Source: Caldicellulosiruptor acetigenus (GTDB taxonomy: Bacteria; Bacillota; Thermoanaerobacteria; Caldicellulosiruptorales; Caldicellulosiruptoraceae). Taken from it: DNA of 64,000 nt. Within the stretch, counting starts at the first letter, position 1. Every line of letters begins with the position of its first letter. Position numbers and translations under genes: made by a program. Below, one piece after another: positions 1-64,000 of the stretch. A model generated the notes under the pieces. The model was not told the DNA's origin and searched no databases. It was given only the letters and a program-made list of their open reading frames with translations. The stretch spans positions 1-64,000 of the forward strand of contig NZ_CP113866.1 of the NCBI RefSeq assembly GCF_026914305.1. The letters are read 5' to 3'.

Positions 1-1365
1 ATGGTTGACTATGATGTGAACGAAGTGTGGGAAAAGATAAAGGAGGTCATTAAAAAAGAGTTAAATCCAAGCCCGACTGATATATCGTACAATACCTGGT
101 TTGAGTCACTCGTGCCAGTGTGTTTTGACGATAACGACACTCTAATCCTGCGGGCGTTTGCAGATTTCCACAGGGATATTGTTATCAACAGGTATTCTAT
201 TTTAATTCTAAACGCTTTAAGAGATCTTTTCTCACCTCACTTAAGCTTGAAAGTAATCCTTCCCAACGAGGTGGAAAAGTACAAAAAGTTCTTAAAGCAA
301 AAACAAGATGAAAAGCCAGAGATAACAACATCGCTCAATCCAAAGTACACATTCGAAACATTTGTTGTGGGGAACAACAACAGGCTTGCACATGCCGCAG
401 CTTTGGCTGTTGCAGAAACACCACCGGGCGAGAGGACTTACAACCCACTTTTTATCTACGGCGGTGTTGGGCTTGGAAAGACGCATCTTATGCATGCAAT
501 CGGCCATCATGTGCTAAAGCTTTATCCCGGCACAAAGGTGATGTATGTTACGTCAGAGATATTCACAAACGAGCTGATTGCCGCAATAAGAGATGAAAAG
601 ACAGACGAGTTTAGGCTCAAGTACAGAAACGTCGACGTGCTTTTAATTGATGACATTCAGTTTTTAGGCGGAAAGGAAAGAACCCAAGAAGAGTTTTTCC
701 ACACATTCAATACGCTGTATGAGGCAAACAAGAAGATAATACTTTCATCAGACAGGCCACCAAAAGAGATAAACACATTAGAAGACAGGCTCCGCTCTCG
801 CTTTGAATGGGGGCTTATAACAGACATCCAACCGCCAGACTTTGAGACGCGAATAGCAATTTTGAGCAAAAAATGCCAGCTTGAAGGAACACCGGTACCA
901 CAGCACATTTTGGAGTTTATTGCATCAAAGATTGAAACAAACATAAGAGAGCTTGAAGGTGCTCTCAACAAAATCCTTGCATACTCAAAGCTCATGGCAC
1001 CTGACAAGGAGATAACATTAGAGCTTGCTGAAAAGGCTTTGAAAGAGTTTATCGACACAAACACAAAAAAAGAGCTCACAATAGAGGACATCCAGGCAGA
1101 GGTTGCAAGCTATTTTGGAATAAAGCTTGAAGATTTTAAATCGTCAAGAAGGTCAAGAAATGTCGCCTTTCCGCGCCAGATAGCTATGTATTTAGCAAGG
1201 GAACTTACAAACGTGTCGCTTCCTAAAATAGGCGAGGCGTTTGGCGGAAAAGACCACACAACAGTACTTCACGCCTGTGAAAAAATTAAGGAACTTATCA
1301 ACACAGATTCAAACACAAGAAACGCTGTGGAAACCATCAAAAAAAGACTTATCAACAGAGAATAA
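1..1365 (+). CDS. dnaA: Chromosomal replication initiator DnaA
   Basis: DnaA binds 9-bp boxes at the origin, melts the DNA and loads the replicative helicase. The 454-residue length is normal for the family. An N-terminal domain I is followed by the AAA+ core with Walker A GGVGLGKTH near residue 155, Walker B LLIDDIQF near 215, and a C-terminal helix-turn-helix with the signature GGKDHTTVLHA near 415. The window starts on its ATG, so the promoter is not visible. Two DnaA-box-like TTATCAACA sites lie inside its 3' end (1295-1303 and 1349-1357). It heads the conserved dnaA-dnaN-recF block. The identification is secure. Confidence 0.98.
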   Translation: MVDYDVNEVWEKIKEVIKKELNPSPTDISYNTWFESLVPVCFDDNDTLILRAFADFHRDIVINRYSILILNALRDLFSPHLSLKVILPNEVEKYKKFLKQKQDEKPEITTSLNPKYTFETFVVGNNNRLAHAAALAVAETPPGERTYNPLFIYGGVGLGKTHLMHAIGHHVLKLYPGTKVMYVTSEIFTNELIAAIRDEKTDEFRLKYRNVDVLLIDDIQFLGGKERTQEEFFHTFNTLYEANKKIILSSDRPPKEINTLEDRLRSRFEWGLITDIQPPDFETRIAILSKKCQLEGTPVPQHILEFIASKIETNIRELEGALNKILAYSKLMAPDKEITLELAEKALKEFIDTNTKKELTIEDIQAEVASYFGIKLEDFKSSRRSRNVAFPRQIAMYLARELTNVSLPKIGEAFGGKDHTTVLHACEKIKELINTDSNTRNAVETIKKRLINRE

Positions 1366-1584
1366 TAACATGTGGATAACTTTGTGTGAATTTTGATTTT
1401 CACATGTGAATTTGGTTGAAAACTTAAAACTTTATCAACAGGGATATTTACAGCCAAAAGCCCAAGTTTGACAAGCTTTTGAGCATGTTATTAACTTATC
1501 CACAGCTATTACTGTGAGTGCTACTGAGAAGTTTATTTGGTGGTACGCTTTTAAAACCCCCACATGAAAAAAGGAGGGAAGAAT
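1366..1584. other. Candidate replication origin (oriC) with DnaA boxes
   Basis: The 219 bp between dnaA and dnaN hold perfect or near-perfect DnaA boxes: TTATCCACA in reverse at 1371-1379, TTATCAACA forward at 1432-1440 and TTATCCACA forward at 1496-1504. Two more TTATCAACA boxes lie just upstream within dnaA. AT-rich sequence surrounds them. In most Firmicutes the origin flanks dnaA and can be split on both sides; the upstream half is outside this window, so this may be only part of it. Confidence 0.75.
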
Positions 1585-2691
1585 ATGAGGTTTGTTGTGG
1601 ATAAAGACATTTTACAAGACAATATTTCCAAGGTAATACCTGCTGCAGCGTCAACAAAGGTAACATCAATTTTAGAGTGTGTACTGATTGAGGCTGAAGA
1701 CAGCATAGTATTTACAACAAACGATATGAAGATGCAGATGCAAACAGAGTTTGAAGCAGAGATTTTAGAAAGAGGAGCTGCACTGGTTAAAGCTAAGCTG
1801 TTTTCTGACATAGTTAAAAAACTACCAAGCGGTGAGGTTGAGGTTATAAGAGAGGACAATGAGGTTAAAATAAGAAGCCAGAAGATAGAGTTTAGACTTC
1901 CTACACTTGACCCGCTCGACTTTCCAAAGATGGAGAAAAAGCCAAGCGAAAGCTTCTGCGAGTTTGTTGCAAGCGAGTTTGTTGATGGCGTTGACAAGGT
2001 GATATTTGCAACGTCAAAGGATGAGACAAGACCAACGTTTACAGGCGTGCTCTTTGAAAAAGAAGAAGATGATTTTGTAAACCTTGTTGGAATGGACGGG
2101 CACAGGCTTGCAATATGCAAGATAAAACCAATTGCAGTTGAAGGCAGCTTTTCAAAAATTGTGCCTGCAGAGAACTTGGATGACATTACAAAGATAGTTG
2201 ACATTGAAGAGGCAGAAAAGGTAAGAGTATCGTTTTTTGAGAACCAGGCAACATTTGAGATAGGCTCAACAACTGTGATACTTACCCTCATTGCCGGCAA
2301 GTTTTTTGACTACAAAGGTGCAATCCCGACAGAGTATTCAACCAAAATTTCAATTTCGTCAGACGTTTTAGAAAGCACGCTCGAGAGAGCTTCTATCGTG
2401 TCAAAGGACGAAAAGACCAACATCCAGGCTGTGATATTTGAGACAAACGGGATGATGTTCACAGTCCGGTCTATGTCTGCCGATGGAAGGTATGAAGAGG
2501 ATGTGCTTTGCTCAGTTGAGGGTAAAGACATCAGAGTTGGCTTTAACGTCAAGTATTTCCTGGATGTTTTGAAAGAGCTGGATGGAGAGATAAACCTGTT
2601 TATAACATCGCAGACAAGCCCGTCAATTGTGCAAAAGCCAGACGACCCGAACTACATCTATCTTGTTCTTCCTATAAAGATGCCAGAGTAA
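1585..2691 (+). CDS. dnaN: DNA polymerase III beta subunit (sliding clamp)
   Basis: The beta clamp encircles DNA and gives polymerase III its processivity; it also docks many repair proteins. The protein has the three-fold clamp architecture in 368 residues, ending in the typical LVLPIKMPE. An upstream in-frame ATG at 1564 exists, but the AGGAGGG ribosome site at 1572-1578 lies between the two ATGs and fits only the start at 1585 (MRFVVDKDIL). It follows the origin region and precedes recF by 25 bp, in the usual order. Confidence 0.97.
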   Translation: MRFVVDKDILQDNISKVIPAAASTKVTSILECVLIEAEDSIVFTTNDMKMQMQTEFEAEILERGAALVKAKLFSDIVKKLPSGEVEVIREDNEVKIRSQKIEFRLPTLDPLDFPKMEKKPSESFCEFVASEFVDGVDKVIFATSKDETRPTFTGVLFEKEEDDFVNLVGMDGHRLAICKIKPIAVEGSFSKIVPAENLDDITKIVDIEEAEKVRVSFFENQATFEIGSTTVILTLIAGKFFDYKGAIPTEYSTKISISSDVLESTLERASIVSKDEKTNIQAVIFETNGMMFTVRSMSADGRYEEDVLCSVEGKDIRVGFNVKYFLDVLKELDGEINLFITSQTSPSIVQKPDDPNYIYLVLPIKMPE

Positions 2692-2716
2692 AGCCTTTTT
2701 TTAGAGGTCATGGAAT

Positions 2717-3778
2717 ATGAAAATAAAAAGAATTTATATTGAAAATTTTAGAAGCTACAAGCAAAGATTTTTTGAGTTCAAAGATAAAATAAACTTGATT
2801 GTCGGAAATAACGCCTCAGGAAAGACTTCTCTTCTTGAGGCTCTATATTTTTGTATGTGCGGAAAATCTTTTAAAAGTCGAGATGTAGATGCAATAAACT
2901 TTGATTCCTACTATTTCAAGCTTGAGATGTCAGCTGAGGTTGGCGATATTGAGTATACCATTTTGTGCTATGTAGATAGAGCATTAGAGAAGAGAATAAT
3001 GATAAATGATAAAAAGATAAAAAGGTTATCTGAGCTAATTAGCCTTTTCAAGTTTGTTTTTTTTGAGCCGGACACAACTGAGCTTATAAAACATCAGCCA
3101 AGCACAAGACGCCGATTTTTGGACATGGAAGTTGCAAAGCTTTACCCTTACATGACAAAAGTGTATTCAGAGTACCAAAGAGCACTTCTTTCTAGAAATG
3201 CATTTTTGAAAAGTTATGATAAAAAGGATATAATAGATGTGTACGATATGCAGATAAGCCAGCTTGGATTTTTGATTTTCCAAAAACGACAGGAGGTTAT
3301 AGATAAATTATCTATTGAAGCGCAGAAGATATTCAGCTATGTGTTTGAAAACAAATCCTTGCTTGAACTAAGATATATGCCGTCAATTAACGCTTCAAGC
3401 GAGGAAGAGTATTACAAAGAGCTAAAAAAGTGTCTACTGAAAGATTTGAACCTTGGATATACAACAAAAGGTGTTCACAGAGACGACTTTGGGATTTTGA
3501 TAGATGGAAAGCCAGCAATTGATTTTGCATCTGAAGGACAGATAAAACTTGCGGCAGTGTCGGTTGTGCTTGCAACTTCTCTTCTTTATACAGAGCCTGT
3601 GCTAATTTTAGACGATGTGTTTTCTGAGCTTGATAAGTTTAAAAGAAAAAATCTTGTAAAGTTTATAAGTCAGTACCAGTCATTTGTGACATCTGCAGAA
3701 GACGTAAAGACCCTTCAAAGTGAGGGAATACTGGACTTTGACAGTGCAAACGTGATTTTTCTTGAAAGGAGTATATAA
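2717..3778 (+). CDS. recF: DNA replication and repair protein RecF
   Basis: RecF is an SMC-like ATPase that helps load RecA at gaps through RecFOR. The 353-residue length is normal. Visible are the N-terminal MKIKRIYIENFRSY, Walker A GNNASGKTS near residue 30, and the C-terminal Walker B with D-loop LILDDVFSELD near 300. The ATG at 2717 has an AGAGGT site 8 nt upstream. It sits between dnaN and remB as in Bacillus and Clostridia, very likely in one operon. Confidence 0.96.
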   Translation: MKIKRIYIENFRSYKQRFFEFKDKINLIVGNNASGKTSLLEALYFCMCGKSFKSRDVDAINFDSYYFKLEMSAEVGDIEYTILCYVDRALEKRIMINDKKIKRLSELISLFKFVFFEPDTTELIKHQPSTRRRFLDMEVAKLYPYMTKVYSEYQRALLSRNAFLKSYDKKDIIDVYDMQISQLGFLIFQKRQEVIDKLSIEAQKIFSYVFENKSLLELRYMPSINASSEEEYYKELKKCLLKDLNLGYTTKGVHRDDFGILIDGKPAIDFASEGQIKLAAVSVVLATSLLYTEPVLILDDVFSELDKFKRKNLVKFISQYQSFVTSAEDVKTLQSEGILDFDSANVIFLERSI

Positions 3779-3807
3779 AAAATTTTCTTTAAGGATGTGT
3801 AAAGAGG

Positions 3808-4092
3808 ATGTTTGCTCACATTGGTGAGGATTATGTAATCAACAGCGCAGAACTTCTTGTGATACTGAGCTGGGATTCTTTTGTGCGTTCAAAAGACAAT
3901 CTCAAAATTCTTGAAAATCTAAAACTTCATGACAGGGTTGTTGTTATAAATGATGAGATAAAAAAGTCTATAATAATCCTTGAAGTTGATGGAAGGATGT
4001 ACGGGATAATATCTCCTGTGTCGCCGGGTACCATCGCAAAAAGGCTTTTGAACTTTAACCTCTATTTTGACAACTATTTGGACCAGGATTGA
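3808..4092 (+). CDS. remB: RemB-like DUF370 regulator
   Basis: A 94-residue protein of the extracellular matrix regulatory family (DUF370, RemA/RemB; YaaB in Bacillus subtilis). It shares the family pattern of an N-terminal hIGEDYVI strand and a C-terminal KSIIILEVDGRMYGIISPVS stretch followed by an AKRL tail. RemA proteins form ring-shaped DNA-binding oligomers; the function of RemB is less clear. The position between recF and gyrB matches yaaB exactly, which supports the call. The start at 3808 has AAGGA 12 nt upstream, slightly distant. Confidence 0.85.
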   Translation: MFAHIGEDYVINSAELLVILSWDSFVRSKDNLKILENLKLHDRVVVINDEIKKSIIILEVDGRMYGIISPVSPGTIAKRLLNFNLYFDNYLDQD

Positions 4093-4109
4093 TTTTGAAA
4101 ATTATTTAG

Positions 4110-6041
<1,932 letters not shown>

Positions 6042-6058
6042 AAATTGAGGTGGTTTTT

Positions 6059-6235
6059 ATGGAAGTGGCAAGAAAGATATATGAAGAAGTTTTAAAGTTG
6101 CCAGAGGATGAGCAAAAAGAAATACTTGATTTTATTGAGTTTAAAAAGATGAAATACAGAAAAGAATTAGAAAAGATTATTGATAAAGTAATTGAGAAGA
6201 ATTTTGATATACTCAAGGAGTTAGCAGATAGATGA
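6059..6235 (+). CDS. Small DUF2281-like / antitoxin-like protein
   Basis: A 58-residue, highly charged, helix-rich protein. The sequence around residues 13-26 (KLPEDEQKEILDFIEF) matches the pattern of DUF2281-type small proteins, which often act as antitoxin-like partners; this is recognition by eye, not a search. The ATG at 6059 has GAGGTGG at 6047-6053; the GTG at 6050 lies inside that site. It interrupts the usual gyrB-gyrA junction. Its stop overlaps an ATG (ATGA at 6232) opening a 24-codon frame that ends at 6306 inside gyrA, possibly the stump of a lost partner. Confidence 0.6.
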   Translation: MEVARKIYEEVLKLPEDEQKEILDFIEFKKMKYRKELEKIIDKVIEKNFDILKELADR

Positions 6236-6281
6236 AAATGATTGATGTTGATGATTGCATAGAAGGAGGCTTTTTAAGAGC

Positions 6282-8711
6282 ATGGAAGAGCTCGATTTTA
6301 GGATAATTCCTGTTGAGATACAGGAAGAGATGAAACGAAGCTATATAGACTATGCAATGAGCGTGATAGTGTCGCGTGCGCTGCCAGATGTTCGCGATGG
6401 TCTAAAGCCTGTTCACAGAAGAATTTTATATGCAATGAACGAGATAGGTCTTACACCTGACAAACCTTACAGAAAATCTGCAACAGTTGTAGGGCATGTT
6501 CTTGCTAAATACCATCCGCACGGCGATGCTGCGGTGTACGAAAGCCTTGTTCGAATGGCCCAGGACTTTTCCATGCGCCATCCTCTTGTTGACGGGCATG
6601 GAAACTTTGGGTCGGTTGACGGCGACCCGCCTGCTGCTATGCGTTACACTGAAGCGCGTATGAGCAGAATTGCTCTTGAGATGCTTCGCGACATTGAAAA
6701 AGAGACAGTTGATTTCATGCCAAACTTTGACGAGTCGGCAAAAGAACCAAAGGTTTTGCCATCAAGGTTTCCCAACCTTTTGGTAAATGGCAGCCAGGGA
6801 ATTGCGGTTGGTATGGCAACGAACATACCGCCTCACAACTTGGCAGAAGTGATTGATGCAATAGTGTACTTACTTGACAATGAAAATGCAACTCTTGATG
6901 ACATAATGAAAATAATCAAAGGACCTGACTTTCCAACAGGCGGGTATATCATCGGCAAAAAGGGTATAAGGGATGCGTATGCAACTGGAAAAGGAAAAAT
7001 CATTGTCCGGGCAAAGACGACAATCGAGCAGACATCAAAGGGAAGACAGAGAATAATTGTCACAGAACTTCCTTACATGGTCAACAAGGCAAGGCTTATT
7101 GAAAAGATTGCCGAGCTTGTCCATGAGAAAAAGATTGATGGGATTTCGGATATAAGAGATGAGTCTGACAAAGAGGGTCTGAGGATTGTAATTGAAATCA
7201 AAAAGGATGCAGATGCAAATGTAGTTTTAAAACAGCTTTACAAGAACACCCAGCTTCAGGACAGTTTTGGAATAATCATGCTTGCGCTTGTTGACAACCA
7301 GCCAAAGGTTCTTACTCTTATGGACATGCTAAATCTTTACATTGAACATCAAAAAGAGGTAATTGTTAGAAGAACAAGGTATGACCTCAGGAAAGCAGAA
7401 GAAAGAGCTCACATTTTAGAAGGGCTCAAGAAAGCTCTTGACCACATAGATGAGATAATCTCAATCATTAGGTCATCAAAGACAGTAAATGAGGCAAAAG
7501 AGAGGCTCATTAGCAGATTTCAGTTTACAGAAGCCCAAGCTCAGGCAATACTTGACATGAGACTTCAGCGCCTCACTGGCCTTGAGCGGCAAAAGATTGA
7601 AGAAGAGCTTGCAGAGCTTATCCGTATGATAGAGTATTACAAAAACGTGCTTGCAAGCGATGCGATGGTAAAGGAAATTATAAAAAAAGAGATTCTGGAG
7701 ATAAAAGAAAAGTACAAGGATGAGAGAAGAACAAAGATAATTCAGGATGAACATGAAGACTTTGAGGAAGAAGAACTGATTCAGGAGCAGGAAACTGTAA
7801 TCACACTTACCCATTTTGGGTATATAAAACGTCTTCCTCTTGACACGTACAAGAGCCAAAAACGTGGTGGCAGAGGCATCACAGGAATATCAACCCGTGA
7901 AGAAGATTTTGTTGAAGATGTCTTTGTCACAACAACACACCACTACATTCTCTTTTTCACAGACAAGGGAAGAGTTTTCCGCTTAAGAGCGTATGAAGTG
8001 CCCGAAGGTTCTCGCCAGGCAAAAGGCACTGCAATTGTAAACCTCATTCAGATTGGCAAGGACGAAAAAATAACAGCTACAATGGCTGTAAAGGACTTTA
8101 AAGAAGGCTATCTTATGATGTGTACCAAAAACGGTACAATAAAGAAGGTGCTTTTGAGCGAGTTTGAAAACACAACTAAAGCTGGCAAAAAAGCGATAAC
8201 CCTTGCAGATGATGATAGCCTTGTTGATGTAAAACTTACATCTGGAAACGATGAAATTGTGCTTGTGTCAAGCAATGGATACTGTGTTGTGTTCAATGAA
8301 AATGATGTGAGGGTCATGGGAAGGTCTGCACAGGGCGTAAAAGGTATGACGTTAGAAAGTGGCGATTTTATTGTTGGAATGGAAAAGGCAAGCGATGGAA
8401 AGTATCTTCTGTGCGTCACAGAAAACGGGTTTGGAAAAAGAAGTGAGATTGAAGAGTATAGAAAGACAAAGCGCGGTGCAAAAGGAGTATTGACTTACAA
8501 GGTAACAGACAAAACAGGCAGTATTGTTGATATAAAGATGGTAAACGATGATGACGAGATAATGATATGCTCTACAGAAGGAATATTTATAAGGCTTGAG
8601 GTGTCTCAAGTTCCTGTTCAGGGCAGAAATACCCAAGGAGTAAAGCTTATGCGAATTGACACAGGTAACATAAAGGTTTCGTCAATTGCAAGGATAAAGG
8701 CTGAGGAGTGA
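6282..8711 (+). CDS. gyrA: DNA gyrase subunit A
   Basis: GyrA is the DNA cleavage and rejoining subunit of gyrase. Residues [13 protein letters not shown] near position 120 contain the catalytic tyrosine. The beta-pinwheel C-terminal domain carries the GyrA box ([10 protein letters not shown]), which separates gyrase from topoisomerase IV. The length, 809 residues, is normal. The frame opens at TTG 6255, but AGAAGGAGGC at 6261-6270 fits the ATG at 6282 ([10 protein letters not shown]). The IS1182 element begins only 22 bp after its stop. Confidence 0.97.
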
Positions 8712-8733
8712 AAGGACTTTTTAAGTGTATGAA

Positions 8734-10538
8734 AAAGGGGCTGTCCAAAAAGATGAATGGGCAGTCCCTTTAATTTTGCTCTTTTGACATAGTGATATAT
8801 TTTTGATATAATATATCAAAAATGATAACATAAGGTGATAAACCATGGCTCGTAAACATGATAAAGTTGTCTTCAAAAATTACAGCCCATACCAATATTT
8901 AATGCCTATCGACCCAGAAGCTTTTATACCTCAAAATCATTTGGTCAGAGTAATTGATAAAATCATTGATAAGATAGATATATCAACCGTAATGGAAAAG
9001 TACAAAGGTGGTGGTACAAGTAGTTACCATCCACTGATGTTATTAAAAGTTTTAATCTATGCTTACATACAAGGTATTTATTCATCAAGAAAAATAGCTC
9101 GGGCTTTACGTGAAAACATTACTTTTATGTGGCTCTCAAAATATCAAGCTCCTGATTTTAGGACTATCAACAGATTTAGAAAAGAAATTTTGGGGGATGC
9201 AATTGAAAATATCTTTGCCGAGGTGGTTAAACTCCTTATAGAGTTAGGATATGTAAACTTCGACTATTACTATCTCGATGGGACAAAAGTTGAAGCCAAT
9301 GCGAACAAGTATTCTTTTGTTTGGGCTAAAAGTACAAGAACTTTCGAAAAGAAGTTAAGAGAAAAAGTGAAAAACATAATCGAAGAGATTGAAAAAATAA
9401 ATGAAGAGGAAGATAAAGCATTGGGAGATTTAGATGTAAAGTTAGAAGCTGACTATGATAGCAAGCAGTTAGAAGAAAAGATTGAGCAAATAAATCAAAA
9501 ACTTGAGGAGGCTGAGTTTAAAAGCAAAAGAAAAGAAAAAAGAGTAAAGAAGCTGGTAAAGGTACTGAAAAATGATTGTGTCCTCAGACTCAAGAAGTAT
9601 GAGAATTATGAAGCAATTTTAAATGGCAGGAACAGTTTCTCTAAGACAGACAATGACGCCACATTCATGAGGATGAAGGAAGACCATATGAAAAATGGGA
9701 TGCTAAAACCTGGGTATAATGTGCAAATCGGCACACAGAACCGATTTGTGATAGGTTTTAGCATCCACCAAAGTCCCACAGACACTGTCTGTCTAAAGGA
9801 ACACCTTGAGCTTGTGGAGAAGATAACAGGCCACAAGCCCAAGAACCTTGTAGCAGACAGTGGCTATGGGTCTGAAGAAAACTACCTTCATCTGAAAGAA
9901 TGTGGCATAAATAGCTACATTAAGTATAACACATTTGACATAGAGCAGACAAGAAGATTTAAGAAGGATATTTTTAATGTAAAGAACTGGGAGTACATAG
10001 CTGAAGAAGATGCCTATGTTTGTCCTGCTGGTAAGAAGGCTAAATATTTATATCCGAAGATAAGTGCAAATGAGAGAGGATTTGTAAGTTATGAGAAGGT
10101 ATATCAATGTGAAGAGATTTGTAATGGCTGTGAATACAGAGAAAAATGTTATAAAGGTAAAAGATGGAAGAAGAGATTTAGTATAAGACCTAGGTTAGAG
10201 AAATTGAAGGAAGAGGTAAGGCAAAGGCTATTGAGTGAAGAAGGCAAAGAGATTTACGAAAAAAGGAAGATAGAAGTTGAGACAGTATTTGGGATAATAA
10301 AGAACAATAAAGGGTTTAGGAGATTCCTGCTCAGGGGTATGAAGGGTGTAAAGCTTGAGTGGGGTTTGGTTTGTATTGCCTATAACATAGAAAAATTAGC
10401 GAAGATAATAATAGAGGGCTGGAGTAAAACTGCCACCCAACCCTCTTTTTGTTTGCTATATAGTTCAATATTGGTATTTAGTAGCATCAAATGCCCGATT
10501 CTGGTTATTAAAAATTATTGTTTTGGGACAGCCCCTTT
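8734..10538 (+). mobile_element. IS1182-family insertion sequence
   Basis: A roughly 1.8-kb element bounded by inverted ends AAAGGGGCTGTCC at the left (8734-8746) and its near-perfect complement GGGACAGCCCCTTT at the right (10525-10538). It holds one transposase gene. Just inside the left end, GGGGCTGTCC (8737-8746) can pair imperfectly with GGGCAGTCCC (8760-8769) to make a hairpin. No convincing target duplication is visible. The element sits between gyrA and a convergent chemoreceptor gene. Confidence 0.85.
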
Positions 10539-10548
10539 CTTAATCTAA
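8845..10548 (+). CDS. IS1182-family transposase
   Basis: A 567-residue DDE transposase. The N-terminal part (FIPQNHLVRVIDKIID, a PLMLLKVLIYAY segment, FRTINRFRKE) and the DGTKVEANANKYSFVW stretch near residue 150 are typical of IS1182 transposases; the later part has VADSGYGSEENY, a cysteine-rich CNGCEYREKC segment and KIEVETVFGIIKNNKGFRR around the catalytic Glu. The ATG has AAGGTGAT upstream. The frame reads through the right inverted repeat and stops at 10546-10548, about 8 bp outside the apparent element end, so the last few residues come from host DNA or the end is misjudged. Confidence 0.9.
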   Translation: MARKHDKVVFKNYSPYQYLMPIDPEAFIPQNHLVRVIDKIIDKIDISTVMEKYKGGGTSSYHPLMLLKVLIYAYIQGIYSSRKIARALRENITFMWLSKYQAPDFRTINRFRKEILGDAIENIFAEVVKLLIELGYVNFDYYYLDGTKVEANANKYSFVWAKSTRTFEKKLREKVKNIIEEIEKINEEEDKALGDLDVKLEADYDSKQLEEKIEQINQKLEEAEFKSKRKEKRVKKLVKVLKNDCVLRLKKYENYEAILNGRNSFSKTDNDATFMRMKEDHMKNGMLKPGYNVQIGTQNRFVIGFSIHQSPTDTVCLKEHLELVEKITGHKPKNLVADSGYGSEENYLHLKECGINSYIKYNTFDIEQTRRFKKDIFNVKNWEYIAEEDAYVCPAGKKAKYLYPKISANERGFVSYEKVYQCEEICNGCEYREKCYKGKRWKKRFSIRPRLEKLKEEVRQRLLSEEGKEIYEKRKIEVETVFGIIKNNKGFRRFLLRGMKGVKLEWGLVCIAYNIEKLAKIIIEGWSKTATQPSFCLLYSSILVFSSIKCPILVIKNYCFGTAPFLI

Positions 10549-10582
10549 GACAAAATAAAGAAGCTGTTGTTATAATTGTAGA

Positions 10583-12588
10583 TTAAATTTTAAAAAACTC
10601 TGTATTTTCAACAAGAGAAAGTGAAACTTGAGCTAAATCCTGAGCATTTTCAGCAATTTCTTCTGACCCGCGTGCAACTTCGTGTGATGCTGCTGCAATT
10701 TCCTGCCCGGATGCAGCTGTTTGTTGAGAGACAGCTGTTATTCTCTCAATATTTTTCATTATTTCAGCATTCATTTCTTTATTACGGCCAAGTTCTTCAA
10801 CTGCATTGTTTACCTCTGGTGAGATTTCGTAGATTGAATCAATTATTAACCTCAAATTAGATACAGCTTGATTTATAACATCTAATTGAACTGAACTTTC
10901 ATTTGTAATCTTTTCACTCAAGCTCAAAATATCAGCAATTTCGGTTTTAATTTCATTAATTATTGTACCAATAATTTTTACTGAGTCTTTTGACTGTTCG
11001 GCCAATTTTCTAATTTCATAAGCTACCACAGAGAAACCTTTGCCTGCTTCTCCAGCCTTTGCAGCTTCAATAGATGCATTCAAAGCAAGTAAGTTTGTCT
11101 GGTCAGATATACTTTTAATTGTTTGAACAACCATTTCAATATTTGCTGTTTTGGATGCAAATGCATCAATTGTTGACTTCATATTTGTAAACTGGTTCAT
11201 AAAATTATTTGATATTTCTACAACTTCGGTGAGTTTCTGTTCACCTTGTTTGGAAAGCATATTTGTATTTTTTGCAAGTTCAATTATATTGCTAAATACC
11301 TGCTCTAACTTTTCAAAGCTGTCCATATATCTTTTTTGGAGCTGAAGAAGGTTTGTAAGAGATTCTGCTATTTCAGTCATTCCTTGAGCAAGCTGGTCAG
11401 TTGAGCTTGAAATCTCTTCTGAAGAAGATGAAATTTCCTGTGATATTGCAGACAGATTCATGGCATTTGAATTTACCTTATTTGCATTTTCTTGTATTGA
11501 CTTTATTATATATGAAATTTTTGATATAGCCCGATTGTATTCTTCAATCATTTCGCTTATTTCTTTTATGATAGAGTTATCTTTAACTGATATATCTAAA
11601 TTTCCCGAGGCAAGGTTTTGAGATACAGCTTTAATTTTTTTGAATGATGAAATTATAAAGGTTGTAAACAAAAGTAAAAGCAGGATAACAATTAATGATA
11701 TAATCAATGTAATAATTATAGCTTGTTTTCTTGTTGAACTAATTACACTTTCTATTTCGCTTTTTTCTATGGCAGAAAAATAAATAAGGTTTGTCAAATT
11801 ATCGTATCTATAAAAAGCAGTCTTTTCTTTTCCTTTATAGACATAGTCGATAAAACCTTCTTTTTCCTTTTTCATTTTCTTCACATATGGTTTTAACACA
11901 GAATCTGTCCCTATACGTGTTTTATCAGGATGTATTAAGACCTTTCCATCAGGTGACAAAACAACAATGTATCCAGACTTGCCAATCTTTGTTTTAACAA
12001 GTCTTTCACCAAAATTTTTCAGACTTATATCTGCACCAAGCACACCAACTATTTTGTTACCATTTTTTACTACTTTTGACACAGAGGTTGTAAGTTCTTT
12101 AGTCACTGCATCTACATAGATACTACTTAAAAGTACTTTGTCAGGGTTTTTGAGCGCTTCTTGATACCAAGGACGTTTTCGAGCATCAAAATCAGCAGAA
12201 AGTTTAACTTCAGGGTACAGAAGCAGTTTTCCATTCTGGTTAAATCCAAAATAAATAAATTGAATATCTGAACCATACGTTGTAGAAATAGCTTTGAAAT
12301 AGTTTAAAAGTTCTGCCTTTTTGTTTTGGTCTTCAAAATTAATATTTTGTAATGTTGGCACAGAGGCTAAAATGTTTATCTGTTCCATAATTTTTTTTAT
12401 AGTCTGTCTCAGCTCTTCTGATGCAGCAAAGGTTGCACTTTTGAATATGCTTTGTTGCTGTGCTCTAAACTCTTACTTACATTTGAGACAGTAAACGTCT
12501 CGACAGTTCCAACTGTTAGGAGCAAAATTACTATTAATGGTATAATTAAAAAAAGCACAAACCGAATCTTAAATTTTTTCATTTTCAT
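10583..12588 (-). pseudogene. Methyl-accepting chemotaxis protein with N-terminal frameshift
   Basis: The 601-residue open part (10583-12388) has a Cache-type sensor region (WYQEAL near residue 75, GVLGADISL near 118), a membrane segment near 225-245, a HAMP-like linker and a full MCP signalling domain (core [20 protein letters not shown]). It lacks the first membrane anchor. That anchor (MKKFKIRFVLFLIIPLIVI) is present upstream from ATG 12582 or 12588, in another frame, and meets the rest through a one-base shift near 12455-12475. Either the gene is broken or the assembly has an error. It lies convergent to the IS element. No chemotaxis genes are adjacent. Confidence 0.8.
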
Positions 12589-12626
12589 ACCACCCGTTTT
12601 TAGTTTTTTTTTTAAAAGTTATAATG

Positions 12627-12655
12627 TATATATACCCTCAAGAAAACACAGACAA
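12627..12655 (-). promoter_or_regulatory. Putative promoter of the chemoreceptor gene
   Basis: On the minus strand a TTGTCT box (12655-12650) lies 17 nt from TATATA (12632-12627), about 40 nt upstream of the chemoreceptor start at 12582. Spacing is ideal for a housekeeping sigma factor; the boxes are moderate matches. Confidence 0.4.
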
Positions 12656-12928
12656 ATATTGTATACATAATACTTTTGGGTGTCAACAAAAAATTTTTTA
12701 AATTGCGATACAAAATACAACTCATCTTTCAATATCTTTCATCCTGCAAACTTAAAAAAATTCTTCCACATATGAAAGTTTACTTTTCCTTTTACACTTT
12801 GATTCTCAATCTCTCATACATAGTTTGAAATTATAAATTCATTATTTTTTTCTGTTGCATTTAATTTTACAACATAAACCATATTATTTTCTTCAAAATT
12901 TTGAGCAACGATTTTGTTTTTAATATGT

Positions 12929-12990
12929 TATAATATTATTAACTTTAGAGTTACTTACTTAAAAGTTACTAACTCTAAAGTTAGTAACTT
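12929..12990 (+). promoter_or_regulatory. -10 box and two overlapping perfect inverted repeats upstream of the ATPase gene
   Basis: TATAAT at 12929-12934 is followed by two mutually exclusive perfect inverted repeats. One pairs AACTTTAGAGTTA (12941-12953) with TAACTCTAAAGTT (12970-12982); the other pairs AAGTTACTAAC (12963-12973) with GTTAGTAACTT (12980-12990). The arms share bases, so only one hairpin can form in RNA at a time; as DNA they form a nested operator. The ribosome site begins 11 nt later. The -35 region is poor. The rest of 12589-13012 is AT-rich with no recognisable gene. Confidence 0.55.
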
Positions 12991-13012
12991 ATAAATCGGT
13001 GAGGTGAGATTG

Positions 13013-14392
13013 ATGTTTATTGGCAGAGAATTTGAACTTCAAACTTTGAATAAACTCTACAGTGAAGATAGGTTTCACTTTGTTATAATCTATGGAAGAA
13101 GGCGTGTGGGAAAAACCACATTATTAGCTGAGTTTTGCAAAGATAAACCTTCAATATTTTTTGTTGCTGAAGAGTACAATGACAAGATGGCTTTGGAGTC
13201 TTTTTCAAATAAGATATTATCATATTTTGGATTAGAAGGGCTTTTAAATGGGTTTGAGTCATGGGAAAAGGCATTTTTGTTCTTAGCTCAAAAAGCAAAA
13301 GATGAACGTCTTGTGGTTGTAATTGACGAATTTCCTTATATGGTAAACTCAAACAAAAGTATTCCTTCAATCCTGCAAAGGCTTATAGATCATAATCTCA
13401 AGAATACAAAGCTGTTTTTGATTGTTTGCGGATCTTCTGTTAGTTTCATGGAAAAGGAAGTGCTTGCGTATAAAAGTCCTCTATATGGGAGAAGGACAGC
13501 ACAGATTGTTGTTGAGCCTTTCAATTTCTTTGATAGCAGAAAGTTTTTCGAAAATTTTTCATTTGAAGAACAGGTCATTGCATATGGTATACTTGGCGGA
13601 ATACCACAATATTTGAGGATTTTTGATGATAGGATGGATATATACGAAAACATAAAAACAAAGATTTTGGACAAGTCTTCTTATCTTTATGAGGAGCCCA
13701 AGCTTTTGATAAAGCAAGAACTGAGAGAACCAGCCTTATACAATTCAATAATAGAAGCAATTGCACTCGGTAGCAGTAAACTGAGTGAAATAGCAACCAA
13801 AGTGGGAGTTGACACAGACAAGTGTGCGAAGTATCTGTCCATTCTTATTGATCTGAAAATAATCGAAAAACTTTCACCAGTTGCAGAAAAAGAAAAAAGC
13901 AAAAAGAGCATATACAGGATAAAAGATAATTTTTTTAGATTCTGGTATCGATTTGTTTTCAGCAACAAGGAATTGATTGAACAGGGCTTGGCAGATGAGG
14001 TCATTGAAAAAAAGATAAAACCTTTCATGAGCCACTTTATAGGGCCTGTCTATGAACAGGTGTGCATTGATTATATGAAAATGCTGAACAAAGAGAAAAA
14101 GCTTCCGTTTACTTTTGAAAAGATAGGAAAATGGTGGGGTACCAATCCAATCAAAAAGTGCGAAGAAGAGATTGATATAGTAGCAATCGGTGAGAATAAG
14201 GCTATTTTTGGAGAGTGCAAATGGAAAAACAAAAAAATGGGAATTAGCGAACTTCACAGTTTAATTGAAAAAAGTAGCATTTTCAATTATGAGGATAAAT
14301 ACTATATCTTATTTTCAAAAAGCGGGTTTGAAGAAGACCTAATGGAAGCTGCTAAAAATAACGAAAGGGTTATTTTACTTGAAAGTTTTTAA
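13013..14392 (+). CDS. AAA ATPase with DUF234 / nuclease-like C-terminus
   Basis: A 459-residue protein of the archaeal-type ATPase family (ATPase_2 plus DUF234). The N-terminal MFIGREFELQTL is diagnostic, Walker A is GRRRVGKTT (residues 28-36) and Walker B ends LVVVIDEFPYM near 110. A winged-helix region follows at about 240-310. The C-terminal part has EEEIDIVAIGENKAIFGECKWK, matching a D-(x)n-ExK nuclease-like pattern. The function is unknown; homologues are common in thermophiles and mobile regions. GAGGTGAG at 13001-13008 supports ATG 13013 (TTG 13010 is an alternative). It stands alone behind the overlapping palindromes. Confidence 0.85.
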   Translation: MFIGREFELQTLNKLYSEDRFHFVIIYGRRRVGKTTLLAEFCKDKPSIFFVAEEYNDKMALESFSNKILSYFGLEGLLNGFESWEKAFLFLAQKAKDERLVVVIDEFPYMVNSNKSIPSILQRLIDHNLKNTKLFLIVCGSSVSFMEKEVLAYKSPLYGRRTAQIVVEPFNFFDSRKFFENFSFEEQVIAYGILGGIPQYLRIFDDRMDIYENIKTKILDKSSYLYEEPKLLIKQELREPALYNSIIEAIALGSSKLSEIATKVGVDTDKCAKYLSILIDLKIIEKLSPVAEKEKSKKSIYRIKDNFFRFWYRFVFSNKELIEQGLADEVIEKKIKPFMSHFIGPVYEQVCIDYMKMLNKEKKLPFTFEKIGKWWGTNPIKKCEEEIDIVAIGENKAIFGECKWKNKKMGISELHSLIEKSSIFNYEDKYYILFSKSGFEEDLMEAAKNNERVILLESF

Positions 14393-14510
14393 AAATAAAT
14401 TTTCAGATTGATTTAAAAAAAAATGACATAACATTTGCGCTTTTCTTTCGTTAAATTTTTTAGAAGGTGAGGGATTTGGAAAATCAGGTGGATAAAAGGA
14501 GAGGTTTTAA

Positions 14511-16421
14511 ATGCTAAAAAGAATACTTTTGGGAGTGATTGTATTGCTGTTGGCAACTTCTCTTGTGGGAGTTTTTAGAGCCATGCCAGATGAAAATAAG
14601 ACAGAAAGTATTTTACCAAAGATTAAAAGCTTTGATAATTTTAAAAAATTGATTGCTGATGCTCAAAAAAAGCTTCCTTATTTTGAATTCTCAAGAGATG
14701 GATTATTTTTGGAAGGAAGACCCGGGATAGTTTATTCTCAAGATGCTAAAGTATCAGACGAATCTACCTCTGACTACTCTAAAACAAACGTTCAGGTTGA
14801 AGGTGTTGATGAAGCTGACAGAGTCAAGACAGATGGTGAGTATATTTATGTTATAAATGAGACTGCCAGAAAGCTCACAATAGTAAAAGCATATCCTCCA
14901 CAGAAGATGCATCTTATGAGCAGCATCAAGTTAGAAGAAGATTTTTATCCAAAAGAGTTTTATGTGGACAGCAGGTATTTAGTGGTAATTGGTGAAAGCA
15001 AGGAAGTATATAAGCAAATTCCTTACAAAGAAGATGATTTAGACTCAAAGAAAATCTCAAGCAGAATAATAGCTTATCCACCCTATTATACCACAAAAGA
15101 GACAGTTTGTTTTATATATGACATCTCAGACAAAGCAAATCCAAAGAACATAAGAAAGATAACCCTTGATGGCAGATACTTGACTTCAAGAAAGATCGAA
15201 GGAAGCATTCATATAGTTTCTTTAAAGTCTTTTCCATATTATTTTATCGACAGCAAAAATCTATCAGCCCAAGATTTCATGCCTTCTTATTCAGACACTT
15301 CTATGAAAGGTGCGCAAAAAGTCTATATTGATTTTAATAACATAAGATATGTTCCTGACTTTACAGATTTTAGCTACACGCTTGTTGGAAGTTTTAATTT
15401 AGATTCCGACACTTCGCCTGTTTCAGTTGAATGCATCCTTGGTGCAGGAGACATAGTATACTGCTCAAAAGAAAATCTTTACATTTGCGCTCAAAGTTAT
15501 AAAAAAGTGATTTTGCCTGCAAAAACTTTGGAGTCTTTAAGACCAAGATATTGTTACAAGCCAAAAACAATTGTTTACAAATTTGCATTGACAAAAGGTA
15601 GGGCAGAAGTTTTGTGTGCAGGCTTTGTTGAGGGAAAGGTGCTAAATCAGTTTTCGATGGATGAGTATGATGGGTATTTGAGAATTGCCACAACAGTTGA
15701 ATCACATTATTCCTGGGAAGGGGATTTTCAGGAGTACAACGCTGTGTATGTTCTTGACAAGAACTTAAAAATAGTTGGTAAACTTGACAAATTTGCAAAA
15801 GGTGAGAGCATCTACTCTGCGAGGTTTATTGGAAATAGGCTTTATCTTGTCACCTTCAAAGCGCTTGACCCGTTTTTTGTGATAAGTCTTGAGAATCCTC
15901 AAAAACCTGAGATTTTAGGGTATCTGAAGATACCCGGGTATTCGACATATCTTCATCCATATGACCAAAATCACATAATCGGATTTGGCAAGGACGCAGA
16001 AGACCTAAATGAAGAATATGCCATTCCTCTGGGGCTTAAGATTGCAATGTTCAATGTTGAGGATGTAGAAAATCCAAAAGAGCTGTTCAAGGTCATAATC
16101 GGAGACAGGGGCACTAACTCTGAGCTTCTTAATAATCACAAGGCACTTTTGTTTGATAAGAATAAAAACATTTTTGCATTTCCTGTTGTGATTTACGAAA
16201 AAGATGGGAATATATTTAGAGGTGCTTGTGTTTACAGCATTGACATGAAAAAAGGATTTATATTGAAAGGAAAGATAACACATAACATATCGGAAAAGGG
16301 ATGTTATGATATAAACAGGATTTTATATATAAATAATACTTTATACACAATATCAGACAAGATGATAAAAGCAAATAGGATAGATAATTTAGATGAAATA
16401 ACAAGTTTAATGATGGAATAA
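14511..16421 (+). CDS. Secreted beta-propeller protein (Beta_propel family)
   Basis: A 636-residue protein with an N-terminal membrane anchor or signal peptide (ILLGVIVLLLATSLVGVF). The motif VQVEGVDEADRVKTDGEYIYV near residue 95 is the hallmark of the Beta_propel (PF09826) family, predicted to fold as a propeller outside the cell. Family members' roles are not known. AAAGGAGAGG precedes the ATG. A bidirectional hairpin follows at 16452-16483. A decayed copy of the C-terminus of a paralogue lies at 21388-21543. Confidence 0.85.
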   Translation: MLKRILLGVIVLLLATSLVGVFRAMPDENKTESILPKIKSFDNFKKLIADAQKKLPYFEFSRDGLFLEGRPGIVYSQDAKVSDESTSDYSKTNVQVEGVDEADRVKTDGEYIYVINETARKLTIVKAYPPQKMHLMSSIKLEEDFYPKEFYVDSRYLVVIGESKEVYKQIPYKEDDLDSKKISSRIIAYPPYYTTKETVCFIYDISDKANPKNIRKITLDGRYLTSRKIEGSIHIVSLKSFPYYFIDSKNLSAQDFMPSYSDTSMKGAQKVYIDFNNIRYVPDFTDFSYTLVGSFNLDSDTSPVSVECILGAGDIVYCSKENLYICAQSYKKVILPAKTLESLRPRYCYKPKTIVYKFALTKGRAEVLCAGFVEGKVLNQFSMDEYDGYLRIATTVESHYSWEGDFQEYNAVYVLDKNLKIVGKLDKFAKGESIYSARFIGNRLYLVTFKALDPFFVISLENPQKPEILGYLKIPGYSTYLHPYDQNHIIGFGKDAEDLNEEYAIPLGLKIAMFNVEDVENPKELFKVIIGDRGTNSELLNNHKALLFDKNKNIFAFPVVIYEKDGNIFRGACVYSIDMKKGFILKGKITHNISEKGCYDINRILYINNTLYTISDKMIKANRIDNLDEITSLMME

Positions 16422-16451
16422 ATATGGATTAAAATAAAAGTATATGGAATC

Positions 16452-16483
16452 AAAGGGGCAGGATTGATCAATCCTGCCCTTTT
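16452..16483. terminator. Hairpin terminator between convergent genes
   Basis: Perfect 12-bp arms GGGCAGGATTGA (16456-16467) and TCAATCCTGCCC (16468-16479), extended by AAA/TTT flanks, end in a T run on the plus strand. It terminates the Beta_propel gene. The stop codon of the convergent WG-repeat gene (16468-16470) begins the right arm, so its last codons are part of the stem. Confidence 0.85.
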
Positions 16484-17835
16484 AAAACAAGTCCAACTGT
16501 TTTTGTTTTATTATCAATTACAACATATCCTAATTTAGGAAGGTTTGTGGAATATTTAAATAATCTAAAGCCGACAGAATTCATTGTAAATTCAGATGAA
16601 CACATATCTCTATATTTAACATTGTTTACAATCAAGAATCGAGAATTTTTGGCTGGAAACTTTACTATGAAATTGCCTTTTGTGTCTATAAGGCCAATAT
16701 AGTTGTCAGTAGTAACACAAGACATATGGGCAAAAAATGAGTCTGCCTGAATGTATTGAGGTTTAATAGCTATTTTAAAATTTTTGTCCATAAACCCCCA
16801 TCTACCATTTTGCTTGAAGGCACACAAGCCTTCACTGAATTTTTTTATATCCTCAAATTGAGGTGTTACTACAAATTTGCCGTTTATATCAACAATACCC
16901 CACTTTTTGTTTTTTGAAACAGCAATTAGATTATTCAAACCAATATATTTGATGTTTTCATAAACTTCTTTGCTCTTTGTTTTATTAGAACCTTTGATGA
17001 ATATGAGTTTGTACTTATTTTTGTTTATTTTCTCATAGGAGATATATTCTGATGCTTTTTTTTCAGTATTTTGCTTATTTAAAACAGATTGATTTTTGAC
17101 TTTTTTGTTTTCTTGTCTTTGCAATACTTCAGCAAATTTTTTATTTGACAAAACTTCTTCAAAAGTTTTGTATTTTATATCCACAAACATGTTGCCATAG
17201 CTATCAATAGCACCACACTTTCCATCTTTTGAAACTAACAAATAAGGTATCTTAGGGTCTGGAAAAGGTCCATCAAGTGCACAAAGGTAATATTTTGCGT
17301 GTACAGCAACAATTCCATTGCAGTTTGCAGTAGGGAAAGGTCCATAAGATATAAAATTTATTTTATTAAATTGAGGTTTGACAATGTTTTTTGTGCGTAA
17401 ATTAATAAATCCTATTTTTCCGTCTTTTTCATATAAAAAGATATCCATAAAAGCAACAGCACCTACTAAATATTGGTTGTCAATGTTTAAAATAAATTTC
17501 AAGTTTGAATCTAAAATTCCTGGTTTTCCATTTTGCCAGACTACAAAAAAGTCTTTGTAAATCTTTGGAGAAAGTTTTGGTTCTGTGCTACTTTCAGAGC
17601 AAATTATATCTATACAGTCGAATATTGGATCAAAAAGTACTTTACCGGCAGGGGAGAGAAAGCCAAATTTTCCATTCTTATGATAAATAATAAGGCCATT
17701 TTCACAAAATATAAGTCTTCCAAACTGCGGTTTTAAGTAAATATATTTTTGGGTATTAGCTTGTAAGGGATTTGTCAATACAAATAAATTTGAGATTATT
17801 AATATCAAACAAGCAACTACCTTTATTTTTCGCAT
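16468..17835 (-). CDS. Secreted WG-repeat protein
   Basis: A 455-residue exported protein with a clear signal peptide (KVVACLILIISNLFVLTNPLQA). Several WG repeats of the form 'GKWGF.D..GK.vi.PqFd' are visible, for example NGRWGFMDKNFKIAIKPQY near 350. The WG fold is thought to be a beta-propeller-like extracellular module; no activity is known. AAAGGAGG lies 6 nt before the ATG. A longer paralogue is found at 36332-37855 with the same signal-peptide layout and C-terminus. The centre (about 240-280) is lysine-rich and diverged. Confidence 0.85.
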   Translation of the reverse strand: MRKIKVVACLILIISNLFVLTNPLQANTQKYIYLKPQFGRLIFCENGLIIYHKNGKFGFLSPAGKVLFDPIFDCIDIICSESSTEPKLSPKIYKDFFVVWQNGKPGILDSNLKFILNIDNQYLVGAVAFMDIFLYEKDGKIGFINLRTKNIVKPQFNKINFISYGPFPTANCNGIVAVHAKYYLCALDGPFPDPKIPYLLVSKDGKCGAIDSYGNMFVDIKYKTFEEVLSNKKFAEVLQRQENKKVKNQSVLNKQNTEKKASEYISYEKINKNKYKLIFIKGSNKTKSKEVYENIKYIGLNNLIAVSKNKKWGIVDINGKFVVTPQFEDIKKFSEGLCAFKQNGRWGFMDKNFKIAIKPQYIQADSFFAHMSCVTTDNYIGLIDTKGNFIVKFPAKNSRFLIVNNVKYRDMCSSEFTMNSVGFRLFKYSTNLPKLGYVVIDNKTKTVGLVLKGQD

Positions 17836-18047
17836 TCAAAAGCCTCCTTTGAAATTTTGTTTTCTTCAATGATCAGACCTTGTTATGTTGAAAATGTAAT
17901 AGTAAAATTATGGGATTGATAATATTATAAATAATATTCAAGTAAAAGGCAATATAAAAGACAATGTTCATTTATGGTTAATTTTTGCTATAATATTGAA
18001 GTAAATAAATATTAATTTTAGTTTATAAATATAAAAGGTGGTAACAG

Positions 18048-19937
18048 ATGATGAAAAATGAAAAAGAAAAAAATAAGTTATCAATTACTGAATATTTAAT
18101 ATTAGCAAGTTTTATATTTTTTGTGCTGTTTTTGATTATTTTCTTAATAAGGTTTATTGTATACTTCAAAGACCTTAGTATTATCCGCAATAATATTTAT
18201 AAGGATTTATTGCAAGACGAGATAATAAAGGAGTGCTTTAGTGCATTTTGGTATTTATTAAAAACCTATGGGGAATCAGCTATCTTCATTTTTACCATCT
18301 TTGTGTGTACTCTTTTTATTCTTTTGGCTGTTATGTGTGCCTTTGATAGAAAAGGAGAGAATAAGAAAACAAGAATTAACTATAAGTATGATATGAGGAT
18401 TTTGAATATAAACAATAGTAAATCTAAAAACGATTTTAAACTGACTAAAATAGATCCAGTAATTGCTAAAGTGATAAAAGACCATTATGTATTTAAGGTA
18501 TACGATGATGGAAATATTTTAGTTCCTTATTCTATTTATGAAGGATATTATGTAGATGGATTAGTTATTTGTAAAAACCTGGAGATAAATGCGACAGGTA
18601 AAATAGAAAATATTGAAGAGAAACTTTTTGAAGAAAGAGATGTTTTTGAAATGGAAGAACCAAACAAGGTTTTTACAGCCCAGGTAAAACTTTATTTAAA
18701 AGAAGTCTTTAAGAAGGAAATAAAAAACAACTTTTTAGACAATGTTTTTATGAGCAGATGGAATGCGGTAGTTTTTGCTTCTTTGTTAATTGTAGTTTTA
18801 TATAACATATTTTTGGATTTTAGACTTATGAGCCAGGAAGCAGGATTTTCAAATTTGCAGCAACTTCTGATTGTGCTAAGCAATAATTTTATATTCATTT
18901 CTTTGCTGCTATTGTTCTGCGGGTTGTTTTTAAATTTTTCTTACATAGATATTTCTGAGATGTGCAACACTATAAACTTAGAGTTTATTCCACGCTTTTA
19001 TAAGCGTTTATATCTAACTAAAGAGATAAATGATGTGAAATACGATAAATATCAGATAGTGTTTATTAGGCGAGATATTTTTGAGAAGATGAAAAACGAG
19101 TATGAAGAGGTTGTGAAAGATAATTTGTTTGAAGTGAGTTTTCTATGCTGTGAAAATATAGAAGCACCAGCTAAAAAAAGATTGCTTGAGGTAAAGTGGA
19201 TTGAAGTAGATATGAATATAAAAGAGCTTGATGATATCGCATGCATTGAAATATTTAAAAACCAAGATGTAATAAATAACACTGGTAATAAGCTATTTAA
19301 AAGAAATTTTGCAATTCCAGCTATTTTGCTTTTATCTTTGGTAATTGTGGGAATTTGTTTGTATGTAATAAAGTTGTGGACAGCAAATATGCATATGGTA
19401 GGAGAGGTAAAAAAATATTTATACAATTACAGCATACCATTGCAAAAGGCAGAAGAGATAATGGATCTAATGCCTGCTTGGTATTTTTTAGATGTTGCAA
19501 ATAATAACAATAACAATCATATTTTAACAAACTACAGTTTAGCAGAAACAGCGTGGAATCTTAGCCCTTTTAAAATTTTCAAAAAATCGCAGGTATCAAA
19601 GATTAACAACTTTGATAATTTTAAAAGCTATGTAAATAAACTGAGTTATATGACAAATTTAAAAAATAGCTCAAAAGAGAATTTCAACAGATGGTTAAGT
19701 AATGTGAAGGAAATAGAGAAAAAAGAAAATGTCATCCTTTCATTTAGAGAATTCAGTTTCTGGGATGTGCCATTTATTTTTATAAATTCAGTTGCTTTTC
19801 TTTCAGTGCTTATATTTATTGGTTTTTTATTTTTACTTTTCGATTTTTTAATATTAGGTATAATAGTAAAATTTAAATTGGCAAAGATAGATGACGAGAT
19901 TGAAAAGGTGTTGATAAAAGTATTAAAAATTTCATAA
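18048..19937 (+). CDS. Multi-pass membrane protein of unknown function
   Basis: I do not recognise the family. The 629-residue protein has about six membrane segments: residues 13-37, 75-97, 240-262, 275-300, 425-447 and 580-612. A soluble region of mixed charge spans 100-235 and another 310-420. The region near 490 holds an Asn run (NNNNNN). AAAAGGTGG sits upstream of two tandem ATGs at 18048 and 18051. It stands alone, codon use is strongly AT-rich, and it borders the decayed ABC genes, so it may have been acquired with them. It could be a transporter or sensor component; nothing visible decides this. Confidence 0.65.
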   Translation: MMKNEKEKNKLSITEYLILASFIFFVLFLIIFLIRFIVYFKDLSIIRNNIYKDLLQDEIIKECFSAFWYLLKTYGESAIFIFTIFVCTLFILLAVMCAFDRKGENKKTRINYKYDMRILNINNSKSKNDFKLTKIDPVIAKVIKDHYVFKVYDDGNILVPYSIYEGYYVDGLVICKNLEINATGKIENIEEKLFEERDVFEMEEPNKVFTAQVKLYLKEVFKKEIKNNFLDNVFMSRWNAVVFASLLIVVLYNIFLDFRLMSQEAGFSNLQQLLIVLSNNFIFISLLLLFCGLFLNFSYIDISEMCNTINLEFIPRFYKRLYLTKEINDVKYDKYQIVFIRRDIFEKMKNEYEEVVKDNLFEVSFLCCENIEAPAKKRLLEVKWIEVDMNIKELDDIACIEIFKNQDVINNTGNKLFKRNFAIPAILLLSLVIVGICLYVIKLWTANMHMVGEVKKYLYNYSIPLQKAEEIMDLMPAWYFLDVANNNNNNHILTNYSLAETAWNLSPFKIFKKSQVSKINNFDNFKSYVNKLSYMTNLKNSSKENFNRWLSNVKEIEKKENVILSFREFSFWDVPFIFINSVAFLSVLIFIGFLFLLFDFLILGIIVKFKLAKIDDEIEKVLIKVLKIS

Positions 19938-20103
19938 TAAAAACAAGACATGTAGTAATAAAATGTATTTAACAAAAGAAAAGTAGTTTTTACTGTAAAA
20001 ATATAAGAGTATTTAATGTTTAAAAAACAATTTTATTTGACCGAAATTATTCTACCTGCTAGTAATTTAACATTAGTTTAATGATCATTTAACAAAAACA
20101 TTG

Positions 20104-20132
20104 TTGACATTTTTAACATTGTATAATATAGT
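20104..20132 (+). promoter_or_regulatory. Strong promoter in front of the broken permease gene
   Basis: A consensus TTGACA (20104-20109) is followed after 17 nt by TATAGT (20127-20132). The upstream 60 nt contain several TTAACATT-like words. The promoter is intact although the genes behind it are not. Confidence 0.55.
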
Positions 20133-20207
20133 ACGAGTATACAAATTAATTTAAATAATACAATTGTTTTTGAGGATGGGGGAAATACAAGACTAAAAAA
20201 TATAGGT

Positions 20208-20741
20208 TTGAAAAAAGCCTTTTATGCTATTGGAAATATTGATAATATAACTAAAAAACTGGATGAATCGAATATAAAGTATGATGTAATAAGTAGAGAT
20301 AGACTTATCGAGGAATATAAGAATGGAATTTTAAAAGAGACAGAAATGATTGAAACTTTTTTATATATTTATCTACCTATAAACATATTTATGATTATTA
20401 ATATGTTTCTAATGTCTTTAGAAGAGAGAAGTAGATATAATAATTCATTCAAGTTGATAGGTATGAGAAAACTAAAGATAATTTTGATGAATACTTTTGA
20501 GGGGATATTTATAATAATTGTTGGCAGCATATTAGGATTAATATTTAGAACGATATTGTCTAATGAATTGCCGTCATTTATTGAAAGTTTATACGGAATA
20601 AGAATGCGCAACTTTATTCCGTGGACATTATTATTTGATATTGTTGTATGTGCTCAAGCTGTTTCTATCATTGCCACATTTATATTAAGTGTATTTTCAA
20701 ATGATGAAGAGGGAACAAAACTAATAGGAAGAGAGGAATAA
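20208..20741 (+). pseudogene. Truncated ABC transporter permease (FtsX-like C-terminus)
   Basis: The 177 residues look like the last part of an FtsX/MacB-type permease: a short external segment, then three membrane segments (about 48-68, 95-120, 145-165) around the conserved region SFKLIGMRKLKIILMNTFEG. The frame stays open upstream to 20127 without a good ribosome site; GGGGGA at 20178-20183 does not fit any start in this frame. The large N-terminal part is missing. It precedes a broken ATPase gene by 3 nt, the remains of a two-gene ABC operon. Confidence 0.7.
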
Positions 20742-20744
20742 TTG

Positions 20745-21340
20745 ATGTAAATAAATATTAATAATGTAAGTTATTCATATGATAAGAAAAATTTCGTAAT
20801 AAGGGATTTTAATTTGACAATTAATGAAGGAGAAACTATTGCAATAATAGGTACATCTGGCAGTGGGAAAATCACTCTATTAAACATTATTGGTGGAATA
20901 ATAGAACCTAGCAAAGGAGAAGTTTTATATGATAATGTAAATATACATAAGTTGAATAAAAAAGATGCTGAGATTTGTAAATTATCAAAATTAGGGTACA
21001 TATTTCAAAACTACAATCTGATACCACTTCAAAATGTGTTGGACAATGTATTGTTGTCTGCTGTTTTATTGAAGAAAAGTATCATTATAAGAAAGAAGCA
21101 ATAAGATTGTTAAAAGAATTGAATTCAGAAAATAAGATAAAGAGCAATATATTGGAGTTATCTGGTGGTGAACAACAAAGAGTTGCAATTGCAAGGTCTT
21201 TGATTATAAAACCTTTGATTATATTAACTAATGAACCAACGGGCAATCTTGACAAAGATAATACAATTAATTTCATGAATATGCTGACATGGTTAGTAAA
21301 TGAAATAAAAATCCAAATTATAATTTCCAGTTCCCTTTAA
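20745..21340 (+). pseudogene. Decayed ABC transporter ATP-binding gene
   Basis: The reading frame matches a LolD/MacB-type ATPase but has several lesions. The likely ATG (20745) is followed at once by TAA; the downstream frame continues ININNVSYSYDKKNFVIRDFNL. Walker A reads GTSGSGKIT, with Ile where the family has Ser or Thr. A frameshift near 21055-21070 separates it from the second half (21107-21340), which still has [15 protein letters not shown] but an [10 protein letters not shown] Walker B with Asn for Asp. The C-terminus ends early. It is non-functional, and the pieces are ordered as in an intact gene. Confidence 0.85.
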
Positions 21341-21387
21341 AAAAGTGTTGCATTTAATATTGCAATTTAGAATTTAAATGAAGAATT

Positions 21388-21543
21388 GTCTACAACATAG
21401 ATTTGAAAAAAGGATTTGTTTTGAAGAGTAAGATTTCTAGTGAAATTGATGATGGATATTGTGAGAAAATAGACAGGCCTTTGTGTATTGGCGATGTGCT
21501 CTACTCTGTTTCAAACTCAATGATAAAAACAAGTTCTTTTTGA
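21388..21543 (+). pseudogene. C-terminal remnant of a second Beta_propel protein
   Basis: Translation from 21388 gives VYNIDLKKGFVLKSKIS, then CEKIDRPLCIGDVLYSVSNSMIK and a stop at 21541-21543. This aligns by eye with the last 50 residues of the intact protein at 14511-16421 (VYSIDMKKGFILKGKIT, then INRILYINNTLYTISDKMIK). Nothing of the rest of the gene is visible upstream, where the broken ABC ATPase ends. Confidence 0.75.
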
Positions 21544-21561
21544 GAACTTAGAGGAGATAGC

Positions 21562-21693
21562 ATGGTTAAGGTTGGATTGAAAGAGCAGATTATAAATATG
21601 CGAGAGTTCCCAGGAATTTTGAAAGCAATAAATTATAAAAGCAATAATATAAAGATTAAAGGAAACAAGCACAACAGGAAATCCTTGATTTAA
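21562..21693 (+). CDS. Small open frame with ribosome site, unknown
   Basis: A 43-residue basic peptide begins at ATG 21562 with GAGGAG 5 nt upstream (21551-21556). It starts MVKVGLKEQIINMREF and ends in a lysine- and asparagine-rich tail. I recognise no family. It may be a real small gene or the 5' stump of a lost one; it lies directly after the Beta_propel remnant. The following 250 bp (21694-21941) contain nothing recognisable apart from the RCC1 gene leader. Confidence 0.3.
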   Translation: MVKVGLKEQIINMREFPGILKAINYKSNNIKIKGNKHNRKSLI

Positions 21694-21941
21694 GATATTT
21701 CAGGGTGTTGTTAATAAAAATTATCCTGCACTATCTTAATATAATTTAGCACAAATTGAAATTAACGTTTGCATTTCTATATATTGCATAATAAAGAAAA
21801 AAGTTTGTAATTAATTTATGAGTAAGGTAGAAGTTTGCAGAAAATATATCAATATTCATTTTGTCAAAATATTTAATAACATCCAACTTGGATGTTTCTA
21901 CAAGAGGATGAAAATCTAACTTGCAGGGAGGTAAAGGAAGA

Positions 21942-23162
21942 ATGAAAGTTGAAGAAAAGAAGATAGGTAGTGTTATTATGATTTTTGCGATATTATTGAG
22001 CGTTGTTCTTCCAGTTTTAGCGACTACATATCAAAGTAAAAATTATTCAAAAAGCACATTTTCAAATGAATTAAAGAACTGTGTAATTCAAATTGCTGCT
22101 GGAGAAAGTCATTCATTAGCACTTAAAAAGGATGGTAGTGTTTGGGCTTGGGGAAATAATTTTAGTGGTCAAGTGGGAAATGGTACTAATATAATTACTA
22201 TTTTTATTCCTGAGCAAGTTAAAGGTTTAAAAGATGTTGTAGCAATTGCTGCTGGTGATAATTATTCATTAGCACTTAAAAAAGATGGCACTGTTTGGGC
22301 TTGGGGAAATAATAGCAGTGGTCAATTGGGAAATGGCACTACTAAAGATTCGAATATTCCTGTCCAAGTGAAAGGATTGAAAGATGTTATAGCAATTAGT
22401 GCTGGAGAGAATTATTCAATAGCTCTTAAAAAAGACGGTACTGTTTGGAATTGGGGAGAGAGTTGGTACGGTCAATTTGGGAATAGTACTACTGGGTATT
22501 CTACTGTGCCTGTCCAAATCAAAGGATTAAAAGATGTTGTAGCAATTGCTGCTGACTCAGATCATTCATTAGTTCTTAAGAAGGATGGTACTGTTTGGGC
22601 TTGGGGAAATAATAGCAGTGGTCAATTGGGAAATGGTAATAGCACTATTGAATATTCTACTATTCCTGTAAAGGTTAAGGGATTAAAGGATGTTATAGCA
22701 ATTGCTATTGGAGGTTGCTATTCCTTGGCCCTTAAGAGAGATGGTACTGTTTGGGCTTGGGGAGATAATAGCAGTGGTCAATTGGGAAATGGCACTACTG
22801 TAAATTCCCCTGTTCCTGTCCAAGTCAGAGGATTAAAAGATGTCGTAGCAATTGCTGCTGGAGACTTTCATTCCTTAGCGCTTAAGAGAGATGGCACTGT
22901 TTGGGCTTGGGGAGATAATTCTTGGGGTCAGTTAGGGAATGGCACTGGTGGTTGTGATAAATATTCCACTATTCCCGTACGAGTTAAAGGATTAAAAGAT
23001 GTCGTAGCAATTGCTGCTGGTGGAAATTTCTATTCGTTAGCTCTTAAGAGAGATGGTACTGTTTGGGCTTGGGGGAATAATGAGCACCATCAATTGGGGA
23101 ATGGTAATGGTGGTTATAATAAATATTCCACTAGCCCTGAACAAGTCAAGGGTTTAAAATAG
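21942..23162 (+). CDS. Secreted RCC1-repeat beta-propeller protein
   Basis: A 406-residue protein with a signal peptide (SVIMIFAILLSVVLPVLA) followed by seven RCC1-type repeats of 50-53 residues, each built on 'DVVAIAAG..HSLALK.DGTVWAWG.N..GQLGNG...PVQVKGLK'. Seven repeats make a complete seven-bladed propeller, so the gene is probably intact although it ends abruptly after GLK. Bacterial RCC1 proteins are thought to bind surface or extracellular partners. The frame opens at TTG 21921; ATG 21942 (MKVEEKKIG) is preferred because of GGAGGTAAAGGAAG just upstream. A separate RCC1 fragment lies at 25504-25689. Confidence 0.85.
   Translation: MKVEEKKIGSVIMIFAILLSVVLPVLATTYQSKNYSKSTFSNELKNCVIQIAAGESHSLALKKDGSVWAWGNNFSGQVGNGTNIITIFIPEQVKGLKDVVAIAAGDNYSLALKKDGTVWAWGNNSSGQLGNGTTKDSNIPVQVKGLKDVIAISAGENYSIALKKDGTVWNWGESWYGQFGNSTTGYSTVPVQIKGLKDVVAIAADSDHSLVLKKDGTVWAWGNNSSGQLGNGNSTIEYSTIPVKVKGLKDVIAIAIGGCYSLALKRDGTVWAWGDNSSGQLGNGTTVNSPVPVQVRGLKDVVAIAAGDFHSLALKRDGTVWAWGDNSWGQLGNGTGGCDKYSTIPVRVKGLKDVVAIAAGGNFYSLALKRDGTVWAWGNNEHHQLGNGNGGYNKYSTSPEQVKGLK
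22073..23160 (+). repeat. Seven tandem RCC1-coding repeats (about 150 bp each)
   Basis: The coding repeat is conserved at the base level: words such as GGTACTGTTTGGGCTTGGGG and GGTCAATTGGGAAATGG recur at about 150-bp steps, including silent positions. This points to recent amplification or gene conversion between units. Confidence 0.8.
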
Positions 23163-23617
23163 ATGCTATGTTAACTAATGTTGTGAAGCTTCATTTTAAA
23201 CAAAAAATAATATAAAGGTATTCGATATAGAAGAAAGTGACGTCTACATACAAAATTTTAAAGGTAGCAAAGTGCAAAGATGCTATTTTGTTATAATAAC
23301 TTATTGAGAATACCATAATTTATAATTAATGTAAAAATAATGTGAATGTTTTTAGCTTCTAATACCAGTTTTTTCATCCAACCTAGGTTTAATAAAAAGC
23401 GTAAACTTCAGCAAAAAGCTTTAAATTATTACGCATTTCTAGCTGTTTGCAAAATAGGTGGTGATTGAAGGTAAGAGATGCCAGTATAAACAGGAAATAC
23501 AATCGAGATGTAAAAAGAAGAGTAGAATTGCAACTAAATATTATCAATATAATCAAAATATTCAATAATAATTGTATGCCAAAAATTTACAACCTCAAAA
23601 AAGACAATAGTATCCTA
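23163..23617. other. Gene-poor spacer after the RCC1 gene
   Basis: No supportable gene. A frame at 23206-23307 (beginning NIKVFDIEESDVYIQ) might be a gene fragment. GCGTAA (about 23399) and TTACGC (about 23429) form a short inverted repeat. The 15-mer ATTATTACGCATTTC at 23425-23439 recurs at 25268-25282 on the other side of the transposase gene. Confidence 0.4.
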
Positions 23618-23646
23618 AACCTTCTAAACTCTAAGTTTAGAAGGTT
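23618..23646. terminator. Perfect 13-bp hairpin downstream of the transposase
   Basis: AACCTTCTAAACT (23618-23630) and AGTTTAGAAGGTT (23634-23646) are perfect complements around a three-base loop. It lies 58 bp beyond the stop of the minus-strand transposase. There is no strong T run, so it could equally be an element-end structure. Confidence 0.5.
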
Positions 23647-23703
23647 AAGAAAAACAAAATCATAAATTTTTTAAAAGTTAATAATTCAATAAAAATTGTG
23701 AGT

Positions 23704-25134
23704 TTAAGCGATAAGTTTTTTAAGTTTGTTCAGTTTTTTAATAGTCAATTTAGAACAATAAAGCTTAATATTGTGAGCGAGAATAAATAAAAGCGAAAAA
23801 GTAATGGCAGAGAGCAAGAAATCAGAGAAAATAGAAATATGGTCATAAGTGCAGATGGTATCAGAACCCATGTAGGATTTTAGGTGGTAAATAGTCTGCT
23901 CCACGGTAACACGTTTATTGTAGAGGTCTAAAAACTCTTGAGAATTTCTGTTTATACCTGGGAAAGACCGAAAATCGTCAGGGTAAGTGTAGAACATTCT
24001 ACCTGATTTGGAGGTAGTACAAGGCTGAGGGCAAGAGCAGGTACGTTTGCCATTTTTGTAAGAAGACATAGGACAAGTCCATTTAAAACGCACAGAACGA
24101 TTTTTACCCTGACATTTGCCTTCAGGTTTAAAAGGTTTATCGACCTTTTTGCAGATAGGGACACCATCTTCAGAAATAACGATGTTGGGGTCTGAAGTAG
24201 GTGTAGTATTTTTAGAGGCTCTTGTATTTAGAGGAATAACGATTTTGGAGAAGTTGAAGGTGTTTTTTAAAGTGGAGTAGATGTTATGTGAATCCAAGGC
24301 GCTGTCAGCAATGAAAGTGGAGAAATTTTTGGGAATATAAGAGAATAAAGTTTCGAGCGAAGGAATTAAAGCTTTAGAGTCGCAGATACTTTTATGTTCT
24401 ATAGGATCAGAAGAAGTAGAATCAGAGTCAAACAGAGGTAATAAAGCTAAGGGTATACCAAGAGCATTTGTAATGACAGCAAATTTTAAAGCCCAGCAGA
24501 AATGGCCATTTACAAACATAACGCGGATATTAGAATTAGCATTAGCAGTTTTAGGCAAGGAAGAATAGACAATAGAATAGATTTTATCAGAGGACAGCTC
24601 AGGGTTAGCTTTTGAGGTATTTTTCTGCAGTAGATGAATGAATTTAGGGTTGTTTTCACGAACCTTTGGGACAATACCGGTTGTATCGAAGATTAAGATT
24701 GAAGCAAGTTCAGGGCATTGTTGGATAGAGATATTGTGTGCATGGATAGAGATGCTTTGGAAAAGTTTAAGTATTTCGCTGTTAAAGACTTTTCTGAAAC
24801 GTGAGAAAGTAGAAATAGAAGGAACATTGCCATTTAGGTTACAGAAAGAACGAAGTTCATAGGAGTTAAGGAGAACAGCCCGAAGCTGAGTAAGGGTATT
24901 GAGTTTGAGTAATTTTTGGACAAAGAAGCACAGGAGCATAGATTCTAATGAGAAGCATCTATGCTTGCCAAAGTGTTTATAGTAAGCATTGTAGAAAGAA
25001 GAAGGTATGTAGTTTGATAAGTTGATGAATTTATTGAACAAGCCTAAAAGGCTTTCAGGCTTATAGAGAGCCGAAGCCTTTAGGTGGGAGAATAGATCTA
25101 GGAAAGAAAGTTGTTTAGGTTTGGTGTTGAACAT
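23704..25134 (-). CDS. DDE transposase, IS family not assigned
   Basis: A 476-residue transposase. N-terminal features include a helix-rich region (FSLESMLLCFFVQKLLKLNTLTQLR) and PSISTFSRFRKVF near 110; ILIFDTTGIVPKV near 170 and TFIADSALDSHNIY near 285 would carry the first two acidic residues, and NKRVTVEQTIYHLKSYMG near 425 the last. A cysteine-rich TCSCPQPC segment lies near 370. I place it in the IS4/IS5-like DDE superfamily only. The frame opens at 25149, but AGGAGGGG followed by ATG at 25134 (MFNTKPKQ) is the better start. No clear terminal inverted repeats are visible. Confidence 0.8.
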   Translation of the reverse strand: MFNTKPKQLSFLDLFSHLKASALYKPESLLGLFNKFINLSNYIPSSFYNAYYKHFGKHRCFSLESMLLCFFVQKLLKLNTLTQLRAVLLNSYELRSFCNLNGNVPSISTFSRFRKVFNSEILKLFQSISIHAHNISIQQCPELASILIFDTTGIVPKVRENNPKFIHLLQKNTSKANPELSSDKIYSIVYSSLPKTANANSNIRVMFVNGHFCWALKFAVITNALGIPLALLPLFDSDSTSSDPIEHKSICDSKALIPSLETLFSYIPKNFSTFIADSALDSHNIYSTLKNTFNFSKIVIPLNTRASKNTTPTSDPNIVISEDGVPICKKVDKPFKPEGKCQGKNRSVRFKWTCPMSSYKNGKRTCSCPQPCTTSKSGRMFYTYPDDFRSFPGINRNSQEFLDLYNKRVTVEQTIYHLKSYMGSDTICTYDHISIFSDFLLSAITFSLLFILAHNIKLYCSKLTIKKLNKLKKLIA

Positions 25135-25139
25135 TTGTC

Positions 25140-25200
25140 CCCTCCTCATAGTAGAAAATTTGTTTTATATAATCATATTTTACTAGAACTATGAGGAGGG
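25140..25200 (-). promoter_or_regulatory. 13-bp inverted repeat enclosing the transposase promoter and ribosome site
   Basis: CCCTCCTCATAGT (25140-25152) is the exact complement of ACTATGAGGAGGG (25188-25200). The transposase ribosome site (GAGGAGGGG on the minus strand) is inside the first arm, while the 35-nt loop is AT-rich and holds the likely promoter. A transcript entering from outside would fold and hide the ribosome site; one starting in the loop would not. Confidence 0.6.
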
Positions 25201-25503
25201 TGACCAGACTTTTTTGAATCTTTCTAAAGCTTGATAACGCTCATATTGAGCGTTTCTGCAAAAGGCTATTATTACGCATTTCAAAAGGGAGGTTTTTGGT
25301 TGTTGCATGCTGAAACTTAAGAATTTTCAATATCTCCTGACACAGCGACAGTGTAAAATTTCTTTAGGAGAGTGACTAAAAATCCTTTAATGAAAACTTT
25401 CATTTTCAAACATAGTATATTAATAATAAAATTTACAGATAATTTTTGACTAAAGCAGTAGTTTGTAGGGAATAAGCCTGTATGCCTTTTATCAAAATAT
25501 CTG
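25201..25503. other. Spacer with small palindrome, no gene
   Basis: ACGCTCA (25237-25243) and TGAGCGT (25247-25253) form a tight hairpin. The second copy of ATTATTACGCATTTC is at 25268-25282, preceded by GCAAAAGGCT as in the first copy. No gene is recognisable until the RCC1 fragment. Confidence 0.4.
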
Positions 25504-25689
25504 ACGACTATTCCAGTCCAAGTCAAAGAAATAAAAGATGTTTTGGCGATTTCAGCCGGAAGCTATCATTCCTTAGTACTAAAGAAAGGCGACACAGTAT
25601 GGGCTTGGGGAGCAAATGCCACAGGTCAATTGGGCAATGGTGGAGAGGGTGTCTATTCATCTATTCCCGTTCAGGTAATTATTAAATAG
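25504..25689 (+). pseudogene. RCC1-repeat gene fragment
   Basis: A 61-codon piece reads TTIPVQVKEIKDVLAISAG, then SYHSLVLKKGDTVWAWGANA and GQLGNGGEGVYSSIPVQV, ending in a stop at 25687-25689. It is just over one RCC1 repeat. Codon choice (GCC, GGC, GAC) differs from the nearby seven-repeat gene, so it comes from a different copy rather than from the missing end of that gene. Confidence 0.7.
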
Positions 25690-26024
25690 TGTGATAGAAT
25701 ACAAGAGCTGTTCAGAAGAGTAAGTGGACAGATCTAATTTTTTGTGATATTTTCTTCTTCTTCGTATTTTTCTTTCTTATTTTGCAGCGTTTGCAGCAAT
25801 GGCAGAAGATAAATATTTAAGCAAAGGGATATGTGCGGACTATGGTTTTTAAAAGACCAGCTAATTAAAGTCAAGAGTTTTTAAGAAAATTTTGATAACA
25901 TTTTATGGTAGAAAATTCTTTTAAAAGGGCATAAGAAGGTAAGCCATCCATTAGAGGTTGACATAACATATGGAGGCTGAGCATATATTATGGTTAACCA
26001 ATGTTTCATTAATAAAACAATTAT
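25690..26024. other. Spacer with no supportable gene
   Basis: No coding frame or RNA can be supported. A sequence near 25702-25728 (GAGCTGTTCAGAAGAGTAAG) resembles an insertion-sequence end, and on the minus strand 25733-25806 encodes a short Lys/Glu-rich tail. These may be traces of another lost transposase; the evidence is weak. Confidence 0.3.
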
Positions 26025-26265
26025 TTATACGCAATAAACAGCAGTCTTGTTAAAACATTTTTGAATATGTTCTTCAGGAGTTCTAAGTTCAAAAGGCTTT
26101 TTATCACGCATAACAGCAAAGATAATGCATATAAGCTTTCTAGTCAGCGCTTAAGGTATCGTTTGGAGTAGGGTAGTTTTCAAGTATAGCCAAAGATGTT
26201 TTGGAGAAAATGTCAAGGAAGTATTTTAATGTTATTTTAATGATGAGACTCAAAATCTTATGTTA
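26025..26265 (-). pseudogene. IS110-family transposase remnant
   Basis: On the minus strand two frames carry pieces of the C-terminal half of an IS110/IS116/IS902 transposase: KYFLDIFSKTSLAILENYPT followed by PNDTLSAD, then after a deletion or frameshift near 26150 ALTRKLICIIFAVMRDKKPF and EEHIQKCFNKTAVYCV with a stop at 26025-26027. The N-terminal catalytic half is gone. Confidence 0.7.
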
Positions 26266-26430
26266 ACCGAATCTTTGGTTGTTATTTTATTAGAATTTTT
26301 ATTGATGTGTCTTACGAAAATAATTATACAAGGAAAGAATGAGTAGATATGAAAGTTATTGATACAAGTAATTTTTTATGATATCGTTTTAAAGAGTTAT
26401 CCAATTGAATAAGCAGGGGTGCAGATTTCG

Positions 26431-26976
26431 ATGGAATATGATAGAGAAAAGTTAATAAAAGCAAAAAGTATTATAGAAAAGATAGCAAATGGCATAAATC
26501 CTATAAGTGGCGAAAGTATTAAAGAAGATAGCTTTATGCAGGACCCAAGGTTGATAAGGTGCTTTTTTTATATTGCTGATGTATTAGATGCTGTTATAAA
26601 AAATGGATTTAACGGCGTGAGTGCAAAACCAACACAATTTGTTATTACACCTGAACAGAAAAAGAGGATTAAACTTCCTGATTATAATATTGGCGTGAAT
26701 GAATTTGCAAAGTGTGTTAACAATGTTATAGACCCCAGTGTTAGTAAGAGATTAACAGGTGCAGACATAAACAGACAACTCAAAAAAATGGGAATTTTGA
26801 GCGAAATAAAGTTGCCAGATGGAAAAACAAAAACTGTTATGAACGAAAATTCACAAAAGTATGGTATAGAAGTTGAAAAGAGAACTTACAAGGATATTGA
26901 GTATGAGGTTATTGTGTTTAACGAAAAAGGTAAGAAGTTTTTGTTAGAGAATTTAGAAAAGATAATGTCTTACTAA
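26431..26976 (+). CDS. Hypothetical protein next to the helicase-protease gene
   Basis: A 181-residue protein that I do not assign to a family. The N-terminal part (residues 1-60) is helical with INPISGESIKEDSFMQDPRLIRCFFYIADVL. A central part has NEFAKCVNNVIDP, and the C-terminus (YKDIEYEVIVFNEKGKKFLLENL) looks like a small winged-helix or DNA-binding module. The frame opens at GTG 26419; ATG 26431 fits CAGGGGTG at 26413-26420. It converges on the helicase-S24 gene, with stops about 75 bp apart, and might act with it; this is inference from position only. Confidence 0.6.
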   Translation: MEYDREKLIKAKSIIEKIANGINPISGESIKEDSFMQDPRLIRCFFYIADVLDAVIKNGFNGVSAKPTQFVITPEQKKRIKLPDYNIGVNEFAKCVNNVIDPSVSKRLTGADINRQLKKMGILSEIKLPDGKTKTVMNENSQKYGIEVEKRTYKDIEYEVIVFNEKGKKFLLENLEKIMSY

Positions 26977-27050
26977 GTGAATATAAAGAAGAAAAAGGTG
27001 GGATGCTTTTCTTGCAGCTCCCACCTTTTGTTTTTAAAAAATTGATGTTA

Positions 27051-29510
27051 TCATCTTTTTTTCCTCATCACACCGACAACTTTTCCAACTATACGAAGTT
27101 CCCCTTCTTTGATGTTTATTGGCTCATATTTGCTGTTTTCGGGAATGAGCAGGACTGTGCTTCCCATTTTGCAAAATCTTTTCACAGTTATTTCACCGTC
27201 AAGCCATGCAATAACAATATCTCTGTTTTCCGCAGTATTGCATTTTTGAACAATTGCAATGTCTCCATCTTTTATATTTGCTTCCACCATACTATCGCCC
27301 TTAACTTTAATAGCAAAATATCTTTCAGGGTCAGAGATAATAGAAGTCGGCAGGGCAACCTTACCAATTGCCTCATCAGATGTTTCAACGGGTGTTCCTG
27401 CTGCAACCTTTTCATACAGGTTAATTTTGAGAACATCTTCTGATTTTATCTCTATGAGATGTCCATCTTGAACTAAGTCAATATGTCCTGTGTCTACCAA
27501 TTTTCTGAGTCTGTAAGTTTTTGACCTTCTGAAATCTACAACCTCATATTCTTCAATTTGAGAAGGAAGCATACTTATATCAAAGTGAGGAAAATCGTCA
27601 ACAATTTCAAATCTGCTGTCAAATATTAAAATGCTGTTTCCATCTGTTACAACTCCAAAAGAACATCTTGGAACCACATTCAAATAACTTTTCAGCTGCT
27701 CTGCCCCCTGACCTATTCCAGAAAGATATGGTTTTACCTCAAAAATGATAAATGGTACCTTTTCTTTATTTGAATCATACCTGAACACAACAACATCCAC
27801 AAATGCAGGTTTTGAAAATACGTTTATCCTGTACTCAACATCAATCAACTCTTCAGGGTATTTATAAGTTTCAATAAGTTCATTTATAAGCCACTGGCGA
27901 ACCTCTTCTTCTTTGCAGTAAATATCCCTGATTTTGTTTATGTATCTGTAATCATCAATCCTCAGCTTGTAAAAACTGCGAAGATTGCATTTAGAATCAA
28001 TTCGAAGAAGTTTTGTATTAAGCTCGCTCAAAAATTTTGATGGTTTTCTTGAGCAGCACAAATACAGCCTTTCGTTTGCTCTTGTCATACCAACGTAAAA
28101 GAGCTTTTTGTCAGTTGTCTCTTGCAGCTTTGCAACCTCATTGTCTTCGCATGATGAGTATGGGATGATGTTGCTATTAAGTCCAATGATAAAAACCACT
28201 TTGAATTCCAAACCTTTTATAGAGTGCATGGTGATAAGCCTTATACCCTCTTCTTCAAAGTTTTCACCCGAATCTGAGTTTAAAAATATGGCTTTCAGCC
28301 CTTTTGAAGAGACATAATTGTAAAAAGACTCCAAATATTTTCTATTTTTACAAATCACTGCAATATCTTTTAGTTGAAATTCAAATGCTAAGTTGTTCAC
28401 AATTTCATTGTATACAAATTCTGCTTCTTGTTCTTCGGTTTGGAAAATCTTTAGTACAGGCAGAGGTCCTTGCTTGTCTATTAAAGCAGGTTTTACAAAA
28501 TTCTCATCTTCTATTATTTCTGGTGTTTTTTCTATTAAACTATATGCAAGATTTGCAATCTGGACAGTTGTCCTGTAGTTTTTAGACAGCGTATAGCTTT
28601 TTCCTGTCATGTCAAATCCAATGCTTGCAAACGACCTTCCCCTGACAAGCCATGAGTGTGTGTAAATGCTCTGGGCTGTGTCTGCAATAAACATTATGCT
28701 GGAATAGCTTTTTTCGGAGTTATAAAGAAGCTTTAAAATTTCTAATTGAACTTTTGTGAGGTCTTGACTTTCATCTATTATAATGTGCGTATATTTTGTA
28801 ATCTTGTGTTCATTTGCTTTCAAATAATCCAGTACAATCAAAGCCATGTCTTTAAAATCGACAAGTCCATTTTCTTTTAAAAGCGAGGTATAAAGCTGCA
28901 TAAGTTCAAATATAGCTTTTCTTGTTTCTGAATTCTTTGCTATCTTCTGAGGTATGTCTTTCTGATTTTGAACTGTTCTACCTATCCTATCAGTGCTCTG
29001 ATATTCCTCTAATTCTCTTATATTACATGATTTTATCCACTCAATCTCATCTAAAAGAAAATTGGCAAAAGAAAGGTCTATATATTGAACCTTTGGGTAT
29101 TTTTCTTTGATCTTAACAATTGCCTGATTGAGAAAATTATATTTTGTAGCCTTGTTGTTGACAATCTCAAGTTTTTCGCCAGAATATTCTTTGTATTCCT
29201 GGAAAAATCCATAGATTATGCTGTCAATTGAAGCTATCTTAACCTTATCCTTGTTGTCATTTACCAGAGCATCAAATGAAATATATGCATCTTCCAACTT
29301 GTTATAGAGGTATTTCAAATAATTTACCAGAGTTTTGTTAAAAGTTACCATTAGAATTTTGTCATCGGGCGCAAAGCAATATTCATTTAGAAGATAAACT
29401 ACTCTGTATATTGCAACTGTTGTTTTTCCAGAACCTGCAACACCTTTTACCAGCATATGCCCATTTGGTTTTGCCTGAGACAGTTTCTTCTGCTCAATGT
29501 TCAAATTCAC
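27051..29510 (-). CDS. SF1 helicase - PD-(D/E)XK nuclease-like - LexA-type S24 autoprotease fusion
   Basis: An 819-residue three-part protein. Residues 1-510 are a UvrD/Rep-like SF1 helicase: Walker A GVAGSGKTT (23-31), Walker B DESQD (246-250), motif VI VGMTRANERL near 475. Residues 535-632 resemble the HsdR N-terminal nuclease fold, with Asp572 and Glu591-x-Lys593 in a D-ExK pattern. Residues 690-819 are a complete LexA C-terminal domain: cleavage-site-like VAAG (Ala704-Gly705), nucleophile Ser740 in KGDSM, general base Lys777 in EITVKRF, and LLIPENSKYEPI. The Ser-Lys spacing of 37 equals that of LexA. The GTG start at 29510 follows GGGGGT by 7 nt; the open frame extends to TTG 29585. The role is inferred: DNA repair or defence with self-cleavage. 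Confidence 0.9.
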   Translation of the reverse strand: MNLNIEQKKLSQAKPNGHMLVKGVAGSGKTTVAIYRVVYLLNEYCFAPDDKILMVTFNKTLVNYLKYLYNKLEDAYISFDALVNDNKDKVKIASIDSIIYGFFQEYKEYSGEKLEIVNNKATKYNFLNQAIVKIKEKYPKVQYIDLSFANFLLDEIEWIKSCNIRELEEYQSTDRIGRTVQNQKDIPQKIAKNSETRKAIFELMQLYTSLLKENGLVDFKDMALIVLDYLKANEHKITKYTHIIIDESQDLTKVQLEILKLLYNSEKSYSSIMFIADTAQSIYTHSWLVRGRSFASIGFDMTGKSYTLSKNYRTTVQIANLAYSLIEKTPEIIEDENFVKPALIDKQGPLPVLKIFQTEEQEAEFVYNEIVNNLAFEFQLKDIAVICKNRKYLESFYNYVSSKGLKAIFLNSDSGENFEEEGIRLITMHSIKGLEFKVVFIIGLNSNIIPYSSCEDNEVAKLQETTDKKLFYVGMTRANERLYLCCSRKPSKFLSELNTKLLRIDSKCNLRSFYKLRIDDYRYINKIRDIYCKEEEVRQWLINELIETYKYPEELIDVEYRINVFSKPAFVDVVVFRYDSNKEKVPFIIFEVKPYLSGIGQGAEQLKSYLNVVPRCSFGVVTDGNSILIFDSRFEIVDDFPHFDISMLPSQIEEYEVVDFRRSKTYRLRKLVDTGHIDLVQDGHLIEIKSEDVLKINLYEKVAAGTPVETSDEAIGKVALPTSIISDPERYFAIKVKGDSMVEANIKDGDIAIVQKCNTAENRDIVIAWLDGEITVKRFCKMGSTVLLIPENSKYEPINIKEGELRIVGKVVGVMRKKR

Positions 29511-29530
29511 CAAGATTACCCCCACACAAA

Positions 29531-29540
29531 AACAAACGTT
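29531..29540 (-). promoter_or_regulatory. LexA-box-like AAC-N4-GTT operator candidate
   Basis: AACAAACGTT matches the core of the Firmicute SOS box (GAAC-N4-GTTC) without the outer G and C. It lies just downstream of the predicted transcription start and 21 nt before the GTG. The core is short and could occur by chance in AT-rich DNA. Confidence 0.35.
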
Positions 29541-29556
29541 TTTTATTTTTGATATT

Positions 29557-29585
29557 ATTATAAACCAATTTTGTATTCTTTGCAA
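29557..29585 (-). promoter_or_regulatory. Promoter of the helicase-S24 gene
   Basis: On the minus strand TTGCAA (29585-29580) is separated by exactly 17 nt from a consensus TATAAT (29562-29557). The predicted start of transcription near 29550 rules out the TTG codon at 29585 and supports the GTG at 29510. Confidence 0.6.
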
Positions 29586-29766
29586 ACAAAATCCATAGCA
29601 AGAAAGGAATATTGCAAATGAGAGGAGAAAAAATCATTTCAATTTTGCAATTTATACAAATTTGAAGAGAATAAAAAATAAAAATTCGTTTATTAATTTG
29701 TGTTTATAAGTCTTTTCACGATGGTATTAATAAATTGGACAAAAAAGTTTTAAAGGAGTGGTTATA

Positions 29767-30429
29767 ATGGAAAATACAAACAGAATCCCGCTGCTTGGAG
29801 AGAAGTTTCCGAGCATGACGGTAAAAACAACTCATGGTGTGAAAAAGCTTCCTGATGACTATGCAGGAAAATGGTTTGTGCTCTTTTCGCATCCAGGCGA
29901 CTTCACACCAGTTTGCACAACAGAGTTTGTAGCCTTTGCAAAAAAGGCTCAAGAATTCAAGAAACTAAATAGCGAGCTGATTGGCCTTTCGGTTGACCAA
30001 GTTTTTGCTCACATAAAGTGGATTGAGTGGATAGAAGAAAAGCTTGGTGTAAAAATTCCGTTCCCTGTCATTGCAGATGAGCTTGGGAAAGTGGCAACCA
30101 CTTTGGGAATGCTTCATGAGGCAAAAGGGACAAACACCGTCAGAGCTGTTTTCATAGTAGATGACAAAGGAATTTTAAGGCTTATGATGTACTATCCTCA
30201 AGAGGTTGGAAGAAACATTGACGAGATACTAAGAGCGCTAAAAGCATTGCAGACATCAGACCAAAACGGTGTTGCATTGCCAGAGAACTGGCCAAACAAC
30301 GGGTTGATTGGCGACAAGGTAATAATTCCACCTGCTGCAACAGAAGACTTAGCAAAAGAAAGACTTCAAAAAGCTAAAGATGGCGAGATTGAATGTTTTG
30401 ACTGGTGGTTTTGTTATAAGAAGCTGTGA
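29767..30429 (+). CDS. Peroxiredoxin (AhpC/TSA, Prx6-like)
   Basis: A 220-residue thiol peroxidase that reduces hydrogen peroxide and organic peroxides in the cytoplasm. The peroxidatic cysteine is Cys50 in [12 protein letters not shown]. The long C-terminal extension with [16 protein letters not shown] and a final [12 protein letters not shown] is the form found in archaea and thermophiles, where a C-terminal cysteine can resolve the disulphide. AAAGGAGTGG lies 7 nt before ATG 29767. It is divergent from the helicase-S24 gene and convergent with the methyltransferase; a strong terminator follows. It is probably a housekeeping stress gene unrelated to its neighbours. Confidence 0.95.
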
Positions 30430-30448
30430 GGATAAAAAATACAATTTG

Positions 30449-30486
30449 GAAGACCGCGTTTAGACGTGAGCGGTCTTCTTTTTTAC
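30449..30486. terminator. Hairpin terminator after the peroxiredoxin gene
   Basis: GAAGACCGC (30449-30457) pairs with GCGGTCTTC (30470-30478), followed by a run of eight Ts on the plus strand. The stop codon of the convergent methyltransferase gene (30460-30462) lies in the loop. Confidence 0.9.
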
Positions 30487-31062
30487 AATCACATTTAACC
30501 ACTTTTCATTTTCTTTGCCTTTTCGAACATCGTTTGTTATCAAAATTTCCAATATATCAAAGTATCCAAGTTTTTTTATTAATTCAGAAAAAGACTTTTC
30601 ATCATAATAGTTAAAGAACCTGCCATCATCTCTATATTCCTCTTTATCTCCATATTTAAATGATGAATACAAAACACCATTTGGTTTTAGAGCACGGTAG
30701 ATTTTATATAATATACTACTGATTTCATCTCTTCTGACATGTAACAAAGAGGCACAAGCCCAAATGCCGTCAAATTCTTCTTTAAAATCAATTTCTTGAA
30801 ATGTCATATGCAGAGTTTTTTTTCCTGTATATTCACTTGATAATTTCACCATTTCAATTGAACCGTCTACTGCCACAACATCATAACCTTTTCCCAGAAA
30901 ATATTTTGTGTCTCTTCCAGAACCGCAACCCAAATCAAGAATTTTACCACCCTCAGGGATGTATTTTAAAAATAGCTTGTATAAATTTTCCATGTTTGCA
31001 TCCTTTGTATTCATGAAAAAATCAATGGCATTATCATCATAGTACTTAATCGTCTGATCCAT
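30460..31062 (-). CDS. Class I SAM-dependent methyltransferase
   Basis: A 200-residue Rossmann-fold methyltransferase. Motif I is ILDLGCGSGRD near residue 40, the acidic end of strand 2 is VVAVDGS near 62, and motif IV/V include DGIWACASLLHV near 100. It lacks the NPPY/DPPY motif of DNA-adenine or cytosine-N4 methylases, so the substrate is more likely a small molecule, RNA or protein. The ATG at 31062 lies inside the last codons of the PLD-helicase gene, a 17-bp overlap that implies coupled translation. AAGGAGAGA precedes it. Confidence 0.85.
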   Translation of the reverse strand: MDQTIKYYDDNAIDFFMNTKDANMENLYKLFLKYIPEGGKILDLGCGSGRDTKYFLGKGYDVVAVDGSIEMVKLSSEYTGKKTLHMTFQEIDFKEEFDGIWACASLLHVRRDEISSILYKIYRALKPNGVLYSSFKYGDKEEYRDDGRFFNYYDEKSFSELIKKLGYFDILEILITNDVRKGKENEKWLNVIVKKKTAHV

Positions 31063-33718
31063 TTTCTATTCTCTCCTTGTAATAACGTTTTACTCTATAC
31101 TCAATAACATCTTTGAAATGCCGAATAAAATCTTGGTTTTTGATAAATGATTCAAGGTCTTTGGAAAGATACAAAAATTCGCCATCTCTTTTGAGAAATT
31201 TTGAAAATTCATTATCGTTTAATAGAGCTTCTTCTGGATTTTTTCTTGAAAGATCCAGCCAATCCTCTTTTGTCCACTCTTTGTATCCCTGTGTACTTTT
31301 GTGCCTTGCCAAGTCAACTGCGTTTGAAGGATTAGAATAAAATTCTTTAAAGCTTCTATAGATATCATCAGGTGTTGCAACAAGCTTTATTTCTCCATTG
31401 TTATAAAATGCAAGAAGCAAAGGCATTTTATAGCTTTTTGTCATACGAGTATTTTCAATACATCTAATAAATTCATGTGCGACGGTAGCGTACAAGGCTT
31501 TTTCGCTTTCAGTAAGTTCATTGTTTTTGTAGAGAAAAGAAATATAATCTTTGAGTATGTTGATGTTTGGGTCGCTATATCTCTTCATATTATCATATAT
31601 AGCATTATCTACATACTTGAAAAAGACTTGACGCATTGGTCTGTATCCCAAAAAATTCTTTATCCTTAAATATTCTTCGTATATTAACTCTTCGATTCTT
31701 TTTACAGCTTCAGCTTGTTTTCTAAAAATATCAATTATTCTAAAATCAAAGTCCACTATACAATCATCAGGAAAATCAAATTCATCATGAACAAACCGTG
31801 TCTTTTTAATCTTTTCGATGTCATATCTTTTGCCGCTCAATAAAAATGGTATTAAGTTTGCCTTTTTATAGTTTCCTATAAAGTCCAATACAGTTAGATA
31901 GTATTTATCTTTGGCTTTTCTCAAACCTCTTCCAAGTTGCTGCAAAAATACTGTAGGCGATTCGGTTGGCCTTAAAAACATTACCATATCAATTTCTGGG
32001 ATGTCTACTCCTTCGTTGAACATATCAACTGTGAAGATAACATTGATTTCGCCTTTTCCAAGTTTTTCTATTGCTTGACTTCTGTCAACTGCATTTTTGC
32101 CCTGTTCGCCACTGTAAACGGCACATGATTTTACACCATTTTGGTTAAAATACTCAGCCATAAATTCAGCGTGATTGCGTGAAGAACAAAACGCAAGAGT
32201 TCTTTTTTTGTTAAATTTTAGATAGTTTTTAAGTATTAAATCAGCTCTTTTGTGAATCATCAATACTCTCTCAAGTTCATCTTCCTTATATTTTCCATTA
32301 ATTATTGGAATATTCGAAAAATCAGTTTCATCGTAAATACCATAATAGTGAAATGGAACAAGAAAACCCTTATTTATAGCATCTTTCAGCCTCAGTTCAT
32401 AAACGACATTGTAATCGCAGAGTTCAAAAACATCTTTGTTATCTAATCTTTCGGGTGTAGCGGTAAGTCCCAGTAAGAATTTGGGCTTAAAATAACTGAT
32501 GATATTTGAATAGCTTTTTGCAACAGCATGATGAAATTCATCTATGACAATATAATCAAAGTAATCAGGTGGGAAATAACTTTCATTGAGATATTCTTCT
32601 TTTCCCAAGGTTTGAACAGAAGCAAATATTATATCTTTGTTTGTATCCTTAATTTCAGCATTAAAAAATCCCATACTGCTATTTGGCCGGACTTTTTCAA
32701 AAGTTTTTTTGGCTTGATTTAATATCTCTTCTCTGTGAGCGACAAAAAGAACCTTTTGAAATTCCATTGAGTCAAATGCTGCCAGAAAAGTCTTTCCCAC
32801 ACCTGTTGCCAGCACAACCAAACCTTTGTTAAAACCTTCCTCTCTGCTTTTTTTAAGCTCATACAATGCCTCAATTTGAGCGTCCCTGGGATAATAGAAT
32901 TGAATAACTTTTCCTTTATTTTCTTTTGACTTTATAAGACTTTGCACAGAGTATTCTGCAACCTCTTGAGCTACTTTTAATGAGTCAGAAAGAATATTTT
33001 GGTCTTTTTCTTCATGTTCTAAGTTATCATCATCTCCCTCAGTTAATATTTCTTTTTCAAGTTGGATTTTTGGTTTTTTCCATTTGCGGCTGTATTCTTT
33101 TAATGCTTTGTCAGTTATCTCTATACTTTGGTTATGAAAAATATTCAGAAATTCGTTTTTGAAAAAGAGAAAATCATCATAATTGGTCTTTTTTTCTATT
33201 TTGTAATTCCATTCTATTCCGCCGCAGAGTGCTTGCTCTGAGATATTGGAGGAGCCAATAAAAACCTCTCCGTCGTCATTTTCATACTCAAATATGTATG
33301 CCTTGGGATGAAAAGATTTTTCCTCAAATTTATAAAATCTCAAATCAACATAATTTCCCAGTGCTTGTCTTATGAGATAAAGTGCAGAGGGTTGAGTTAT
33401 ATTAAGGTACCTTCCAGTTACAATCCTTATTTTTGATCCTCTTTTTTTGGCTTCTATCAAATCTTCTATGATTAACCTCACACCGGATTCCAATAGAAAA
33501 GAAACAATAAAGTTTATTTCAACTGCTCTTTTGATAGCCCTTCTGAGCTCTGTTAAAAAGTCTTCATTGTCACCAGTAAAGCATTTAACATTTTGTAGCC
33601 CTGCTTGCTGAATCAGCGCTTTGTATCTCTGTTCAATCTTTCTATAAACATCTTTTATTTCATGCAATTCTATTTGATTGAGGTACTCTTCTATCTTGTG
33701 CACCTTTTCAAACCCCAT
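31046..33718 (-). CDS. PLD-nuclease / SF2 DEAD-DEAH helicase fusion
   Basis: An 890-residue protein. Residues 55-200 form a phospholipase-D-type nuclease domain with FHPKAYIFEYEND and GSSNIS (His137, Lys139, Asn158), typical of helicase-fused PLD domains. Residues 275-620 are an SF2 helicase: Walker A ATGVGKT (304-310), DEFHH (393-397), LTATPERLD near 420 and QQLGRGLRK late in the core, most like the type III restriction/UvrB branch. A C-terminal 260-residue region of unknown fold follows. The frame opens at 33799; AGAGGA, 9 nt before ATG 33718 (MGFEKVHK), decides the start. It forms an operon with the methyltransferase. A defence or repair role is likely but unproven. Confidence 0.85.
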   Translation of the reverse strand: MGFEKVHKIEEYLNQIELHEIKDVYRKIEQRYKALIQQAGLQNVKCFTGDNEDFLTELRRAIKRAVEINFIVSFLLESGVRLIIEDLIEAKKRGSKIRIVTGRYLNITQPSALYLIRQALGNYVDLRFYKFEEKSFHPKAYIFEYENDDGEVFIGSSNISEQALCGGIEWNYKIEKKTNYDDFLFFKNEFLNIFHNQSIEITDKALKEYSRKWKKPKIQLEKEILTEGDDDNLEHEEKDQNILSDSLKVAQEVAEYSVQSLIKSKENKGKVIQFYYPRDAQIEALYELKKSREEGFNKGLVVLATGVGKTFLAAFDSMEFQKVLFVAHREEILNQAKKTFEKVRPNSSMGFFNAEIKDTNKDIIFASVQTLGKEEYLNESYFPPDYFDYIVIDEFHHAVAKSYSNIISYFKPKFLLGLTATPERLDNKDVFELCDYNVVYELRLKDAINKGFLVPFHYYGIYDETDFSNIPIINGKYKEDELERVLMIHKRADLILKNYLKFNKKRTLAFCSSRNHAEFMAEYFNQNGVKSCAVYSGEQGKNAVDRSQAIEKLGKGEINVIFTVDMFNEGVDIPEIDMVMFLRPTESPTVFLQQLGRGLRKAKDKYYLTVLDFIGNYKKANLIPFLLSGKRYDIEKIKKTRFVHDEFDFPDDCIVDFDFRIIDIFRKQAEAVKRIEELIYEEYLRIKNFLGYRPMRQVFFKYVDNAIYDNMKRYSDPNINILKDYISFLYKNNELTESEKALYATVAHEFIRCIENTRMTKSYKMPLLLAFYNNGEIKLVATPDDIYRSFKEFYSNPSNAVDLARHKSTQGYKEWTKEDWLDLSRKNPEEALLNDNEFSKFLKRDGEFLYLSKDLESFIKNQDFIRHFKDVIEYRVKRYYKERIENGSDD

Positions 33719-33964
33719 GATGTTCATTCCTCTTAAATTAGATTTCAAAATATCCAAATTACTTATTAAAATTATATTACTTTTCCTTAAATTGGTCAAT
33801 GAAAGAAGTAGAGTATTTTAAAACTACATGGAATCAAATTAGATGGCAACATAAACAATAAAATTTTAAACCATAATCTAACCTCCTCTTGGTAAAAAGA
33901 AAAGGATGATGTAAAATAATTAGTGATAAAATAAAAAGAAAAACAACTCTAAGGAGTGTTGTTT

Positions 33965-34543
33965 ATGCCTTTACCGAAAAAAGAAGAGTTTTATACTTAT
34001 GAAGATTATTTAAACTGGCCAAATGATCAGAGAATAGAATTAATTGATGGTAAAGTTTATTTAATGGCTCCTCCATCGACAATTCATCAAAGAATATTAA
34101 GAGAAATATTTATAAACTTTGCTATGTATCTTAAAGGCAAGCAATGCGAAGTATTTAGTGCACCTTTTGGAGTAAGATTCCCTTCAGCAAATGAAAAAAG
34201 TAATAAAGAAATAAAAACTGTTGTAGAACCTGATATTGTAGTGGTGTGCGATAAATCAAAAATAGACAATGAAGGATGCAAAGGAGCTCCTGATTTAATC
34301 GTTGAAATTACATCACCTTCAACTGCAAGCAAAGATAAAATAGAGAAATTTAATTTATATGAAAAATATGGAGTGAAAGAATATTGGATAGTAGAACCTG
34401 AAAATAGAATTGTAAGTGTATTTACTTTACAGGAAAATGGTCGATATGGTAGACCTGATGTGTACACTGTAGGTAATAAAATCAAAGTTTCTATCTTTGA
34501 AGATTTAGTAATAGATTTAAAAGAGATATTTGAGGAGAATTAA
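33965..34543 (+). CDS. Uma2-family (DUF820) nuclease-like protein
   Basis: A 192-residue member of the Uma2/DUF820 family, predicted restriction-endonuclease-like. Visible signatures are YEDYLNWPNDQRIELIDGKVYLM near the start, VEPDIVVVCD near 85, GAPDLIVEITSPST near 102 (catalytic Asp and Glu positions) and YWIVEPENR near 140. The cellular role of the family is unknown. AAGGAG lies 8 nt before ATG 33965. A paralogue lies at 43080-43655 with long identical stretches such as KEYWIVEPEN and NGRYGRP. Confidence 0.85.
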   Translation: MPLPKKEEFYTYEDYLNWPNDQRIELIDGKVYLMAPPSTIHQRILREIFINFAMYLKGKQCEVFSAPFGVRFPSANEKSNKEIKTVVEPDIVVVCDKSKIDNEGCKGAPDLIVEITSPSTASKDKIEKFNLYEKYGVKEYWIVEPENRIVSVFTLQENGRYGRPDVYTVGNKIKVSIFEDLVIDLKEIFEEN

Positions 34544-34703
34544 TGTTATAATGAATACATAACAACATATATGGTGACAAAAAATAATAAATTGTTTAAA
34601 CATATTAAAGTTTTTAATAAAATATGTTTCCATTGTTTTGTGGATTATTCTATAATATTTATGGGTGATACAAATATGAAAGCAAAATTATGAAACGGGG
34701 TGT

Positions 34704-35900
34704 TTGAAGATAATAGTCAAGAGAGTGGAGAGAATACAAATAAATAGAAATCATGAATTGTGGAATTATTGTGATGAAACATGCTTTGCAGCAAAAAACT
34801 TATATAATTATGCTAACTACATTGTAAGACAGGAATTTATAAATAATGGCAGGTGGATAAGGTACAGAGAACTTGACAAAGTGTTAAAAGAACATGAGAC
34901 TTATATGAACTTGCCTGCCCAAACATCACAGCAAATCCTAAGACTTCTTGAAAGAAATTGGAAAGCATTTTTTAGTGCTATAGAAGAATGGAATAAAGAT
35001 AAAAGTAAATTCTTAGGTAGACCTAAACTGCCCAAGTATAAGAAAAAAGATGGCAAAGCTATAGCTATATTCACAAATCAACAGTGTAAAATTAAAGATG
35101 GGCATTTAAGTTTTCCAAAAACAGATTTAAAGCTAAAAACAAGAATAGAAGGCAAATTAAAAGAAGTTAGGATAATTCCAAAAGGAAGTGTTTATGTTGT
35201 TGAAATAGTTTATGAAAAAGAGATAGCTGAAACAAAGAAACCTTCAAAGAGGATAGCAGGTATAGACTTGGGACTTAATAACTTTGTAACTTTGGTAAAT
35301 AACATAGGCATAAAGCCTATTGTTATTAATGGCAAAGTTATTAAGTCAATAAACCAGTATTACAACAAGAGGAAAGCAGAATTGATGAATTATGTAGGCA
35401 ATAAAGGAAATAGCAGAAGGATAGAGAAGTTGACTTTAAAGAGAAACAACAAGATTAAGGATTACATGCACAAGGCAAGTCGTTTTATAGTCAGCTGGTG
35501 TAAAGAATACGAAATAGACACCCTTGTAGTTGGTTATAATCCAAACTGGAAGCAGGAAATAGAGTTAGGCAAAGTAAACAATCAAAATTTTGTGAATATT
35601 CCTTATTATCAGTTCATAGGAATGCTCAAGTACAAATGCGAAGAAGAAGGAATAAATTTCATAGTTGTAGAAGAGAGTTACACCAGTGGTTGCAGTTTTT
35701 TAGATGGAGAGGAAGTGGGCAAAGAAAACTATGACCCAAGCCGCAGGATAAGAAGAGGGCTATTTAGAAGCAACAAAGGGATATTAATAAATGCTGATGT
35801 GAACAGCGGATATAATATTATAAGGAAAGTATTCCCCGAAGCATTTGCGGAGGGGATAGAGGGTGTGGGGTTACACCCAGTTAGGCTGAGTATAGCCTAA
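34704..35900 (+). CDS. tnpB: TnpB (IS200/IS605 OrfB) RNA-guided nuclease
   Basis: A 398-residue TnpB, the transposon-encoded relative of Cas12. RuvC catalytic residues are visible: Asp in GIDLGLNNF near 190, Glu in VVEESYTSG near 330 and Asp in INADVNSGYNI near 370. The segment between them (TSGCSFLDGEEVGKENYD) lacks the four-cysteine zinc ribbon of many TnpBs. The start is TTG 34704 after ACGGGG. Its 3' end overlaps hairpins at 35861-35901 expected for the guide (omega) RNA. It is probably catalytically intact. Confidence 0.9.
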   Translation: MKIIVKRVERIQINRNHELWNYCDETCFAAKNLYNYANYIVRQEFINNGRWIRYRELDKVLKEHETYMNLPAQTSQQILRLLERNWKAFFSAIEEWNKDKSKFLGRPKLPKYKKKDGKAIAIFTNQQCKIKDGHLSFPKTDLKLKTRIEGKLKEVRIIPKGSVYVVEIVYEKEIAETKKPSKRIAGIDLGLNNFVTLVNNIGIKPIVINGKVIKSINQYYNKRKAELMNYVGNKGNSRRIEKLTLKRNNKIKDYMHKASRFIVSWCKEYEIDTLVVGYNPNWKQEIELGKVNNQNFVNIPYYQFIGMLKYKCEEEGINFIVVEESYTSGCSFLDGEEVGKENYDPSRRIRRGLFRSNKGILINADVNSGYNIIRKVFPEAFAEGIEGVGLHPVRLSIA

Positions 35901-35901
35901 C
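35861..35901 (+). ncRNA. Candidate omega RNA scaffold at the 3' end of tnpB
   Basis: Two hairpins overlap the end of the gene: GGGTGT/ACACCC (35861-35866 with 35873-35878) and a perfect 8-bp stem GTTAGGCT/AGCCTAAC (35880-35887 with 35894-35901), the latter spanning the stop codon. TnpB guide RNAs arise from exactly this position. The guide would be the sequence beyond the element end near 35957. Confidence 0.5.
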
Positions 35902-35961
35902 AAAGAATAGTGTTTAATAAAAATTTGAATAGTTTTTAATACTTTAAACACTATTCATAAC

Positions 35962-36141
35962 CTTGGGCTAATTATTATTGCACTTATGTTATTATTAAAA
36001 CATTTTTCTGTCCAATTTCCAGATTTTATTGAAGGATTAGGTTATGGAATTGGTGTTGGGTTAGAATTATTTGGTATTTATCTTATGTTCCGTGACACTT
36101 CTAAATTTAGAAATTACAAAATGAAGCTTGTTAAAAAGTAA
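35962..36141 (+). pseudogene. 3' part of a small membrane-protein gene cut by the TnpB element
   Basis: The frame reads LGLIIIALMLLLKHF, then FIEGLGYGIGVGLELFGIYLMF and a basic tail, ending at TAA 36139-36141. It looks like the last 59 residues of a two-helix membrane protein. No start codon or ribosome site precedes it; the frame runs straight into the TnpB element's end hairpin. A proper terminator follows at 36155-36184. Confidence 0.6.
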
Positions 36142-36154
36142 TTAACATTGGCAG

Positions 36155-36184
36155 AAAAAGCCTATGAAAGATCATGGGCTTTTT
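36155..36184 (+). terminator. Terminator of the truncated membrane-protein gene
   Basis: A 13-bp stem pairs AAAAAGCCTATGA (36155-36167) with TCATGGGCTTTTT (36172-36184), with one G-U pair and a T-rich tail. Confidence 0.8.
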
Positions 36185-36317
36185 AGTTTTTTGGCAAATA
36201 TTTTTGTCTGTTGTTCATTTAAATACAGCAGAGTAAGAAACCATCGAAGCCATAGTCAAGAAGCAGTTTAACAACCCTCACACCTTAAATATAAAATAAA
36301 ACTATCACATAAAAACC

Positions 36318-36350
36318 AAGAGGGCAAGGAATTATTTTCCTTGCCCTCTT
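36318..36350 (-). terminator. Hairpin at the 3' end of the second WG-repeat gene
   Basis: AAGAGGGCAAGGAA (36318-36331) is the perfect complement of TTCCTTGCCCTCTT (36337-36350), a 14-bp stem with a five-base loop. The stop codon of the minus-strand WG gene (36332-36334) lies in the loop, so its last five codons form one arm of the stem. Confidence 0.8.
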
Positions 36351-37855
36351 AAAACAAGTCCAACCTTTTTTGATTTTTTATCAATCACAACATATCCAAA
36401 TTTAGGGAAGTTAAATGTATATTTATAAAGCTCATAAGATCCGGAGTTTATTACGGAGTCTGGAGTATATCTAAACCTGTATGTTTCACTGTCCACAAAA
36501 GAATATTGAGAATTCTTAGCTGAAAACTTTACCACAAAACTGCCTTTTGTATCTATAAGCCCTATATAATCGTTTGTTGCAACAGCAGCCATTTGAGCAA
36601 AAAATGCGCCTGCAGAAGTATATTGAGGTTTTATAACAAGCTTTCCAGAAGAATTTATATATCCCCACAAGCCTGACTTTTTTACCGCTGCATATCCTTC
36701 AGAGAAGTTTTCTGCTTTGTCAAACTGGGGTTTTATTACTATTTTAAAGTTTTTATCCATAAATCCCCACTTTCCATTTTGTTTAAAAGCTATAAATCCT
36801 TCACTGAATTCTTTTATATCATCAAATTGGGGTTTAACTACATAATTGCCATTTATATCAACAATTCCCCACTTTTTATTTTTACAAACTGCCATTAATT
36901 TATTCACTTTTACGTATTTCACATTTTCGTACGCTTCTTTGCTTTTTGTTCTTGTAACACCTTTGTTAGTATACTTTTCAAACACAAGGTAGTATTTGTT
37001 ATTTACAATTTCGCATAAAATATAACTTGATGATGTTTTTTCTATTTCATTTTTGGTCGAAGATGGTGCAGATTTTGATTCATTTGCTAACATATCCTGC
37101 AGAGCTTCTGTGAACTTGCTGTCTGATAAAGCTTCTTCAAAAGAATTGTACTTCAAATCCACAAATACATTTCCATTTGTATCAACAGCACCACACTTTC
37201 CATCTTTTGAGACAAGAATATATTCCAAATAAGAATTTGGCCAAGTGCCATCTTTCAAATCAAGCGCATAAAGACAATATTCATTGCTGCTTTCATTTGG
37301 CAAAGTGCATTTTACATGAGGATTAGGATATTTTGCGTTTGAGTTGTAGGAAAACACAACAACAAAATACATTTTGTCAAACTGAGGGCTGACATAGGCT
37401 TTTTTATCCAGATTTAAAAAACCGTATTTACTATCTTTTTTGCATACATAAACATCTAACCAGGGATTTAAAACTTCAAAGGAATCTAACTCTGGTTTTA
37501 CAAGAATTTTAGCGTTATTGTCCAAAAAACCTACTTTTCCATTTTGCCATACAATAAAAATGTCTTTGTAAAACTTATCCTCAATCCCCATTATTGCAGG
37601 ACCATCGTAAACTATAGGTTCTATTTTATCAAACTGAGGGTTTAAAAGAACATTGCCAGATGAGCTAAGAATTCCCCATTTTCCTCCTTGGAGATAAGAA
37701 ATCCAGCCGTTTGGCCAGAACATAACATTTTCAAACTGTGGCTTTATATACACAAACTTTTGAGAAGAGGCTTGCTGAGAGTATGCAAAAGTCAAAGGGT
37801 TAATTATCCAAACAACTGCCAGCAGGAAACAAACTAACATTTTAATTTTTTTCAC
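36332..37855 (-). CDS. Secreted WG-repeat protein (paralogue)
   Basis: A 507-residue exported protein with a signal peptide (MLVCFLLAVVWIINPLTFAYS). WG repeats are numerous, for example QNGKWGFMDKNFKIVIKPQFD and KSGLWGYINSSGKLVIKPQY. It is close to the protein at 16468-17835 but has an extra repeat and better-preserved units. The frame opens at 37900; GGAGGAGA on the minus strand, 6 nt before GTG 37855, decides the start. It is monocistronic, lying between the TnpB scar and the LemA gene. Confidence 0.85.
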   Translation of the reverse strand: MKKIKMLVCFLLAVVWIINPLTFAYSQQASSQKFVYIKPQFENVMFWPNGWISYLQGGKWGILSSSGNVLLNPQFDKIEPIVYDGPAIMGIEDKFYKDIFIVWQNGKVGFLDNNAKILVKPELDSFEVLNPWLDVYVCKKDSKYGFLNLDKKAYVSPQFDKMYFVVVFSYNSNAKYPNPHVKCTLPNESSNEYCLYALDLKDGTWPNSYLEYILVSKDGKCGAVDTNGNVFVDLKYNSFEEALSDSKFTEALQDMLANESKSAPSSTKNEIEKTSSSYILCEIVNNKYYLVFEKYTNKGVTRTKSKEAYENVKYVKVNKLMAVCKNKKWGIVDINGNYVVKPQFDDIKEFSEGFIAFKQNGKWGFMDKNFKIVIKPQFDKAENFSEGYAAVKKSGLWGYINSSGKLVIKPQYTSAGAFFAQMAAVATNDYIGLIDTKGSFVVKFSAKNSQYSFVDSETYRFRYTPDSVINSGSYELYKYTFNFPKFGYVVIDKKSKKVGLVLRGQGK

Positions 37856-38099
37856 CAAAATCTCCTCCCATTTTACAATTTTTCTTGGCAAGCTTTTCAC
37901 AGCAAATATTCAACTTCAGTTATATCACAGATATTAAAGCAAAAAAATGGCTACAAAGATATTATAAGCATTTTTTCAAATACATTCAACATAAAAGCAA
38001 AAATACATAGTTAATTTTTAGCATGATATTTAGTACAATAAATTTATGGGTATATATATCCTTGTAGCCAAAAAGTATATGGGAAGGAGAAGTGAAAAA

Positions 38100-38669
38100 T
38101 TGAAGAAAGGCACAAAAATCCTTTTAGCTATTTTAGTTTTAGTTGTAGTGCTTGTTGTGTACACCTTTTCAACATACAATAGCCTTGTGCGCTTGAAAGA
38201 GAATGTTGACAGCAAGTGGAGCCAGGTTGAAAATCAGCTGCAAAGAAGGGCAGACTTAATTCCGAACCTGGTTAACACTGTCAAAGGCTATGCAAAACAC
38301 GAAAAAGAGATTTTTGAAACTCTTGCTCAAGCAAGGTCAAAGCTTTTAAATTCCTCAACAGTAGAAGATAAAGCAAAGGCAAACGATGAGCTTTCCTCGG
38401 CAATTTCAAGGCTTTTAGTGATAGTTGAAAACTATCCAAATCTCAAGGCCGACAGGACATTTGTGCAGCTTATGGATGAGCTTGCTGGAACAGAAAACAG
38501 AATTGCCGTTGCAAGAAAGGATTACAACGACGCAGTAAGGCAGTACAACATTAAAATAAAGGTTTTTCCGAACGTTTTGATTGCAAGGATGTTTGGGTTT
38601 GAAGAGCGCCAGTATTTTCAGGCATCAAGCCAAGCTCAAAATGTGCCTTCTGTTGACTTTTCGAAATAA
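38100..38669 (+). CDS. lemA: LemA family membrane protein
   Basis: A 189-residue protein with one N-terminal membrane helix (ILLAILVLVVVLVVYTF) and a four-helix bundle carrying the LemA signature: YNSLVRLKENVDSKWSQVE, RRADLIPNLVNTVKGYAKHE and ENRIAVARKDYNDAVRQYN. LemA function is not established; it commonly pairs with TPM-domain proteins, as here. The frame opens at 38046, but AAGGAGA at 38084-38090 favours TTG 38100 (MKKGTKILL); ATG 38079 has no ribosome site. The next gene starts 17 bp after its stop. Confidence 0.9.
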   Translation: MKKGTKILLAILVLVVVLVVYTFSTYNSLVRLKENVDSKWSQVENQLQRRADLIPNLVNTVKGYAKHEKEIFETLAQARSKLLNSSTVEDKAKANDELSSAISRLLVIVENYPNLKADRTFVQLMDELAGTENRIAVARKDYNDAVRQYNIKIKVFPNVLIARMFGFEERQYFQASSQAQNVPSVDFSK

Positions 38670-38686
38670 AAAGGAGAAGATTGGCA

Positions 38687-39625
38687 ATGAAAATAAAACC
38701 AGGTTTAATTTTCAGAATACTTGCAGCAGTGTTTATAATTACAGTTTCAAGCCTTCTGTTTGAATCTTTTGCCTCTGCTAAAGCCCAGATTCCAAAAAAA
38801 CCTCCTGAAAATATCTATGTTTTTGACTATGCAGACTTGATTGATAGCTCTGATGAAGATGAAATGAGGGTTTTGGCAAAGGAGATAGAAGACAAATCAA
38901 AAGCAGAGATTGTCGTTGTAACTGTAGAAACTCTTGGCAACTATACAATAGAAGAATATGCAAACGAGCTTTTCAACAGCTGGGGAATTGGCGACAAGGA
39001 ACTTAACAATGGGGTTTTGATTCTTGTGAACAAAGAGAATTTGCTTTCGGGCAAAAAAGGAAGGATAAGAATAGAAGTTGGATATGGTTTGGAAGGTGCA
39101 ATTCCAGATGGGAAGGCAGGCAGGATACTGGATGAGTATGCTATACCTGCCTTTGAAAACAAAGAATATTCAAAAGGAATAAAAGATACATTCTTTGCAG
39201 TGGCAAGCGAGGTTGCAAAGGAGTATGGGCTTAAGATAGAAGAGCTTTCAGGATATAGTAGTGCTGAAAATATAAATAAAAATGAGATTGCTACTGATGG
39301 TAATGAAAAAAATGCTGTAGAATCGCCATTTGTATTAAGAATTGACATTGGATTAATAATAGGATTTGGTTTGTTTTTCCTCATTATTTTTTTCATGGGA
39401 ATATCTATGTTATTTGAGAAACCATATGTTGGAAAAAGATATATATGGACAAGGAAAAACGGAAAGTGGGAGAAAAAAGTTTATGTATATCGCTACGATG
39501 ATTTATGGAAGAACAACAGAAGCTTTTTTGATGATTCTGATGATTCTGACGGCTTTGGAGGCGGTGGCGGAGGATTTGGAGGATTCGGCGGAGGTTCCTC
39601 TGGCGGTGGAGGCGCAAGCAGGTAA
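38687..39625 (+). CDS. TPM-domain (YgcG-like) membrane protein
   Basis: A 312-residue protein: signal peptide or first membrane helix near residues 10-28, an extracellular TPM domain (FDYADLIDSSDEDEMRVLAKE through GYGLEGAIPDGKAGRILDE, about 40-180), a second helix near 220-245 and a Gly/Ser/Phe-rich tail (GGGGGGFGGFGGGSSGGGG). TPM domains have been reported as acid phosphatases in plants and as partners in photosystem II repair; the role in bacteria is unclear. AAGGAG at 38671-38676 serves ATG 38687. It is co-transcribed with lemA and ends at a terminator. Confidence 0.9.
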   Translation: MKIKPGLIFRILAAVFIITVSSLLFESFASAKAQIPKKPPENIYVFDYADLIDSSDEDEMRVLAKEIEDKSKAEIVVVTVETLGNYTIEEYANELFNSWGIGDKELNNGVLILVNKENLLSGKKGRIRIEVGYGLEGAIPDGKAGRILDEYAIPAFENKEYSKGIKDTFFAVASEVAKEYGLKIEELSGYSSAENINKNEIATDGNEKNAVESPFVLRIDIGLIIGFGLFFLIIFFMGISMLFEKPYVGKRYIWTRKNGKWEKKVYVYRYDDLWKNNRSFFDDSDDSDGFGGGGGGFGGFGGGSSGGGGASR

Positions 39626-39645
39626 AAAGCCTGCTTTTTTTGTTT
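39616..39645 (+). terminator. Terminator of the lemA-TPM operon
   Basis: AAGCAGG (39616-39622) pairs with CCTGCTT (39630-39636) followed by seven Ts. The stop codon at 39623-39625 is in the loop, the same arrangement seen at other gene ends in this window. Confidence 0.8.
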
Positions 39646-39728
39646 TTAATTTGATTTTTTAATATGATAAAATTATATACAGAAAAATTTTAGAATTTTC
39701 AAAGATTAAAATAGTACAGGAGCTGAGA

Positions 39729-42700
39729 GTGTTGCTACAAGAGATGACAAAAAGGGTATATATCCTTATTACAGATTACATGATAAGAAATCTTGCTTCA
39801 AACGATGGTGTTTATCTCAGAGGAATCCAGCTTTATAATCATGGGAGGGTAAAAAATCCAAAGTTCAATCCGCAGCTCAAAATTGTTGAGGCAGAGGTCG
39901 AAGGAGACACAGGCACATATAATGTAATAATTGACTTTGAAATTTATACTGAAGGTGAAGGCAACAATTTGAAGATGGGTATCAGCAATTTTGGATTTTG
40001 GTGTGAGTGTAAAGCAGCCCAGACATACAAAGGATTTTGCAAACATGCGGTTGCACTTTTGAAGGCATTTGCTAAAGGCGAAGCTGAGGTTGTAGATTAT
40101 ATTCCACCTATTTTTTTGGGATTTAAAAAGAAGATTGAAGAGGAAGAGAAGAAAAGACGAAAGTCAGAGTTTAAAAAGAGACTTGAGAAAATAAAATCAG
40201 CGTATGCCCGTGCAGCGCTACACCTTGTATCAGAGGTTGAAATGAAGCCGAATGTGTATATAAAGAAGATAATAGAATCAGTATCAGTTGATGCTTTGAA
40301 TGTCAGGTTTAAGATATACTCTGAAGACATAAATAAAGAATACTTTATCAAAAACATAGGCGATTTTTCAGAAGCCTATATGAATAAAATTGAATACCAG
40401 TTTGGAAAGAAGTTTGTATTCAAACCTTTTATTCACGTCTTTCCTGAGCAGGACAGAAGACTTTTAGAATATATTTACAAGTTGAAGAAAGTAAAGCCTG
40501 TTGTGTTCGCAGAACAGTATTTTAATGTTCCATATCCACTCTGGGAAGAATTTTTCAGCCTTTTAGATGGGCAAGAGATATTTGCAGTTTATGAAGGAGA
40601 TGAATATAAAAGAATAAAGGTGGATTTAAACAGACCAGTAGATATTGACATATTTGTTGATATAGATGATGAAGAAGCAGTTATAAAGTCCAAGTTTTTG
40701 GAACAGGCAGAAATAATTGACTGGGCTCTTGAGGCAAGATTTGTGATATACCAGGATACTCTGAGCATTCTGAAAAACCCAAAGAACTTGGTGATTTCCC
40801 CTCTTTACTATTTTAATTTTGCTGACTTTACTGATGGTGAAGGATATGGAGAGATAAGATTAAACAAAGAAGATTTAAAGGAATTTTTTGAAATAGCTTA
40901 TCCTATTGCAAAAGAGTGCTGCAGATTTGAATTTTCATCCAAAGTGAAAGAGTTTTTGGAATTAAAAGATGAGGAATTAAAATTAAAGGTTTTATTTGAT
41001 ACTTACAAAAGAGGAATTTGTGCTCATATAAAATATACAGACGGCTTTGCTGATTTTGAAGTTGAAAAAGCAGGACTTCAAAGGGAGAGAGTAAAAGAGA
41101 TACAAATTCTTTCTATACTATTAGCATATGGATTTGAGAAAGACCAAAAGAAGGGTTTTGTTTTAGAGGATGAAGAAAAGATATTCAATTTTGTAATGGA
41201 CGGACTTCCGGTTTTAATGAAAGTTGCAGATGTGTACTATTCAGAAACTTTTAAGAGTTTTAAAGTAAAGAAAAATCCCAAATTTAGTGTTAAGGTTAGC
41301 TTAAATCACGCGTCAATAGATTTCTGGCTCTCAAGCGAAGATATCCCACAGGATGAAATTCCAGATATATTAGCTTCTTTGGAAGAGAAAAAGAGATATC
41401 ACAGATTAAAAGACGGCACAATTTTGCTTTTAGACAGTCCAGAGCTTGAAAAGATTCAAAATATAGTAAAAGACCTTGATATCTCCAAAAAAGACCTCAA
41501 AAAAGGAAAGGCCATTTTTAGCAAGTTCCATGCAATTTATTTATCTGAAATACTTGAAAACTTAAATCTTAATATTTCAAAAGACAGTGCTTTTGATGTT
41601 TATGTTCAGAAGATGAAGAAGGTAGAAGATATCACAATTGAAATTCCTGAGCATTTAGATAGGATTCTAAGAGAATATCAAAAAGTGGGTGTTAAATGGC
41701 TTTCGCATCTTTATTTGAACGGTTTTGGTGGCATCTTGGCAGATGACATGGGTCTTGGAAAAACAGTGCAGGTTTTGTCATTCATATCAGCATGCAAGGA
41801 TAAGTTAAATGGACCTTGTTTAGTAGTTGCGCCAACTTCGCTTGTTTACAACTGGCAGCAGGAGGCAAAAAGATTCACACCTGATTTGAAAACAGTGGTG
41901 GTTGACGGCACTCCTGCAAAAAGAAGTGAAATCATTGAAAAGCTCAAAGATTATGATATAGTTATTACTTCGTATTCTCTTTTGAAAAGAGACATTGACC
42001 TTTACAAAGACTTAGAATTTTCAGTTTGCGTGGTGGATGAAGCCCAGCACATCAAAAACCCGCAGTCGCTCAGCAAAGAAGCTGTCAGCAGGATAAACGC
42101 AAAATGTTGTTTTGCTTTGACCGGCACACCGATAGAGAATAATTTGTCTGAGCTGTGGTCAATATTTGACTTTGTGCTACCAGGATATCTTGGCACGCAC
42201 ACAAGGTTTTCTGAGAGGTTTGAAAAACCGATTGTAAGGCAAAATGATGAAAAAGCTTTAAAGCTTCTTCATAAGATGATAACCCCCTTTGTTTTAAGAA
42301 GACTCAAAAAAGATGTTTTGTCTGAGCTTCCTGAAAAAATTGAGACTAATCTTGAGGTCTCTATGACACCTGAGCAGGAGAACATATACAAGCTGTATCT
42401 TTTGAAGGCAAGAGAAGACATCAAAAATGAGATAGAGCAAAAAGGGTTTGAAAAAAGCAAAATTAAAATATTTTCAATACTTACAAGACTTCGCCAGATT
42501 TGTTGCCATCCAAAGCTATTTTTAGAAAATTATGAAGGTTCATCTGGCAAGCTTGAGCTGTTTGAAGAGATTTTGGAAGATGTTTTGGAAAGCGGCCACA
42601 GAGCGATTGTCTTTTCCCAGTGGACAGAGATGCTAAGGATATTGGAAGAAAGGATAAAAGAGCGCGGTTTTGAATATTTTTACTTGGACGGTTCAACAAA

Positions 42701-43055
42701 ATCTGAGGAAAGAATAGATATGGCAAACAGGTTCAACAGTGGCCAGAAACAGGTGTTTTTAGTATCGCTCAAAGCAGGCGGTTTTGGGCTTAATCTTACT
42801 GGCGCAGACGTTGTGATACTGTATGACCTGTGGTGGAACCCGGCTGTAGAAAACCAGGCGATGGACAGGGCGCACAGGATTGGTCAGGAAAATTCTGTTC
42901 AGGTTTTCAGGCTCATTACCAAAAACACTATTGAAGAGAGAATCTTTGAGCTTCAGCAGAAGAAAAAGGACCTTTTTGACACTATAATTCAATCTGCCCA
43001 GACATTCCTCACACAGCTTTCTGAAGATGAGCTCATGCAGCTTCTTGAAGAGTAA
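39729..43055 (+). CDS. SWIM zinc finger SNF2-family helicase
   Basis: A 1108-residue SWI2/SNF2 ATPase. A SWIM zinc finger (CEC...FCKHAVALL, residues 95-115) precedes a long unassigned region and the SNF2 core in the last 470 residues: YQKVGVKWL, Walker A ADDMGLGKT, DEAQHIKN, LTGTPIENN, then the C-terminal helicase half with LVSLKAGGFGLNLTGAD and DRAHRIGQ. Such proteins translocate on duplex DNA and remodel bound proteins; the bacterial role is poorly known. AGGAG at 39718-39722 fits the GTG start at 39729. The gene is followed 24 bp later by a Uma2 gene. Confidence 0.92.
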   Translation: MLLQEMTKRVYILITDYMIRNLASNDGVYLRGIQLYNHGRVKNPKFNPQLKIVEAEVEGDTGTYNVIIDFEIYTEGEGNNLKMGISNFGFWCECKAAQTYKGFCKHAVALLKAFAKGEAEVVDYIPPIFLGFKKKIEEEEKKRRKSEFKKRLEKIKSAYARAALHLVSEVEMKPNVYIKKIIESVSVDALNVRFKIYSEDINKEYFIKNIGDFSEAYMNKIEYQFGKKFVFKPFIHVFPEQDRRLLEYIYKLKKVKPVVFAEQYFNVPYPLWEEFFSLLDGQEIFAVYEGDEYKRIKVDLNRPVDIDIFVDIDDEEAVIKSKFLEQAEIIDWALEARFVIYQDTLSILKNPKNLVISPLYYFNFADFTDGEGYGEIRLNKEDLKEFFEIAYPIAKECCRFEFSSKVKEFLELKDEELKLKVLFDTYKRGICAHIKYTDGFADFEVEKAGLQRERVKEIQILSILLAYGFEKDQKKGFVLEDEEKIFNFVMDGLPVLMKVADVYYSETFKSFKVKKNPKFSVKVSLNHASIDFWLSSEDIPQDEIPDILASLEEKKRYHRLKDGTILLLDSPELEKIQNIVKDLDISKKDLKKGKAIFSKFHAIYLSEILENLNLNISKDSAFDVYVQKMKKVEDITIEIPEHLDRILREYQKVGVKWLSHLYLNGFGGILADDMGLGKTVQVLSFISACKDKLNGPCLVVAPTSLVYNWQQEAKRFTPDLKTVVVDGTPAKRSEIIEKLKDYDIVITSYSLLKRDIDLYKDLEFSVCVVDEAQHIKNPQSLSKEAVSRINAKCCFALTGTPIENNLSELWSIFDFVLPGYLGTHTRFSERFEKPIVRQNDEKALKLLHKMITPFVLRRLKKDVLSELPEKIETNLEVSMTPEQENIYKLYLLKAREDIKNEIEQKGFEKSKIKIFSILTRLRQICCHPKLFLENYEGSSGKLELFEEILEDVLESGHRAIVFSQWTEMLRILEERIKERGFEYFYLDGSTKSEERIDMANRFNSGQKQVFLVSLKAGGFGLNLTGADVVILYDLWWNPAVENQAMDRAHRIGQENSVQVFRLITKNTIEERIFELQQKKKDLFDTIIQSAQTFLTQLSEDELMQLLEE

Positions 43056-43079
43056 TAAGTATTTCAAAGGGTGATTGTC

Positions 43080-43655
43080 ATGGAAGAAATACAAAAAAGT
43101 GCTATCAGCACTTATTCAGATGTGCAGAAAATTTCTGAAAATAAAATTTATAGCTTGATTGATGGTACTTTGTATTTGCATGCTGCGCCAAGCTGGCAGC
43201 ATCAAAAGGTTTTAAAAGAGCTGATGCTCTTCTTTGGTAACTACTTGAAGGATAAAGATTGCGAAATATTTTCTGCGCCTTTTGATGTGTTTTTGGAAGC
43301 AAAAGATGAGCTTGAAGTTGATAGTGCTACGACGGTTGTTCAGCCAGACCTGACTATAATTTGTGACAAATCAAAACTTGCAAAAACAGGGTATATAGGC
43401 GCCCCACAAATGATAATAGAGATAACCTCACCGTCTACAGTCAGGCTGGATAGAGTTTTAAAATTTAACAAATATGAAACAGCAGGTGTAAAAGAATACT
43501 GGATTGTAGAACCGGAAAATAAAATAATCACCTGCTTTGTTTTAGAAGCAAACGGTCGCTATGGAAGACCAAAGATGTTTTCAGAAGGAGATAAAATAAG
43601 AGTTGTTACTTTTCCTGATTTAGAAATAAACGTAGATGAGATTTTTAAAATATAG
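43080..43655 (+). CDS. Uma2-family (DUF820) nuclease-like protein, second copy
   Basis: A 191-residue Uma2 protein with the family marks IDGTLYLHAAPSWQHQ, VQPDLTIICDKSKL, GAPQMIIEITSPST and EYWIVEPENK. The Asp of the first copy's GAPDLIVEI is Gln here (GAPQMIIEI), so one putative active-site residue may be missing. AAAGGGTGA lies 6 nt before ATG 43080. It sits directly behind the SNF2 helicase gene and may be co-transcribed. Confidence 0.85.
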   Translation: MEEIQKSAISTYSDVQKISENKIYSLIDGTLYLHAAPSWQHQKVLKELMLFFGNYLKDKDCEIFSAPFDVFLEAKDELEVDSATTVVQPDLTIICDKSKLAKTGYIGAPQMIIEITSPSTVRLDRVLKFNKYETAGVKEYWIVEPENKIITCFVLEANGRYGRPKMFSEGDKIRVVTFPDLEINVDEIFKI

Positions 43656-43660
43656 CAAAC

Positions 43661-43692
43661 GGGCAGGAATTCTTTTGTCTTCCTGCCCAAAA
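43661..43692. terminator. Bidirectional terminator between Uma2 and thiT
   Basis: GGGCAGGAA (43661-43669) pairs with TTCCTGCCC (43680-43688), flanked by T/A-rich sequence on both sides of the convergent genes. Confidence 0.75.
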
Positions 43693-43719
43693 TTTTATTT
43701 TAAAAAGTTTATTTTATTT

Positions 43720-44352
43720 CTAAGCCTGGGACTTTAACCTCTCAATAGCACTTCTCAAACCCGGGATAAAAGCTAACGCAAAACACACAGCAAGGTCAGG
43801 ACCCAAGTATGTTGCATTATAGATGGCAGAGTACACAAGCGGGCTTGTGCCTTTTGGTGCGTATGATGCAAAGAATACTACTCCAGATATAAAATGAAAT
43901 ACAAACCTTCCAAAGCCACCTGCTAAAATTCCAAGTGGCAAATTCTTTTTGAAAAACCCAGAAAGCCCAAGCGCACCGAATGCCAATGGGTAGTCCAAAA
44001 GCAGCTGTGCCCAGTGGACAACATATGGGTCTTGTATTAGCTGCAGAATTCCATAAGCCATCCCTGCAACAATTCCTGCAAATGGACCAAACATATAAGC
44101 ATATGCAAATAAAGGCAGCATGCTTGCAGGTGTGATTGAACCGCCCTGTGGCATTCTGTAAAGCTTTATAAAAGAAAGGATAAACGAAAGTGAGATAGCC
44201 ACACCACCGTATACAAGAGCTTTTGTTGTGAACTTTTGACGCTTTTGTGCAAGGTACAGAAAAATGCTAATAAATATCAAAACAGCAACTATCGCAAGAG
44301 AATACCATTTGAGTTTACCAAAGTCTTTGAATATGCTTTCAATATAACTCAT
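43720..44352 (-). CDS. thiT: Thiamine transporter S-component ThiT
   Basis: A 210-residue six-helix membrane protein, the thiamine-binding subunit of an energy-coupling-factor (ECF) transporter. The loop RMPQGGSITPASMLPLFAYAY near residue 68 and the run GPFAGIVAGMAYGILQLIQDPYVVHWAQ, LLDYPLAFGALG are diagnostic of ThiT (YuaJ). The shared ECF ATPases and EcfT are not in this window. GGAGATG lies upstream of ATG 44352. I see no thiamine pyrophosphate riboswitch in the 130 bp upstream; there is only a GCAAAAATTTGC palindrome near 44377. Confidence 0.92.
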   Translation of the reverse strand: MSYIESIFKDFGKLKWYSLAIVAVLIFISIFLYLAQKRQKFTTKALVYGGVAISLSFILSFIKLYRMPQGGSITPASMLPLFAYAYMFGPFAGIVAGMAYGILQLIQDPYVVHWAQLLLDYPLAFGALGLSGFFKKNLPLGILAGGFGRFVFHFISGVVFFASYAPKGTSPLVYSAIYNATYLGPDLAVCFALAFIPGLRSAIERLKSQA

Positions 44353-44550
44353 CAGCTTTCATCTCCTTTTTTAAAGTTTGCAAAAATTTGCGGCTTTAAT
44401 AAAATAATTATAACATAAGAAAAAGCTAATTTGAGATGTAGAAAATAATGTTTAGGGTAATAACACGAATGAATGATAAATCGTTAAATATCATATGAAA
44501 GGATAATATAAAAATGATTCGAGAGAAATTCAACATAATTATTTCTATCA

Positions 44551-44578
44551 TTGACAAAAAAATAAAATTTGATAAAAT
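44551..44578 (+). promoter_or_regulatory. Promoter of the ABC-MoxR-VWA operon
   Basis: Consensus TTGACA (44551-44556), a 16-nt spacer and TAAAAT (44573-44578), 65 nt before the first gene of the operon. The remainder of 44353-44642 holds nothing else recognisable. Confidence 0.55.
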
Positions 44579-44642
44579 GATAGAGGGTAAAAATTGATAA
44601 ATAATTTCTTAATAACAATTTCAAGTGAAGGGAGTAAAACCA

Positions 44643-47024
44643 ATGAAGAAAAGACTTTGTGCAGCTTTTATTGTTATTATTTTTATCTTTTTGTGGTATG
44701 TTCAAATTACTCCAGCAGGTAGCTTTATAAATATTGAAAATATTGAATATGGGATTGATAATACATTCAAAGTGAATGAATTGGTCGAAGCAAAAATTAC
44801 TTTGACAAATTCAAGCCCGAACAATTTCAAAGGCAAGCTTTCTTTTGAAAGATGGAATATTTATAAAAATCTATCTGGTTTGGGCGGCAGACCTGAAAAA
44901 AGAAAAGTAAAAGTTTTTTCTTTTTCTAAAGAATTTGAGATAGCAGGCAATTCAAAAAAAGTAATTATTCTTCCTGTGTACCTTGGCGTTGATGATAGTG
45001 AACAATATTTAAGAGTTTACACTTCTGATGGCAGATTAATTTCATCGGTTAAAATAAAGCCTAAAGCATACTATTTAAAAGATTGTGTAGGAATTTTTTC
45101 TCACATGGCTGCAGCAAGTGACCTTTCGTATGTATTAAAAAATAGTGGAAAAGCTGCAAATGTTGTTGTCCTTCGCAGCAAGAATTTTCCAACAAGAGAG
45201 TCGCTGCTGGAAATGTTTGAATTTATTATCATTCACAACTACAAAACTTCAAATTTGGCAGTTGAGCAGTATCAGGCTTTAAAAGACTATGTAGCAAAAG
45301 GTGGAAACCTTTTAATAACCTTGGGCGAAAATTATCAAAAAAATCTTTCTGTTTTTACAGATGATTTTCTTGTAGGGAGTATTGGCAAGGTAAAAACTGG
45401 AGATATAGTACTAAAGAGGGTAAGCCAAAAGGATTATACCCAAAATGTGGCTGCTTCAAGCAATCAGGAGGATACAGTACTTAAGAAGATTAAATATGTG
45501 GAGTTTGACCTTAAAAATGCTGAATTAATAAACCAAAAACACATACAGAGAATAAAGTACGGAAAAGGGATAGTTTTGGTAACATCTTTTGACCCTTTTG
45601 ATAATCAGTTCACAGGTGAAGAAAAGAAGAAGATTTTTGAGATAATAATTGAAAACATGAACACCTCATTTTACAATCCTCAGAATTTTTACACAGTATA
45701 TCCAGCCAACAGCATTTTTTACACTGCGGTGAATGTGAAATGGCCAAATAGCACCATAATATTGATATTGATTGCTTTATACATCGTTTTTGTAAGTTTT
45801 GGCAATTACTTTATTTTGAGAAGACTCAACAAGCGTCATTTGACATGGCAGCTGATTTTGCTTGAAAGTATTGTTTGGACAGTAATCATATTTGGAGTTG
45901 CAAGTTTATACAGGATAAATCAGCCCAATGTGAATGCTGTAAATTTTATTGTGTATAACTCAGATGGGAAAGGGTATGTGGTAGACAAGTATTATCAAAT
46001 ATTTTCTCCTTTTGGAACTGATGTGGAAATTAAGAGCATAGAAAATCAAAAGTTAGAACCAATTTTTTTAAATTATGATTTTTGGACATATAGAGATAAT
46101 CCAACTAACGATTTTGATTACACTCCATGGAATAAAATAGCTTTCAGAGGTTTGACAGGACCATTTATTAAAAATATAAAAGACCAGATGGTTTACGAAG
46201 TGGATGATATTCCTCTTGATGTGAATTTTAACGTGAAGGATATCTCAAAGATAACTGTGGAGGTAAACAATAGGTCTGACTATAAAATAAAAAATATATT
46301 TGTTGTTCTGTATAATAACTATGTTTACATAGAAGAACTAAAACCGCACAGCAAGGCCACAAAAACAATCTCTAATATTTACGGTATGTTGGTAGACGAA
46401 ATAAGAAACAGATTTTATAACAATCAGAGAGGCATAATTAGAGATTTTCGACTTATTGACAGAGAAACAGAACTTTTGAGCAGCCTTATTCCAAACGACT
46501 TGTCAAACCCGTTTTTGATAGGGCATATAGAAAATTACAAGGATGATAAGCTTAACATAAATTCAGAGGTTTTAAAAGTCCGCAGCGAAGCTGTGTTCAG
46601 AAAAGACCTCAGCAGGGTAGCTATTGTTAAAGGCAAAAGAATTATTCTTCCAGGTTCTGTTACTCCCAATTTGATAAAAAACACATTCCCAAATGTAAAT
46701 TACATTACACCAAACAAAGCAATTTCATATTATGGCAAGGGTGAGCTGGAGCTTGAATATGACCTTTCGGGGTATCTGGACAGGATAGAAAAGGTCTTGA
46801 TACAAATGCCAAAACAGTATGGAAGATATAACGTTGATGAATTTATCTTCAATGTTAAAACACAAAAATGGGATAAGATAACTTTTGACAAACCACTTGC
46901 GATGGGAAGCCATGAAATAGAAAAATATTTCCAAAACAATAAAATAAGGGTTAGAATTGTAGGGAAAGATGAAAAGTCTGTGACAGCCATTCCTCTTATT
47001 TCTGCAGAAGGTGGTGAAAAATAA
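44643..47024 (+). CDS. Large exported membrane protein with amidotransferase-like domain
   Basis: A 793-residue protein with a signal anchor (ALCAAFIVIIFIFLWYV region at the N-terminus). Residues about 140-240 resemble the amidotransferase-like fold seen in ABC-associated exported proteins (FEFIIIHNYKTSNLAVEQY, LKDYVAKGGNLLITLGE). Two membrane helices lie near 370-430, followed by a long external part of about 360 residues. I do not assign a precise family. AAGGGAG lies 8 nt before ATG 44643. It opens an eight-gene operon and abuts the ABC ATPase gene with no gap (TAAATG), so it is probably a partner of that transporter. Confidence 0.75.
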   Translation: MKKRLCAAFIVIIFIFLWYVQITPAGSFINIENIEYGIDNTFKVNELVEAKITLTNSSPNNFKGKLSFERWNIYKNLSGLGGRPEKRKVKVFSFSKEFEIAGNSKKVIILPVYLGVDDSEQYLRVYTSDGRLISSVKIKPKAYYLKDCVGIFSHMAAASDLSYVLKNSGKAANVVVLRSKNFPTRESLLEMFEFIIIHNYKTSNLAVEQYQALKDYVAKGGNLLITLGENYQKNLSVFTDDFLVGSIGKVKTGDIVLKRVSQKDYTQNVAASSNQEDTVLKKIKYVEFDLKNAELINQKHIQRIKYGKGIVLVTSFDPFDNQFTGEEKKKIFEIIIENMNTSFYNPQNFYTVYPANSIFYTAVNVKWPNSTIILILIALYIVFVSFGNYFILRRLNKRHLTWQLILLESIVWTVIIFGVASLYRINQPNVNAVNFIVYNSDGKGYVVDKYYQIFSPFGTDVEIKSIENQKLEPIFLNYDFWTYRDNPTNDFDYTPWNKIAFRGLTGPFIKNIKDQMVYEVDDIPLDVNFNVKDISKITVEVNNRSDYKIKNIFVVLYNNYVYIEELKPHSKATKTISNIYGMLVDEIRNRFYNNQRGIIRDFRLIDRETELLSSLIPNDLSNPFLIGHIENYKDDKLNINSEVLKVRSEAVFRKDLSRVAIVKGKRIILPGSVTPNLIKNTFPNVNYITPNKAISYYGKGELELEYDLSGYLDRIEKVLIQMPKQYGRYNVDEFIFNVKTQKWDKITFDKPLAMGSHEIEKYFQNNKIRVRIVGKDEKSVTAIPLISAEGGEK

Positions 47025-47957
47025 ATGGCTCTTGTTGAGGTGGAGGGGCTTGTAAAGTTTTATGGTAAAAAGAAGGCGTTAGATAACCTCTCATTTGCGG
47101 TTGACAGCAGGCAGATATTTGGTTTTGTTGGGCCAAACGGTGCTGGTAAAACAACCACAATGAAAATCATGTGCGGGCTTTTGAAAGCTGACGGTGGAAC
47201 TGTGAAAATTGATGGGATAGATGTTGCAAAAAAGATTAACAAAATTAAATTTCTCATTGGTTACATGCCTGACTTTTTTGGAGTGTATGACAATCTCAAG
47301 GTGAACGAATATTTGGAATTCTTTGCTTTGGCATATGGTATACGCGGGACAAAAGCGCAAAAACTTATAGATGACCTTTTAGAGCTTGTAAGGCTGACAG
47401 ATAAAAAGTATGATTTTGTTGATTCTCTTTCACGGGGTATGAAACAGAGGCTATGTTTAGCAAGGTGTCTAATTCACAATCCGCTTCTTCTTATTTTGGA
47501 TGAACCAGCTTCTGGCATGGACCCGCAGTCCCGAATTGAGATGAAGGAGATATTAAAAAATTTAAAAGATATGGGAAAGACAATAATAATAAGCTCACAC
47601 ATTCTTCCTGAGCTATCAGAGCTTTGCACACATGTCGGGATAATAAACAGCGGCAGGATGGTTGCACAGGGCGATATTAACCAGATTACCATGCTTGCGC
47701 ACGGCACAAAGAGGATTAAGATAAGGTTTGTTGATGGCTTTGATGAGGCTTATATGGTGTTTAAAGAGTTTCCAGCTGTTTGTGATATTCAGGTCATTGA
47801 AGGTGGATACATTTTGGGTTTTGATGGTGATGACAATGATTTGTTTTTATTAATAAAGAGCTTGATTGACAAAGGCGCAAAGGTTTGTGAAGTGAGTATG
47901 GTCGAGGGCAGCCTTGAAGAAGCGTTTATGAAGGTAGTTCAGGGTATTGAAAATTAG
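47025..47957 (+). CDS. ABC-2 type transporter ATP-binding protein
   Basis: A 310-residue ATPase of the ABC-2 export type. Walker A is GPNGAGKTT near residue 38, the signature is the variant LSRGMKQRL near 134 typical of this branch, and Walker B is LLILDEPASGMDP near 155. A C-terminal domain of about 80 residues follows, as in CcmA/NatA-like proteins. It starts directly at the stop of the preceding gene and is followed by its permease. The substrate is unknown. Confidence 0.92.
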   Translation: MALVEVEGLVKFYGKKKALDNLSFAVDSRQIFGFVGPNGAGKTTTMKIMCGLLKADGGTVKIDGIDVAKKINKIKFLIGYMPDFFGVYDNLKVNEYLEFFALAYGIRGTKAQKLIDDLLELVRLTDKKYDFVDSLSRGMKQRLCLARCLIHNPLLLILDEPASGMDPQSRIEMKEILKNLKDMGKTIIISSHILPELSELCTHVGIINSGRMVAQGDINQITMLAHGTKRIKIRFVDGFDEAYMVFKEFPAVCDIQVIEGGYILGFDGDDNDLFLLIKSLIDKGAKVCEVSMVEGSLEEAFMKVVQGIEN

Positions 47958-47993
47958 AAAGATTATTCTCAAAAACAGGGGAGTGAAGAAGTT

Positions 47994-48887
47994 TTGAAGA
48001 GTATAAAAAGATTTGTGATGGCCATTTTCTCAAACCCTATTGTCACAAAAGAGATAAAACAGAGGACAAGAGGACTCAAGTTTTCGTTTACCATTGCTGG
48101 ATGGCTGCTTCTTATGACTCTCTTTACAATAATGTTTTTAACATCAATTACAAATTCAGTTGTTGAGATAACCCGTTACAAAAATTCTATTCAAAACTTT
48201 TGTTTTTTTCTAATATTTTTGTTTGCTGGTTTTTTCGGGCTTCTAATTACCATTTTATGTTCCCAGGCAATAGCAAAAGAAAAAGAAAATCAAACACTTG
48301 ACATACTTCTTTCAACACCTTTGACCAATTTTGAAATTGTTGTTGGGAAGATGATAGCAGCAGCCGGTGAAGCGGTAATACTTTTCTTTTCTGCAATTCC
48401 GATATTGGTACTTCTATATTTTTATGGTATAACATCTATGGGGGATATTTTGCTTATTATGCTCTATGTTTTTGCGCTCATCCTCTTTTATGGTTCGCTG
48501 AGTCTTCTGCTATCAACACTTATCAAAAAAGGCATAGCGGCAACTGTGATTGTGATTTCCATTGTCCTTGCGTCAACCATTCTCAGTTACTTAATTGTTA
48601 CGATAAGCGCACAGAAGTTTGTAAATAGTGCTGGCCAGCCTTTACAAGCTCAAAGTTTTTGGAACTTAATCTCAATTTCTATAAGCTCTGCTTTCGCATT
48701 AATAGAATTTATAAATATTCGTCTGAATTCAGGCCTTAATGCTTTTTTGCAATACTCATATAAGATTAAAGGGTATCAGATTCACCTTCTCATTTGCATA
48801 GTCGGAACAATTCTAAACATCTTTTTGAGCGCGATATTTTTAAGTCCTCTGAGAAGAATAAGAATTTTTAGAAGAAAGCCCGATTAG
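47994..48887 (+). CDS. ABC-2 type transporter permease
   Basis: A 297-residue membrane protein with six predicted helices; the first follows NPIVTKEIKQRTRGLKF, a signature-like start for ABC-2 permeases of this group (NPV..KEL..R.R). The segment QTLDILLSTPLTNFEIVVGK near 100 is the conserved cytoplasmic coupling region. The TTG start at 47994 has GGGGAGTGAAG upstream. It pairs with the ATPase gene before it. Confidence 0.9.
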   Translation: MKSIKRFVMAIFSNPIVTKEIKQRTRGLKFSFTIAGWLLLMTLFTIMFLTSITNSVVEITRYKNSIQNFCFFLIFLFAGFFGLLITILCSQAIAKEKENQTLDILLSTPLTNFEIVVGKMIAAAGEAVILFFSAIPILVLLYFYGITSMGDILLIMLYVFALILFYGSLSLLLSTLIKKGIAATVIVISIVLASTILSYLIVTISAQKFVNSAGQPLQAQSFWNLISISISSAFALIEFINIRLNSGLNAFLQYSYKIKGYQIHLLICIVGTILNIFLSAIFLSPLRRIRIFRRKPD

Positions 48888-48903
48888 ATGGAGATGGTAA
48901 TTT

Positions 48904-50301
48904 ATGCACGAAAGTGAAATGCAGATTTTGAGTTTTTTGAAAAAGGTACAAAGAAGACAGATGCTTTGCAGTCTCTTGACACGTCTGTGGCAGTGTGTAT
49001 CTGCTTCTTTGTCTTTTGTTATTTTAATAGAAGCTTTATCAAAGATTGTCCCGATGTACTACAAATCTTTCTACCAGATATTTATTTTCCTGCTGTCTTT
49101 GGTTATCTATGCAATATTTATTATCTTAAGAAAGCCAACTCTTGAGCACTCAGCGCTTCTAATTGACAGTTTTGGCTTGAAAGAAAGGCTGACAACAGCA
49201 TTAGAGCTAATTGGAGTTGATACCGAAATCTCAAGATATATAAAGCAAACAACAGCACAGATTATAAAAAATCTAAACATAAAAAGACTAATAAAACCCA
49301 GGTTTGAAAAAGATAAGTGGATGTTTGTAGCATCACTTTTCATTGTATTTTTCATTATAACAAATGTTCACAGCCCCAAAATGGATGAGGCAAAGAGAAT
49401 ACATGCTTTCAATGAACTTAAGAAAGAGGAAATAACAAGGATAGAAAAGCAGAAAAAAGAGGTGCTAAAAAGTTACAAACTTAATGAGGCTGAAAAGAGA
49501 AAGATTGATGAAGTATTATTAAAACTTAAAAAGGAAATAAAGCTTGCCAAAACCAGAAGCGAAATAGAACTTGCAAGGCAAAAGACATGGTTTTTGCTCA
49601 ATGATTTGAAAAGTGGCTCTAAAAATTCCCAGTTTTATTCAGCAGTTGAAAAACTCAAAAATCTTGTTGCACATGATAACAATTCAAATCAAAGAGGCAG
49701 CAAAGATTCTCTTGCAAGCGCAAATACAAACAGCAAAAGTGAAGTGGCATCTGGTTCAGCAGGCGGACAAGGCAGTGAACAGAAAAGTCAAGACGAAAGA
49801 TCGAACGCTTCTTTTTCCGAAAAAGAAGGCTCAGAAGCAGCAAATAGAAATTTAAAAGCTGGCTCAGAAAATGAAACTTCAAACGCTTCAGGCTCAGATG
49901 CAAGTGCAAATAGCGTGCAAAATGCATCTGGCCAAGGTGCAGACGGTGGTATGCAGGGAGGAGATGGGGCTATAAGTCAGGTTGATAACTTAAACAGCCA
50001 AGGTAGTGGGCTTGGAGCAGCCATTCCCAGAACTTCAAATAAAGTAGAGGTGCCGTCCGTTTATACAAAAAATCTTCTGTGCCTTGATGCATCTAAAAAG
50101 GTTTTGGCGGACACAGGGCAGGAAAGTGGCAGAGTATCCCAAAAACAGGGCATCGGAGAAAGAGGGCAAAAGCTGAGTTTTGACAAGGTTTTTTCGCAAT
50201 ACAAACAGGAGGCAAACGAGTATATCGAGGCAGATGAAGTTCCTTCCTGGGCAAAGGAAATAACCAAACGTTATTTTGAAAATTTAGAGAACACGAGGTG
50301 A
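48904..50301 (+). CDS. Membrane-anchored coiled-coil protein (DUF4175-like)
   Basis: A 465-residue protein. Two or three N-terminal membrane helices (about 22-75 and 142-160) are followed by a charged coiled coil (about 165-245), a Ser/Asn/Gly/Gln-rich disordered stretch (about 255-375) and a conserved C-terminal piece ending VPSWAKEITKRYFENLENTR. That layout resembles DUF4175-type proteins found beside MoxR/DUF58 genes; the family call is tentative. GGAGATGG precedes ATG 48904. The following MoxR gene starts 7 bp after its stop. Confidence 0.65.
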   Translation: MHESEMQILSFLKKVQRRQMLCSLLTRLWQCVSASLSFVILIEALSKIVPMYYKSFYQIFIFLLSLVIYAIFIILRKPTLEHSALLIDSFGLKERLTTALELIGVDTEISRYIKQTTAQIIKNLNIKRLIKPRFEKDKWMFVASLFIVFFIITNVHSPKMDEAKRIHAFNELKKEEITRIEKQKKEVLKSYKLNEAEKRKIDEVLLKLKKEIKLAKTRSEIELARQKTWFLLNDLKSGSKNSQFYSAVEKLKNLVAHDNNSNQRGSKDSLASANTNSKSEVASGSAGGQGSEQKSQDERSNASFSEKEGSEAANRNLKAGSENETSNASGSDASANSVQNASGQGADGGMQGGDGAISQVDNLNSQGSGLGAAIPRTSNKVEVPSVYTKNLLCLDASKKVLADTGQESGRVSQKQGIGERGQKLSFDKVFSQYKQEANEYIEADEVPSWAKEITKRYFENLENTR

Positions 50302-50308
50302 ACACAAT

Positions 50309-51286
50309 TTGGTTTTGCAGGATATTGAATATACAATGCAGGTTTTAAGCAAAGTAGAAAGTGAAATTTCTAAGGTTATAATTGGCCAGAAGGATGTTAT
50401 CAGAAAGGTTTTGATTGCCATATTCTGCGGCGGGAATGTCCTTCTTGAAGGGTTGCCGGGCGTTGGCAAGACTCATCTTGTAAAGTCAATTGCAAAGGTG
50501 CTGGATTTGAAATTTTCAAGAATTCAGTTTACACCTGACCTTATGCCATCAGACATTGTGGGAACAAATATAATTTCAAAAGACAAGGATGGAAGTTTGA
50601 ATTTTACATTCCAAAAAGGTCCTATATTTGCTAACATCGTATTGGCAGATGAGATAAACAGAGCAACACCGAAAACACAGTCAGCACTTCTTGAGGCAAT
50701 GCAGGAGAAGACGGTTACTGTGATGGGGCAGACCTACAAGCTTGATGAGCCGTTTTTTGTTCTTGCAACACAAAATCCTCTTGAGCAGGAAGGGACATAT
50801 CCACTTCCAGAGGCGCAGCAGGACAGATTCTTGTTTAAAATTGATGTTCCACTTCCGGGTTTTGATGAGATGATAAGAATTGTAAACCTGACAGTGGAAA
50901 GTCAAATGCCCGAGCCTCAAAAGGTCATTGAAGGAAAAGAGATATTGAACATAGGCAGAATTGTTCGGCAAGTACCCATTGCAAAGCCTGTTTTGGAATA
51001 TGCAACAAGGCTTGTTTTGAGCACACAGCCGCACATTGAAGAAAATGAAATTGCAAGAAAGTATCTCAAGTTTGGTGCAGGACCGAGGGCTCTTCAGCAC
51101 CTTGTTTTAGGTGCAAAAGCAAATGCACTCTTTGAAGGAAGACCAAACGTTGCGTTTGATGATATAAAAAGCCTTGCAAAAAGCGTTCTATGTCACAGGA
51201 TTGGCTTGAACTTTGAAGCAATATCTGAGGGTCTTACTCAAAGTGAGGTTGTGGATATGATTTTGCAAAGACAAAAAGAGTGGTAG
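50309..51286 (+). CDS. MoxR-family AAA+ ATPase
   Basis: A 325-residue AAA+ ATPase thought to act as a chaperone for proteins with VWA domains. Walker A is GLPGVGKTHL near residue 48, Walker B and MoxR signature are VLADEINRATPKTQSALLEAMQE near 112, and sensor 1 is FVLATQNPLEQEGTYPLPEAQ. The TTG start at 50309 has GAGGTGA 7 nt upstream. It precedes DUF58 and VWA genes, the standard MoxR partner set. Confidence 0.95.
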   Translation: MVLQDIEYTMQVLSKVESEISKVIIGQKDVIRKVLIAIFCGGNVLLEGLPGVGKTHLVKSIAKVLDLKFSRIQFTPDLMPSDIVGTNIISKDKDGSLNFTFQKGPIFANIVLADEINRATPKTQSALLEAMQEKTVTVMGQTYKLDEPFFVLATQNPLEQEGTYPLPEAQQDRFLFKIDVPLPGFDEMIRIVNLTVESQMPEPQKVIEGKEILNIGRIVRQVPIAKPVLEYATRLVLSTQPHIEENEIARKYLKFGAGPRALQHLVLGAKANALFEGRPNVAFDDIKSLAKSVLCHRIGLNFEAISEGLTQSEVVDMILQRQKEW

Positions 51287-51315
51287 AAAAATTTAAAAAA
51301 GTGGTGAGAATTTTT

Positions 51316-52182
51316 ATGTTTGGCGGGCTTGTTGATGACAAAACGCTAAAAAAACTTAGCAGCCTAAAATTCAAGTTTGGAATTGAGATAACTTCGCAGT
51401 TTGAAGGGCAGCAGAAATCAAAAGGGCGGGGGAATTCGCTTGAGTTCAGCGACCACAGGGAGTACATGCCAGGCGATGATTTTAGAAAGGTAAATTTTAG
51501 AATTTTTGCAGCAACCCAGAGGCTTTATGTAAAGCTTTTTGAACAGGAAAGACAGACAACTTATAATTTTTTCATTGATATGTCAAAATCGATGGATTTC
51601 GGCAGCAAAGTCAAAAAAGGTGATATGGCAAAAGCGTTAGCTTTTTGCCTCTCATACATTGCTCTTTCGCAGCTTGACACTTGTGGCATATTTTTGGTTC
51701 AGGAAAATGGCATTTTATCGTCAGGGTATCTTAAAGGCAAGCAAAGCCTTACAAAGATTGTGAGGTTTTTAGAGGATGCTCATTTCGAAGGAGAAGCAGA
51801 TTTTGAGAATATTAAAAATGTTTATATTCCCAGAAAGAGCATCTCATTTATTTTTTCTGATTTTTTGTTCGAAGGAGCAGCTGAAGTTTTGAAAGTGCTT
51901 TCTGCAAGGTGCTCTTTTGTATGCTGCTGTCAGATATTAGATGAAATTGAAGCGTATCCTTCATTTGAACATACATTTTGTCAGCTGATTGACAGTGAAA
52001 GTGCAAAAGCCATTGATGTGGAGCTATCAAATAGTTTAATTAAAGAATATGTTGAAGAGCTGAGAAGGTATCAAAATGCTCTCAAAGAAATTTTAAAAAA
52101 GGCAAATGGCTTATTTTTTGAGGTCTTGAGCTCAAGTGCACTTGAAAAAACTGTGATGAACCTGATTGGAGTGGGAAGATGA
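51316..52182 (+). CDS. DUF58 domain protein
   Basis: A 288-residue DUF58 protein. The signature FSDHREYMPGDDFRKVNFRIFA near residue 45 is followed by a VWA-like domain with IDMSKSMDFG (MIDAS-like DxSxS). Such proteins accompany MoxR ATPases. The open frame begins at GTG 51280 overlapping moxR, but GGTGAG at 51303-51308 favours ATG 51316 (MFGGLVDDK). Its stop overlaps the ATG of the next gene (ATGA). Confidence 0.92.
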   Translation: MFGGLVDDKTLKKLSSLKFKFGIEITSQFEGQQKSKGRGNSLEFSDHREYMPGDDFRKVNFRIFAATQRLYVKLFEQERQTTYNFFIDMSKSMDFGSKVKKGDMAKALAFCLSYIALSQLDTCGIFLVQENGILSSGYLKGKQSLTKIVRFLEDAHFEGEADFENIKNVYIPRKSISFIFSDFLFEGAAEVLKVLSARCSFVCCCQILDEIEAYPSFEHTFCQLIDSESAKAIDVELSNSLIKEYVEELRRYQNALKEILKKANGLFFEVLSSSALEKTVMNLIGVGR

Positions 52183-53996
52183 CCTTTTCACAGCCGCTTT
52201 TTCTCATGTTTCTTTTGACAATCCCGGTATTAATTTTTTTGTATATGATAAAACCAAGGCACAAGAAAGTAACCATTCCAAGCACGTTTTTGTGGGAGCG
52301 ATTGAAAAAACAAAAAAGAATTGCAAAACCGGCGCAAAAGTTAAGATTTTCTTTGCTATTGCTTTTGGGAATTTTTACACTTTTCAGTTTTTCAATGTAT
52401 CTTGCAGCTCCCAATATATTTATAAAAAATGCACGCAAGAATGTAGTTTTTGCCTTTGATAATGGTGCTTCTATGAGCTGCAGAGAAGATGATTCTAAGT
52501 CATATCTTCAAAAGTCAAAAGAGATAGCAAAGGATATAATAGATAGATTGCCGGGCACAACAAAGGTAAGCGTTGTGACTTTTTCAGATACAGTCGAGGT
52601 TTTGCAAAAAGAAGGCACGCGCAGCTTTGCCAAGGATGCAATTGACAGGGTAGCTCAAACATACTATGCAACAGATGTGAAAAACGGCTTGAATATTATT
52701 TCAAAGCTTTTCAAACCTTCAGATACAACTTTGTTTATATTTACCGACAAGAACGTGCCTTACTTAGAAAATGCAAAGCTTTACAAGTTTCCAAAACCAA
52801 AAGATAATGTGAGCATTGAAAATATATCCTGTGTCAGCAGCAAAGATGGTTTTGATGCTCTGGTAGAGATTAAAAACAGAGGAATTGAAAAAGCAAGTTT
52901 TGAACTTGAACTTTTTGCAGACGGCAAACTGGTAGGATTAAAAAACATTTCCCTTTTGCCGGGGAAAGCAGAGAGCTTTTTGTTTGAAAATATCAAAGGA
53001 AATTACAAGGTTGTGTGGGGAAGAATAAATTATCATGACGCATTAGAAAAAGACAACCTCTTTTGGACAGTTTTAGAACCTGTCAGGGCAAAGCAAAAAG
53101 TTTTGTATGTAGGAAAAGGAAATTTCTTTTTTGAAAAAGTGTGGCTATCTTTTGATGATGTGGAACTTTATAAAACTCAGGATGGCAAAAACATTGCTGG
53201 TGATTTTGATATATACATATTCGACCAGTGCATACCACAAAAGTTTCCTCAAAAAGGAGCTTTCATATTTGTATTGCCAAATGACGGCAATGCTTTAAAA
53301 CTTTTGGGGATAAAGATAGGGAAAAATGATAGCAATGAAGGATATGCAAGGTTTGTAAAGTCGAGCGTTACACAAAACATTATTGGTATGGATTTTGCTG
53401 TACAAAAGGCTGTGTATATTATTGATAGAGCTTTTGAACCAGTTGCAAAGATAGGTGGCAAGCCAATAATCTCTTTTGGCAATATCCAAAATCATCCGTC
53501 AATCCTATTCGGTTTTGCGATAGATAACAGTGACCTGCCTTTGAAGGTATCTTTCCCAATTTTGATGGCAAACATCAAAAGCGCTTTTGTCAAGAAAAAT
53601 CAGTTATTTGAAAAGACAGCTTTTTATCCGGGTGAAGAGATAAGAGTTTTTTCATATTCAGATAAAAAAGCAGATTTGATATTGCCCGATGGGAAAAGAG
53701 AAATTGTTGATTTGTCAGGTTATCCTTCAATTCTTCCTAAAAAAGATGCTTTGGGAATTTATTCTTTGGTTCTAAATGAAAAGTCAAAAGAGAGCTACAA
53801 ATTTGCAATAAATTTTCCAACATACGCTCTGGATGATTCAGGTGATAGTTTGGCAGGGAATAACATCGATTTTTCAGATGCAGGCAAAATCAATAGCGTG
53901 AAAATGCCATATTCTTTGAAGGATATATTTTTGATACTTGCGCTCATTTTTTTGACTTTGGAGTGGATGGTGTTTTTAAATGAGAATAGAGTTTGA
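52179..53996 (+). CDS. BatA-like VWA membrane protein
   Basis: A 605-residue protein with the aerotolerance-regulator N-terminus: two membrane helices (about 6-22 and 55-78) around KPRHKKVTIPSTFLWERLKK. A VWA domain follows (FAFDNGASMSCRE near 88, in which the MIDAS DxSxS is replaced by DNGAS), then a long extracellular-type region and a final helix near 575-600. The altered MIDAS may reduce metal binding. It overlaps the previous gene by 4 bp and the next by 17 bp. Confidence 0.85.
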   Translation: MTFSQPLFLMFLLTIPVLIFLYMIKPRHKKVTIPSTFLWERLKKQKRIAKPAQKLRFSLLLLLGIFTLFSFSMYLAAPNIFIKNARKNVVFAFDNGASMSCREDDSKSYLQKSKEIAKDIIDRLPGTTKVSVVTFSDTVEVLQKEGTRSFAKDAIDRVAQTYYATDVKNGLNIISKLFKPSDTTLFIFTDKNVPYLENAKLYKFPKPKDNVSIENISCVSSKDGFDALVEIKNRGIEKASFELELFADGKLVGLKNISLLPGKAESFLFENIKGNYKVVWGRINYHDALEKDNLFWTVLEPVRAKQKVLYVGKGNFFFEKVWLSFDDVELYKTQDGKNIAGDFDIYIFDQCIPQKFPQKGAFIFVLPNDGNALKLLGIKIGKNDSNEGYARFVKSSVTQNIIGMDFAVQKAVYIIDRAFEPVAKIGGKPIISFGNIQNHPSILFGFAIDNSDLPLKVSFPILMANIKSAFVKKNQLFEKTAFYPGEEIRVFSYSDKKADLILPDGKREIVDLSGYPSILPKKDALGIYSLVLNEKSKESYKFAINFPTYALDDSGDSLAGNNIDFSDAGKINSVKMPYSLKDIFLILALIFLTLEWMVFLNENRV

Positions 53997-56682
53997 AAGA
54001 CCTTTTGTTTTGCTTGCTGCAGTTGTGCTTGGAGTATTTATTTGGCTTGTTTCAAGAAGATTTTCAAAAGAAAGTTTGGGCAAAAGGTTTGTTGTGTGGA
54101 TGAGGATTGTTTTAATAGTCTTAATAGTTTTGGCTCTGAGCGTGCCAAGCTTGGCAATTTCAACCGACAAGATAACAACAATTTATCTTGCCGACTTATC
54201 AGAGAGCAATAGAAAAAACGCAGAAAAGATGAAAGACTTCATTCAAAAGTCGATAAAGCTCAAAAAATCAAATGAGTTGCAATCAGTTGTTGTGTTCGGA
54301 CAGGATGCAAACATTGAGTTTCTGCCGACCAAGTATCCCAACTTTTCTGAATTTGGAACGGCTGTAGATAGCACTCAAACCAATATTGAAAATGCAATAA
54401 AGTATGCAGTAAATCTGTTTGATAGGGATTCACAAAAAAGACTTGTCATCTTGACAGATGGGAAAGAGACAATAGGTGAGGCAAAAAATGAAGTAGAACT
54501 TCTCAAAAATAATGGGATAGATGTAAAAGTAGTGCTGTTTAAAAGTGAGAAAGAAAAAGATGTTCAGTTTTCAAGTTTGAAGATTCCACAGAAGGTATTT
54601 AAAAATCAGGCGTTTTCGATATTTGCCAATATAAACAGCACTTTTTCGACAAAAGCTCTGCTCAAGATTTTCAGAGACAATGATTTAATTTTCAGCCAAA
54701 ATGTAACGCTTGAAAAAGGTGAAAACAGGTTTGTTATAAAGGATAAGCTGGACAGGGAAGGGGTTTTTAGCTATCAAGGAGCGGTTGAGGTGCTGGATGA
54801 TGAAGAAGAGTCAAACAATGTTGCGTATGCTATGTGCCAGGTAAGAAAACCTCAAAAGGTTCTGGTAGTTTATGAGAATGTCGATGATGTAAAAAATGTC
54901 AAAAACCTTCTTGATTCTTATTCAGCCGAGTATGACGTGGTAAAGAGCGACCAGGCAAACTTTGGGCTTGATAAGCTCTTAGGATATTCTTTTGTGATTT
55001 TGTGCAATGTATCAAGGGAAAACTTTAGCGACAACTTTTTAAACGCTGTAGAGAAGTATGTGAAGGATTTAGGCGGTGGGCTTATAGTAATTGGTGGTGT
55101 GAATTCTTATGCACTTGGGAATTATTCTAATTCGGTTTTAGAAAAGATGCTGCCTGTCAAGATGGAACTTAAAAACAAAGAAAAGGAAAAGAACATAGAT
55201 GTTGTGCTTGTTCTTGACCATTCAGGCAGCATGGCGGATACAGAAGACGCAGGTATTCCTAAATTAGAGATTGCCAAGAGCGCTTCTGCAAAGATGGTTG
55301 AGCACCTTGAAAGTTCAGATGGTGTTGGTGTGATTGCTTTTGACCACAATTACTATTGGGCATACAAATTTGGCAAGCTTGTCAGAAAAGAAGATGTGAT
55401 AGAAAGCATCTCAAGCATTGAAGTAGGTGGTGGGACGGCTATAATTCCACCTCTGAATGAAGCAGTTAAAACTCTAAAAAAGTCAAAGGCAAAAAACAAG
55501 TTGGTTGTGCTTCTGACCGATGGCATGGGTGAACAAAGCGGTTATGAAATTCCAGCCGATGAGGCAAAAAGAAATAACATCAAAATCACCACAATTGGTG
55601 TCGGAAAGTTTGTAAACGCCTCCGTTTTGAGCTGGATAGCTGCTTATACCTCGGGCAGGTTCTATTTAGTTTCAAATCCTTCTGAGCTTGTTGATGTGTT
55701 TTTAAAAGAGACAAAAATTATAAAAGGCAAGTACATAAAGGAAAAGAAGTTTGTCCCCAAAGTGGTTGAGACAAATGCTATAAATTCGGGTTTTTCCTCT
55801 TATCCACCGCTTTACGGTTACATCGCAACAACAAAAAAAGACCTTGCAACCAGCCTTTTGGTAAGCGACGAGGATGAGCCTATTTTGACAGTGTGGAGGT
55901 ACGGGCTTGGAAAGGTTGCTGCATGGTGTTCGGACTTGAGCGGGCAGTGGTCGCGCGATTGGGTTTTGTGGGATAGATTTTCACAGTTTTGGACAAGGCT
56001 TTTCAAGTGGTTAGAAAAAGGAGCAGATGACAGCAGCTTTGATTTTAATGTTCGAAAAGAAAAAGATTTGGTGGTATCTTTGGTAGGCAAGTTCGATGCT
56101 GATACCGTTGCAACTCTCAAATGCATATATCCAAACGACCAAGAAAAGACATTTGCAATGAGAAGAACTGCACCTGACAGGTTTGAATCTAAAGTTGATT
56201 TTATGCTGGGAAATTATGTATTTGTGGTAACCTTAAGTAGCAAGGACAAATCCAAGGTATCAACCTTTTTCTATTCAGCTAACTACTCTGATGAGTTTAG
56301 AGTGGATATAGACAGCAGCAGGTTTGAACAGTTTGTCTCTTTATCAGGAGCAAAAGTTATAAAAAATCCAAGTGAGGTGTATGCTGGAAGGCTCAAGAGC
56401 ATAGAGTCGAAAAGAGATATTAGCAGTTTATTAATAATTCTTTGTATTGTCTTATTTCTTTTAGAAGTGAGCATTAGAAGATTTGGTCTGTATCCTCAGG
56501 TAGAGAGGTACTTTTTGGCAATATCTTCAGGCTTTAAAAGGATTGCAAAGCCATATTCACTTCAAAAGGTGTGGGATAAAGTATCTTCTTTGAGAAAGAA
56601 GAGAACTCATGCGAAAAAATCAAAGGAAGCAGAGCAAGTATTCGATGATACTTTGGATGTTAGAAAACTGAGAAGATTTTAA
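53980..56682 (+). CDS. Large VWA / amidotransferase-like membrane protein
   Basis: A 900-residue protein with two N-terminal helices (about 10-24 and 39-62), a degenerate first VWA-like domain (IYLADLSESNRKN, about 65-200), an amidotransferase-like domain (about 295-385, with YVKDLGGGLIVIGG), a second VWA domain with intact MIDAS VLDHSGSMADTED (about 405-570), and a C-terminal helix near 810. It resembles proteins annotated as 'VWA and glutamine amidotransferase-like'. It is the last gene of the MoxR operon and the most likely client of the MoxR/DUF58 pair. Confidence 0.88.
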   Translation: MRIEFERPFVLLAAVVLGVFIWLVSRRFSKESLGKRFVVWMRIVLIVLIVLALSVPSLAISTDKITTIYLADLSESNRKNAEKMKDFIQKSIKLKKSNELQSVVVFGQDANIEFLPTKYPNFSEFGTAVDSTQTNIENAIKYAVNLFDRDSQKRLVILTDGKETIGEAKNEVELLKNNGIDVKVVLFKSEKEKDVQFSSLKIPQKVFKNQAFSIFANINSTFSTKALLKIFRDNDLIFSQNVTLEKGENRFVIKDKLDREGVFSYQGAVEVLDDEEESNNVAYAMCQVRKPQKVLVVYENVDDVKNVKNLLDSYSAEYDVVKSDQANFGLDKLLGYSFVILCNVSRENFSDNFLNAVEKYVKDLGGGLIVIGGVNSYALGNYSNSVLEKMLPVKMELKNKEKEKNIDVVLVLDHSGSMADTEDAGIPKLEIAKSASAKMVEHLESSDGVGVIAFDHNYYWAYKFGKLVRKEDVIESISSIEVGGGTAIIPPLNEAVKTLKKSKAKNKLVVLLTDGMGEQSGYEIPADEAKRNNIKITTIGVGKFVNASVLSWIAAYTSGRFYLVSNPSELVDVFLKETKIIKGKYIKEKKFVPKVVETNAINSGFSSYPPLYGYIATTKKDLATSLLVSDEDEPILTVWRYGLGKVAAWCSDLSGQWSRDWVLWDRFSQFWTRLFKWLEKGADDSSFDFNVRKEKDLVVSLVGKFDADTVATLKCIYPNDQEKTFAMRRTAPDRFESKVDFMLGNYVFVVTLSSKDKSKVSTFFYSANYSDEFRVDIDSSRFEQFVSLSGAKVIKNPSEVYAGRLKSIESKRDISSLLIILCIVLFLLEVSIRRFGLYPQVERYFLAISSGFKRIAKPYSLQKVWDKVSSLRKKRTHAKKSKEAEQVFDDTLDVRKLRRF

Positions 56683-56781
56683 AATTACTTAAAAAACTCA
56701 CTTCATTCTGATATAATATTAAAGGACTTTTAATATTTTATTTCAGGTAAAATATCTTAGCATATAAAAGAAGGAGAATGA

Positions 56782-58068
<1,287 letters not shown>

Positions 58069-58082
58069 AGCTTAATGCCAAT

Positions 58083-58123
58083 AAAAAGCCATCCGAAAAT
58101 TTAGTTGATTCGGGTGGCTTTTT
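58083..58123 (+). terminator. Terminator of purA
   Basis: AAAAAGCCATCCGAA (58083-58097) pairs with TTCGGGTGGCTTTTT (58109-58123), with one G-U pair; the distal arm ends in a T run. Confidence 0.9.
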
Positions 58124-58167
58124 GTGTTACTTTGGCAGCAGAAAAAGTGTTTTTTTGTGGGAATAGC

Positions 58168-58196
58168 TTAACTTTTTTTGAGATTGGGTGTATAAT
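58168..58196 (+). promoter_or_regulatory. Promoter of the ABC exporter pair
   Basis: TTAACT (58168-58173), a 17-nt spacer and consensus TATAAT (58191-58196). It lies over the open-frame GTG at 58188, which supports the later start at 58233. Confidence 0.45.
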
Positions 58197-58232
58197 AAAA
58201 TTAAATTTTTGAGGAAAAGAGGATGGGAAAAG

Positions 58233-59975
58233 TTGGACTACCTTAAAAGACTCATGAAGTATTTGGACGACTGTAAACTATTGGTAGCAGTTGGCCTAAT
58301 TTTGGCGCTGGCAGGGATATTTTGCAACATGGCAGTGCCAAAAGTGTCAAAGCACATCATTGACGATGTTCTTGTTGCAAGGCGCTTTGAAAAGCTTTGC
58401 TATTTTGCTCTAATTTTGGCAGGACTTGTGCTTTCAAAAGCAGTTTTGAATTATTTTCAGAGCTACATATTCGAATACACATCTCAAAAAGCCATCTATA
58501 AGCTCAGAGAACAGCTCTACACAAAGCTTCAATACCAGTCTTTTGAGTATTTTGACAGAGCATCAACAGGGGCTATCATGAACAGAATGGTGGGAGACCT
58601 GGAGGCTATTCGAAACTTTTTAAATCAGGGCTTTGTTCAGGTAATTAGCATAGTCATTACTTTAATATTGGCACTTTCTATAATGCTTTCAATGAACCTT
58701 TTGCTTTCATTTTTGAGCTTAGCAACAACACCTCTTATATACTTTAACGTCAAAAGTCTTGCCAAAAAACTTCAGCCAACCTTCAGGGCGATAAGAACAT
58801 CCTTTGAAAAGCTCACATCAAAGGTGCAGGAGAATATCACAGGTATAAGAGTTGTCAAAGCCTTTGGGAATGAAGAACTTGAAAAGAAAAGCTTTGAAAA
58901 GGTTGCATTTGAATTTACAGACAAAAATATCCAGGCTGCTGATATAAGGTCGGTGCACAATCCTCTTGCAAATTTCTTAAATGGCTTAAACTCAGTCATA
59001 ATTCTTGTTGTTGGAGGGTATTTGGCTATAAAAGGGAATCTGTCTATTGGCACGCTTTTTGCATTTGTGAGCTATGTGAACTTGTTCTCTGCGCCTATTG
59101 GTAACATTCAAAACCTTGTGAACCAGTGGCAAAACGCCTTTGCATCCTTGGAAAAGGTGTTCGAAGTGCTTGACAGTGAGGTTTTAGTCAAAAGCCCAAA
59201 AAATGCTATTCATCTTAAAAACATCAGAGGAGACATAAAGTTTGAGAATGTGTATTTCAAGTACAAAGATAAGTTTGTTCTAAAGGGAATAAACATTCAT
59301 ATTAAACCTGGTGAGGTTGTTGCCATTTTAGGTCAGGCAGGTTCTGGCAAGTCATCTTTAATAAATCTTCTTGCCAGATTTTACGACCCGACATCTGGCA
59401 GGGTACTCATTGATGATGTTGATGTGAAAAATGTAAAGCTTTGTTCTTTGAGAAGAAACATTGGAATAATAATGCAGGAGACATTTATTTTTTCTGATAC
59501 TATTGCTGCGAACATAGCGTTTGGAAAGCCAGATGCGAAAGAAGAAGAGATAAAATGGGCTGCAAAGCTTGCCCGGGCAGATGAGTTCATTGAAAGGCTT
59601 CCAGAAGGCTACTCTACCGTTGTTGGTGAGAGAGGGATTGGACTTTCGGGCGGTCAGAAACAGAGAATTGCAATTGCCAGGGCACTTATATATGACCCCA
59701 AAATTTTGGTGCTTGACGATGCAACATCAAGCCTTGATTTTGAAACTGAGGCTGAGATTCAGAATACTTTGAAAGAGGTGATAAAAGGAAGGACAACAAT
59801 CATCATAACCCACAGAATTTCCCAGCTTGTTGTTGAGGCAAACAAAATTTATTACATGCAAGATGGCAGAATTGTTGAACAGGGAACGCATGAAGACCTG
59901 ATGAGACTCAAAGGTAGATACTACTCAACATTTAAAAAACAGTTGCTTGAGCGCGCAAACTCACTTCCTGCTTAA
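58233..59975 (+). CDS. ABC exporter half-transporter, degenerate-site subunit
   Basis: A 580-residue type IV exporter half: six membrane helices (about 1-310) and a nucleotide-binding domain with Walker A GQAGSGKSS, signature LSGGQKQRIAIARAL and Walker B ILVLDDATSSLD. The catalytic Glu after Walker B is Asp, while the signature is canonical. This is the pattern of the degenerate-site partner in heterodimeric exporters such as TM287/288 and BmrCD. The start TTG 58233 has AGAGGA 9 nt upstream. It is followed 31 bp later by its partner. Confidence 0.92.
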   Translation: MDYLKRLMKYLDDCKLLVAVGLILALAGIFCNMAVPKVSKHIIDDVLVARRFEKLCYFALILAGLVLSKAVLNYFQSYIFEYTSQKAIYKLREQLYTKLQYQSFEYFDRASTGAIMNRMVGDLEAIRNFLNQGFVQVISIVITLILALSIMLSMNLLLSFLSLATTPLIYFNVKSLAKKLQPTFRAIRTSFEKLTSKVQENITGIRVVKAFGNEELEKKSFEKVAFEFTDKNIQAADIRSVHNPLANFLNGLNSVIILVVGGYLAIKGNLSIGTLFAFVSYVNLFSAPIGNIQNLVNQWQNAFASLEKVFEVLDSEVLVKSPKNAIHLKNIRGDIKFENVYFKYKDKFVLKGINIHIKPGEVVAILGQAGSGKSSLINLLARFYDPTSGRVLIDDVDVKNVKLCSLRRNIGIIMQETFIFSDTIAANIAFGKPDAKEEEIKWAAKLARADEFIERLPEGYSTVVGERGIGLSGGQKQRIAIARALIYDPKILVLDDATSSLDFETEAEIQNTLKEVIKGRTTIIITHRISQLVVEANKIYYMQDGRIVEQGTHEDLMRLKGRYYSTFKKQLLERANSLPA

Positions 59976-60006
59976 AAAAGTTTTGTAAAAGGGGGAATTT
60001 TTCAAA

Positions 60007-61803
60007 ATGGCAGACCCTGCGGCCAAAAAGCTAATATTTTCCCAAGAAGAGACCAATTACGAGTTAAAGATACCCTACTTAAAGAGGCTTTTTAAGTTTC
60101 TTCTTCCTTACAAAAAATGGCTGTTTTTAACTTTGGTTTTCATGTTTGCAGCAACAGTTGCCGATTTGGTTTCTCCTTACCTTCTAAAGCAGGCAGTTGA
60201 CAACTATATCCCTAAAAAAGATTTCAAGGGGATTTTGATAATTGGGGCTTTGCTCATTTTGATGCTTTTTATAAACAAGGAGTGCTCAAAAAACAAGATA
60301 AGGCTTGCAAACAGAACAGGACAGATGGTTTTGTTTGATATCAGAAAAGCTCTTTTTGACCACGTTCAAAGCCTTTCTTTCAGCTTTTTTGACAAAAACT
60401 CAACAGGAAGGATTATTGTTAGGATTGTCAATGACGTCAATACCTTGAACAACCTCTTTACAAACGGTATTGTGAATGTGATAACAGACATGTCAAGCTT
60501 GGTTTTGGCAGCAATAATAATGTTTTCTATAAACCCTAAACTTGCAATGGTGACATTTGCAGTTGTCCCAATATTTTTGATAGTCCTCTTTACAACCAGA
60601 AACGCCATAAAAAGAAACTGGAGAGCTGTCCGAAGAAAGATTGCAAACCTAAATGCATATATACACGAAAACATAAGTGGTATCAGGGTGATTCAGGCAT
60701 ATGTCAGGCAAAAGGTCAACAGGGCTATTTTCAAAGACGTCATAGACGATGTGTTTTTGTCATGGATGAAGGCGGTCAGGATAAACGGCATATTCTCACC
60801 TGCGGTCGAGGTATGTTCAATGATAGGAACGCTCATCATCTACTTTTACGGTGTAAAGCTTCTTAAAATAAACGGTGTCACAGTTGGAACTTTAATTGCT
60901 TTTGTTAGCTATTTAGACAGGTTTTGGCGACCGGTTGTTACACTTTCGAACTTTTACAATCAGCTTCTTGTTGCAAGCGCATCGTCAGAAAGGATATTTG
61001 AGGTGCTTTCTATCGAGCCCGAAATAAAAGAGGATAAAAATCCTGTTGAGATGTCTACTTTTAAAAATTCAATCGAATTTAAAAATGTGTGGTTTGCGTA
61101 CAAAGATGAAGAGTATGTTTTAAAGGATGTGTCATTTGAAATCAAAAAAGGCATGATGGTTGCGCTTGTGGGTGCAACAGGCTCTGGCAAGACTACAATT
61201 GTAAATCTTCTTGCGAGGTTTTACGACCCGCAAAAGGGTAGTATCCTCATCGATGGCATTGATATTAAGAAAATTAGCTTTAAAAGTTTAAGAAAGCTTA
61301 TAGGCATTGTCCAGCAGGAACCGTTTTTGTTCTCAGGCAGCATCCTTGACAATATTCTGTATGGAAAGCCAGATGCCAAGTTTGAAGAGGTTGTAGAGGT
61401 TTGCAAGTTCTTAGGCGCGCATGATTTTATATCGCAGTTTGAGGATGGTTACTTTACCCAGGTAAATGAAAGGGGAAACAGGCTTTCAACAGGGCAAAAA
61501 CAGCTAATTTGCCTTTCGAGGGTTTTGCTTCAAAACCCCCAGATTCTTATTTTGGATGAGGCAACGGCTTCCTTGGATACACATAGCGAGCTTATGGTGC
61601 AAAACGCTTTGAACAGAATAATGAAAGACCGTACTTCAATTGTGATTGCTCACAGGTTATCTACCATAAAAGATGCAGACCTCATAATTGTAATGGACAA
61701 AGGCAGAATTGCTGAAATGGGTACACATGAGAGCTTAATTAGGAAAAAAGGCATCTATTATGAACTTTGTGCAAGCCAGATAAGATTTGTAAAGGCAGGG
61801 TGA
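60007..61803 (+). CDS. ABC exporter half-transporter, consensus-site subunit
   Basis: A 598-residue exporter half with an N-terminal extension of about 40 residues, six membrane helices and a nucleotide-binding domain. Walker A is GATGSGKTT, Walker B is ILILDEATASLDT with the catalytic Glu, and the signature is the variant LSTGQKQLICLSR. With the previous gene the site formed by its Walker motifs and the partner's LSGGQ would be fully competent, and the other site degenerate. The substrate is unknown; drugs or lipids are usual. GGGGGAA precedes ATG 60007. Confidence 0.93.
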   Translation: MADPAAKKLIFSQEETNYELKIPYLKRLFKFLLPYKKWLFLTLVFMFAATVADLVSPYLLKQAVDNYIPKKDFKGILIIGALLILMLFINKECSKNKIRLANRTGQMVLFDIRKALFDHVQSLSFSFFDKNSTGRIIVRIVNDVNTLNNLFTNGIVNVITDMSSLVLAAIIMFSINPKLAMVTFAVVPIFLIVLFTTRNAIKRNWRAVRRKIANLNAYIHENISGIRVIQAYVRQKVNRAIFKDVIDDVFLSWMKAVRINGIFSPAVEVCSMIGTLIIYFYGVKLLKINGVTVGTLIAFVSYLDRFWRPVVTLSNFYNQLLVASASSERIFEVLSIEPEIKEDKNPVEMSTFKNSIEFKNVWFAYKDEEYVLKDVSFEIKKGMMVALVGATGSGKTTIVNLLARFYDPQKGSILIDGIDIKKISFKSLRKLIGIVQQEPFLFSGSILDNILYGKPDAKFEEVVEVCKFLGAHDFISQFEDGYFTQVNERGNRLSTGQKQLICLSRVLLQNPQILILDEATASLDTHSELMVQNALNRIMKDRTSIVIAHRLSTIKDADLIIVMDKGRIAEMGTHESLIRKKGIYYELCASQIRFVKAG

Positions 61804-61843
61804 TAAAAGGAAAGAGAAAGAAGCTGCGAATATATTTTTGGTA

Positions 61844-61872
61844 TTTACAAAAGGCAAGAATGGTCTTATAAT
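61844..61872 (+). promoter_or_regulatory. tRNA operon promoter
   Basis: TTTACA (61844-61849), 17-nt spacer, consensus TATAAT (61867-61872), ending 24 nt before the first tRNA. Confidence 0.65.
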
Positions 61873-61895
61873 ATTAAACCGTGTTTAATTTGTGT

Positions 61896-61971
61896 GGGCC
61901 ATTAGCTCAGTAGGCAGAGCACCAGCCTTTTAAGCTGGGTGTCCCGCGTTCGAGTCGCGGATGGCTCACCA
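61896..61971 (+). tRNA. tRNA-Lys (anticodon TTT)
   Basis: A complete 76-nt cloverleaf with encoded CCA. The acceptor GGGCCAT pairs with ATGGCTC, the anticodon stem CCAGC/GCTGG encloses CTTTTAA, and the T arm is CCGCG-TTCGAGT-CGCGG. Confidence 0.97.
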
Positions 61972-61993
61972 TTTAATTTGAAAAGTGACAGGT

Positions 61994-62068
61994 GGCCCCG
62001 TGGTCAAGTGGTTAAGACACAGGCCTTTCACGCCTGTAACAGGGGTTCGAATCCCCTCGGGGTCACCA
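61994..62068 (+). tRNA. tRNA-Glu (anticodon TTC)
   Basis: A complete 75-nt cloverleaf with encoded CCA. The acceptor GGCCCCG pairs with CGGGGTC, the anticodon stem CAGGC/GCCTG encloses CTTTCAC, and the T arm is AGGGG-TTCGAAT-CCCCT. It lies 22 nt after tRNA-Lys. Confidence 0.97.
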
Positions 62069-62079
62069 TTTGTTTATGA

Positions 62080-62161
62080 GGAGCCGAGTACCTTTCGCGC
62101 ATGCGGGAGATGAAAGGCTCCAGGTATATCCTGCTTGCCTTGCATAAGGCAACTGGGATAT
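62080..62161 (+). ncRNA. Structured RNA candidate downstream of tRNA-Glu
   Basis: Two stable stem-loops follow the tRNA within the same likely transcript. The first pairs GGAGCC (62080-62085) with GGCTCC (62116-62121), enclosing TTTC/GAAA and a small CGC-GCAT-GCG tip. The second pairs ATATCC (62126-62131) with GGATAT (62156-62161) and GCCTT with AAGGC around another GCAT loop. The GC content is well above the surroundings. It matches no riboswitch or small RNA I recognise. Confidence 0.4.
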
Positions 62162-62190
62162 GCTGAATTTGAAAATAGGATATTGGATGA

Positions 62191-62230
62191 ATAGGCAGGA
62201 AGAATTGACTTCCTGCCTATTTTGTTTTAG
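62191..62230. terminator. Terminator of the tRNA transcript
   Basis: A perfect 12-bp stem pairs ATAGGCAGGAAG (62191-62202) with CTTCCTGCCTAT (62209-62220), followed by TTTTGTTTT. It also serves the convergent SpoIIM-family gene. Confidence 0.9.
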
Positions 62231-62254
62231 TCTTCTAATTTCCAATCGGCTCTT

Positions 62255-62830
62255 TTATTTTGCAAAGCTTGAGGTGACAAAAGCTTCTATAAAGGCTGCA
62301 AATACTACTAAGGTAGCACCACATATAGCAAGTGTCAAAAATCTTTTAAATGCAATATTTAAATTTGGTTTTTCCTTTGAAAAGACTGCACTTTCAAGAA
62401 ATATCGCCGAGGCTGCGCTGCCTATTATGAATGCTGCAATTTCAAATATCCCATGGGGCAAAATCAAAAGTAGTGTCTTTGCAATAGATATCTGCTTTGC
62501 TGAAATTGTAGCAACAGCACCAACTATAAAACCGTTTGTGAGCAGCACAAACACAGATACAAGCCCAAATGTCAAGGTCCCTACTGTGATGGTTATAAGA
62601 TAGACTTTCATGTTGTTCTTGAGGATTGCAAGAAAGAGAAGGTAAGGGTTTTTTGCATTTTTCAAGATGTTTTCAAACAGTTTCCTGACATACTGGGTGA
62701 TGAATTTTTGAATTTCATCTCCAAAATAAAGTCCTGCAACAATGCCAAGGATACAAGAAAGTGCAAAAATCGAAAATGAGATTAAAATTAGTCTTTTTTC
62801 TGTTTTAAAGGTCTGAGCAACAAATTTCAA
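62255..62830 (-). CDS. SpoIIM / DUF95 family membrane protein
   Basis: A 191-residue protein with about five membrane helices. The pattern NNMKVYLITITVGTLTFGLVSVFVLLTNGFIVGAV followed by LLLILPHGIFEIAAFIIGSAAS is the core of the SpoIIM/DUF95 family (the NN...G...G...NG...PHGifE motif). In sporulating Firmicutes SpoIIM helps engulfment; homologues without sporulation also exist. The gene is isolated here, with no spore genes nearby. The TTG start at 62830 has GAAGGAGGC about 10 nt upstream. Confidence 0.85.
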   Translation of the reverse strand: MKFVAQTFKTEKRLILISFSIFALSCILGIVAGLYFGDEIQKFITQYVRKLFENILKNAKNPYLLFLAILKNNMKVYLITITVGTLTFGLVSVFVLLTNGFIVGAVATISAKQISIAKTLLLILPHGIFEIAAFIIGSAASAIFLESAVFSKEKPNLNIAFKRFLTLAICGATLVVFAAFIEAFVTSSFAK

Positions 62831-63003
62831 TTGTTGTTTGCCTCCTTCAGTTGCTTTAAAACTCTTTCAACAAAATGATAACAGAAATTGCAACTTGAGT
62901 GCAATTCCGAGCAGAAGAAATTTTTTCACAAAATTTTAATTAACTTCTCTTGATATTTGGTATATAATTATTTCTGATATAAATTTACAGGAGGTATGTA
63001 AAA

Positions 63004-63636
63004 ATGAAAATCACATACCTTGCACATGCAAGCTTTTTGATTGAGACAAAATCAGGAATAAAGATCTTGACAGACCCGTACGATGGTTCTGTTGGCTACA
63101 CGGTGTTTGAGCTATCTCCAGATGTGGTGCTGACATCTCACAAGCATTTTGACCATGGCTACACAGGTAGCCTAAAAGGAGATTATGTTCTTGTCGATAA
63201 GGAAGGCGAATTTGAGGTCAAGGGTGTTAAAATAAAAGGCATAAAGACCTTCCACGACAAAGAAAATGGTCAAAAACGAGGAGAAAACATTGTGTTTGTC
63301 ATAGAGGATGAGTTTTCAATTGCACATCTTGGCGATTTGGGTCATGAGCTTGCAGCATCTGAGCTTGAAAAGGTGGGGAAAGTTGATATTCTTTTAATTC
63401 CTGTTGGCGGCGTGTATACAATTGATGCAAAAGAGGCTTTCAATGTTGCAAAGGCCATAAATCCAAGAGTTATAATTCCTATGCATTATAAAACAGAAAA
63501 GCTCAAATTTGACCTTGGAAAGGTAGAGGAGTTTACAAAGCATTTTGAAGATGTTGAAATTTTGCAGACAAGTGAGATTGAAATCAATAGCCTTCCAGAA
63601 AAGCAGAAGGTTATTGTATTAAAATACAAAGGATAA
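63004..63636 (+). CDS. Metallo-beta-lactamase-fold hydrolase (UPF0173-like)
   Basis: A 210-residue metal-dependent hydrolase of the UlaG/UPF0173 type. Metal ligands are visible in TSHKHFDHGY (near 43), HLGDLGH (near 109) and PMHYKT (near 160). The N-terminal MKITYLAHASFLIE is typical. The substrate is unknown. CAGGAGGT lies 8 nt before the ATG. The next gene begins 16 bp downstream and may be co-transcribed. Confidence 0.92.
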   Translation: MKITYLAHASFLIETKSGIKILTDPYDGSVGYTVFELSPDVVLTSHKHFDHGYTGSLKGDYVLVDKEGEFEVKGVKIKGIKTFHDKENGQKRGENIVFVIEDEFSIAHLGDLGHELAASELEKVGKVDILLIPVGGVYTIDAKEAFNVAKAINPRVIIPMHYKTEKLKFDLGKVEEFTKHFEDVEILQTSEIEINSLPEKQKVIVLKYKG

Positions 63637-63651
63637 AGGAGAAATTGCAAG

Positions 63652-64000
63652 ATGGCAAAAAAAAGCGAGAAGAAAAGTATATCTCAAAGTGCCAATAAAT
63701 TTAGTGGAGCTGAAATATCTATTTTTGGAGGTAAAACACTTTCAGTATACAAAATATTTGTACTTTTTGCCTTTTGCGTGCTTGTTCTCATGAGCCCGTA
63801 CTACAGGGGGCTCTATTTTGACTATGAACTTGGTGCATTTCAGGCAGCAATGGCAGCAATTTTTATCCTTTTTGCAATATATCTTTATCTTTCAAAAGAG
63901 GGTTTTTTAGTAAATTCAAAACTTGAACTTGTCTTGCTTCTTTTTATGGTTGCATATATTATTCCATATTTCTTTGCAGCAAACAGAAGGCTTGCACTTG
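63652..64000 (+). CDS. Membrane protein, N-terminal part (cut by window end)
   Basis: The first 116 codons of a gene that continues past the window. After a basic, Ser-rich cytoplasmic tail there are helices at about 34-52 (IFVLFAFCVLVLMSPYY), 64-84 (AAMAAIFILFAIYLYL) and 95-112. The segment SPYYRGLYFDYELGAFQAAM resembles the start of O-antigen-ligase-like polymerases in Firmicutes; this is a weak guess. AAGGAG is upstream of ATG 63652, a little far. Confidence 0.6.
   Translation, partial: MAKKSEKKSISQSANKFSGAEISIFGGKTLSVYKIFVLFAFCVLVLMSPYYRGLYFDYELGAFQAAMAAIFILFAIYLYLSKEGFLVNSKLELVLLLFMVAYIIPYFFAANRRLAL

What the first reader, a model, noticed from the sequence alone, without database searches (positions are those of the whole stretch)
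12929..13012. Two mutually exclusive perfect hairpins before a DUF234 ATPase gene
Arms of 13 bp (12941-12953/12970-12982) and 11 bp (12963-12973/12980-12990) share bases. They contain three copies of AGTTACT in alternating orientation between the -10 box and the ribosome site. This could be a nested operator, an RNA switch, or autoregulation by the ATPase, whose family includes DNA-binding members.
Basis: seen in the sequence. Interest (0 to 1): 0.5.

Follow-up and report, generated by a model that had tools for sequence, protein, structure and literature searches.

The report
Fifteen-base operator lattice before ATPase gene
The two overlapping hairpins are really three to four palindromic protein-binding sites spaced exactly 15 bases apart over the gene's own promoter, and this same 15-base spacing precedes most relatives of the gene that were examined in bacteria and archaea although the letters change, so the encoded ATPase (a widespread, untested candidate anti-virus protein) probably binds there and switches itself off.

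Summary
The hairpins are real but are side-effects of something more regular. Window 12940-12998 is a tandem array of 14-bp palindromes (TAACT-N4-AGTTA; three, plus one decayed) at exactly 15-bp spacing. It starts 5 bp after the TATAAT -10 box and ends at the ribosome site of an ATPase_2 + winged-helix + DUF234 gene (PADLOC candidate defence family PDC-S27). All 17 relatives of at least 70% identity examined have a significant array, and 111 of 130 distinct upstream regions overall, window included. Among 45 representatives under 70% identity only period 15 (and its multiple 30) stands out; neighbour-gene, downstream and sister-family (DUF4143) controls are flat. The spacing persists while the letters change, including in Archaea. 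Within-unit symmetry covaries; between-unit RNA pairing mostly does not. The base at half-site position 4 correlates with residue 273 of the predicted recognition helix better than with any other of 406 columns, but independent changes are too few for significance. Best explanation: a DNA operator bound by the gene's own product (autorepression). Binding and repression are untested. The RNA switch is not supported.

The parts
12926..12934 (+). extended -10 promoter element TGTTATAAT (hexamer 12929-12934)
   Evidence: sequence; a TGn + TATAAT-like box was found in 20 of 21 upstream regions of >=70% identity (17 of 18 without duplicates; not in L095); no -35/-10 pair by the consensus scan
12940..12953 (.). 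operator unit 1, TAACTTTAGAGTTA
   Evidence: 15-bp lattice fit
12955..12968 (.). operator unit 2, TTACTTAAAAGTTA (one half degenerate)
   Evidence: 15-bp lattice fit; unit 2 reads TAACT-N4-AGTTA in 18 of the 18 other arrays printed
12970..12983 (.). operator unit 3, TAACTCTAAAGTTA
   Evidence: 15-bp lattice fit
12985..12998 (.). operator unit 4, decayed (TAACTTATAAATCG)
   Evidence: in register with the others
12999..13006 (+). ribosome-binding region (GTGAGGTG) between the array and the start codon
   Evidence: sequence; a GGTG-type motif lies before the start in most of the aligned relatives
13013..14392 (+). ATPase_2 + winged helix + DUF234 gene (459 aa from the conserved ATG start; the mechanical ORF starts at GTG 13004); match to PADLOC PDC-S27 over residues 2-427
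13730..13924 (+). winged-helix domain, residues 240-304; recognition helix residues 268-280 (window 13814-13852), K273 at 13829-13831
   Evidence: AlphaFold2 model pLDDT 95.0, pTM 0.90; structural match to 2qen and 2fna over model residues 1-314 and 1-313
14159..14233 (+). PD-(D/E)XK-like motif D388 ... E401-C-K403 (residues 383-407)
   Evidence: sequence and model; D388 in 131 of 134 aligned proteins, K403 in 130, E401 in only 76 (Ser in 55)

Best explanation
The element is a DNA operator, not an RNA switch: a lattice of palindromic sites repeated every 15 bp between the -10 box and the ribosome site of the ATPase gene. The product of that gene most likely binds it in cis through its winged-helix domain, one dimer per 14-bp palindrome with neighbouring dimers touching, and blocks RNA polymerase, so the gene represses itself. 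SHOWN by computation: the lattice, its exact spacing, its place at the promoter, its co-inheritance with this gene family in bacteria and some archaea, symmetry and covariation within units, and the predicted winged helix. SUGGESTED: recognition-helix residue 273 reads half-site position 4 (Lys with C; Val, Pro or Thr with A). INFERRED: binding by the ATPase itself, dimers and cooperative assembly, repression, and any release by ATP or by phage infection.
For: Own genome: the two-unit pattern with up to 2 mismatches occurs only here. In 37 genomes of the class, all 15 with an intact close gene carry the array, as does the one with a broken gene; of the 17 genomes without the array, 15 have no close gene and 2 only fragments. 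Lag spectrum without any motif assumed, 49 representatives under 80% identity: of lags 6-40 only 15 (mean z 2.36) and 30 (0.69) stand out; 93 neighbour upstreams give 0.28 at lag 15. Palindrome-array score, 45 representatives under 70%: period 15 mean z 4.89, 82% at p<=0.05; nine other periods tested between 11 and 22 lie at 0.05-0.52; controls at period 15 are 0.39 (93 neighbour upstreams), -0.02 (43 downstream regions) and 0.22 (26 DUF4143 upstreams). Distant cases with other letters: Sinorhizobium, Mesorhizobium, Rhodothermus, M. jannaschii, Natronococcus. The array overlaps or starts within 10 bp of a TATAAT-like box in 33 of 35 bacterial representatives. Within-unit core symmetry exceeds row shuffles for all three units (p 0.007, 0 of 2000, 0.002); between-unit pairing does not with G-U allowed (p 0.13-0.58). 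Protein: winged helix in a pLDDT-95 model, matching 2qen, 2fna and Orc1/Cdc6. Coevolution: residue 273 ranks 1 of 406 columns for base 4; 71 rows: Lys/Arg with C 48, other residue without C 15, Lys/Arg without C 8, other residue with C 0. Residue 269 ranks first for A and for T at position 2, and 270 for T at position 3.
Against: No binding or expression data exist here. The coevolution is not significant once shared ancestry is allowed for: of 4 supported independent pairs differing at residue 273, 3.0 on average agree and none disagree (p 0.25); of 8 pairs differing in the base, only 3.1 also differ in the residue. Residue 273 leads by little (r 0.70; next 0.64 at residue 152), 8 rows carry Lys/Arg without C, by the other score 273 ranks third behind 277 and 203, and in 9 of the 13 base-by-position scans the top residue lies outside the recognition helix. 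19 of 130 distinct upstreams show no significant array. Four of 37 genomes have the array without an intact close gene (G020, G029, G035; G026 with a fragment elsewhere); I read these as leftover leaders, which is inference. The p<=0.05 rate in controls is 12-14%, not 5%, and the ATPase set itself gives 16-20% at periods 11, 12, 20 and 22, so single weak cases prove little; three of the six archaeal cases are weak and one negative.
Confidence: 0.74

Rival explanations
1. Operator for an unrelated, separately encoded transcription factor.
For: Nothing computed proves which protein binds. Some genomes carry array-like sites without an intact close gene.
Against: In the own genome the site occurs only here. 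The lattice follows this gene family in Firmicutes, Fusobacteria, rhizobia, Rhodothermus, a methanogen and at least one haloarchaeon with changed letters but fixed spacing; I know of no single outside regulator with that range. Recognition-helix positions of the ATPase are among the best correlates of operator letters, though not in every scan.
Confidence: 0.12
2. RNA leader switch: mutually exclusive hairpins in the 5' untranslated region control translation or mRNA stability.
For: The leader folds better than shuffles (z -3.2), and the array lies between the -10 box and the ribosome site in the window. Strict Watson-Crick pairing of units 1 and 3 is slightly above row shuffles (p 0.03).
Against: The other five between-unit comparisons are at chance (p 0.11-0.76), while all six within-unit comparisons are above it (p 0-0.036). 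Which units are complementary differs between relatives (arrays listed). No Rfam family matches at E<=1. In two haloarchaeal leaders (L198, L199; weak arrays) the repeats end 6 and 4 nt before the start codon, where transcripts are commonly leaderless (recalled, not tested).
Confidence: 0.06
3. Replication- or transposition-type iterons: the array is an origin, or an element end, recognised by the Orc1/Cdc6-like ATPase, and regulation is secondary.
For: The fold resembles Orc1/Cdc6. Some homologues sit on plasmids, one between two orc1/cdc6 genes and others near a ParM/StbA or a ParA gene. Broken copies and leftover leaders hint at gain and loss.
Against: Array position is tied to the -10 box. 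No excess of arrays downstream of the gene (43 regions, mean z -0.02). In the window it is a single chromosomal gene with no second array of this type in the genome.
Confidence: 0.06

Closest known systems
PADLOC candidate defence family PDC-S27 (ATPase_2/DUF234, PF01637 + PF03008)
   Same: Match at 1.3e-60 over residues 2-427; all 58 proteins of alignment A2 match at E<=1e-5. They also match PDC-S01 models, more weakly (5.2e-17 for the window protein). An archaeal survey counts 3503 archaeal and 4562 bacterial PDC-S27 systems and describes ATPase domains fused to the PD-(D/E)XK superfamily (PMC12988326, passages seen).
   Different: [quoted passage not shown] The conserved 15-bp lattice and its link to the winged helix are the addition here.
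Archaeal AAA+ ATPases SSO1545 (2fna) and PABY2304 (2qen)
   Same: Same ATPase plus winged-helix fold over model residues 1-313 and 1-314, Z 21.0 (rmsd 3.1, 290 aligned) and 22.9 (rmsd 3.0, 295 aligned).
   Different: The matched chains are about 350 residues and the match stops at model residue 314; the C-terminal DUF234 part is not covered. No DNA target is known to me for them.
Orc1/Cdc6 initiators bound to origin DNA (2qby, 2v1u)
   Same: AAA+ followed by a winged helix, solved with DNA (2qby_A Z 15.5, rmsd 6.8; 2v1u_A Z 12.8, rmsd 8.1).
   Different: They act at replication origins; here the sites lie on the gene's own promoter, and a nuclease-like domain is attached.
Repressors of defence loci such as BrxR, CapW and RptR
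   Same: A DNA-binding protein represses a defence locus (BrxR and CapW recalled; for RptR only title and abstract start seen in the listing).
   Different: Those are dedicated regulators; here the candidate effector ATPase itself would be the repressor, on an iterated lattice.
Plasmid replication initiators that repress their own gene from operator repeats (RepE/RepA type; recalled)
   Same: Winged-helix protein, palindromic operator related to iterons, autorepression.
   Different: Different spacing and fold context; no replicon function shown here.

Membership tests
ATPase_2 / DUF234 (PF01637 + PF03008) | both Pfam models above their curated cut-offs | tested here: met
   105.9 bits vs 33.2 and 95.3 vs 22.5
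PDC-S27 | near full-length match to the PADLOC model | tested here: met
   1.3e-60 over residues 2-427, profile 4-437 of 474; 58 of 58 proteins of A2
PDC-S27 | demonstrated anti-phage activity | not testable with these tools
   no experiment; validation described as pending for most such candidates in PMC12988326 (passages)
P-loop ATPase | Walker A Gly-Lys and Walker B Asp-Glu | tested here: met
   G33, K34, D105 and E106 in 134 of 134 aligned proteins
PD-(D/E)XK nuclease | D ... (D/E)-X-K active-site residues | tested here: inconclusive
   window protein has D388, E401, K403; across the family D 131, K 130, but E401 only 76 of 134 with Ser in 55
Winged-helix DNA-binding protein | helix-helix-recognition helix-wing fold | tested here: met
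   H240-251, H257-264, H268-280, strands 284-287 and 300-303 in a predicted model of pLDDT 95.0
Autorepressor with iterated operator | iterated palindromes over its own promoter, in cis, conserved with the gene | tested here: met
Autorepressor with iterated operator | protein binds the sites and lowers transcription | not testable with these tools
   needs gel shift and reporter
RNA leader switch / riboswitch | covariation of the competing stems in relatives | tested here: not met
   five of six between-unit comparisons at chance (one p 0.03), within-unit symmetry above chance; no Rfam match at E<=1
Replication iteron / origin system | array acts as an origin bound by the initiator | not tested
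   only fold resemblance and neighbours on some plasmids

The most novel reading that the evidence does not exclude
The PDC-S27 ATPases are lattice-forming, sequence-specific DNA binders. An invariant 15-bp pitch, kept from bacteria to archaea while the letters drift, would then be set by the geometry of the ATPase assembly rather than by the DNA code. The promoter-bound filament would be the silent resting state of a candidate anti-virus nuclease; losing it (through ATP turnover, or DNA competing for the protein) would release both gene expression and the protein, so that one molecule is sensor, repressor and effector.
Probability: 0.27. Interest if true: 0.85.

Novelty: new variant of a known kind. 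Interest (0 to 1): 0.64.

Why it matters
PDC-S27 systems number thousands in bacteria and archaea (PMC12988326, passages), and ten searches of open-licence PubMed Central papers listed no paper whose title or abstract start is about how they are controlled; subscription journals and preprints were not covered. A conserved, readable DNA target gives a direct biochemical handle: gel shift, footprint and reporter tests can be run in laboratory E. coli with any member. The fixed 15-bp pitch predicts a defined protein-DNA assembly, and the residue-273/base-4 pairing predicts which swaps should change specificity. The lattice also works as a marker for such genes and for leaders apparently left behind after gene loss.

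Tried and rejected
RNA switch: tested by folding, Rfam and unit-by-unit pairing counts; not supported.

Known RNA family or intrinsic terminator near the array: none found (over 12400-13300; over 12800-13060).

Sister family DUF4143 as a sharer of the lattice: 26 of 30 fetched loci gave a usable upstream under a crude start-codon rule (at least one start, L212, looks wrong); no period-15 signal (mean z 0.22).

Arrays on the downstream side as element ends: no excess.

First AlphaFold job with 15 similar sequences was poor (pLDDT 56.5); replaced by a 58-sequence alignment. Those are the window plus 57 loci picked by hand from the 80.

Rows dropped: of 110 genes located, 5 were left out (L012, L078, L079 broken or partial; L120, L155 with too little upstream). 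Of the 36 loci of the second set, L190 had no hit and L181, L182, L187, L191, L177, L178 (partial, distant or repeats) were left out, giving 134 upstreams; four of these repeat another locus letter for letter, so 130 are distinct. L173 and L179 were also left out (132 rows). For the coevolution test 27 of 132 arrays were dropped for a low score or distance over 60 nt from the start; then representatives under 70% (39) or under 90% (71) identity were used. In one search, 17 hand-listed arrays (window and relatives of 61% identity or more; 15 distinct) were used; L004 and L017, printed, were left out because a unit is decayed.

The automatic operator call picks a wrong register or place in some weak cases, seen by eye (for example L102, L107, L132, L150, L157, L159, L162, L166, L170, L200). 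L132 counts as a Lys-without-C exception for that reason; I left the count as computed.

Shuffle p-values vary a little from run to run: L199 has p 0.04 and 0.0625.

Full report
WHAT IS THERE. Together they form a simpler object: 14-bp palindromes TAACT-N4-AGTTA set head to tail with one base between them, so with a strict 15-bp period: 12940-12953, 12955-12968, 12970-12983 and a decayed fourth at 12985-12998. Any two units can pair as inverted repeats, which is why two 'mutually exclusive' hairpins appear. The array begins 5 bp after TATAAT (12929-12934) and ends at the ribosome site; the conserved start codon is ATG 13013. The array score is 23.9, against at most 12.4 in 2000 dinucleotide shuffles. 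The RNA of this strand also folds well, which follows from the symmetry.

THE GENE. The downstream protein (459 aa) is ATPase_2 + DUF234, matches the PADLOC candidate defence family PDC-S27 over residues 2-427 and, more weakly, PDC-S01 models, and has no NCBIfam match above cut-off. An AlphaFold2 model from 58 homologues (pLDDT 95.0, pTM 0.90) shows an AAA+ ATPase, a winged helix (240-304, recognition helix 268-280) and a C-terminal part with D388 and E401-C-K403 on strands as in PD-(D/E)XK folds. Its best structural matches are 2qen and 2fna, then plant NLRs and Orc1/Cdc6; they cover residues 1 to about 320. Walker residues are invariant in 134 aligned proteins; D388 is kept in 131 and K403 in 130, but E401 only in 76 (Ser in 55), so nuclease activity across the family is open.

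CLOSE RELATIVES. A DNA search of 61 genomes and a protein search of 37 genomes of the class gave orthologues of 72-77% identity in two bacterial families; those aligned show the array in the same place after the -10 box. A two-unit pattern with up to 2 mismatches finds nothing else in the own genome. Of the 37 genomes, 15 have an intact close gene and the array, 1 a broken gene and the array, 4 the array without an intact close gene (G020, G029, G035; G026 with a fragment elsewhere), 2 gene fragments without array (G016, G034), and 15 neither (my count; some of the last group hold the more distant paralogue).

DISTANT RELATIVES. One genome-collection scan (the best 80 of 466 loci were kept) gave loci of 43-77% identity, including Thermoanaerobacter wiegelii, Caloramator, Fervidobacterium, Lachnospiraceae, Selenomonas and MAGs labelled Chloroflexi, Synergistaceae and Endomicrobia (MAG labels may be wrong). 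A plasmid search (162 records, of which I fetched 13, plus one phage-collection record) added Fusobacteria, Rhodothermus, rhizobia, haloarchaea and Methanocaldococcus jannaschii. Reading the upstreams shows the 15-bp pitch with other letters: AAATCACGATTTACT in Ruminococcus, TACTTACAAGTAGTC in one Lachnospiraceae group, TAATCTAAATTATTA in Sinorhizobium, GTAATCAGGATTACG in Mesorhizobium, GAAATCTGGATTTCC in Natronococcus and TACTCCAGAGTATAA in Rhodothermus.

STATISTICS. (a) Lag spectrum with no motif assumed, 49 representatives under 80% identity: among lags 6-40 only 15 (mean z 2.36; 65% at z>=2) and 30 (0.69; 27%) stand out; the next is lag 11 (0.39; 6%). 93 upstream regions of neighbouring ORFs give 0.28 and 4% at lag 15. 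(b) Palindrome-array score, 45 representatives under 70%: period 15 mean z 4.89, 82% at p<=0.05 and 71% at p<=0.01; period 30 1.69, 31%; periods 11-14, 16-18, 20 and 22 between 0.05 and 0.52, with 7-20% at p<=0.05. Controls at period 15: 93 neighbour upstreams z 0.39, 14% at p<=0.05; 43 downstream regions -0.02, 12%; 26 upstreams of the sister family DUF4143 0.22, 12%. (c) All 130 distinct upstreams, not thinned for relatedness: 111 at p<=0.05, 91 at p<=0.01; 18 of 18 at >=70% identity (window included), 5 of 6 at 50-70%, 54 of 67 at 42.5-50%, 30 of 33 at 36-42.5%, 4 of 6 below 36% (one search gives 116 of 134 with four repeats counted). Of six archaeal upstreams, M. jannaschii and Natronococcus are clear (p 0.003 and 0 of 300 shuffles), Haloferax and Halobaculum weak (p 0.03 to 0.04), Natronomonas borderline (0.04, 0.0625), Haladaptatus negative (0.11).

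PLACE ON THE PROMOTER. In 33 of 35 bacterial representatives a TATAAT-like box (at most 1 mismatch) was found within -25 to +20 of the array start; its end lies between 10 bp before the array and 17 bp inside it (a few of these arrays are weak calls). A protein on the array would cover or adjoin the -10 box and the start site.

DNA OR RNA. In 15 distinct arrays with three units, the four central bases of each unit are more self-complementary than when rows are shuffled (p 0.007, 0 of 2000, 0.002 with G-U allowed; 0.022, 0.002, 0.036 with strict pairs). Complementarity between units is at chance with G-U allowed (p 0.22, 0.13, 0.58) and with strict pairs for units 1-2 and 2-3 (0.11, 0.76), while units 1-3 reach p 0.03. 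Selection therefore acts mainly on the dyad of each unit, as for DNA bound by dimers. Half-site positions 1-5 are self-complementary in 72-84% of 102 units from 39 representatives, positions 6-7 in about half.

WHO BINDS. The one thing I find common to these leaders is the gene behind them. Half-site position 4 is C in some clades and A in others. Of 406 alignment columns, residue 273 (Lys in the window, inside the recognition helix) correlates best with it (r 0.70; 0.75 for Lys/Arg; next 0.64 at residue 152): of 71 representatives 48 have Lys/Arg and C, 15 neither, 8 Lys/Arg without C, and none C without Lys/Arg. By a different score on 39 representatives, 277 ranks first, 203 second and 273 third for that base; residue 269 ranks first for A and T at position 2 and 270 for T at position 3; in the other nine of 13 scans the top residue lies outside the helix. 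Allowing for ancestry there are four supported contrasts in residue 273, of which on average 3.0 agree and none disagree (p 0.25), and eight in the base, of which 3.1 agree and 4.9 show no residue difference. This is a pointer, not proof. The own-genome paralogue (G000:C1:2651822-2653192, 42-44% identity) has its own 15-bp leader with different half-sites (ATACTTT; p 0.0025).

MECHANISM. The most economical account is cis autorepression: the ATPase dimerises on each palindrome, fills the lattice side by side, and excludes RNA polymerase from the promoter. Fifteen base pairs is about 1.4 helical turns, so neighbours would sit on nearly opposite faces; a close-packed helical assembly is a reasonable inference. 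Whether ATP state or infection releases it is unknown.

LITERATURE. 'DUF234' as a whole word occurs in one paper, on Campylobacter hypothetical proteins (listing only); COG1672 with ATPase in two genome papers (listings). PDC-S27 is named in two papers: PMC12988326 (passages read) and PMC13356809 (passages read); the passages do not mention regulation. PMC1913061 and PMC5760070 were read as passages only. These searches cover open-licence papers only, so absence from them is weak evidence of novelty.

VERDICT. A real, widely conserved operator lattice; the RNA-switch reading is not supported; self-binding by the ATPase is likely but untested.

Noticed in passing
L034 from 3002, L036 3054-3095, L037 3055-3081, L058 49-90, L061 1501-1527: In one related genus (g4) two to three 15-bp-type palindromes sit behind a ~324-aa gene (HTH-like by eye only) with no intact ATPase gene after them; a TGTAAT-like box precedes them in L036. 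Probably leaders left after gene loss; a T-run downstream could also make them terminators.
   Followed up: partly
G000:C1:722998-723029 (L242 around 1501): A second copy (2 mismatches) of the own-genome paralogue's promoter-array, followed by a similar ribosome site but running into the end of an AraC-like gene (by eye): apparently a leftover leader without its gene.
   Followed up: partly
window 12383-12600, minus strand: The dCache chemoreceptor gene (ORF 10583-12388) has its membrane-anchor start in another frame: the reading frame appears broken between about 12410 and 12475. Pseudogene or sequencing error.
   Followed up: partly
window 12812-12875: An intergenic stretch with the inverted repeat TGTTGCATTTAATTTTACAACA recurs at two other places in the own genome (79-81% identity) and at many in the genus. 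Nature unknown.
   Followed up: partly
L035, L033, L038, L039, L077, L041: Decayed or insertion-broken copies of the ATPase gene are common in relatives (stops inside, fragments, transposase-like genes between array and gene remains), suggesting frequent loss.
   Followed up: no
alignment of 134 homologues, residue 401 of the window protein: The second acid of the PD-(D/E)XK-like motif is Ser in 55 of 134 proteins, so part of the family may lack cleavage or use another acid.
   Followed up: no
L205 (Natronococcus occultus plasmid 2): The homologue lies between two orc1/cdc6 genes and has a very clear four-unit array ending 43 nt before the start.
   Followed up: no
G000:C1:1085158-1085454 (L231): The own genome holds a DUF4143 remnant with a stop inside.
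   Followed up: no
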